The notes beneath the pieces were generated by a model. That model had not been told where the DNA came from. It saw only the letters and a list, made by a program, of their open reading frames with translations, and made no database searches. A DNA stretch of 34,225 nt from an uncultured Granulosicoccaceae bacterium (lineage in GTDB: Bacteria > Pseudomonadota > Gammaproteobacteria > Granulosicoccales > Granulosicoccaceae). Shown in pieces: positions 1 to 34,225 of the stretch. The DNA is taken from the NCBI GenBank assembly GCA_938003855.1, contig CALKXD010000039.1, positions 1-34,225 on the forward strand, given 5' to 3'. The position numbers and the translations under genes were made by a program. Positions within the stretch are counted from its first letter, which is position 1. Each line of letters begins with the position of its first letter.

Positions 1-320
1 GCCGTCTTCCTGCGCCATAGAGTTCTTTACTTCCACCACACTATCTATTTCAATATATATTGGTGAAACTGCATTTTCTACTTCACAACTATGCGCCAAC
101 TCTCCCAAAGAATTAAAGAGCGATAGAATTAAAGTACGATGGAATTATTTCATCAAGACGGCAATTATCCGCCTCCCCCCTGGAATAGCTGACGTACGAA
201 CGCCTCAACTTAGTACTCACACCACTCAGCGTTGCCTACCCCTTTATTTTGTTGACCGTCGCCCGAACTGCAAATATAGACTCTGCTACCTCGCAAACCA
301 CCTCTGCCATCCAAAATGCC
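1..320. other. AT-richer stretch without a confident gene
   Basis: No convincing reading frame fills this stretch, and it is visibly richer in A and T than the rest of the window. At the very edge an ATG on the minus strand (18 to 16) opens a frame reading M-A-Q-E-D-G that runs off the window. It could be the first codons of a truncated gene, but its only SD-like bases (GGAAG) lie rather far upstream, so it is not called as a CDS. A short frame at 236-460 overlaps the 3' end of the oxygenase gene in another frame and resembles no family. Confidence 0.4.
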
Positions 321-1163
321 TTACTCCTCAACATCCCGCAACTCAGCCAACCGCTCCTGCAAATAACTCCCGGCACTATATCGCTCAGACAAAACCACCT
401 CTGGCCGCGGATGCAGAAATAACGGTAACGATATACGGGACTTATTCTGATTAGCCCCATCGGGGTTAATCACCCGATGCGTCGTCGACGGAAAATACCC
501 ACCGGAGACCTCTTGCAGCATATCGCCAATATTAACGATCAGGTTGCCGAAGTCACAAGGCACATCCAGCCAAGATCCATCACGCTGCTTCACCTGCAGG
601 CCGGGTTCGTTGGCAGCCGGCAATACGGTAAGTAGATTGATATCCTCGTGCGCACTGGCTCTTATGGCATCGGGCTGCTCATCGCCTTGTAGCGGCGGGT
701 AGTGCAACACACGCAACAATGATTGCTCACTGCCGCTCATCATGTCCGGCAAGGGTTCGCTATAGCGTTTTTTTACATCGTCCGGGCTATGGGTTTCGAC
801 CCAACCGAGTAGCTCTGAAGCCAGGTTGCCGGCAACGGTGTAGTAGTCGAGTAATTCGTCACGGAGTGCGTCGGGGCACTGCCCCCATGGGTAGAAGTGA
901 TAGTACTCTTTGATATCGCGTACCATCCGGCCCTTGGCGGCTTCGGCTTGTTGCGCCGGGAAAAAACCGTCGTAACGGCTGGCGTCGAAGAGGTAATCAC
1001 TTTTGGTGCTGCTGTCAAAGAAGGCTTGCCAGTGGCTATAGATGGCATCAACTTTTGTTTGCGGCAGTGGATGATTAACCAGCACACCAAATCCGGTGGC
1101 GCGCAGCGACTCTACGAATCGGGCTGGTGCGTCTGCATCCTGGTAGTCAACGGCTTTCAGCAT
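321..1163 (-). CDS. 2-oxoglutarate/Fe(II)-dependent oxygenase, isopenicillin-N-synthase-like
   Basis: This 280-residue protein belongs to the non-haem iron 2OG oxygenase superfamily, IPNS-like branch. The N-terminal part (about 1-110) resembles the DIOX_N region. The core shows the iron ligands H172 and D174 in an A-H-E-D motif and the distal H229 in S-T-T-H-R. The 2-oxoglutarate-binding R-x-S (R243, S245) follows. Such enzymes use Fe(II), 2OG and O2 to hydroxylate or oxidise small molecules in the cytoplasm; the substrate cannot be read from the sequence. Length is slightly short of the usual 300-350. It lies 74 bp downstream of thyA on the same strand and may be co-transcribed, but no functional link is evident. 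Confidence 0.85.
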   Translation of the reverse strand: MLKAVDYQDADAPARFVESLRATGFGVLVNHPLPQTKVDAIYSHWQAFFDSSTKSDYLFDASRYDGFFPAQQAEAAKGRMVRDIKEYYHFYPWGQCPDALRDELLDYYTVAGNLASELLGWVETHSPDDVKKRYSEPLPDMMSGSEQSLLRVLHYPPLQGDEQPDAIRASAHEDINLLTVLPAANEPGLQVKQRDGSWLDVPCDFGNLIVNIGDMLQEVSGGYFPSTTHRVINPDGANQNKSRISLPLFLHPRPEVVLSERYSAGSYLQERLAELRDVEE

Positions 1164-1237
1164 AGTTTCATCACTCGCAGCGAATCAGTGTTTTGGTTTA
1201 CCTGCCACCGACTCACACAGACGCGGTGACACACTAT

Positions 1238-2149
1238 TTAGACAGCTACATCACCGGCAATAGCGGCATGGGACTGGTAGTTAACCACAGATAGATCATC
1301 AATGGTGTAGTCGAATAATGATTCAACCGACGGATTAATTTCAAGCGTGGGCATTGGCAAAGGGTCACGACTGATCTGGGTGCGGGCCTGGTCGATATGA
1401 TTTAAATACAGATGTACATCCATACCAAACCAGACAATTTCACCGGGCTGGTAGCCGGTTTGCCGTGCAAGCAGGTGCGTAACCAGCGCCAGGTTGGCGA
1501 TGTTCCAGGCCAGCCCGAGGAAAGCATCGGCACTGCGTTGTACCATCGCGCCGCAAAGCTTGCCTTCAGCCTGATTCACGTAGAATTGATAGTGTTTGTG
1601 GCACGGTGGCAGCGCCATTTCGCCGAGTTCGGCGACGTTCCAGCCGTCCCACAATATGCGTCGGGAAGTCGGATTGGTTTTGAGATCGTCAAGCACCTGC
1701 TGTACCTGATCGATCTCACCTCCTTCTGCGGTACTCCAGCGACGCCACTGCTTGCCATAGACAGGGCCAAGATTGCCCCAGCGGGCGGCAAAGGCATCAT
1801 CGCTTAGGATCAGTGCTTCAAAGTCTGCCTGTGAGATATCACTACCGTTTTGCTGACGGTAGTGCTTCAGTGGCCAGTCGGTCCAGATACGAACATTCTG
1901 CTCCAGCAACTGGCGTATGTTGTCGCCGCCGGACAGCATCCAGAGCATCTCTTTGAAGGCCGTTTTCCAGTAGACCTTTTTGGTGGTGAACAACGGGAAT
2001 CCGGCGTCGAGATCAAAACGCATTTCGTGACCGAATTTGGCACGGGTACCGACGCCGGTTCGGTCGATGCGCTGATCACCGTTTTCAACCAGATGCCGCA
2101 GTAGCTGAAGATATTGCTGCTCAGGATGCTCGGTCACAGGATCACTCAC
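1238..2149 (-). CDS. thyA: Thymidylate synthase
   Basis: ThyA converts dUMP to dTMP with 5,10-methylene-tetrahydrofolate. The catalytic cysteine is C183 in A-L-P-P-C-H, and the folate/dUMP-binding segments [12 protein letters not shown] (125-136) and R-S-A-D-A-F-L-G-L are present. At 303 residues it is longer than the 264-residue E. coli enzyme. The extra length sits in a middle insertion (about 98-122), as in many longer bacterial ThyAs. Some usually rigid positions differ: the segment near the C-terminus reads [11 protein letters not shown] rather than G-G-D-T-H-L-Y-S-N-H, and L-A-W-N-I-A-N replaces L-P-F-N-I-A-S. The ATG overlaps the lgt stop codon by 8 bp, so translation is probably coupled to lgt. 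Confidence 0.95.
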
Positions 2150-2963
2150 TGGTGGCTACATTTTTCGGGTGGGCGTAATGACCACGACGATACGCCAGCC
2201 AGATCAGTAAAACCCCCAGCACTATCATTGGAATTGACAGTTGCTGCCCGCGTGTCATCCAGTTAAACGCGACGTACAACAGGTGATCGTCGGGCTCACG
2301 AAAAAACTCGACAATAAAACGGGAGACCCCGTACACCAGCAGAAACATGCCCGATACGGCCATGGTCGGGCGCGGTTTGCGCGAGTAGATCCACAGGATC
2401 GAAAACAGCACAACGCCCTCAAGGAAAAACTGATACAACTGCGAAGGATGACGCGGCAGCACACCGGCCCCCTGGAACGGAAACACCATCCCCCAGGGCA
2501 CATCAGTGACACGACCCCAAAGCTCACCGTTGATAAAGTTACCGAGTCGTCCTGCACCAAGTCCGATGGCGCTGACCGGCGCAACCAGATCACCCACTTC
2601 AAACAGGGTTCGACCGGTTTTGCGGGCAAAGATCCAACTCGCCACAATGACACCGATAAAACCGCCATGAAACGACATGCCACCCTGCCAGATGCGCAGA
2701 ATCATCAGCGGGTCATCGGCAAACGCTGCAAAATTGTAGAAAAAGATGTAGCCAATACGGCCACCGAGTATGACGCCGATAGCGGCGTAGAAGATCAGGT
2801 CGGCCAGATCATCTTTGCTCCAGTTGGCGTTAAGCCGGCGCGTGTGTATTTTCAGCAACCACCAGGCAGCAACGAAGCCAATCAGATACATCAATCCATA
2901 CCAATGTATGGTCACCGGACCGATGGCAACGGCCACCGGATCTATGTTTGGGTATTCAAGCAT
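2142..2963 (-). CDS. lgt: Phosphatidylglycerol-prolipoprotein diacylglyceryl transferase
   Basis: Lgt is the inner-membrane enzyme that attaches diacylglycerol from phosphatidylglycerol to the lipobox cysteine of prolipoproteins, the first step of lipoprotein maturation. The 273-residue protein has about seven hydrophobic helices, the conserved S-F-H-G-G (H99) and the family signature [10 protein letters not shown] (138-147). The Y-G-L-M-Y motif is near the N-terminus and R-H-P-S-Q-L-Y is at about 171-177. Length is typical for the family. The lgt-thyA order with an overlapping junction is a classic gammaproteobacterial arrangement. The ATG at 2963 is preceded by GGAA, and a TATAAT box lies about 50 bp upstream. 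Confidence 0.96.
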
Positions 2964-3013
2964 GGGTATTTCCGTAGTAAATCATGACCATCGCCGGTCA
3001 CACTGTTATCGTT

Positions 3014-3019
3014 ATTATA
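3014..3019 (-). promoter_or_regulatory. Candidate -10 box for lgt-thyA
   Basis: A perfect TATAAT reads on the minus strand 51 bp upstream of the lgt ATG. No good -35 hexamer lies 16-18 bp further upstream (the best is TTTCTG-like), so the promoter is plausible but unproven. The remaining gap up to 3261 (between lgt and the methyltransferase stop) shows only short overlapping frames without family resemblance. Confidence 0.4.
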
Positions 3020-3261
3020 GCGGTTGATAGTCGACTGCAGAAATCGGCTTCGGTTCCCTGCGCCTCGCGGCTCTGTGCCGGGCGGCCAGTGGCCTGTGCA
3101 ACGATATTTCCGGTTGTACAAACCACCACCGCAAAGAGACGTTGAAGACGCTGCCGGGTGGTGCCGTATCGATCACCCCGCCACCGGACTGCTGTTTACG
3201 CCGATGTTCCCGCACAGGCCCCATCAGCCTATGCGGTAAATTAGACCGGATGCCCGAGTGG

Positions 3262-4509
3262 CTAGCCCAGCATACGGGTAAAGACGGCTTTCAGGTATTC
3301 GGTCTCGGGTATCGCGGCATGTACCGGATGGTCACGTCCCTGATGACCGCGAGCGACCACCTGCACGCCAAAGCCACGGCTACGACCGGCATGCAATACC
3401 GCACGCTGTAATTCGGCATCAGTCAGATGATGAGAGCACGACCCTGATACCAGCATGCCACCGCGACTGAGCAACCCGGCCGCCTGTGAATTAACGCTTC
3501 GGTATTTTTCAATACCGCGGCGCTTGTCCTTAGCCCGCTGAATAAATGCCGGCGGGTCGAGCACCACTACATCAAATTGCTCGCCGTTGTCACGCAGACC
3601 CTTGAGCACTTCTGCCACGTCACCTTTAACGCCAGTCCAGCGATCGGCAAAGCCGTTCAGCGCTGCATTGCGCTGACCGCCTTCGACGGCGGCGGCTGAG
3701 CTGTCCACCGCAACCACCTGATCGGCGCCACCCGCCAGTGCGTTCATGCCCCAGCCACCCAGATAACTGTATGCGTCAAGCACGCGCTTGCCTTTGCAGA
3801 AGCCCTGCAGCGCAAGACGGTTATCGCGGTGATCATAAAACCAGCCGGTTTTCTGGCCGGTCTTCAAGGGAATTTCGTAGTTGAGTCCGTTTTCGACAAG
3901 AGTGGTGGTATCCGGTATTTCACCGAACGCCAGACTGTCTTCCTGCGGCAGACCTTCCAGAGCGCGAAAGGGGCTGGAATTTCGCAGATAGATGCCACTG
4001 GGTTTCAGCAGACGAACCAGCACGGCTACTAACATTTCCTCGACGGCCTGCATACCGGCGGTGTTGATCTGCATCACCAGGTAGTCACCGTAGCGATCAA
4101 TGATCACACCTGGCAGCCAGTCACCTTCGCCATGCACCAGCCGGTAACAGGGCTGATCGTACACCGCATTGCGTAACGCCAGTGCGGCGGCAATACGGCG
4201 TTCGATCAACCGCTCTGTCAGCGCTTCACCGGGCTTGAAGCTGTATACCCGTGCGCAGATCAGTGACTGCGGATTGACACAGGCCATAGCGATGGGCTTG
4301 CCGCGACTGGAGTGCACTTGCACCTGATCGCCGCTCTGGCATTCTTTGAGTGGAGACTTCGCGGTGTCAACCTCATTGCTGTAGACCCACAGGTGACCTG
4401 CCAGCAGCCGCCGCTCTTCGCTTTTTTTAAGGTACAGCGATTTTGTCGACTTCGCCGTGGTGACCGGCTGCTCGACAGACGGCTCCGTGTTTTCAGTAGG
4501 GTCAGTCAT
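3262..4509 (-). CDS. rlmI: RlmI-like 23S rRNA (cytosine-5) methyltransferase, PUA plus SAM domains
   Basis: This 415-residue class I methyltransferase matches RlmI architecture: an N-terminal PUA-like domain (about 24-95, with L-L-A-G-H-L-W-V-Y-S), a linker with Y-R-L-V-H-G-E and L-P-G-V-I-I-D-R-Y, and a Rossmann domain from about 205. Motif I is V-L-D-A-Y-S-Y-L-G-G-W-G (243-254), the D-P-P motif is at 318-320 and the catalytic-type cysteine is C358 in S-G-S-C-S-H. RlmI methylates C1962 of 23S rRNA in E. coli; the same role is inferred here. The open frame continues upstream to 4695, but that extension is low complexity and unlike the family. The ATG at 4509 is therefore preferred, giving about 20 residues more than E. 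coli RlmI. Confidence 0.88.
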   Translation of the reverse strand: MTDPTENTEPSVEQPVTTAKSTKSLYLKKSEERRLLAGHLWVYSNEVDTAKSPLKECQSGDQVQVHSSRGKPIAMACVNPQSLICARVYSFKPGEALTERLIERRIAAALALRNAVYDQPCYRLVHGEGDWLPGVIIDRYGDYLVMQINTAGMQAVEEMLVAVLVRLLKPSGIYLRNSSPFRALEGLPQEDSLAFGEIPDTTTLVENGLNYEIPLKTGQKTGWFYDHRDNRLALQGFCKGKRVLDAYSYLGGWGMNALAGGADQVVAVDSSAAAVEGGQRNAALNGFADRWTGVKGDVAEVLKGLRDNGEQFDVVVLDPPAFIQRAKDKRRGIEKYRSVNSQAAGLLSRGGMLVSGSCSHHLTDAELQRAVLHAGRSRGFGVQVVARGHQGRDHPVHAAIPETEYLKAVFTRMLG

Positions 4510-4555
4510 CAGGTTCCTGGGTATCAGTTGTGGAAATCGGGTCGAGGATCGCGCT

Positions 4556-4599
4556 GGCGGTGCAGACTGCGCGCGGCCGATGCTTGAGCCGCAACCGCC
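4556..4599. other. Two-tier stem-loop in the rlmI/trpB divergent region
   Basis: In the 274-bp gap between the divergent rlmI-like and trpB-like genes, GGCGGT (4556-4561) pairs with ACCGCC (4594-4599). Inside it, GCGGC (4573-4577) pairs with GCCGC (4588-4592). The bulge is asymmetric (11 nt against 1 nt). It could be a leader structure, but the stems are short and GC-rich, so chance is possible. A TTGACA hexamer at 4689-4694 points toward trpB but has no convincing -10 partner. Confidence 0.25.
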
Positions 4600-4783
4600 A
4601 TATGAGCCATTAAAACTCCGCCAACGGCTGCACATTTTGTGGCCGCAGTCAGCCGTGCAGTCTAGCACGAATCCTTCTGATGCTTCCTTTGACACCGCTC
4701 AGGAAAGCAATTTGTCCAGTGCATTTACACCGGCACTCGTTTACCCTGTTTGCAGATTTTTCGTTCAATTCTCCGGAGGGCAC

Positions 4784-6154
4784 ATGACCGATCAAACTAA
4801 ATTTCTACTGACCGAAAAAGACATTCCAAAAAGTTGGTATAACATTCAGGCAGACCTGCCCTCACCGATGGCTCCACCACTGCATCCGGGCACCGGCCAG
4901 CCAATCGGGCCTGACGATCTGGCACCGCTGTTCCCGATGGAACTGATCATGCAGGAAGTCTCACAGGAGCGTGAGATCGATATCCCCGAGCCGGTTCGCA
5001 ACGCCTACTGCCAGTGGCGTCCGACCCCGCTGTATCGCGCTCACCGGCTGGAAAAAGCGCTCGATACACCGGCCAAAATTTACTACAAGTACGAAGGCGT
5101 CAGCCCTTCCGGCAGCCACAAGCCCAACACCTCTGTGCCGCAGGCGTTCTACAATATGAACGAAGGCGTGAAAAAGCTCAGCACCGAGACCGGTGCGGGA
5201 CAATGGGGCTCGTCACTGGCCTATGCCGCCGCACTGTTTGATCTTGAAGTGCAGGTGTTTATGGTCAAGGTGAGCTTCCAGCAAAAGCCCTATCGCAAAG
5301 CCATGATGGAAGCCTACGGTGCCAAGTGTGTGGCCAGCCCCAGTGAACTGACTCAGGCCGGACGAGCTATTCTAGAAAAAACTCCCGACAGCACGGGCAG
5401 TCTGGGCATTGCTATCAGTGAGGCCGTCGAGGTGGCCGCCACTAACGACGACACCAAATACGCACTGGGCAGTGTGCTCAACCACGTGCTGATGCATCAG
5501 ACGATCGTCGGTCAGGAAGCCATGCGACAAATGGAAATGGCCGGTGACTACCCGGATGTGATCGTGGCCTGTACCGGTGGCGGCAGCAACTTTGCCGGTA
5601 TCGCGTTTCCGTTTCTTGGCGCGAAACTTCGCGGTGGTCACGACGTGCGTATTGTGGCGGTAGAACCGGCTGCCTGCCCTACCCTGACACGCGGCAAGTT
5701 TGCCTACGATTACGGCGATACCGCTCAGATGGCACCAATGGTCAAAATGCACACACTGGGTGCAGGCTTTATTCCCTCCGGCTTCCATGCCGGTGGTCTG
5801 CGCTATCACGGCATGGCACCATTGGTCAGCCATGTGCAGGAACTCGGTCTGATCGAGTCACACGCCCTTCATCAGCTGGAATGCTTTGAAGCCGGCGTCC
5901 TGTTTGGCCGCACCGAGAGCATCATCCCTGCGCCTGAAGCCACGCACGCGGTACGCGGTGCAATTGCCGAGGCACTGCGCTGCAAGGAAGAAGGCAAAAG
6001 CGAGACTATTTTGTTTAATCTGTGCGGCCACGGCCACTTTGATATGCAAGCCTATACCGACTACTTTGCCGGTAAGCTCAATGATCAGACGTACGATGAA
6101 TCAGAACTGGCAATGGCGCTGGCAGGCCTGCCATCGGTTGCTAACGCACCGTAA
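4784..6154 (+). CDS. trpB: Tryptophan synthase beta chain-like protein, TrpB2 type
   Basis: This is a 456-residue PLP enzyme of the TrpB2 subgroup, which joins indole to serine (or, in some archaeal members, phosphoserine) to make tryptophan. The PLP lysine is K113 in G-S-H-K-P-N-T, the subgroup motif G-A-G-Q-W-G is at 137-142 and the phosphate-binding G-G-G-S-N at 265-269. The C-terminal C-G-H-G-H segment is also typical. Length agrees with TrpB2 (about 430-460) rather than TrpB1 (about 400). The frame is open further upstream, but the ATG at 4784 follows a strong GGAGGG. No trpA lies nearby, so it acts as a stand-alone subunit or as an indole-salvage enzyme. It could alternatively act on another beta-substituted amino acid. 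Confidence 0.9.
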   Translation: MTDQTKFLLTEKDIPKSWYNIQADLPSPMAPPLHPGTGQPIGPDDLAPLFPMELIMQEVSQEREIDIPEPVRNAYCQWRPTPLYRAHRLEKALDTPAKIYYKYEGVSPSGSHKPNTSVPQAFYNMNEGVKKLSTETGAGQWGSSLAYAAALFDLEVQVFMVKVSFQQKPYRKAMMEAYGAKCVASPSELTQAGRAILEKTPDSTGSLGIAISEAVEVAATNDDTKYALGSVLNHVLMHQTIVGQEAMRQMEMAGDYPDVIVACTGGGSNFAGIAFPFLGAKLRGGHDVRIVAVEPAACPTLTRGKFAYDYGDTAQMAPMVKMHTLGAGFIPSGFHAGGLRYHGMAPLVSHVQELGLIESHALHQLECFEAGVLFGRTESIIPAPEATHAVRGAIAEALRCKEEGKSETILFNLCGHGHFDMQAYTDYFAGKLNDQTYDESELAMALAGLPSVANAP

Positions 6155-6172
6155 CAGCCAACTTAAGATAAC

Positions 6173-6201
6173 GCCACCCTCCCGCTCGCAGGAGGGTTGG
6201 C
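6173..6201. terminator. Stem-loop between convergent trpB and ubiD-like genes
   Basis: GCCACCCTCC pairs with GGAGGGTTGGC (one bulged base) around an 8-nt loop. It is 19 bp after the trpB stop and lies in the gap between two convergent genes. A T-run is missing on both sides, so it is a weak intrinsic terminator at best. A similar CCCTCC...GGAGGG hairpin lies at 29435-29454, also between convergent genes. Confidence 0.4.
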
Positions 6202-6336
6202 GCCAAGGCGTCGGGCGGCATAATGATAGCCGCCACCGCTCTGATCTGCACGCGAGCCCCCCCCTACCCGCGACCTGCACGTCAAGGCAATATTCACGAC
6301 CATGCAACCCTCAGCGGAGAGCCGGTCCCGCGGGAT

Positions 6337-8433
6337 CTAGACTGAATTCAAACGCGTAAACGGATTGCCATCCCGCCACACACTGACACGGGCATTGCAG
6401 GCTGGCGGCATCGCATCGCGTAATGCGACCTCAGTACGATCATCGGTTCTCACACACATAAAGTAGCCGCCTAACAGGTGAGCCAGCCAGTCCGACGAGG
6501 TTTTATGATCGATCAGCACCACTTCGTGGATCGCAGCTGCCACGCTCAGCTTACTGGCAAATTTTTCCGCACGCTTCGATGACTGACTGATCAGCAATTG
6601 CAATGGGTGCTCTTCCACCACTCCAGCGACCAGCTTACCCAGGCGTTTGGCAGTTACGTCAGTGGCCTGATCAGAAAACCGGATTCGGCCATGCTTGCCA
6701 GCGCTGACGAGAATCAAATGCGTGATCTCACCACAATAGGCCTTCAACGTGGACTTGAACTCTACCTCGGTGCGCACTCGCTCAAAGGCCGACAGATCAC
6801 AATCGACGAGGCGCGATTCCAGCTCTAGAAACAGCTCGGCCGCCGCGTTCTGACGGTCGTCGTTAGCAGCGTCCCGGCCGGCAAAAACAACCAGTACACG
6901 CGGGCTGTTTTCATGGTCTTGTTCATCGCCGTTGGCTGAGTGACTTTCGTTGGCGGCAGACGCATAACCCGCCGTCAAAGACGCCGATGTAGTGGCTGCA
7001 CCGTCGGCGGCATGCAAGGCATTGATCTGACTGGCGGTGTCGTTTTCGTCAGTGGTTTTTGCTGCTGTGGCTGACGTGCTGATATCTACTGAGTCCAGTG
7101 ATACCGCCTTATACGATACGCGATCATACTCATAGCTGTGCGGGTATGGACGCGTGCAATCAAAGCCGACCTTGCACCCGAGATAGTCCGGGAAACCCGG
7201 GTTCAAACCGTGCCCGAAGACTTTGTCAATAGTGACAATACCGTTTTTGGCGTCGAGCCGTGTGGCCATAGCCCACTCAACATCAGAGGCATCACGGATG
7301 TTTACGTCATCGTCGACCACTGTCACCATTTTCAACGGCGGGAATGCGGCAAACGTTGCCATAATCGCCTGCTTTCCCCACCCCGCACGCTTTTGCGAGA
7401 CACTGACCACCGCGTGATAAAACCCGCAGCCACCATGCGTGAAGTACACATCGTGCACGCCGGGTATTTGTCTTTTTAAAGTGGCAAGCACATTGGCCTC
7501 GCCAAGCAAGCCCACTGAATTCCAGACTTCAGCTCCGGACAGAATTGTTTGGAACACCGGGTCGGGTCTGGCGTGAATAGCACGCACCCGCACCACCGGG
7601 CGTGGTTCGCTGCGCGCGTAATATCCGGTCACTTCCGCAAATGGCCCTTCGTCGCCGAGTTCACCGGGGATCATCTCGCATTCAATTGCATACATGGCGT
7701 TGGCGACCAGCTCAACAGGCGTCATTTTGCCGCGCACCAGCTCAAGTGGTGCGCCGTGAAACTCACTGGCGATACCTAGCTCATCAGCCTCCGGCGGAGC
7801 CGCCTCTGCCGGGGTAGCGGCAGCAAAGTGCAATCCGGGACCGACGCCGCAGTTGATCGACAGGAACAGGCTTTTACCCAGCTTTCTGGCTTTTTCGAGA
7901 TACAGACCGAGGTGCCGGCCCGCATCGATGTTGACATGCAGGGTTCGATCATCGATCACCATAAATCGTTGTATCGAGGCATTTCGCACACCGGTTTCCG
8001 GGTCAGTGGTGATCACCACACCCGCATCGAAGTAGGCGCCGCCATCCTTTTCAGCATGGATCGGCACGGGGAGGTCAGACAGAGATAATCCAGACTGCCC
8101 CTGCAGAATCGGGCCATCGTCGACCACCACCGGCGGCTGTGGGTCTGACTGCCATTGCTGGATGCAAGCCGAGACATATTGCGGCAGTGTTGCCTCGTCC
8201 TGCCGGAGCAAATGCGCCAGCAACGGGCGCGACCAGTACAGGCCGGTAAACACCGGGGCCTGATGGCCAGCCACCTTATGGAACATCACCGCGCGCGCTT
8301 GCCCTTCAAGCTGCGCGGCAATACCGGCCAGATCATGGTGCAGATCAACCTCGGAGTTGACATGCGCCAGCTTGCCGGCAGCATCCAGGTCATCAATGAT
8401 AGTCGTCAGATCGGCCAGATGATTACCTGCCAT
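6337..8433 (-). CDS. UbiD-family decarboxylase with an extra C-terminal domain
   Basis: Residues 1 to about 445 are a UbiD-type domain, the prenyl-FMN-dependent reversible (de)carboxylase family acting on aromatic or alpha,beta-unsaturated acids. Visible family segments are N-A-S-I-Q-R-F (151-157) with the following H-V-N and R-H-L, the acidic stretch E-C-E-M-I-P-G-E (251-258) and G-P-F-A-E-V-T-G-Y-Y (263-272). H-D-V-Y-F-T-H-G-G-C-G occurs at 327-337. A Ser/Ala/Thr-rich linker (about 446-508) leads to an extra domain (510-698), which makes the protein about 200 residues longer than typical UbiD. The ATG has a GGGGGA ribosome site. A flavin reductase gene lies 116 bp upstream on the same strand and could supply reduced flavin. 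No ubiX is in the window. The substrate is unknown. Confidence 0.85.
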   Translation of the reverse strand: MAGNHLADLTTIIDDLDAAGKLAHVNSEVDLHHDLAGIAAQLEGQARAVMFHKVAGHQAPVFTGLYWSRPLLAHLLRQDEATLPQYVSACIQQWQSDPQPPVVVDDGPILQGQSGLSLSDLPVPIHAEKDGGAYFDAGVVITTDPETGVRNASIQRFMVIDDRTLHVNIDAGRHLGLYLEKARKLGKSLFLSINCGVGPGLHFAAATPAEAAPPEADELGIASEFHGAPLELVRGKMTPVELVANAMYAIECEMIPGELGDEGPFAEVTGYYARSEPRPVVRVRAIHARPDPVFQTILSGAEVWNSVGLLGEANVLATLKRQIPGVHDVYFTHGGCGFYHAVVSVSQKRAGWGKQAIMATFAAFPPLKMVTVVDDDVNIRDASDVEWAMATRLDAKNGIVTIDKVFGHGLNPGFPDYLGCKVGFDCTRPYPHSYEYDRVSYKAVSLDSVDISTSATAAKTTDENDTASQINALHAADGAATTSASLTAGYASAANESHSANGDEQDHENSPRVLVVFAGRDAANDDRQNAAAELFLELESRLVDCDLSAFERVRTEVEFKSTLKAYCGEITHLILVSAGKHGRIRFSDQATDVTAKRLGKLVAGVVEEHPLQLLISQSSKRAEKFASKLSVAAAIHEVVLIDHKTSSDWLAHLLGGYFMCVRTDDRTEVALRDAMPPACNARVSVWRDGNPFTRLNSV

Positions 8434-8549
8434 GCGTCCCCCGCTGCCTTGTTTCTATTAGTGTGATTGCAGCTAATGTTATAGCAGTTGTAAAAATTAC
8501 CTGCGGCCTGTCGCACGGAAATGACACCCGGGCGACGAATAGCGGCACG

Positions 8550-9062
8550 CTATCTTGCAATGCGGCCGTAGTCCCCGGCAAAGTACAGCAACGGCGCATA
8601 GTGCTGTTTGTCGGACTCTGCTGCGACATTGACCGACAACACCCGCCCGACCAGTATGTTGTGATCGCCGGCGGCGTGGTTCTGCTCAATCCGGCAATGC
8701 AGGCTGGCCATCATATCCGCCAGCAGTGGCACACCAACGGATTGCCCGTCGACTTTCATCTCGCGGGTGTCGAGCGCTGCGAATTTGTCTTCGCCCGGCG
8801 TCGCAAAGCGATTTGACAGCTGCTGCTGCTGATCATTGAGCACGTGGATCGCAAAATAGCGGCATTGACAAAACGCCTCGTACTCCGGCGACTGCTGCCC
8901 GACACTCCACAGCACTAACGGCGGCTCAAGAGACACGGAGCTAAAGCTGTTTACGGTCATACCGACAGGATCGCCTGCGCTGTCTGCGGTGGTGACAATG
9001 GTCACTCCGGTGGCAAAACGCCCCATCGCGTGGCGATACTGTTCACGGCTGATAGCGTTCAA
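8550..9062 (-). CDS. Flavin reductase-like (FMN-binding split barrel) protein
   Basis: A 170-residue protein of the flavin reductase domain family (HpaC/NtaB-like), which reduces FMN or FAD with NAD(P)H and passes it to a partner oxygenase. The signature runs from F-A-T-G-V-T-I-V-T-T near the N-terminus through G-M-T-V-N-S-F-S-S-V-S-L-E-P-P-L-V. H-C-R-I-E and a D-H-N-I-L-V-G-R-V segment follow. The frame is open to 9101. However, a TTG at 9062 is preceded by AGGAGA at ideal distance, and starting there gives the usual N-terminus (N-A-I-S-R-E-Q-Y-R). It lies upstream of the UbiD-like gene and diverges from the ABM protein. It may serve the UbiD protein or an unseen monooxygenase. Confidence 0.88.
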   Translation of the reverse strand: MNAISREQYRHAMGRFATGVTIVTTADSAGDPVGMTVNSFSSVSLEPPLVLWSVGQQSPEYEAFCQCRYFAIHVLNDQQQQLSNRFATPGEDKFAALDTREMKVDGQSVGVPLLADMMASLHCRIEQNHAAGDHNILVGRVLSVNVAAESDKQHYAPLLYFAGDYGRIAR

Positions 9063-9263
9063 TCGTGTTCTCCTGACTACGGGAGCCCTACAGTGACACA
9101 CTCACTGTCAACCCGTCCAGCCGCAACCGTGTATCACCTTAAGCCAACCGCGATCTGCCACGGCGCAATTCACACCACCATCGCCGCGACGATTTAGATC
9201 TTACAGGGCAGACTGATATACTGATCGTATATAACCTGCGCTTTGCCACCAGTAGAGACAAGC

Positions 9264-9581
9264 ATGCAACCCATTGCGACGACACCCCCTCCGCCTTATT
9301 ACGCAGTCATATTCACCAATCTGCAAACCGATAACACTGAAGGCTATGCCGATATGGCCAACCGCATGGTGGAACTGGCCCAACAACAGCCCGGCTTTCT
9401 GGGGATCGAAAGTGCACGCGAAGGGGTCGGCATTACGGTCTCTTACTGGGCGGACCTCGAGTCGATCAAAGCCTGGAAAAACAATGCCGAGCATCTGCAG
9501 GCACAACGCCTTGGTCACCGTAGATGGTATTCATCGTTCATCACCCGCATTGCACGGGTCGAACGCGAGTACGGAATCTAG
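9264..9581 (+). CDS. Antibiotic biosynthesis monooxygenase (ABM) domain protein
   Basis: A 105-residue single-domain protein with the ABM/dimeric ferredoxin-like pattern. It has a first strand Y-A-V-I-F-T-N, a helix with A-N-R-M-V-E-L-A, then Q-Q-P-G-F-L-G-I-E-S-A-R and the second-half strand V-S-Y-W-A-D-L-E-S-I-K-A-W. The terminal W-Y-S-S-F-I-T-R-I-A-R-V-E fits the stand-alone members, which include haem-degrading and quinone-forming oxygenases as well as uncharacterised stress proteins. The ATG at 9264 is favoured over a TTG 21 bp upstream. The gene is transcribed divergently from the flavin reductase; TATACT- and TATATAA-like boxes lie in the 200-bp gap at about 9218-9235. Confidence 0.8.
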   Translation: MQPIATTPPPPYYAVIFTNLQTDNTEGYADMANRMVELAQQQPGFLGIESAREGVGITVSYWADLESIKAWKNNAEHLQAQRLGHRRWYSSFITRIARVEREYGI

Positions 9582-9660
9582 ACACGGCCCGGCCGGACCG
9601 GTTTAAGGGAAGATAGATCGACGCAGTGTTGCAGTCACTCGCGGTTTTTGATGACTGTTG

Positions 9661-10176
9661 CTACGCCTGTTGCTGCCGCGAGCTCAATTGCCTTGCCGCG
9701 AGCATACAGACAACAAATACGACAGCCCAGGTAATTGCCAGCAGTGCTACGGCGCGCGGCCAGGGTGTGCCCACGTCATAGTCGGTGAGGCGGGTACCGG
9801 TGATATAAGTCAGTGGCCCGGCAATGCCACCAGCAATAAACGCCACTGGTAGTCTGGCCTGAAACCACCGAGTGCTGTGATTCAGTGTGGTGGCAAAAAT
9901 AGCCCACAACGACACCAGCCAGAGCGGTGGCAGAACTGAGTTGTCGGGACTCAGTAACACCTGCGTTGCGATCAGACTGCTGTCCACTGCGACCCCCAGC
10001 ATCGTGATTGCCAGTATCAGTATCAGTTCACGCGGATCATCACTGATAAAATGCTGATGAAAAAAAAGCGCTGCGGTAACCGCGACGACGGCGACAGTGC
10101 TGCCGCCCAGCACACAGACCAACCAGACAACATTAAACAGCACGGCGTTGACTATCACCCTCTGGATTCGGGTCAT
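9661..10176 (-). CDS. DUF2878-like integral membrane protein
   Basis: A 171-residue hydrophobic protein with about five predicted membrane segments. The stretch P-P-L-W-L-V-S-L-W-A-I-F-A-T-T-L-N-H-S (about 83-101) is characteristic of the DUF2878 family as I remember it. Molecular function is unknown. Genes of this family commonly sit with CFA-synthase-like, DUF1365 and amine-oxidase-like genes, as here. It is last in the ChrR-associated minus-strand cluster, 203 bp after the cfa gene. No ECF-type promoter was found directly in front of it, so read-through from the cfa promoter is the simplest assumption. Confidence 0.7.
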   Translation of the reverse strand: MTRIQRVIVNAVLFNVVWLVCVLGGSTVAVVAVTAALFFHQHFISDDPRELILILAITMLGVAVDSSLIATQVLLSPDNSVLPPLWLVSLWAIFATTLNHSTRWFQARLPVAFIAGGIAGPLTYITGTRLTDYDVGTPWPRAVALLAITWAVVFVVCMLAARQLSSRQQQA

Positions 10177-10285
10177 ATGTCACCACCGCATGCGGCTTCA
10201 GGTTTTGGTTGGTTTTTCAGAGTGATCACCTCTTAGCCACCACCTGCATCAAACACAGATGGGACTCAGCCAACTGCCACACAAC

Positions 10286-10319
10286 GCGACACTACCGCAA
10301 ACTGACTGCGGTGTTACGC
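10286..10319 (-). terminator. Imperfect stem-loop after the cfa gene
   Basis: ACCGCA (10294-10299) pairs with TGCGGT (10307-10312) around 7 nt. The pairing extends imperfectly outward (GCGACACT... against ...GTTACGC). It lies 61 bp beyond the cfa stop codon on the minus strand, inside the 203-bp gap before the DUF2878 gene. There is no T-run, so it may attenuate or stabilise the transcript rather than end it. Nothing else is recognisable in this gap. Confidence 0.25.
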
Positions 10320-10379
10320 GACACCGACGGCTTGACATCCGGTACGATGCTGGCAAACGGTTGCTGGCAAAAAGTTGCA

Positions 10380-11750
10380 CTAGTGGCTGGCACGGTAATC
10401 GGGCTTGGCCATGACAACCTGCGATGTACCGATGACCCGTTCGGTAAAACCACCTTCGCAATAGCACAGGTAATACAGCCACATGTTAATAAAGCGATCG
10501 TCAAATCCCTGTGCACGTGCCTGATCTATTTTTTTACAAAAAGCCTCACGCCAAAGCCGCAGGGTTTTAGCGTAGTCCTGCGCCATATCGGAGACGGTTA
10601 GAATACACATATCGGTATCTTTGGCGACATGCTCGGCGATCACACCCATTGATGGCAGACAACCACCGGGAAATATATAGCGCTGTATAAAATCAACAGA
10701 ACGCCGCGCTTGCTCGTAGCGCTGATCAGCAATAGTGATTGCCTGAATTGCCATTAATCCTTGCGGGCTCAACAGACTGCTGCACTTGCTGAAGTAGTCG
10801 GAAAAATACTGATGACCGACGGCCTCGATCATTTCAATGGAGACGAGTTTATCGTACACGCCATCAAGCTCGCGATAGTCTTTCATCAGCACCGTCACCT
10901 GATCACTAAGGTTGGCGTCTGCGACGGCCTTACGGGTGTACTCGTGTTGTTGCGCCGATAGCGTGGTGGTGGTTACCCGGCAGCCGTAGTGCCGGGCGGC
11001 ATGCATCGCCATGCTACCCCAGCCAGTGCCAATTTCAACCAGGTGATCGTCGGGCTTTAGCTGCAGCTTGCGGCAGATCAGATCAAGCTTGGCTATCGAG
11101 GCCTGCTCGAGGGTGATGTCTTTGCCGTCAAACAGCGCCGATGAGTACATCATGGTGGGGTCTAGGAACAGCTCAAAAAAATCATTGCCCAGATCATAGT
11201 GCGCAGAGATATTTTCTTTCGAGCGACTGACGCTGTTGCGGGTAAAGCGTTCAAGCATTCTGAGCGCCAGGCGATTGGATAACGACCGCTCTTTATCCAT
11301 GTTTTTGAGCGCGCTCATGTTGGATACAAAAAATCGCACCACGCTGACGAGGTCTGGCGTGGTCCAGTGCCCATCCATAAAAGCCTCGGCCGCCCCCACC
11401 ACACCGTTGACAGCAATCGCTGTGAAAGCCGATGGACTGACAACCTTGATGTGTGCAACGACCGGCTCACCGGGATTTGAGCCGGGCAGATCAGCAGTCG
11501 CTGCCGGGTGCCCGAACAACTTGCTCTCACCGCTTTCTTCAAGCGTCAGCACTCCCCGCTGCATTTTGCCCAAATGCCGATGCACCAGCACTCTGGCCAT
11601 GCGCTCTGCCGTACTGCCGGAACCAGCCTTCTTTGCGTCGCTGCCAAGCGTTAGCGCTTTTACCCATTTGCCTACCGCCACAGGTAGCCCGGTTTCAGTA
11701 ATTCCGCCCCGTGTCAATGACGTGGAGTCCGGCTCCATTGCATCGCTCAT
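10380..11750 (-). CDS. cfa: Cyclopropane-fatty-acid synthase family SAM methyltransferase
   Basis: This 456-residue protein acts on unsaturated acyl chains of membrane phospholipids using S-adenosylmethionine. Landmarks are H-Y-D-L-G-N-D-F-F-E-L-F-L-D-P (184-198), the SAM motif V-E-I-G-T-G-W-G-S (238-246), S-I-E-M-I-E-A-V-G-H and Y-I-F-P-G-G-C-L-P-S. The bicarbonate-binding cysteine of E. coli Cfa (in Y-S-C) is serine here (S204 in M-Y-S-S-A). This fits the divergent CfaA/UfaM-like branch found next to ChrR more than classic Cfa. Its own TGATCC-N16-CGTA promoter lies 72-99 bp upstream, placing it in the RpoE/ChrR regulon. Whether the product is a cyclopropane or a methylated (furan-precursor) fatty acid cannot be decided from sequence. 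Confidence 0.88.
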   Translation of the reverse strand: MSDAMEPDSTSLTRGGITETGLPVAVGKWVKALTLGSDAKKAGSGSTAERMARVLVHRHLGKMQRGVLTLEESGESKLFGHPAATADLPGSNPGEPVVAHIKVVSPSAFTAIAVNGVVGAAEAFMDGHWTTPDLVSVVRFFVSNMSALKNMDKERSLSNRLALRMLERFTRNSVSRSKENISAHYDLGNDFFELFLDPTMMYSSALFDGKDITLEQASIAKLDLICRKLQLKPDDHLVEIGTGWGSMAMHAARHYGCRVTTTTLSAQQHEYTRKAVADANLSDQVTVLMKDYRELDGVYDKLVSIEMIEAVGHQYFSDYFSKCSSLLSPQGLMAIQAITIADQRYEQARRSVDFIQRYIFPGGCLPSMGVIAEHVAKDTDMCILTVSDMAQDYAKTLRLWREAFCKKIDQARAQGFDDRFINMWLYYLCYCEGGFTERVIGTSQVVMAKPDYRASH

Positions 11751-11821
11751 AGTTTGCTCACACTCCAGCGTCGGCTGCTTGCGCTTATACTTCTGGAAAA
11801 AACGATCATCACCTATAAGCC

Positions 11822-11849
11822 ACTACGTAAAAATAATTGGAATGGATCA
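11822..11849 (-). promoter_or_regulatory. ECF11 (RpoE/ChrR-type) promoter of cfa
   Basis: On the minus strand TGATCC (11849-11844) is followed after exactly 16 bp by CGTAGT (11827-11822). The hexamers and spacing match two other sites in front of rpoE and the SnoaL-led operon. Transcription would start near 11815, giving a leader of about 65 nt before the cfa ATG at 11750. The adjoining end of the DUF1365 gene (11965-12005) can fold into nested short hairpins that might separate the two transcripts. Confidence 0.72.
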
Positions 11850-11975
11850 AACTGCATACTCCTGTACCCGGAATTCGATTTTTTGAACGACACTGAGGCC
11901 GAAACTCTACCCGTGCCGAACCCGTTACGCAAACGGTCCTGTAACCTGCGAAAGCTGTTTTGCCGTACCTGTGGC

Positions 11976-12908
11976 TCACGGTTGAGCCCGCTTCGGGTGA
12001 GGTACAAACGGGAGACCCTTCAAAGACAATTTCACCGCCTGCCAATAAATACCGGCCGCCACTTTCAGCGTCATCACCGGGTAGCGCAACAGCACCCGGT
12101 TTAGCGTCGCAGCGCTGATTTCTATCCGCTGGAAGTTGACTCCGGCGTCAAATGTTTTTTCGGCCAGTGCCGCAGTTGCACCACGGTTACCAGCCTCCGT
12201 GGAAAGCGATTCACCAACCCGCCCGGTTTTTTCAACTGAGTCAACGTCACCTTGCTGATCGGTATCTCTATTACCCTCAGCGACGGCAATATTGCTGAGG
12301 GAATAGCGCAATGTTGCGCCGGGTGCCTGACCTCGCCAACGGTACATCATATCCATTGGCATAAACGGCGAGACATGCATGCGTTTAGTAAAATCGATTG
12401 CCTGATCCGTTTGATGTTCACGCAAGTCAAGGACATAACAGGTGCGTTCTCCCCACGGAGTATTGGTTACCTCAAGCAATAATGCCTGCAGCGCTTTACC
12501 GTCGGCGGCAAAGCAGTAGTAACAGCTGATCGGGTTGATACTGTGCCCGAAGTAGCGCAGATTAGTCAGCAGCCGCACCGGCCCCTGAGGATAGAAGTCA
12601 AGCCTATCGGCTACCGCAGCGCGGACAGCACACTCTATATCGTGCGCACCGCACCGTGAGGCGCGACTGCGGCTATCGATAGAATCCGTGCGGGGTAATG
12701 ACCCGTCAGCCGCCGTATATTTGAAAAAATCATCGCGACAAAAACGCGCTGGTGCGAGTCTGCGTTCAGACCACAAGGGGCTCAGCGACATGACGTCGTC
12801 GACTTCATCCAGATCAAGGTACATCATAAACACGTTATACGAAAACTTGTGAACACGCGGTGAATGGCGCGTGTGCCACACAGCCCCTTGATAGATCGCG
12901 CTATGCAC
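11976..12908 (-). CDS. DUF1365 family protein
   Basis: A 310-residue DUF1365 protein of unknown biochemical role. The family pattern is plain: H-S-A-I-Y-Q-G-A-V-W-H near the start, H-K-F-S-Y-N-V-F-M-M-Y-L-D-L-D-E, F-Y-P-Q-G-P-V-R-L-L-T-N-L-R-Y-F-G-H, N-P-I-S-C-Y-Y-C, and F-M-P-M-D-M-M-Y-R-W. A polar insert of about 40 residues, rich in D, E, G and T, interrupts the region after Y-S-L-S-N-I. The frame is open to 12971, but the GTG at 12908 gives the family N-terminus and overlaps the stop of the upstream FAD gene by 8 bp. DUF1365 genes are regular companions of the amine-oxidase-like and Cfa-like genes in ChrR regulons, suggesting a step in fatty-acid modification. Confidence 0.85.
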   Translation of the reverse strand: MHSAIYQGAVWHTRHSPRVHKFSYNVFMMYLDLDEVDDVMSLSPLWSERRLAPARFCRDDFFKYTAADGSLPRTDSIDSRSRASRCGAHDIECAVRAAVADRLDFYPQGPVRLLTNLRYFGHSINPISCYYCFAADGKALQALLLEVTNTPWGERTCYVLDLREHQTDQAIDFTKRMHVSPFMPMDMMYRWRGQAPGATLRYSLSNIAVAEGNRDTDQQGDVDSVEKTGRVGESLSTEAGNRGATAALAEKTFDAGVNFQRIEISAATLNRVLLRYPVMTLKVAAGIYWQAVKLSLKGLPFVPHPKRAQP

Positions 12909-14217
12909 TGTTGACAACTTCAGCCGTGGTTGACCCTGTAATACCCGCCGTTTGATTGATCGCATTGACAACGTTCAGCGCACTTGCCACACCGTCTTCA
13001 TGAAACCCGTTTCCCCAGTAGGCACCACAGAACCAGGTGCGCCCGACACCCGACAGCTCCTGCCAGCGTGCTTGCGCCGCGATACCCGGCAGGGTAAAAA
13101 CCGGGTGGCTGTAGGTGTATCTGCCGAGGATTCTGGCAGGATCAATGTTGCCGGTCTGATTGAGACTTACGCAATAGGTAGTACGGGATTCAAGCCCCTG
13201 TAGAATATTCATGTTATAGGTCAGACGGGCCAGACCATCATGACTGCCGGGTTGCCGGCCTTGTATGCGATAGTTCCAGCTCGACCAGGCAAGTCTGCGC
13301 TGCGGCAGCAGTGACTCATCGGTGTGCAGCACAACGTCATTTTCCTGGTAGCTAATGGCACCGAGGATGTCGACCTCCAGCGCGGTCGGTTTTGCCAGTA
13401 GTTGCAGTGCCTGATCGCTGTGAGTTGCCACCACCAGTGCATCAAAGGATTCGGTAACCGGGTCTGCACCATTACGACGATACACCAGAGTGACATTGTC
13501 ATCGGTGCGGTCAATACTCTGTATTGACACACCGGTTTGAATGGCGTCTGCAAAGCGCGCCGTGAGTGGCGTCAGATACGCGGCGCTGCCACCGACAATT
13601 GTGCGCCACTGCGGCCGGTTTTTAACCGACAACAAGCCATGGTTTTTGAAAAAACGCACAAAAAACAGCAGTGGGAAGTCAAGCATTTCGGCATCGCCTG
13701 ACGACCAGATCGCAGCCCCCATCGGCACCAGGTATTTATCGATAAATCGCTGACTGTACTTATGCTGTGTAAGATACTCACCGAGAGTGGCCTGTGCTGA
13801 TATCGTGTTGTTGTCGAGATCTTTTATTGCCTCTTTATTAAAGCGCAGTATCTCCAGTAGCATGCGCCAGTGCGCTGGCCGCAGTAGATTCATCCGGTCC
13901 GCAAACAGCGTCGACAAATTGCTGCCGGCGTATTCGATGCCGCTCAATTCACAACTGACGCTGAAACTCATTTCCGTGGGGCGGGTTTCAACGTCGATTT
14001 CTTCCAGCAGAGAGATAAACTTCGGGTAGGTCCAATCGTTGTAAACAATAAAACCGGTATCCACGGCTTGCCGCTCACCGGCATGTGTCACATCAATTGT
14101 GGCGGTATGACCGCCAATGCGATCAGCGCTCTCCAGCACGGTCACCGAGTGATGCTTACTCAGATAATACGCGGCCGTCAGGCCCGAAATACCTGATCCG
14201 ATAATGGCAATATTCAT
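12901..14217 (-). CDS. FAD-dependent amine-oxidase-like protein
   Basis: A 438-residue NAD(P)/FAD-binding oxidoreductase related to the amine oxidase and phytoene desaturase fold. The dinucleotide-binding motif G-S-G-I-S-G-L-T-A-A-Y (7-17) starts right after the N-terminus, followed by the ribose-binding E and R-I-G-G-H-T. The C-terminal F-C-G-A-Y-W-G-N-G-F-H-E-D-G-V is the typical FAD-contacting end for this subgroup. The frame extends to a GTG at 14238, five bases after the SDR stop; the ATG at 14217 gives the normal N-terminus and is preferred, though neither has a strong ribosome site. It lies between the SDR and DUF1365 genes in one operon. Its homologues in ChrR regulons have been proposed to act on membrane fatty acids, for example as desaturases. 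Confidence 0.85.
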   Translation of the reverse strand: MNIAIIGSGISGLTAAYYLSKHHSVTVLESADRIGGHTATIDVTHAGERQAVDTGFIVYNDWTYPKFISLLEEIDVETRPTEMSFSVSCELSGIEYAGSNLSTLFADRMNLLRPAHWRMLLEILRFNKEAIKDLDNNTISAQATLGEYLTQHKYSQRFIDKYLVPMGAAIWSSGDAEMLDFPLLFFVRFFKNHGLLSVKNRPQWRTIVGGSAAYLTPLTARFADAIQTGVSIQSIDRTDDNVTLVYRRNGADPVTESFDALVVATHSDQALQLLAKPTALEVDILGAISYQENDVVLHTDESLLPQRRLAWSSWNYRIQGRQPGSHDGLARLTYNMNILQGLESRTTYCVSLNQTGNIDPARILGRYTYSHPVFTLPGIAAQARWQELSGVGRTWFCGAYWGNGFHEDGVASALNVVNAINQTAGITGSTTAEVVNSA

Positions 14218-14243
14218 AGCGTTATATTTTTTTGTCACTGACT

Positions 14244-15038
14244 TCAGGTGGAGGACTCATTACGCGCAAGGCGCGGCCCGATAACCCGGTACCAGAGCGA
14301 CGGGAACAACGCGGCAAGTTTCAGAGAAAACCATAATTTAAACGGAAAATTAACAGTGCGCTTTCTTTTGCTGACTCCGGCAATAATGCAGTCTGCCGCC
14401 TGATCACCCTGCATCAAAAACGGCATAGGAAAATCGTTACTGTCGGTCATTGGTGTTTCAACAAAACCCGGATTAACGACCGTCACATCAATTTTTTGAT
14501 CAGTGAGATCGAGCCGCAGTGCATCAAGCATATAGATGGCGGCAGCCTTCGATGACCCATAGGCCTCTGCACGCGGCAGCCCGACCACCGCAGACATACT
14601 TGCCACGCCGACAATCTGCGGGGCATTACCTGAGCGCTTCAATAGTGGCAGTGCCCCCTGAATGGCGTTAACCATACCAAAGACGTTTACTTCGTACACC
14701 CGCCTGAATAAATCTGTTTTCATATCGGCGTTGTCAATGTATTCACAACGACCCGCACAATAGATCAGCATATCGAGTCCGCCAAGTGCTGTTTCAACAG
14801 AACTTAACACCGATGCCATTTGCTGATCATCGGTGACATCGCAGGCAACCGGAAACAACTTGCCTGCCCCCCCCGATGAAGCCGCCTCTAACGCCACTGC
14901 GTCCAGACCAACGACATTACGGCCGCTGATTGCCACCTGATTGCCAGCGGCGGCAAGTTTCAGCGCCAGTGACTTGCCGATACCCGACCCGGCACCAATT
15001 AACCAGATGCGTTTGCGGCGTATCATAGGGGACAGCAT
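14244..15038 (-). CDS. Short-chain dehydrogenase/reductase
   Basis: A 264-residue classical SDR that oxidises or reduces a hydroxyl or keto group with NAD(P). The cofactor motif G-A-G-S-G-I-G is at 15-21, and a modified N-A-G-like Y-C-A-G at 93-96. The catalytic S147, Y160 and K164 appear in S-M-S and Y-G-S-S-K, and P-G-F-V-E-T-P-M follows. The C-terminal 50 residues (K-R-K-R-T-V-N-F-P onward) are basic and hydrophobic, suggesting membrane association, as in many lipid-acting SDRs. It follows the SnoaL-like gene by 52 bp and precedes the FAD gene by a few bases. The substrate is unknown; the context suggests a lipid. Confidence 0.88.
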   Translation of the reverse strand: MLSPMIRRKRIWLIGAGSGIGKSLALKLAAAGNQVAISGRNVVGLDAVALEAASSGGAGKLFPVACDVTDDQQMASVLSSVETALGGLDMLIYCAGRCEYIDNADMKTDLFRRVYEVNVFGMVNAIQGALPLLKRSGNAPQIVGVASMSAVVGLPRAEAYGSSKAAAIYMLDALRLDLTDQKIDVTVVNPGFVETPMTDSNDFPMPFLMQGDQAADCIIAGVSKRKRTVNFPFKLWFSLKLAALFPSLWYRVIGPRLARNESST

Positions 15039-15090
15039 CTATTGCATGGGTTCGATACAGCTGCACTGCCAAGTGTCTTTTTCACGAGCG

Positions 15091-15516
15091 TTAATTTCCT
15101 AAGCGGTTTTTCAGATACAGCACACAAGGCCCGAGCACCGGGATATTTTCGTATAGTAGTGAGCCCACATCGAAGTAGTCTTCGTGTCTCACAATCAACT
15201 CATTAAATTGCACGAAGGTCGCCCCTCTGACGACAATCTCCCGACCTCCGGCAAGACGCTTGTGCTGCAGTCTCATGTCCCACCTGATACTGGCCTGCTG
15301 ATCCGCGACAATCTCGTCAAGATAGGTAAAACCGCAACTGATAACATTTTTGTACATGCTGTCAAAATAGCCGGCCAGCTCTTCGATCCCGTCCATGCGA
15401 TGCATTGGATCAACGAAAACAATATCCGGGGAGTACACCGCACGTAACGCGTCGGGGGTCACCACCGTCGCGTCACGGTACATGTGCTTGAACGTTTCGA
15501 TAATCTCTGTTGCCAC
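15091..15516 (-). CDS. SnoaL/NTF2-like protein, first gene of the ChrR-associated operon
   Basis: A 141-residue small alpha-beta barrel protein with the NTF2-like pattern: helix I-I-E-T-F-K-H-M-Y, then A-V-Y-S-P-D-I-V-F-V-D-P-M-H-R-M-D-G-I and a C-terminal V-R-H-E-D-Y-F-D segment. Members are enzymes (isomerases, cyclases) or ligand-binding proteins; no specific activity can be assigned. The frame is open to an ATG at 15588 whose ribosome site is badly spaced. The GTG at 15516 follows AAGGTGG at a normal distance and gives the usual family length. The gene is transcribed from a TGATCC-N16-CGTATG promoter about 180 bp upstream, leaving a leader of roughly 177 nt. Confidence 0.8.
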   Translation of the reverse strand: MATEIIETFKHMYRDATVVTPDALRAVYSPDIVFVDPMHRMDGIEELAGYFDSMYKNVISCGFTYLDEIVADQQASIRWDMRLQHKRLAGGREIVVRGATFVQFNELIVRHEDYFDVGSLLYENIPVLGPCVLYLKNRLGN

Positions 15517-15699
15517 TATGCCACCTTTATTGTGTGCCTGATTCTCGTGATTGCCACGGAGACTGTTGTATTTATGTGCCGACCTCATCTTCCGGACTGC
15601 CCCCGGCGCGTGGCCTCACTGCACGGGTCCGGGCAGTACCCCGAGCCGCTTGCGGATACTGGCGATGGGGAGCAATCTGCTGCGCTTTCACAACAACAC

Positions 15700-15727
15700 C
15701 ATACGCAACGAGTCGGTATCCGGATCA
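15700..15727 (-). promoter_or_regulatory. ECF11 (RpoE/ChrR-type) promoter of the SnoaL-SDR-FAD-DUF1365 operon
   Basis: The minus strand carries TGATCC (15727-15722), a 16-bp spacer and CGTATG (15705-15700). This matches, as I remember it, the published consensus for promoters of the RpoE-ChrR family. It points away from rpoE toward the SnoaL-like gene. Its -35 lies back to back with that of the rpoE promoter, 28 bp away. Confidence 0.8.
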
Positions 15728-15755
15728 CATCGCAAGGCACAGGCATTCCCGGGAG

Positions 15756-15783
15756 TGATCCAACCCGGCAAACGCCTCGTACT
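15756..15783 (+). promoter_or_regulatory. ECF11-type autoregulatory promoter of rpoE-chrR
   Basis: TGATCC (15756-15761), a 16-bp spacer and CGTACT (15778-15783) on the plus strand, about 135 bp upstream of the rpoE ATG. The -10 element deviates from CGTATG at one base. Transcription would begin near 15790, giving a leader of about 128 nt. The site indicates that the sigma factor drives its own operon. Confidence 0.72.
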
Positions 15784-15917
15784 ACAAGTAGTCTCCAACA
15801 GAGAAGACGGTGATACCATTGATGGTTGCAACCCCTATTCAACTTACGAGTGCCGGCATCACGCGTGGCCGCAGCGCTACTGTGCTCCCACTAACGCGCC
15901 GGACGGGCAAGGCCTCA

Positions 15918-16496
15918 ATGCCAGAGAAACAACAAGCGGTGAAAGACGAATGGGCCCCACTGCTGGCTAAAGTCGCGGAAAATCAGGATCGTCAGGCTTT
16001 TACCCGTCTGTTCGCGCACTTCGGACCGAAAATAAAAGCGTACGGCATGTCTTTAAACAGCATGTATACCTCGGTCGAGATGGCCGATGAGCTGGTTCAG
16101 GAGGTGATGATAAAGGTCTGGGAGAAAGCCCGCTACTTCAAGCCTGAGAAAGCCAGTGCCAGCACCTGGATCTTTGCCATAGCCCGCAACTGCCGGATAG
16201 ACTACCTGCGCAAAATGAAGCGCATCGACAGTCCGTTGCGGGTCGAAGATTTATGGCCCGTGTCCGAAGAACCGGATCCGATCACCACCCTTAATCAATC
16301 CCGAAACGAGCAGAGTATCCAATCGGTGGTCAACACGCTACCGAGAGAACAGGCATCGATCCTGAGAGCAATTTACGTCGAAGGCAAAACGCACTCGGAG
16401 GTGGCCAGCCAGAACAACCTGCCACTCGGCACGGTAAAGTCCAGGGTCAGACTGGCCATAGAAAAGCTTCGCACAGGGCTGCCAAACCATGAATAA
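15918..16496 (+). CDS. rpoE: ECF sigma factor RpoE of the ChrR-controlled (ECF11) type
   Basis: A 192-residue extracytoplasmic-function sigma factor. Sigma region 2 spans about 27-100, with M-A-D-E-L-V-Q-E-V-M-I-K-V-W-E-K and T-W-I-F-A-I-A-R-N. Region 4 spans about 135-188 and has the helix-turn-helix L-P-L-G-T-V-K-S-R-V-R-L-A. The start at 15918 is preceded by AAGG and fits the family N-terminus (E-W-A-P-L-L-A-K-V-A-E); earlier in-frame starts at 15810 and 15822 add sequence unlike the family. The stop overlaps the chrR ATG by 8 bp, the usual sigma/anti-sigma coupling. Group members respond to singlet oxygen and recognise TGATCC-type -35 elements, three of which lie in this cluster. Confidence 0.93.
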   Translation: MPEKQQAVKDEWAPLLAKVAENQDRQAFTRLFAHFGPKIKAYGMSLNSMYTSVEMADELVQEVMIKVWEKARYFKPEKASASTWIFAIARNCRIDYLRKMKRIDSPLRVEDLWPVSEEPDPITTLNQSRNEQSIQSVVNTLPREQASILRAIYVEGKTHSEVASQNNLPLGTVKSRVRLAIEKLRTGLPNHE

Positions 16497-17235
16497 AGCA
16501 ACGACACAACGACAACACACGCCACTGGATCGGATGGCAGATAATATGACTCAATTTCACCCCGACACTCATTGGCTGGCAGAATATGTCTCTGGCTCCC
16601 TGCCTGAAGCACAGGCGCTTTGCATTGCCACCCATCTTGAATTCTGTCCCCAGTGCAGAGCCGACATCAATGCACTGACCGAGATTGGTGCCAGTCTGTT
16701 TAGCGCGACTGACGACACAACGCCTCTGAACCCGCAGGTCCTCGATGCGGTCTGGCAGAGCATCACCCCTGACAACAATCCCCCGCCCGCGGTAGCAATT
16801 CAAGCAGAGTCACACCCGACCAGCGTGCCCGCCTACCCGGACAGCTTTCCGCGTGCGCTGCGCAAATTGATACCCGATGGTACATCCGGTCTACCGTGGA
16901 AAAACATCGGCTCGCGGCTGAGTGTGGCGAAACTGCACCGCATCGACGCTGAGCGTGACGTATCACTACACCGGCTTCAGCCCGGTGGTGTGGTGTCTGA
17001 TCATGATCACGGCGGCCGGGAGATCACGGTGGTGCTGTCTGGCAGCTTTTCGGATCAGAACGGCCAGTATCACCCCGGTGATTTTCTGGTCAGAGAACCC
17101 GGGGAAACACATCGGCCGACAGCAAGCGAAGACAACGAGTGTATCTGCCTGGCAGTTTGCGATGCTCCGGTTAAATTTACCGGTCTCTTCTCAAGGCTGC
17201 TAAACCCGCTGGTGGCGTTGCAGCACCGGCACTAG
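16489..17235 (+). CDS. chrR: ChrR-type zinc-binding anti-sigma factor with C-terminal cupin
   Basis: A 248-residue cytoplasmic anti-sigma factor. The zinc-binding N-terminal domain has H24 in F-H-P-D-T-H-W, H49, C53 and C56 in A-T-H-L-E-F-C-P-Q-C-R, equivalent to H6/H31/C35/C38 of Rhodobacter ChrR. The C-terminal cupin (about 135-225) keeps a full metal set: H172, H174, E178 and H208. In Rhodobacter the N-terminal half sequesters RpoE and the cupin half is needed for release on singlet oxygen; the intact motifs argue for the same here. A 20-residue polar N-terminal extension precedes the zinc domain, so a later ATG (M16 or M20) might be the true start. Confidence 0.93.
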   Translation: MNKATTQRQHTPLDRMADNMTQFHPDTHWLAEYVSGSLPEAQALCIATHLEFCPQCRADINALTEIGASLFSATDDTTPLNPQVLDAVWQSITPDNNPPPAVAIQAESHPTSVPAYPDSFPRALRKLIPDGTSGLPWKNIGSRLSVAKLHRIDAERDVSLHRLQPGGVVSDHDHGGREITVVLSGSFSDQNGQYHPGDFLVREPGETHRPTASEDNECICLAVCDAPVKFTGLFSRLLNPLVALQHRH

Positions 17236-17250
17236 ACATCTGATACGACA

Positions 17251-17291
17251 GGTGGTTTGCGTCTGTGCCTCTGCGGCGAGCGCAAACCACC
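17251..17291. terminator. Perfect 11-bp stem-loop downstream of chrR
   Basis: GGTGGTTTGCG (17251-17261) and CGCAAACCACC (17281-17291) are exact inverted copies around a 19-nt loop. The structure begins 16 bp after the chrR stop. No T-run follows, so it is not a textbook intrinsic terminator. It may stabilise the rpoE-chrR transcript end or, as DNA, be an operator for the flavoprotein gene 177 bp downstream. Confidence 0.45.
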
Positions 17292-17467
17292 CGCATCTCC
17301 CCCCCCGGAAAGCCACGGCCCGAAACCGCTCTGCCTGGATTCTCTTAGATGACCGCCAGACGCTGAGCCTGCCTGCAAGCAATTTAGCACCGCTTTTGAA
17401 ACCGGCTCCCGGCACAGGTCTGTGATAAATTCCCCCACTTTAGGTTTCCGACAGGTGGGACAGTTCA

Positions 17468-20026
17468 ATGCAGACACATGCACAGGCTGTAGTGATTGGT
17501 GGTGGGGTGGTCGGCTGCTCGGTGTTATTTCATCTGGCAAGGGCCGGCTGGACTGACGTACTGCTGATCGAGCGCTCCGAACTGACCTCGGGCTCATCGT
17601 GGCATGCGGCGGGCGGTTTCCATACTCTCAACGGTGACCCCAACGTCGCCAGGCTGCAAGCCTATACGGTATCGCTCTACGAAGAACTGGAAGCACTGTC
17701 CGGTCAATCCTGCGGACTGCATCTCACCGGTGGTGTAATGATGGCGGACAGCAAAGAACGCATGGACTTTCTGCGCTACGTGCACGCGACCGGTCGTGCA
17801 CTGGGCATGGAAACCGAAATCATCACGCCCTCTGAGGCGAAATCGATGTTCCCACTGATGGACGAGTCGCATTTTGTCGGCGCACTGTGGGACCCGGTGG
17901 AAGGCCACCTCGATCCTTCAGGGACAACGCACGCCTATGCCAAGGCCGCGCAGAAACTGGGCGCCGGCATTGAACTGCGCAACCGCGTCACCGACATCAC
18001 CCAAACCCCTGATGGCACGTGGAGCGTGCATACAGAAAAAGGTATTGTGAAAACCGAACATGTCGTCAATGCCGGTGGCTTGTGGGCGCGTGAAGTCGGA
18101 CGCATGGTCGGGCTGGAGTTACCGGTGCTGGCGATGGAGCACATGTATTTACTCACCGACACGATGCCTGAAGTCGAAGAATTTAATCAGAGTACCGGCA
18201 GAGAGCTGGTGGGTGTGATCGACTTCAAAGGTGAAATCTATACCCGTCAGGAACGCAGCGGACTGCTGTTGGGCACTTACGAAAAAGCCTGCAAGCCCTG
18301 GGCACCGCTTGAGACATCGTGGGACTTCGGCCACGAACTTCTACAACCCGACCTCGATCGCATTGCCCCGTCACTGGACATTGGCTTCAAGCACTTTCCG
18401 GCATTTGAGCAGGCCGGTATTAAGCAAACCATCAATGGTCCGTTTACCTTTGCACCGGATGGCAATCCGCTGGTCGGTCCGGTGCAGGGCCTGACCAATT
18501 TCTGGTCGGCGTGTGCTGTGATGGCCGGGTTCAGTCAGGGCGGCGGCGTGGGACTGACACTGGCAAACTGGATGGTGCACGGTGATCCGGGCGCTGATGT
18601 GTTTGCAATGGACGTGGCACGCTTCGGTGACTTCACTACCTTGCGCTACACCAACGCCAAGGTCAGAGAAAATTACTCGCGCCGCTTTTCTATCCGGTTC
18701 CCGAATGAAGAACTGCCTGCTGCCCGCCCGCAACAGACAACGCCTCTATATGACATCATGCTGCGGGACAACAACGCGGTGATGGGTGACACCTGGGGGC
18801 TGGAAACTCCGCTGTGGTTTGCACCGGCAGGCACTGACGCGGTAGATGATCTGTCGTTTCATCGCTCCAACGATTTTCAACATGTCGCAAACGAGGTCAA
18901 TGCCGTGCGCAACTCTGTTGGCGTGACCGAGATTGCCAACTTTGCCAAGTACCGCATCAGCGGCAGTGGTGCCGAGCACTGGCTAAGCCACCTGATGACT
19001 AACACAATGCCAGCCACCGGGCGTCTGGTCCTGACCCCGATGCTTAATCATAACGGCAAATTAATCGGTGATTTCACCATCGCCAAAGCGGACGAAAACC
19101 TGTTTTACGTATGGGGCTCATCGGCAGCGCAAATTTATCATATGCGCTGGTTTGAGCAACTTCTACCCGACGACGGCAGTGTGGCGATTCACCGTTATGG
19201 ACAAACTCTGGTTGGCCTGTCTATCGCCGGTCCGAACGCACGCAAGGTATTGGCAGAACTCACTGATGACAATGTCGACAATACCCACTTTCGATTCATG
19301 CAACATCGCAGCATGGATGTGGCCGGCTGCCCTTGCCTGGTAAACCGCATCACCTACTCCGGCGACCTTGGCTATGAAATCTGGATGGAGCCCACCTACG
19401 AGCGGCAGGTCTATCTGGCGATCAAAGACGCCGGTGCGCAATACAATATAGCCGACTTCGGTATGCGTGCACTGTTGTCGATGCGGCTGGAAAAAAACTT
19501 TCCCAGCTGGTTTGCCGAACTGCGCCCGGTCTACGGACCCTTCGAAGCGTCTATGGAGCGCTTCATCAAACTTGAAAAAAACACCTTTATTGGACGCGAC
19601 AAAGCAGCAGAAGAGCTGGCCGGCGGTCCTAAGCTTAAACGCGTTTCATTTTCGATAAGCACAGAAAAAACCGACGTTATGGGCGACGAACCCATCTGGG
19701 CACTAATCCCTGATGCGATGGGTGATATCACCCCGCTACTAGCCATTGAAAAGCCACACGGATTTGGTGCACCACGCTTTGACAAACAGGGCATGGAAAC
19801 CGCAAAAGCGACACCGCAAATCGACGGCAACTGGCGCGTTGTGGGCTGGGTGACATCCGGGGGCTATGGCCACTCGGTGCAATTGTCACTGGCGCAGGGC
19901 TATATACCCTCGGCCCTTGCCACTGACGATATAGAGTTTGAAATCGAAATTCTAGGTGTGCGCTGTGCTGCAAAAATAGAGATAGCGCCACCGTTTGATC
20001 CACAGGGCACAAAAATGCGCTCCTGA
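17468..20026 (+). CDS. Dimethylglycine/sarcosine dehydrogenase-like FAD-GcvT protein
   Basis: An 852-residue two-part flavoenzyme. Residues 1 to about 390 are a DAO-type FAD domain with G-G-G-V-V-G (11-16) and H46 in S-S-W-H-A-A-G-G. This histidine matches the one covalently linked to FAD in dimethylglycine and sarcosine dehydrogenases. A middle FAO_M-like segment leads to a GcvT-type folate-binding domain (about 440-830, with S-G-D-L-G-Y-E-I-W and the final barrel W-V-T-S-G-G-Y-G-H-S). Such enzymes oxidatively demethylate N-methylated glycines and pass the one-carbon unit to tetrahydrofolate. The exact substrate (dimethylglycine, sarcosine or a relative) is not determined. AGGTGGGAC precedes the ATG. 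It ends 9 bp from the convergent OmpA-family gene. Confidence 0.88.
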   Translation: MQTHAQAVVIGGGVVGCSVLFHLARAGWTDVLLIERSELTSGSSWHAAGGFHTLNGDPNVARLQAYTVSLYEELEALSGQSCGLHLTGGVMMADSKERMDFLRYVHATGRALGMETEIITPSEAKSMFPLMDESHFVGALWDPVEGHLDPSGTTHAYAKAAQKLGAGIELRNRVTDITQTPDGTWSVHTEKGIVKTEHVVNAGGLWAREVGRMVGLELPVLAMEHMYLLTDTMPEVEEFNQSTGRELVGVIDFKGEIYTRQERSGLLLGTYEKACKPWAPLETSWDFGHELLQPDLDRIAPSLDIGFKHFPAFEQAGIKQTINGPFTFAPDGNPLVGPVQGLTNFWSACAVMAGFSQGGGVGLTLANWMVHGDPGADVFAMDVARFGDFTTLRYTNAKVRENYSRRFSIRFPNEELPAARPQQTTPLYDIMLRDNNAVMGDTWGLETPLWFAPAGTDAVDDLSFHRSNDFQHVANEVNAVRNSVGVTEIANFAKYRISGSGAEHWLSHLMTNTMPATGRLVLTPMLNHNGKLIGDFTIAKADENLFYVWGSSAAQIYHMRWFEQLLPDDGSVAIHRYGQTLVGLSIAGPNARKVLAELTDDNVDNTHFRFMQHRSMDVAGCPCLVNRITYSGDLGYEIWMEPTYERQVYLAIKDAGAQYNIADFGMRALLSMRLEKNFPSWFAELRPVYGPFEASMERFIKLEKNTFIGRDKAAEELAGGPKLKRVSFSISTEKTDVMGDEPIWALIPDAMGDITPLLAIEKPHGFGAPRFDKQGMETAKATPQIDGNWRVVGWVTSGGYGHSVQLSLAQGYIPSALATDDIEFEIEILGVRCAAKIEIAPPFDPQGTKMRS

Positions 20027-20035
20027 TGCGTCGCT

Positions 20036-21154
20036 CTACAGCGCTAGTTCTATGATCAGATTTACCCGGCGGTTATTCTGCCGACCTGCTACGGTGGCAT
20101 TGCGGTCTGTCGGTTCGGCTTCACCCAGACCGGCGGTGACTAAGCGCGATTTTTCAAACCCCTGACCTTGCAGATATTCGGCGACTGCATCTGCTCTGCG
20201 TTGCGACAACACCAGGTTGTAGTCATCGTCTCCGGTGCTGTCGGCATGCCCGTTGATCTGTAGCAATACGCATTTATTTTCGCGCAATGGCGTCACTATG
20301 CGATCAAGCGTAGCGCGCGAGGCCTGATCGAGAAACGTCGAATCGCGGGTAAAATATACGTTGCCAGCGGCTCCGGGGGTCAGACCACAACCGCTAACAG
20401 CGGCCGGCTGTTGCTGCGATGCCACAACGCTGTTATCCAGTGCCGATGCCAGCAGCGGCTCGACCGGGCTGTTTGCCGGAGTCCGGTTTTCACTGGCAGC
20501 CGACGACTGAAATGGTGGATGCACACGGCCACCAAAACGGTATCTGAAGGCCAGCTGGGCATAGCTAACGTCTGAATCGTAGGATAGATACTCGGCACGC
20601 AACGCTGTATTAGATCGATGGGTATATTCTATTCCGGCACCCGCCAGTATATGCGTGTCATGGACCTGCACAAATGCCAGCTCACCAACCGGGTCAATAG
20701 TCGTGCGACCATATCCGGCCCTGCCAAAGAAACTAAACCCCTCCCTGCGGGGACGCGGTAACAGGTACACCATTGCGCTGGCGCCATAGAGACGGTAGCT
20801 GAGTCTTGAATCGGGGGAGAACCGGGCACTCCCCAACTCAGCGCCGTGGAGCTCCATCGACAATCGCCGGTTAATATCCATCCCCATGATCACAGAAGCA
20901 CCAACGGCGGAATCATCAGTCTGGCCGATCGACGATAGGTCGCTGGTATCCGGTTGTAACCGACTGATCCCCGTGCCAATCGCAACATAGAAGCGCTGTT
21001 CTACTGCAGCGCTTGTGGCTGCCTGATGTACAGGGCCTGTCTCTTCGACGGCTCTGTCGGGCGAAACAGAACAGGCAGCGAGTAGTGCACAGGCACATAA
21101 CCCGAACAGGCGACGCGCAATTCGATATTCGCTGTACATTGCTGCTGAAGTCAT
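20036..21154 (-). CDS. OmpA-family outer-membrane lipoprotein
   Basis: A 372-residue envelope protein. A signal sequence with the lipobox L-A-A-C ends at C28, predicting lipidation. Residues about 50-210 show alternating aromatic strands (R-F-Y-V-A-I-G-T-G through L-A-F-R-Y-R-F-G-G) like an OmpA-type beta-barrel. A proline/serine linker follows, then a C-terminal OmpA peptidoglycan-binding domain (about 260-372, with N-G-H-A-D-S-T-G-D, L-S-Q-R-R-A-D-A-V and N-R-R-V). It probably ties the outer membrane to the cell wall. A lipid anchor together with a barrel in one polypeptide is less common and may mean the barrel-like part folds differently. The ATG follows AGAGG at good distance. Confidence 0.85.
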   Translation of the reverse strand: MTSAAMYSEYRIARRLFGLCACALLAACSVSPDRAVEETGPVHQAATSAAVEQRFYVAIGTGISRLQPDTSDLSSIGQTDDSAVGASVIMGMDINRRLSMELHGAELGSARFSPDSRLSYRLYGASAMVYLLPRPRREGFSFFGRAGYGRTTIDPVGELAFVQVHDTHILAGAGIEYTHRSNTALRAEYLSYDSDVSYAQLAFRYRFGGRVHPPFQSSAASENRTPANSPVEPLLASALDNSVVASQQQPAAVSGCGLTPGAAGNVYFTRDSTFLDQASRATLDRIVTPLRENKCVLLQINGHADSTGDDDYNLVLSQRRADAVAEYLQGQGFEKSRLVTAGLGEAEPTDRNATVAGRQNNRRVNLIIELAL

Positions 21155-21500
21155 TTACGGCCTCTATCCATCGAGGGGGCATCGCTCTGAGTCGCTGGCC
21201 ATGCCCCTGGCCTGACAGTGTCATCACTGCAGCAAACCGGTGGCCAGGGAGGATCGGGGGCTCGCCCTTCAGGCTGCTGATGCAGCCAGATTTCATCTGA
21301 CCATTAGCGACACCGGACTAGCCGGTCTGCGTGTACTCCCTACAGTAGCGAGCAAAGCGGCACGATCTGAATCACACAAACAACCATTTGCGTGACCTGG
21401 TTCAAGGTTTAGCAGTCACCCCCGTAGTTTTCGACATTCAGCAGTGAGCCTGGAGCGTTATCACCCCCCCCGGATACAACCGCACCTCAAGCCTGCAGAC
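21155..21500. other. Gene-free leader region of the OmpA-family lipoprotein gene
   Basis: No family-like reading frame is present. ACCGG (21312-21316) and CCGGT (21322-21326) form a 5-bp stem. Several other GC-rich inverted stretches at 21160-21260 could give a structured leader for the minus-strand lipoprotein gene. I looked for a c-di-GMP (GEMM) riboswitch because of the GCAAAGC at about 21353 but did not find its second conserved half. Confidence 0.35.
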
Positions 21501-21530
21501 AAAAAAAACCCCGCTGGTGCGGGGTTTTTT
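21501..21530. terminator. Bidirectional intrinsic terminator after xsc
   Basis: CCCCGC (21509-21514) and GCGGGG (21519-21524) pair around TGGT, flanked by eight A on the left and six T on the right. The structure therefore works in both directions. It lies 43 bp past the xsc stop on the minus strand, so it ends xsc transcription there. It would also shield xsc from plus-strand read-through. Confidence 0.9.
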
Positions 21531-21573
21531 CTATTTGAACTTATTGTTCAATGACGGCCTGCAACAGTAAGCC

Positions 21574-23352
21574 CTACAGCGCACCCGCCTGCGGGCGCAT
21601 GTCTGCCGGATCTATACCGGCAACTGCGACTGGCTTTTTCATTGCATCGCGACGGAAGGGCTCGCCGAGCTCCTGGTTCAGGATCACTTCTATAAAGGTA
21701 GTGACGCCATCTGCCTGAGCTTTGCATGCCGCACTCAGTGTGTCGGTCAGCTCGTCCATGGTACGAACCGTGACACCTTTCAGGCCGCAGCCTTCCGCTA
21801 CTTTTGAGTAGCTTAAGCCCGCGTCCAGCTCGGTGCCGACAAAGTTATTCTCATACCATAACGTTGTGTTGCGCTTTTCTGCGCCCCACTGGTAGTTGCG
21901 GAAAATCACCATGGTAATTGCCGGCCATTCTTCCCGTCCCACAGACGACATTTCGTTCATGGAAATACCAAAAGCACCGTCACCGGCAAAACCGACTACC
22001 GGAGTATCAGGGCAACCGATTTTGGCACCGATGATTGACGGAAAACCGTACCCACAGGGTCCGAACAAGCCTGGCGCCAGATACTTGCGGCCTTTTTCAA
22101 ATGTCGGGTAAGCGTTGCCAATGGCGCAGTTGTTACCAATGTCGCTGGAGATAATCGCCTCGTCAGGCAGACCCATCTGGATTGCACGCCAGGCCATGCG
22201 CGGGGACATACGATCAGGGTCACGGGTACGGCTGTCGGCATTCCAGGTGGTACCCGGATCGTCGTCTTCGTGATCCATGCTGGACAGCGCCTGCAACCAA
22301 CCCGATTTAGTGGTACGGATGAGTTCGGCACGGCCTTCGCGGTCGGCATCGCCAGCACTGGCAGACAACTGTGACAACAGCGACTGGGCAACCATTTTCG
22401 CATCGCCGCAGATACCGACGGTTACTTTCTTGGTCAGACCAATGCGATCAGCGTTCAGATCGACCTGGATGATCTTGGCGTCTTGTGGCCAGTAGTCGAT
22501 GCCGTAGCCTGGCAGGGTTGAGAATGGATTCAAGCGGGTCCCGAGTGCCAGTACGACGTCGGCCTTGGAGATCAGCTCCATGGCCGCTTTGCTGCCGTTG
22601 TACCCGAGCGGGCCGACCGCCATCGGGTGTGAACCCGGGAAGGCGTCGTTGTGCTGGTAACCACAGCAAACCGGTGCTGTCAGTCGATCAGCCAATGCTG
22701 CGCAGTCATTGATAGCGTCACCGATAACGACACCGGCACCAGACAATATCACCGGAAATTTAGCGTTCGACAGCAGTTCTGCAGCCTGCGTAATGGCGTT
22801 AGCGCCGCCGGCAGGTCGCTCGAGTTCAACCACCTGCGGCAACTCTATATCGATGACCTGAGTCCAGAAATCGCGCGGAACGTTAATCTGTGCCGGAGCA
22901 CAGCCACGCCAGGCTTTCAGGATCACACGGTTCAGGACTTCTGCGATTCGTGTGGGATCGCGGACTTCTTCCTGATAGCAGACCATTTCCGAGAACATAG
23001 CCATCTGCTCGACTTCCTGGAAGCCACCCTGACCGATGGTTTTGTTGGCCGCCTGTGGCGTGACCAGCAGCATCGGCGTGTGATTCCAGTACGCTGTTTT
23101 AACGGCGGTGACAAAGCCGGTCACACCCGGGCCGTTCTGTGCAATGGCCATCCCCATTTTACCGGTGGAGCGGGTGTAGCCATCGCAGATCAGACCACCG
23201 TTGGTTTCATGGGCAACATCCCAGAAGGTGATCCCCGCTTTTGGGAATAAATCGGAAATCGGCATAAATGCAGAGCCAATAATTCCAAAAGCCTGTTCAA
23301 TTCCATGCCGTTGCAATACTTTTACAAAGGCCTCTTCGGTGGTCATCTTCAT
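21574..23352 (-). CDS. xsc: Sulfoacetaldehyde acetyltransferase
   Basis: Xsc is a thiamine-diphosphate enzyme that turns sulfoacetaldehyde and phosphate into acetyl phosphate and sulfite, the C-S bond-breaking step in use of taurine and other C2 sulfonates. The 592-residue protein has the family N-terminus (E-E-A-F-V-K-V-L-Q and F-G-I-I-G-S-A-F-M-P-I-S-D) and catalytic E49 in A-H-E-T-N-G-G. The ThDP/metal motif is G-D-G (457-459) to N-Y-Q-W-G-A-E-K-R-N (486-495). Length matches characterised Xsc (about 590). No pta, taurine aminotransferase/dehydrogenase or tau transporter genes adjoin it. A palindrome overlapping its likely -10 box suggests specific regulation, and a strong terminator ends the unit, so it is probably monocistronic. 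Confidence 0.95.
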   Translation of the reverse strand: MKMTTEEAFVKVLQRHGIEQAFGIIGSAFMPISDLFPKAGITFWDVAHETNGGLICDGYTRSTGKMGMAIAQNGPGVTGFVTAVKTAYWNHTPMLLVTPQAANKTIGQGGFQEVEQMAMFSEMVCYQEEVRDPTRIAEVLNRVILKAWRGCAPAQINVPRDFWTQVIDIELPQVVELERPAGGANAITQAAELLSNAKFPVILSGAGVVIGDAINDCAALADRLTAPVCCGYQHNDAFPGSHPMAVGPLGYNGSKAAMELISKADVVLALGTRLNPFSTLPGYGIDYWPQDAKIIQVDLNADRIGLTKKVTVGICGDAKMVAQSLLSQLSASAGDADREGRAELIRTTKSGWLQALSSMDHEDDDPGTTWNADSRTRDPDRMSPRMAWRAIQMGLPDEAIISSDIGNNCAIGNAYPTFEKGRKYLAPGLFGPCGYGFPSIIGAKIGCPDTPVVGFAGDGAFGISMNEMSSVGREEWPAITMVIFRNYQWGAEKRNTTLWYENNFVGTELDAGLSYSKVAEGCGLKGVTVRTMDELTDTLSAACKAQADGVTTFIEVILNQELGEPFRRDAMKKPVAVAGIDPADMRPQAGAL

Positions 23353-23422
23353 TGACGTTCGTCCCAGTGTTGATAATGGCGCGTATGGTCGGTTTTACAG
23401 TGAATGACTACAAGTGCCAGAT

Positions 23423-23438
23423 TAATCGCGCGATTATA
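23423..23438 (-). promoter_or_regulatory. Palindromic operator overlapping the xsc -10 box
   Basis: TAATCGCGCGATTA (23423-23436) is a perfect 14-bp palindrome. On the minus strand it overlaps a TATAAT -10 box (23438-23433), which is 81 bp from the xsc ATG. No good -35 is present at 16-18 bp. The rest of the 529-bp divergent region to 23881 holds short GC-rich stems, for example GTCTGT/ACAGAC at 23749-23764, a TATACT at 23733-23738 toward the transporter, and no convincing gene. Confidence 0.5.
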
Positions 23439-23881
23439 CCAGTCAGCTGAAAGTGGTACCGCACGGCAGAAAATTGTTTGTTTTGCGATAGGCAGCGTGC
23501 TACTGCCACGGCCCCTTTGCTGGATTTACTCGCGCAGGAAACCTGGTGTTTTGCCGGCAAGTCGCCGGGGACCGGTGCTTGAGCAGCCGTCGCGGCACTG
23601 TCATCCTGCCTGGTGCCTGCCCCATGCCCGGTCTGACTGCAATATCGTAGTAGACCCGAGGAAATCAAGCGATAGATGGAAAAAATTAAGCTTCGGGTCG
23701 CAGCGAGTCAGGTTGTGCCAGCGCGTTTTCCGTATACTTGTAACACCTGTCTGTCGGAACAGACCAACCGTCGATTTTTCGGGTAAGCCGGCCTTACAGA
23801 ATCACGGCGCTTAGATTGTTAGCCGGCAAGCGACAAGGCGCGTCGTACTTTCCACAACCTCTGAAAGCAGATTCTCTGCCT

Positions 23882-25402
23882 ATGTCACCTGCCAAAACAT
23901 CAGCGCTCATCGAAACCCGCCAGATTGGCAAATCGTTTGGCAAGACAATCGCCAATCAAAACATCGATTTCCAGGTCGTTCCGGGCCAGATTCACGCCTT
24001 GCTGGGTGAGAATGGCGCCGGAAAATCGACCTTGATGAAAATCATCTGCGGCCTGCAACAGCCGGATTCCGGCACCCTCTTCTGGAAGGGCCAAGCGGTT
24101 GAAATCTCCAGCCCGAAACTCGCCCGTGCCATGGGCATCGGCATGGTGCACCAGCACTTTGCACTCTTCGAAGGCCTGTCAGTGGCAGAAAACATCGCTT
24201 TCAGTATCGATGGTGCAGTACAGGGGCCGGCACTTGAAAAAAAGATTCTGGCGCTGGCCGACAAATTCGGCCTGGCGGTTGAGCCGCACCGCCCGGTGTT
24301 TGAGCTGTCGGCCGGTGAACGCCAGCGCATCGAGATCCTGCGCGCCTTGCTGCAAACCCCGGAATTACTGATTCTCGATGAGCCCACCTCGGTGCTGACC
24401 CCGCAGGAAGCCGATCAACTCTTCGACACAGTAAGGAAGCTGGCCAATGAAGGGCACGGCGTCGTTTTTATCAGTCATAAGTTAAAAGAGGTTCGCGACC
24501 TATGCGACTCGGCCACCATTCTGCGTGCCGGCACCGTGGTGGGCAGTTGCGATCCTCGCACAACCAGCCCGGAAGAGATTGCCGAACTGATGCTCGGCAG
24601 TCGCGAAATAAAAGCGGTATCAACACCGCGCGACACCGGCGGCGAACGACTGCGCATTCAGAACCTGACAATGTCGGTCGACGCACAGTCGTTGCAGATC
24701 GAGTCACTCTCACTGCTGGCCGGCGAGATATTCGGGGTAGCCGGTGTGGCGGGCAACGGACAGGAGCTGTTGTTTGCAGCACTAAGCGGCGAGCAACTTT
24801 GCAGGCCGGCAGACTCTATTGTCATTAACAACGAGCCCGTCGGCGCGACAGGACCTAACGGCAGGCGTGCGTTGCAGGCGATGTTTGTGCCTGAGGAGCG
24901 GTTGGGACACGCTGCGGTGCCGCACATGAGCCTGATCGACAACACATTGCTCACCAACGTCACCAACCCTGACATCGTCAGCCGTGGCATCGTCAACCGG
25001 CAGAGACTGATCGACAACGCCGGGCAAATTTCAGAGCGTTTCGAGGTGCGCCATCCGGGTTTAAAGCGGGCGGCGCAAAATCTCTCCGGTGGCAATCTGC
25101 AAAAATTTGTCGTCGGCCGTGAACTCCTCAAACAGCCGGCGCTGCTGGTTGTCAATCAACCCACCTGGGGGGTCGATGCCTTATCGGCCGTCCGTATCAG
25201 AGAGGCGTTGCTGTCACTGGCTGGCAGCGGCTCGGCTATCCTGGTTATCAGCCAGGATCTCGACGAACTACTGGAAATTTCCGACCGGCTGGCCGTGCTG
25301 CATCAAGGGGTGCTGGGCAACGCACGTCCTGTCCATGAGTGGACGGTGGAAGCACTGGGTCTGGCTATGACCGGCAGCGAGGACAACCATGATCACTCTT
25401 GA
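23882..25402 (+). CDS. BMP-type ABC transporter ATP-binding protein (two ABC domains)
   Basis: A 506-residue duplicated ATPase of the sugar/nucleoside importer class. The first domain has Walker A G-E-N-G-A-G-K-S-T, signature L-S-A-G-E-R-Q-R and Walker B L-L-I-L-D-E-P-T. In the second, Walker A is degraded to G-V-A-G-N-G-Q, but the signature L-S-G-G-N-L-Q-K remains, and Walker B reads L-L-V-V-N-Q-P-T. This asymmetry is normal for the class. It energises the two permeases encoded immediately downstream (14-bp overlap). The frame is open to 23816, but the ATG at 23882 gives the family N-terminus; its ribosome site is weak. Confidence 0.92.
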   Translation: MSPAKTSALIETRQIGKSFGKTIANQNIDFQVVPGQIHALLGENGAGKSTLMKIICGLQQPDSGTLFWKGQAVEISSPKLARAMGIGMVHQHFALFEGLSVAENIAFSIDGAVQGPALEKKILALADKFGLAVEPHRPVFELSAGERQRIEILRALLQTPELLILDEPTSVLTPQEADQLFDTVRKLANEGHGVVFISHKLKEVRDLCDSATILRAGTVVGSCDPRTTSPEEIAELMLGSREIKAVSTPRDTGGERLRIQNLTMSVDAQSLQIESLSLLAGEIFGVAGVAGNGQELLFAALSGEQLCRPADSIVINNEPVGATGPNGRRALQAMFVPEERLGHAAVPHMSLIDNTLLTNVTNPDIVSRGIVNRQRLIDNAGQISERFEVRHPGLKRAAQNLSGGNLQKFVVGRELLKQPALLVVNQPTWGVDALSAVRIREALLSLAGSGSAILVISQDLDELLEISDRLAVLHQGVLGNARPVHEWTVEALGLAMTGSEDNHDHS

Positions 25403-26495
25403 ACGCAGAGCGAATGTCACCCACTGGACCAGCTTGCGATCCATCGGCATTGCCCTGATCATCACCATGCTGGTGTCGGTTCTGGTGCTGTTTATCATGA
25501 GCGATCAGCCCGCACAGGCGATCTGGCAGATGCTGACGTTCCCGTGGCAGGGCCGACGCATGGAAGTGCAACTGGGTCTGGTGCTGCAGCAGACCGCCTA
25601 TCTTGCCACTATCGCTATCGGCCTGTCGGTGGGGTTTCGCGCCAATGTCTGGAATATCGGTGCCGAGGGTCAGTTTGCACTCGGCTCTATTGGTGCCTAC
25701 ACCGGGTATCTGCTTCTAGGCAGTCCGGAAACCCTGTGGGCACTGCCGGCTATATTGGCGGCCGGCATGATCGGTGGTTGCCTGTGGGCGCTTATTCCGG
25801 CAGCACTGCGGGTTACCTGCAACACCAATGAACTACTAACCTCACTGATGCTTGTCTATATTGGCGGGCACCTGTTGACTTACCTGTGCATCGGGCCCTG
25901 GAAAGGTGACCCGAAAGCCGGTCAGGCAGAAACCTACCCACTGCCTGACAGCCTTCGACCAGCCACACTGATTTCGGGCACCGAGCTACACGCCGGCCTG
26001 TTCATTCTGTTGGTCGCGTTTATCATTCTGGCAGCGATACTATTGTTTACTCTGCTCGGCTATCGGCTGCGAGTTGCACAACACACTCCACGCGCGGAAC
26101 GCTTTGCCGGTTTTTCTCCCAACAACACCGTCTGGATGTCATTTGCAATTTCAGGCGCAATGGCCGGTCTCGCCGGTGCAGTCTATATGACGGCAGAAAC
26201 CGGCAAGCTCATACAGGCGGAAAACTATCTGGAGAATTTTGGCTTTGCCGCCATTGTGATTGCCTTTCTTGGCCGGCTCAACCCGATCGGCATCCTGCTT
26301 GCCGCATTTATGATTTCCTATGTCAACGTCGGAGCGTCCTATATACAAGCGGCTCTGCGCGTCGACGACTCCGTGGCCGACCTCATCGAAGTCGCCGCGC
26401 TATTTTCTTTTCTAGGCACCGCGACACTCGACCAGTACCAGTTAAAATTCACCCGTACCCTGCGCAAGTCACGTGGCCCGGAGGTCTTGTCATGA
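25389..26495 (+). CDS. ABC transporter permease (BPD_transp_2 family)
   Basis: A 368-residue inner-membrane permease with about 8-10 hydrophobic helices. The family landmark W-N-I-G-A-E-G-Q-F-A-L-G-S is near 88-100, and a second typical block S-G-A-M-A-G-L-A-G-A-V-Y-M lies near 255-267. It forms the translocation channel together with the next permease. The ATG lies 14 bp inside the ATPase gene with GAGG upstream, and its stop overlaps the next start (ATGA), so translation is coupled through the operon. Family members import nucleosides, purines or related compounds. Confidence 0.9.
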   Translation: MITLERRANVTHWTSLRSIGIALIITMLVSVLVLFIMSDQPAQAIWQMLTFPWQGRRMEVQLGLVLQQTAYLATIAIGLSVGFRANVWNIGAEGQFALGSIGAYTGYLLLGSPETLWALPAILAAGMIGGCLWALIPAALRVTCNTNELLTSLMLVYIGGHLLTYLCIGPWKGDPKAGQAETYPLPDSLRPATLISGTELHAGLFILLVAFIILAAILLFTLLGYRLRVAQHTPRAERFAGFSPNNTVWMSFAISGAMAGLAGAVYMTAETGKLIQAENYLENFGFAAIVIAFLGRLNPIGILLAAFMISYVNVGASYIQAALRVDDSVADLIEVAALFSFLGTATLDQYQLKFTRTLRKSRGPEVLS

Positions 26496-27469
26496 GCGTT
26501 GATTCTATTTTTCTATTAAAGCTGCTGACCGCTGCTATTTTACTGGCAACTCCGCTGTTGCTGGCAGCACTCGGTGAACTGGTGGTGGAGAAATCGGGCG
26601 TGCTCAACCTTGGTGTCGAAGGCATGATGCTGATCGGTGCTCTATTCGGCTATATCGCCGCTTACAATCTGCAGACCATCACCTGCCTTGAAGAGCTGGT
26701 ACCGGGGTTCTGCCAAAAGGAAGAGCGCGTCTTTACGTTTGCCGACTACATCATCGCGTTACTGGCGGCAGCGACCGCCGGGGCACTGCTGGCAGCCGTG
26801 TTTGGCTTTCTTACCCAGGGACTGCGTGCAAACCACGTGGCGGTCGGGCTGGGCTTAAGTATTTTGGGCGCTGGTCTCAGCAACTCGCTGGGCAGTAACT
26901 TTTTCGGGGTTAACTACACGTCTGTGCAAGTGGCAGATCACCCGGAAGTATTCGGCAAAGACGCACTGGTCTGGTTTAGCCTGGCCGCCGTTCCCACCAT
27001 CTGGTACGTGCTGCAACGTACCCGTCTGGGCCTGGTGATTCGCGCGGTCGGGGAAAATCACGACAGCGCCTATGCGCTCGGTTATCGCGTGTCGCGAATT
27101 CGATTTTATTGCATACTGTTTGGCGGAGCCATGGCCGGGCTGGCAGGCGCGTTTATCGTGCTTGTCCATGTCGACTGGAAAGAAGGCGTTACCGTAGGCA
27201 AAGGCTGGCTGGCACTGGCATTGATTCTATTTGGTACCTGGAGACCGATGCGGGTACTCTGCGGGGCTTACATTTTCGGATTGCTGTGGGCGTCAGAGCT
27301 CAGGCTCGACAACCTCTTTCCGGCCTGGCAACTGGAGTGGAAAACACTCCTGACTACCGCCCCTTACCTGCTCACTATTATCGTTCTGGTCCTGATCTCC
27401 CGGAATCCCCGCATGATTCGCCAGAACGCCCCCGCTTCACTGGGAAAACCTTTTAATCCACCATCCTGA
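26492..27469 (+). CDS. ABC transporter permease (BPD_transp_2 family), second subunit
   Basis: The partner permease, 325 residues and highly hydrophobic. It has the family motif L-N-L-G-V-E-G-M-M-L-I-G-A near 37-49 and a G-G-A-M-A-G-L-A-G-A block near 210-219. It begins in a 4-bp ATGA overlap with the first permease and has GGAGG at good distance. The two permeases share these motifs but are otherwise diverged, as expected for a heterodimeric channel. The binding-protein gene follows 30 bp downstream. Confidence 0.9.
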   Translation: MSVDSIFLLKLLTAAILLATPLLLAALGELVVEKSGVLNLGVEGMMLIGALFGYIAAYNLQTITCLEELVPGFCQKEERVFTFADYIIALLAAATAGALLAAVFGFLTQGLRANHVAVGLGLSILGAGLSNSLGSNFFGVNYTSVQVADHPEVFGKDALVWFSLAAVPTIWYVLQRTRLGLVIRAVGENHDSAYALGYRVSRIRFYCILFGGAMAGLAGAFIVLVHVDWKEGVTVGKGWLALALILFGTWRPMRVLCGAYIFGLLWASELRLDNLFPAWQLEWKTLLTTAPYLLTIIVLVLISRNPRMIRQNAPASLGKPFNPPS

Positions 27470-27499
27470 ACGCACAGGATTCATTGAGAACCGCGAACT

Positions 27500-28597
27500 A
27501 TGAAAAAACTTCTATTAACCGCAGCCGCCACACTCCTGATTGGCGGTCTTGCCCATGCTGATAAAACCAAAGTCGGGTTTATCTATGTCGGGCCGATTGG
27601 TGATCTGGGCTGGACCTACCGTCACGATATCGGCCGACTGGCAATCGAAAAAGAATTTGGCGACCAGGTAGAAACCACCTATATAGAAAACGTCCCTGAA
27701 GGCGCTGAAGCGGTAAAGCAGATTACCCAACTGGCAGAAACCGGCCACGATATCATCTTTACCACCTCATTCGGTTTCATGGATCCAACCAATCAGGTCG
27801 CCAAACAATACCCCGACGTAAAATTCGAACACGCAACCGGCTTCAAGCGTGAGTCAGACAATGTGTCTACCTTCTCTGCACGCTTCTATGAAGGTCGCGT
27901 TGTTCAGGGCTTGCTGGCCGCAAAGATGACAAAGACCAACAAGATCGGGTACATCGCATCATTCCCTATCCCTGAAGTGGTCAGAGGAATCAACGCGTTT
28001 CAACTGGAACTGGCCAAACACAACCCGGACGCCAAGGTTGACGTGAAATGGGTGTTCACCTGGTTCGACCCCGCCAAGGAAGCCGAAGCCGCACAAGCAT
28101 TCATTGATGCCGGTGCCGACATCATCGTCCAGCACACCGATAGCCCGGCCGCTATGAGCATTGCCGAGAAAAACCCGGGCGTCTATGCATTTGGTCAGGC
28201 GTCGAATATGTCGCGCTTCGGTGCCACCAGCCACCTGGTTTCTATTGTTGATAACTGGGACAGCTACTACATCGATCGCGTTGCCGCTGCGATAGACGGC
28301 AGCTGGTCACAGACCGACACCTGGTGGGGCCTGTCGAAAGATGGTCAGGGCAACGGTGTTGGCATGGTTGAGATGGCGTCATATGGCAATATGCCGGAAG
28401 AACTGATCGCCGAAGCAGTAGCTCTGCAAGAGAGCCTGCGATCCGGTGAACGCCATTCATTCCCCTGCCCTGTCTATAAGCAGGATGGTGAGTTAGCAGA
28501 AGACTGTGCTGGTGACGGCAAGCAACTGGCCGACTTCCCGACTCTGGTCTCAATGGACTGGTATGTCCAGGGTATAGAGGGCTCTTTGCCAAAGTAG
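27500..28597 (+). CDS. BMP/PnrA-family ABC transporter substrate-binding protein
   Basis: A 365-residue periplasmic binding protein of the basic-membrane-protein (Bmp/PnrA) family, whose studied members bind nucleosides. A classical signal peptide (M-K-K-L, hydrophobic core, cleavage after A-H-A near residue 20) precedes the mature start. The family start V-G-F-I-Y-V-G-P-I-G-D-L-G-W-T follows, and later F-T-T-S-F-G-F-M-D and I-V-Q-H-T-D-S. Two cysteines near the C-terminus (in F-P-C-P and E-D-C-A) could form a disulfide. It is last in the transporter operon and is followed by a strong terminator. The ligand is not defined; a purine or nucleoside is the default guess. Confidence 0.9.
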   Translation: MKKLLLTAAATLLIGGLAHADKTKVGFIYVGPIGDLGWTYRHDIGRLAIEKEFGDQVETTYIENVPEGAEAVKQITQLAETGHDIIFTTSFGFMDPTNQVAKQYPDVKFEHATGFKRESDNVSTFSARFYEGRVVQGLLAAKMTKTNKIGYIASFPIPEVVRGINAFQLELAKHNPDAKVDVKWVFTWFDPAKEAEAAQAFIDAGADIIVQHTDSPAAMSIAEKNPGVYAFGQASNMSRFGATSHLVSIVDNWDSYYIDRVAAAIDGSWSQTDTWWGLSKDGQGNGVGMVEMASYGNMPEELIAEAVALQESLRSGERHSFPCPVYKQDGELAEDCAGDGKQLADFPTLVSMDWYVQGIEGSLPK

Positions 28598-28618
28598 GCA
28601 AGCCGCTCACGCAGAGAC

Positions 28619-28649
28619 AGATGGCACCACAGCGGTGGTGCCATCTTTC
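28619..28649 (+). terminator. Intrinsic terminator of the BMP transporter operon
   Basis: A 12-bp perfect stem, AGATGGCACCAC (28619-28630) with GTGGTGCCATCT (28635-28646), encloses the loop AGCG and is followed by a short T-run (TTT). It lies 22 bp after the binding-protein stop codon. Confidence 0.85.
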
Positions 28650-28970
28650 AGTATATCGTCGTATTATTCCCTCTTTGATCCCGGCGTTCTGTTGCAGGCA
28701 AATGTGCAGCAATCAATGCGGATCTATAACCAAAGATCGTCAGGCACACGCCCGCCGACCTGCGGCGCAACAACAACCCACTGAGAAGTACACCGATGCA
28801 GCCGCCGCGATGCTCGCCTTGATCCACACCGGCGGGTGCTCGTCTGTGAGTCGCCGAAGTACGATGTCGCACAACCGACCTCTCCTGTAAACCGCCATGC
28901 CAATCTGCTATTTTGCTACGCATCGATAGACGATTTTGCACACTGGGTCGTTCAATGAGGAGGATTTAAA
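28650..28970. other. Intergenic stretch before the GFA gene
   Basis: Short frames exist on both strands (up to 97 codons at 28648-28941 minus and 89 at 28621-28890 plus) but have low complexity and no family resemblance. They share the same DNA, so neither is called. The last 15 bp hold the strong AGGAGG ribosome site of the GFA-family gene. Confidence 0.4.
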
Positions 28971-29378
28971 ATGACTGGTAATACGCAAATGCAGGGTGGT
29001 TGTCTATGCGGTGCAATACGCTATCAGCTAAGTGCCGCTCCATTTGCAGCCGACTACTGCCATTGTAGAAAATGTCAGAAGAGCTGCGGTGCACCGGTGG
29101 CAAGCTGGATGGACTTTAAAACGACACAAGTGAGCTGGATAAGTGGTGCCGTAACTGAGTTCGCGTCGTCGGAGAATGCCAGACGCGGTTTTTGCAGCAC
29201 TTGCGGGTCGACGTTAAGCTACCGTGACGTGGGCCACCCCGAATACATGACGCTTGCAATCGCCTCGCTGGACAACCCGGACGCCGTCGCACCGACGTAC
29301 CATATTCATACCGACAGCCAGATGAAGTGGCTGTCTATCACCGACAAATGCCAGCGCTACCCGCAGGGCCAGAGCTAA
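28971..29378 (+). CDS. GFA/CENP-V family zinc-binding protein
   Basis: A 135-residue GFA-fold protein. The zinc cysteines are visible: C-L-C-G at 11-14, C-H-C-R-K-C at 30-35 and C-S-T-C-G in the second half. The family was named after a glutathione-dependent formaldehyde-activating enzyme. Many members have no demonstrated activity, and binding of glutathione adducts is only a possibility here. AGGAGG precedes the ATG at ideal spacing. It stands alone between two terminator-like structures. Confidence 0.9.
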   Translation: MTGNTQMQGGCLCGAIRYQLSAAPFAADYCHCRKCQKSCGAPVASWMDFKTTQVSWISGAVTEFASSENARRGFCSTCGSTLSYRDVGHPEYMTLAIASLDNPDAVAPTYHIHTDSQMKWLSITDKCQRYPQGQS

Positions 29379-29434
29379 ACATTGATCAGGCTTTCTTGTA
29401 AAAGGTAACTCTGGAAAACTGACCAACCGGCCAG

Positions 29435-29454
29435 CCCTCCCTGAAGCGGGAGGG
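29435..29454. terminator. Stem-loop between convergent GFA and OmpA-coil genes
   Basis: CCCTCCC (29435-29441) and GGGAGGG (29448-29454) pair around TGAAGC, 57 bp past the GFA stop and 69 bp past the convergent gene's stop. It lacks a strong T-run. It closely resembles the hairpin at 6173-6201. Confidence 0.5.
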
Positions 29455-29522
29455 ATTAGTTTGAGGTTGCAAGTTCATTCATCAGGGCGTTGCGTATTGC
29501 AACACCCGGTGATTGATAAGCG

Positions 29523-32500
29523 CTAGGGCTGTGGGCGCATTATCAGAGAGACACGTCTGTTTTTCTCACGCCCTTCCCGTGTTTCGTTGGAGTCAACCGG
29601 TCGGGTAGCACCAAAGCCTCGCGCTGATAACCGCTCTTCGGCAATGCCACTTTCGTTCTGCAGAAAGCGCACGGCCGCAGCGGCCCTGGCAACCGACAAC
29701 TCCCAGTTCGACGGATAGATTTTGGCAAGCTCCGGCCCGATCGATTGTCCGTCAGTATGACCTTCGACATCGACGCGCCAGTCAGGGTGCTCCCCCAGAA
29801 TAGCACCCACTTCGGCCAGCAGTTCCCCACCTGCATTACTGAGGGTGGCGCTACCAACCCGATAGAGGTCACCGGAGCCAAGCGTTATCGCGATAGCGCG
29901 CTGGTCGTCAATCGCATCAATCTTGACATTGCCACGACCACGCTCGGCAAGCTTGCCGGCGATATCATCCTGCACAGCCAATGTTACATCGCGTTGTGCC
30001 TGTACAGCGGCTTCAGCGTCGGCCAATTGTTGCTGCAGTTGCTGCTCACGACCACCCAGTACATCAAGCTCATTGCTGACCTCACTGAACTTTGACTGCA
30101 ATGTCTGAAGGTCACCATTTGACGCAGCTAATTTTTGCTGCAGTGCCTGCTCCATCTCTGCGGCGGTCTGTATCTCAGCCTCGAGCGACGCGACACGATC
30201 CTGGGTCTCCTGCAACCAGCTTTGCGCATCGGCAAGCTCACTGCGGCTGGTGGCCAGTTTGCCGTCAAGCGCCTGCACACTTGCTTGCGCCGCTTCGCCC
30301 TGCTCGGCCAATTGCGTCTTTTCAGCCTTCAGCGCATCGAGCTCCTGCGTGAGTTGACTTACCGTGCTTTTTTCGGCGTCGACTTCGCCCTGCAGAGTAC
30401 CCACTTTCGATTGTAGATCAGCAATTGCAGTTACCGCCGCCGCCTTGGCACCTTGCAGCTGTTCTATATCCAGAGCATTGGCATTCAGTTTTTCAAGCGC
30501 TGAATCTCGCTCTTGCTCGGTATCAGATACCGCCGCCAGCATCTGCTGCTGCTCATCACGCATGCCGTCAACCGCTGCGGTAGTAGCGGCAAGCTCTTCT
30601 TCGAGTGCGTTCACCTGCGATTGCAGCTCGGCTGAACGGCCGGTGAGATCATCACGTTCAGTGGCTATAGAAGTTAGCTGCTCCTGCATTTGCACCAGCG
30701 ACGTATCCAGTACACCCACACGTGATGCAGACTCATTCATGCTCTGCTGAGACGCAGCAAGCTCGCCATCCAGAGAGGTAATGCGCCCGTCCTGCTCAAC
30801 GATACGTTGCCCCAACCCGTCATTCTCGGTTACAAGCTCGGCGACCCGGGATTGCAAAGCGTCGCGCTGACTGGTGAGGCCGGTGATTTCATTCTGCAGC
30901 GTTTCATTGGCACCACGCACGTCCTCATACTCAGCGGTCAGTGCGGTCATTCTCTCGCCTTCCAGAGCGATGTTGCTCTCAGCTTCGCCAACCGCGGCTA
31001 CCGAGGCGGACAGCTCGTCGTTAAGTGTCTCTATATTCTGCTGTAACGCCAGTGCATCAGCGCGCGCCTGTTCGTTAGCGATCTCCAGAGTGTTAACCTC
31101 ACCTCGAAGTCCCTCGATGGTTGTGGTGAGTTCGACCACTTCCGCTTCTTTTTCCGAAAGCTGACTCAGTGCCTGGTCTTTAGATCCGGTCAGCAAGCCC
31201 AGCTGCTGTTGAAAACCACTGGATACCGAACTCAGCTTATTGATCTCCTGACTGTGTTCATCAGTTTGCAGAGCAAGCTTTTGCTGCAGATCGGTGACAG
31301 AACCTTCGAGCATGCCAACCTGCTCTGTTACCTGATCGCGTTCAGCCAGCGCTCCGGTGAGATCGGCCTGTACGGATTCAAGCTCCGCTCTGGCGGCAGT
31401 GAGGTCTGCCTGGGTGGAGTCGAGTTCGGCTTTCACATCGACCAGCTGCAACTGAGCAGTTTCAAGCTCAGCCTGTGAGGCCGTCAGGGCTGAACGGGCT
31501 TCATCGGAACTTGCATTCGCGGCTGTTATTTCCGCCTGGGCGTTCTCAATCCCGGTATTCGCTTCAACCAATGCAGACTGCGAAGATTCATAGTCGGTTT
31601 TTACCGCAGCCAACTCAGTCTGCGCAGCGGTAAGTTCTGCCGAAACCAGATCTAGCTTACTCTGCACTGCTCCCAGCTCGGCCTGCGTATTCTCGATGCC
31701 GGTATTCGCCGCCATGAGTTCAGACTGCGATGCCTCAAAGTCAGTCCTGACAGTGGCCGCTTCAGTTTTTGTCGCTACGAGTTCTGCCGAAACCGAGTCG
31801 AGCTCACCCTGCACCGATCCGAGTTCTGCCTGCACAACACTCAGCTCTTCGCGCACAGACACAAGTTCTGTCGATACTTCTGACGGGGTATCCGCCGCGA
31901 CGCTTGCCTGCAACGTTGCAAGCTCGCCTTTCAGGCGCTCGATTTCCTGAATTGAACGATTGCGCTCATCATCCGCGTCATTCAGCTGCGCTTGCAACAG
32001 ACCATTGGTTTCGGTGAACGATTCCTGCTCGGTGGTCATCGACGCGATCATCGCCTGCAAAGCCGCAGAATCTTGCGCATTGCCTTTGGCAGCTTCAAGC
32101 TCCAGGTTGAGACCGTCGACCCTGGCGCTTAACTCTGCCGAACCGGCTTTCGATGCATCAAGTTGTTCTTGCAGACTGACCGCCAGTGTCTGCGCATTGC
32201 TGTAGTCGAGACGCGATTTTTCCAGCTCGGCTTGCAGCCCGGATGCCTCGGTCTGGGCAATTTCGCGGGACGCCCGACCACCACAATCCTTCAGCCCGCC
32301 GGTGACCAGGCCACCGACCAGCACGGCCGGCAGCGCAAAGCGAACCAACCAGGACATATCACTGCCGGTGTCAGCCGCAACCGCTTTCGACGCAGCAGAC
32401 TGGGCAGTGGTAGCTGCCACATTACGCGGCACGGTCACGCCTTCCGGAACACCGTCACCGAGGAACATCTGACCGATCCCATCTGGGTTATCTAGCACTG

Positions 32501-32933
32501 AACCCAGATTTATTTGTCTTTTCAACACTCCAAAAATGCCAGGTGTTACATACCCGAGCGCGTTGCCTGCCTGTTGCTCAGACACACCGGCCCGGGATGA
32601 CACACGCTCGACCATGCCGGTCTTGCTGGCAATGCCAACAACACTGCCCAGGCGAACCAGTCCATCGTCCAGTGCTTCTTCTACTTTGCGATTTTCAAAC
32701 GACACGGAAGGATCATCGACAACGGTGTCATCGCAGTAGCGGATCGCTTCGTATAGCGCTTCACGACCGGCTGCACCACCGGCCAATGCGCCAAAGCCAT
32801 CAAGCACTGCTGAAATAGACGTATCAATCAGAGCCTCCGTAGACTGCGAGGACTGCCCCAGCACCTCTCCGTAGTGGCGACCGGCACTTTCGCTCAACTG
32901 ATCCTTAACCGTCTTTTCTATATCTAATTTCAT
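29523..32933 (-). CDS. Giant DUF937-like, coiled-coil, OmpA-domain envelope protein
   Basis: A 1136-residue protein in four parts. Residues about 1-170 are a helical head rich in Gly/Ala with a DUF937/YidB-like look (G-A-L-A-G-G-A-A-G through L-G-S-V-L-D-N). A single transmembrane helix lies at about 194-213 (W-L-V-R-F-A-L-P-A-V-L-V-G-G). About 220-1000 is an almost unbroken coiled coil of Ala, Glu, Gln and Leu. The C-terminus (about 1020-1136) is an OmpA/MotB peptidoglycan-binding domain with V-E-G-H-T-D-G-Q-S and A-R-G-F-G-A-T-R-P. Topology is probably head in the cytoplasm and coil through the periplasm to the cell wall. The ATG at 32933 follows AAGAGGG and is preferred over the frame start at 32966. 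The role is unknown, presumably envelope tethering. Confidence 0.85.
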   Translation of the reverse strand: MKLDIEKTVKDQLSESAGRHYGEVLGQSSQSTEALIDTSISAVLDGFGALAGGAAGREALYEAIRYCDDTVVDDPSVSFENRKVEEALDDGLVRLGSVVGIASKTGMVERVSSRAGVSEQQAGNALGYVTPGIFGVLKRQINLGSVLDNPDGIGQMFLGDGVPEGVTVPRNVAATTAQSAASKAVAADTGSDMSWLVRFALPAVLVGGLVTGGLKDCGGRASREIAQTEASGLQAELEKSRLDYSNAQTLAVSLQEQLDASKAGSAELSARVDGLNLELEAAKGNAQDSAALQAMIASMTTEQESFTETNGLLQAQLNDADDERNRSIQEIERLKGELATLQASVAADTPSEVSTELVSVREELSVVQAELGSVQGELDSVSAELVATKTEAATVRTDFEASQSELMAANTGIENTQAELGAVQSKLDLVSAELTAAQTELAAVKTDYESSQSALVEANTGIENAQAEITAANASSDEARSALTASQAELETAQLQLVDVKAELDSTQADLTAARAELESVQADLTGALAERDQVTEQVGMLEGSVTDLQQKLALQTDEHSQEINKLSSVSSGFQQQLGLLTGSKDQALSQLSEKEAEVVELTTTIEGLRGEVNTLEIANEQARADALALQQNIETLNDELSASVAAVGEAESNIALEGERMTALTAEYEDVRGANETLQNEITGLTSQRDALQSRVAELVTENDGLGQRIVEQDGRITSLDGELAASQQSMNESASRVGVLDTSLVQMQEQLTSIATERDDLTGRSAELQSQVNALEEELAATTAAVDGMRDEQQQMLAAVSDTEQERDSALEKLNANALDIEQLQGAKAAAVTAIADLQSKVGTLQGEVDAEKSTVSQLTQELDALKAEKTQLAEQGEAAQASVQALDGKLATSRSELADAQSWLQETQDRVASLEAEIQTAAEMEQALQQKLAASNGDLQTLQSKFSEVSNELDVLGGREQQLQQQLADAEAAVQAQRDVTLAVQDDIAGKLAERGRGNVKIDAIDDQRAIAITLGSGDLYRVGSATLSNAGGELLAEVGAILGEHPDWRVDVEGHTDGQSIGPELAKIYPSNWELSVARAAAAVRFLQNESGIAEERLSARGFGATRPVDSNETREGREKNRRVSLIMRPQP
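31534..31827 (-). repeat. 147-bp tandem duplication within the coiled-coil gene
   Basis: Two adjacent units, 31681-31827 and 31534-31680, encode 49-residue copies. Both contain L-D-x-V-S-A-E-L, then A-x-V-[RK]-T-D-[FY]-E-[AS]-S-Q-S and A-N-T-G-I-E-N-[TA]-Q-A-E. The unit is exactly seven heptads, so duplication keeps the coil in register. Shared bases such as CGGTATTCGC occur at the same offset. The copies have diverged at the DNA level, so the duplication is not recent. Confidence 0.85.
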
Positions 32934-32994
32934 ATTACCCTCTTGCAGGTGCCATGGCTTTGACACCTCTAACTCCGTTAATCCGCTCCTCTAG

Positions 32995-33029
32995 AGTATA
33001 AGCGCTATGTGGCACTGTGCACTGTGCCA
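32995..33029 (-). promoter_or_regulatory. Candidate promoter and palindromic operator of the OmpA-coil gene
   Basis: A 20-bp near-perfect palindrome at 33010-33029 (arms TGGCAC and GTGCCA, nine of ten positions paired) lies just upstream of TATACT on the minus strand (33000-32995), where a -35 would be expected. The ATG is about 62 bp further on. The rest of the gap to 33270 shows no gene. Confidence 0.4.
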
Positions 33030-33270
33030 GTTTCACGTCGCCACAATATTTGACGTAAACCGACGTTTACAGGGCATAACACGAGGTATCCGGCAGATAA
33101 CACAGAGAAAATGCTGACTTGATGACAATTGTTTGCAGGCACTCGAGCCGCCGTCGACCGGTATCCCGGTAGCCAGCCGACTTTGCTACCGACAGTACTT
33201 TTTAGACGGGGCGCGGTTTCAGTTCTGACCGACACTGCGCCAGAGCTGTCTGGCGGGTCGCGGCGAATGG

Positions 33271-34152
33271 TTACTGTGCGATAACTTCTTGTGCAAGTTT
33301 GGCAGTGGTAACCGGCTCTGATGCCTGCCCGACTATCTGGTCCAGGGTGAATCGATACGCACGTAATTTTTCCAGCAGCTGATCTATGGTTTCCGGTTGG
33401 GTTTCTTCTTCGACCGAGTAAGCCAGTGTTACCTCGCCATAGATATCGCATTGAGGCAACGTTCTAAACTGGAAGCGGTGATGATTATCAACCATCCATT
33501 CTTCAAAGGCGTGCAGCATTCTGCCACGCTTGATCGGACCATCATGCATTAACACTATTGAGCCGTCGTGACTGCGATCAAGCTTCTCGCGAATGTAGCC
33601 CTTGCTGGTGGTAAAGTCCCAGTCCCGTGTGTCTATAGTCCACTTGACAGGAATCAACCCCAGCTCATTGGCTATAGAGTTTACCCGCGCGTCCGTCAAA
33701 CCAAATGGCGGTCTAAAGCAGGTCAGTGGCGGGCCACCCGCACGGGTCACCGCAACATTTGCAGCGTTTAGCTCGTAGAAAATTTCAGCGCGGGACACCT
33801 CGGTAAGCCGGGCGTGGCTGTCGGTGTGATTTCCCAGTGAATGACCAGCATATAGAATCGCGGCTATTTTATCGGGACTGATCCGGGTTCTCTGACCCGT
33901 GACAAAAAAAGTGGCCTTGGCATCATAGCGATCAAGTACCTGCAATAAGTCTTGTGTAACCCTGTCGGCAGACGGGCCATCATCGAATGTCAGGTACAAC
34001 ACCGGTCGGCTGTCAATCGACTCGGCGGACAACGGTGTTATTCCTGCGACACTGAGGAAACCGACAATCGGTAAGGCACTTAATACGCGGCGTAAAAGTA
34101 GTAACAAATCACGATCTCTTCGTCTGTAATACGCGACGATAGCGGTGGGCAA
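33271..34152 (-). CDS. Polysaccharide deacetylase (NodB-fold), secreted
   Basis: A carbohydrate esterase family 4 protein with all five motifs: T-F-D-D-G-P (D57, D58), H-T-D-S-H (H109, H113 as metal ligands), R-P-P-F-G (147-151), D-T-R-D-W-D (174-179) and I-V-L-M-H-D-G (H203). It should remove N-acetyl groups from a glycan such as peptidoglycan or an extracellular polysaccharide. A basic, hydrophobic N-terminus (R-R-V-L-S-A-L-P-I-V-G-F-L through L-S-A) is a signal peptide. The frame opens with TTG at 34152; another TTG at 34107 would begin closer to the signal peptide, and neither has a clear ribosome site. A C-terminal extension of about 60 residues follows the domain. The gene lies 337 bp upstream of the OmpA-coil gene on the same strand. 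Confidence 0.87.
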   Translation of the reverse strand: MPTAIVAYYRRRDRDLLLLLRRVLSALPIVGFLSVAGITPLSAESIDSRPVLYLTFDDGPSADRVTQDLLQVLDRYDAKATFFVTGQRTRISPDKIAAILYAGHSLGNHTDSHARLTEVSRAEIFYELNAANVAVTRAGGPPLTCFRPPFGLTDARVNSIANELGLIPVKWTIDTRDWDFTTSKGYIREKLDRSHDGSIVLMHDGPIKRGRMLHAFEEWMVDNHHRFQFRTLPQCDIYGEVTLAYSVEEETQPETIDQLLEKLRAYRFTLDQIVGQASEPVTTAKLAQEVIAQ

Positions 34153-34185
34153 CAGAGGTACAGACTGGCGAAAGGCTGCTTCGTT

Positions 34186-34208
34186 AGGAGTATTCTACCC
34201 ATACTCCT
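34186..34208. promoter_or_regulatory. Inverted repeat upstream of the polysaccharide deacetylase
   Basis: AGGAGTAT (34186-34193) and ATACTCCT (34201-34208) are exact inverted copies around TCTACCC, 34 bp upstream of the first possible start. It could be a regulator site or a leader hairpin. An AT-rich stretch (34210-34225) that could hold a promoter continues off the window. Confidence 0.4.
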
Positions 34209-34225
34209 TTTACCTTATATTCTAC

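Follow-up and report, generated by a model that had tools for sequence, protein, structure and literature searches.

Divergent predicted ECF11 promoters between rpoE-chrR and a putative furan fatty acid operon in an uncultured Granulosicoccaceae bacterium

The stress circuit formed by an ECF11 sigma factor, RpoE, and the anti-sigma factor ChrR was originally characterized in a photosynthetic bacterium, Rhodobacter sphaeroides, where an RpoE promoter precedes both the rpoE-chrR and the RSP_1091-1087 (ufaD-ufaO) operons, and where RSP_1091 and RSP_1090 are required for proteolysis of ChrR (PMC3818230). The furan fatty acid chemistry of the Ufa enzymes has been described, UfaO being a DUF1365 protein (PMC7380195). 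The consensus obtained by ChIP in P. syringae is TGATCC-N16-CGTA (PMC5507510), the transcription start of Shewanella rpoE2 has been mapped 3' of TGATCC/CGTATT (PMC4336711), and deletion of chrR in S. maltophilia raises a divergent lipid cluster by about 165- to 310-fold (PMC11832516).

We describe here a related region in a 34,225-nt stretch of DNA from an uncultured Granulosicoccaceae bacterium (the window, by which we mean this whole stretch; Table 1), and find it very probable, judging from its sequence, that the region provides divergent control by an ECF11 RpoE-ChrR stress system that drives both flanking operons. The sigma factor has the R. sphaeroides protein as its best PDB match at 129.6 bits, with the next ECF structure at 46 bits, and in this alignment its residue 8 pairs with residue 9 of 2q1z; the likely start is the ATG at 15918, in a reading frame that is open from a GTG at 15810. 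The chrR gene overlaps rpoE by 8 bp, and its product scores 168.5 bits against TIGR02451 (cut-off 124.5), with H24, H49, C53 and C56 corresponding to the zinc ligands H6, H31, C35 and C38 of 2z2s, and the cupin residues HxH...E...H also lining up with that structure. By these matches and kept residues the two genes are identified as an ECF11 RpoE-ChrR pair, as an earlier, sequence-only reading of this DNA had named them. Beyond chrR lies a DAO-GcvT (dimethylglycine dehydrogenase-like) gene (17468-20026, + strand) that occupies the same place, at 77-88% identity, in three relatives (L061, L062, and L064, where it is in two frames), a conservation that exceeds that of the sigma factor itself.

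Table 1. Predicted promoters and genes of the divergent region, with two further candidate targets in the same genome. Positions refer to the window unless a locus and contig are given.
Feature	Position	Strand	Basis or remark
P1, ECF11-type promoter (predicted)	15702..15727	-	exact pattern, TGATCCGGATACCGACTCGTTGCGTA; toward SnoaL-SDR-ufaD-ufaO
P1 elements	-35 TGATCC 15722-15727; -10 CGTA 15702-15705	-	
P2, ECF11-type promoter (predicted)	15756..15781	+	exact pattern, TGATCCAACCCGGCAAACGCCTCGTA; toward rpoE-chrR
P2 elements	-35 TGATCC 15756-15761; -10 CGTA 15778-15781	+	
P3, third ECF11-type promoter (predicted), before ufaM	11824..11849	-	exact TGATCC-N16-CGTA
RpoE, ECF11 sigma factor	15918..16496	+	PDB 2q1z (R. 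sphaeroides RpoE)
ChrR, zinc anti-sigma factor with cupin domain	16489..17235	+	TIGR02451, PF12973, PDB 2z2s
SnoaL-like gene	15091..15588	-	PF12680
Short-chain dehydrogenase (SDR)	14244..15038	-	PF00106
ufaD homologue, FAD-dependent, amine-oxidase fold	12901..14238	-	PF01593
ufaO homologue, DUF1365	11976..12971	-	PF07103, E=1e-70
ufaM homologue, CFA-synthase-like methyltransferase	10380..11750	-	CMAS, E=3e-88
DUF2878 membrane protein	9661..10176	-	PF11086
SDR-photolyase operon and convergent DPRP gene	L173 645-2165; 2893-5213	+; -	contig C132; exact ECF11-type site
SOUL haem-binding protein gene	L025 784-1467	-	contig C179; exact N16 site 33 bp upstream

The same reading had placed two opposed TGATCC-N16-CGTA sites between these genes, with 28 bp between their -35 hexamers, one facing rpoE-chrR and the other the SnoaL-SDR-FAD-DUF1365 operon, and all of this holds: both P1 and P2 are exact, both have a 16-bp spacer, the hexamers are separated by positions 15728-15755, and P2 stands upstream of the rpoE-chrR operon itself. 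The window has three exact matches to the N16 pattern where shuffling expects 0.14, and at the genome's own N16 rate the probability of three or more is about 8e-5. From that same rate (16 sites), 0.0008 sites are expected in the 329-bp intergenic region between rpoE and the SnoaL-like gene, and the probability of finding at least two there is about 3e-7. A scan of the 6.84 Mb genome with the looser TGATCC-N15-17-CGTA pattern, which had been suggested as a way to define the full regulon, does not serve that end; it returns 36 matches, about the background number, most of those examined fall inside open reading frames, and with the pattern at background genome-wide the regulon cannot be defined by sequence alone. 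For the same reason the significance of P1 and P2 rests on their position.

Comparison among genomes adds to this. In the genus, a close ECF11 sigma factor is patchily distributed, occurring in 7 of 14 genomes; the divergent pair is exact at four loci (L062, L063, L064, and L065), and at a fifth (L066), which is cut by the contig end, the sigma-facing site is kept. More widely, we collected the regions upstream of ECF11 sigma genes at 80 named loci in the Alpha- and Gammaproteobacteria. Since many of these loci are closely related, the counts do not represent independent events, and the Fisher test on them overstates their independence. The operon-facing site is present at 49 of the 53 loci with divergent ufa-type genes (no recognisable site was seen at the other four), compared with 1 of the 27 remaining loci. 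The sigma-facing site is found at 65 of the 80, or 59 under a stricter N16 criterion, and under this criterion shuffled upstream regions are expected to yield about 0.5 operon-facing and 0.65 sigma-facing loci, as against the observed 49 and 59. The spacer is 16 bp in 78 of 87 exact hexamer pairs. Conservation in related genomes, which the sequence-only reading had proposed as a test, is thus seen in both classes with fixed 16-bp spacing, and back-to-back promoters are the usual layout wherever ufa genes diverge from rpoE, in keeping with the positive feedback already known. That reading had also held that the pair directly indicates sigma autoregulation and coupled induction of the operon. 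Both are strongly supported by the comparison, since the N16 sites are conserved, the operon-facing site tracks the ufa genes, and the consensus is proven in P. syringae and Shewanella, but the support is indirect and the word "directly" was too strong.

The genes leftward of P1 run in the order SnoaL, SDR, FAD protein, DUF1365, CMAS, and DUF2878, and the FAD protein, DUF1365, and CMAS genes, standing in a row, encode all three enzymes of the furan pathway. What had been described as a lipid-modification operon can accordingly be named more exactly, and is best read as a predicted furan fatty acid pathway of UfaD, UfaO, and UfaM, with ufaM having a third site of its own. The ufaD neighbours in congeners show 65-68% identity. 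The SnoaL-like gene probably starts not at 15588 but at the GTG at 15516, which has AAAGGTGG upstream, and homology in congeners starts only at residue 20-28. The true start of ufaO may similarly lie downstream of the TTG at 12971, as the Pfam match opens at residue 26. We also note that the UfaO homologue is 331 residues long, the R. sphaeroides protein having 250, and that about 300 of its residues cover 234 positions of the DUF1365 profile, so that it carries poorly conserved insertions. The DUF2878 gene, which adjoins ufaM in two relatives (L063 and L068), is probably the last of the unit.

Annotation lumps UfaM-type proteins with cyclopropane fatty acid synthases. The bicarbonate ligands of the E. 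coli CFA synthase are Glu239, His266, and Tyr317 (PMC11387697). In the window UfaM, Q336 stands at the position of His266 and E309 and Y393 are kept, and every member of the UfaM group that we read has Gln for His266 and Ser or Ala for Cys139, with Glu239 and Tyr317 retained. A separate CFA synthase in one congener (L071 of G009) retains both the Cys and the His and provides an internal control. With the His266 to Gln change, and with a score of 271.5 that falls under the Cfa equivalog cut-off of 400, a canonical cyclopropane fatty acid synthase is ruled out for this gene. Gln at the bicarbonate His position is a possible marker for telling the two groups apart.

P3, which was absent from the sequence-only reading, lies 74 bp ahead of ufaM inside a 225-bp gap. 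A counterpart at the same position has TGATCC in L065 (G002) and TGATTC in L063 (G001), and none is present in four other congeners (G012, G009, G004, and G011); being kept in three of the seven congeners with ufaM, P3 is ruled out as a universal feature.

Elsewhere in the genome, an exact N16 site is situated 44 bp upstream of an SDR-photolyase operon, and a photolyase-related (DPRP) gene lies a short distance beyond, convergent with it. The site before the SDR gene is exact in G002, reads TGATCT-N17-CGTA in G004, and was not found in G011; none of the six congeners in which the SDR gene occurs without a close ECF11 sigma factor has it. The site upstream of the SOUL gene is near-consensus in two congeners (TGATCT-N16 in G011 and TGATCC-N17 in G009), and the SOUL protein is a possible, unreported member of the regulon that could bind photosensitising porphyrins; we found no link between SOUL proteins and ChrR or ECF11 in bacteria in the part of the literature covered, which is weak evidence of novelty. 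Other intergenic N16 matches (L020, L024, and L026) were set aside because they lacked either a suitably located start downstream or a connection with the known regulon.

Three other explanations of the region were considered. P1 and P2 could have arisen by chance, the region being an ordinary divergent one with a sigma-70 promoter, and the near-background frequency of the exact pattern over the whole genome speaks for this. However, in 2000 dinucleotide shuffles of the intergenic region no exact site arose on the + or the - strand, the sites are kept across the Alpha- and Gammaproteobacteria, and no sigma-70-like promoter was found in the intergenic region, the number of such promoters and of terminators in the wider region around the cluster being no higher than chance. 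As far as comparison allows, coincidence is refuted already, and we give it a vanishingly small probability. It is also very unlikely that P1 and P2 are used by another ECF sigma factor and that rpoE-chrR is not autoregulated. The genome does encode other ECF sigma factors (five matches in our search), but those remaining are remote, with E values no better than 8e-11, the site tracks ECF11 sigma genes over the 80 loci, and absence of the SDR sites in congeners without a close ECF11 sigma factor points the same way.

A less radical departure accepts the sites as ECF11 promoters, but supposes that the signal is superoxide or some other membrane-damaging agent and that lipids are altered without furan formation. 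Singlet oxygen as a possible inducer here is borrowed from R. sphaeroides, and S. maltophilia warns against assuming it. However, homologues of UfaD, UfaO, and UfaM are all present and adjacent, the R. palustris homologues sufficed for furan fatty acid synthesis (PMC7380195), and a light-linked stress would fit a predicted regulon that includes photolyase and SOUL genes, such that we consider this alternative unlikely, if appreciably less so than the other two.

We therefore favor an RpoE-ChrR circuit with a furan fatty acid output. The sites with their conservation, the gene identities, and the diagnostic residues are observed in the sequences, and for transcription from the sites, the lipid product, the feedback, and the inducing signal we draw on its relatives. 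In unstressed cells the zinc-containing ChrR would hold RpoE, and loss of ChrR, triggered by an oxidant (in the model organism, singlet oxygen or organic hydroperoxide), would leave the RpoE-polymerase free to act. At P2 this would yield more rpoE-chrR, at P1 the SnoaL, SDR, UfaD, and UfaO products, and at P3 a separate output of ufaM. UfaM, UfaD, and UfaO would then take the cis-vaccenate chains of phospholipids through methylated forms to furan fatty acids, and two of them, UfaD and UfaO, would also promote ChrR breakdown, as they do in R. sphaeroides. Because these two proteins would act on ChrR, and both operons would be driven from one short region, a positive feedback loop would be closed.

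The closest sequenced relative, G012, offers a variation on this arrangement. Both of its promoters (in L061, at 1590-1615 on the - strand and 1703-1728 on the + strand) read TGAACC-N16-CGTA, and the helix of its sigma factor that reads the -35 element is PVSTVKSR, where the others among about 110 ECF11-type sigma factors inspected have P[LIVM]GT[VI]KSR, a change of PLGT to PVST; no other genome has TGAACC in both promoters, and no other of these sigma factors has this helix. We tentatively suggest that sigma factor and promoters changed together, as a natural and minimal drift in promoter specificity of an autoregulated sigma factor, although we think this somewhat doubtful, and the match, a single case, could be coincidence. 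If true, the drift would have been eased by the two main promoters sitting side by side.

The window is a further instance of a known circuit, and extends a well-studied stress response to a new gammaproteobacterial lineage. As in R. sphaeroides, the ECF11 sigma factor and ChrR genes adjoin ufaD-ufaO and the sites are of the TGATCC/CGTA class, but here SnoaL and SDR genes come before ufaD, and ufaM belongs to the cluster and is preceded by a separate site, whereas ufaM of R. sphaeroides (RSP2144) is located away from this region, next to the photolyase gene RSP2143. The rpoEc-chrR-chrA/smlt2375-2367 system of S. maltophilia likewise has a divergent lipid cluster under sigma factor control with CFA-synthase-type genes, but differs in its third gene, chrA, its two CFA synthases, and a lipocalin, and its main reported phenotype is superoxide tolerance. 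Shewanella oneidensis rpoE2-chrR (SO_1986-1985) shares the promoter class, and it is there that the rpoE2 start was mapped; its neighbouring gene with an ECF11 promoter encodes a Lon-domain protease (SO_1987) and its cfa-containing operon is elsewhere, although SO_4169-4170 (a photolyase and a short-chain dehydrogenase) parallels the SDR-photolyase operon of this genome. The differences are of local detail, namely that ufaD is preceded by SnoaL and SDR genes, and that ufaM is part of the cluster and has a site before it.
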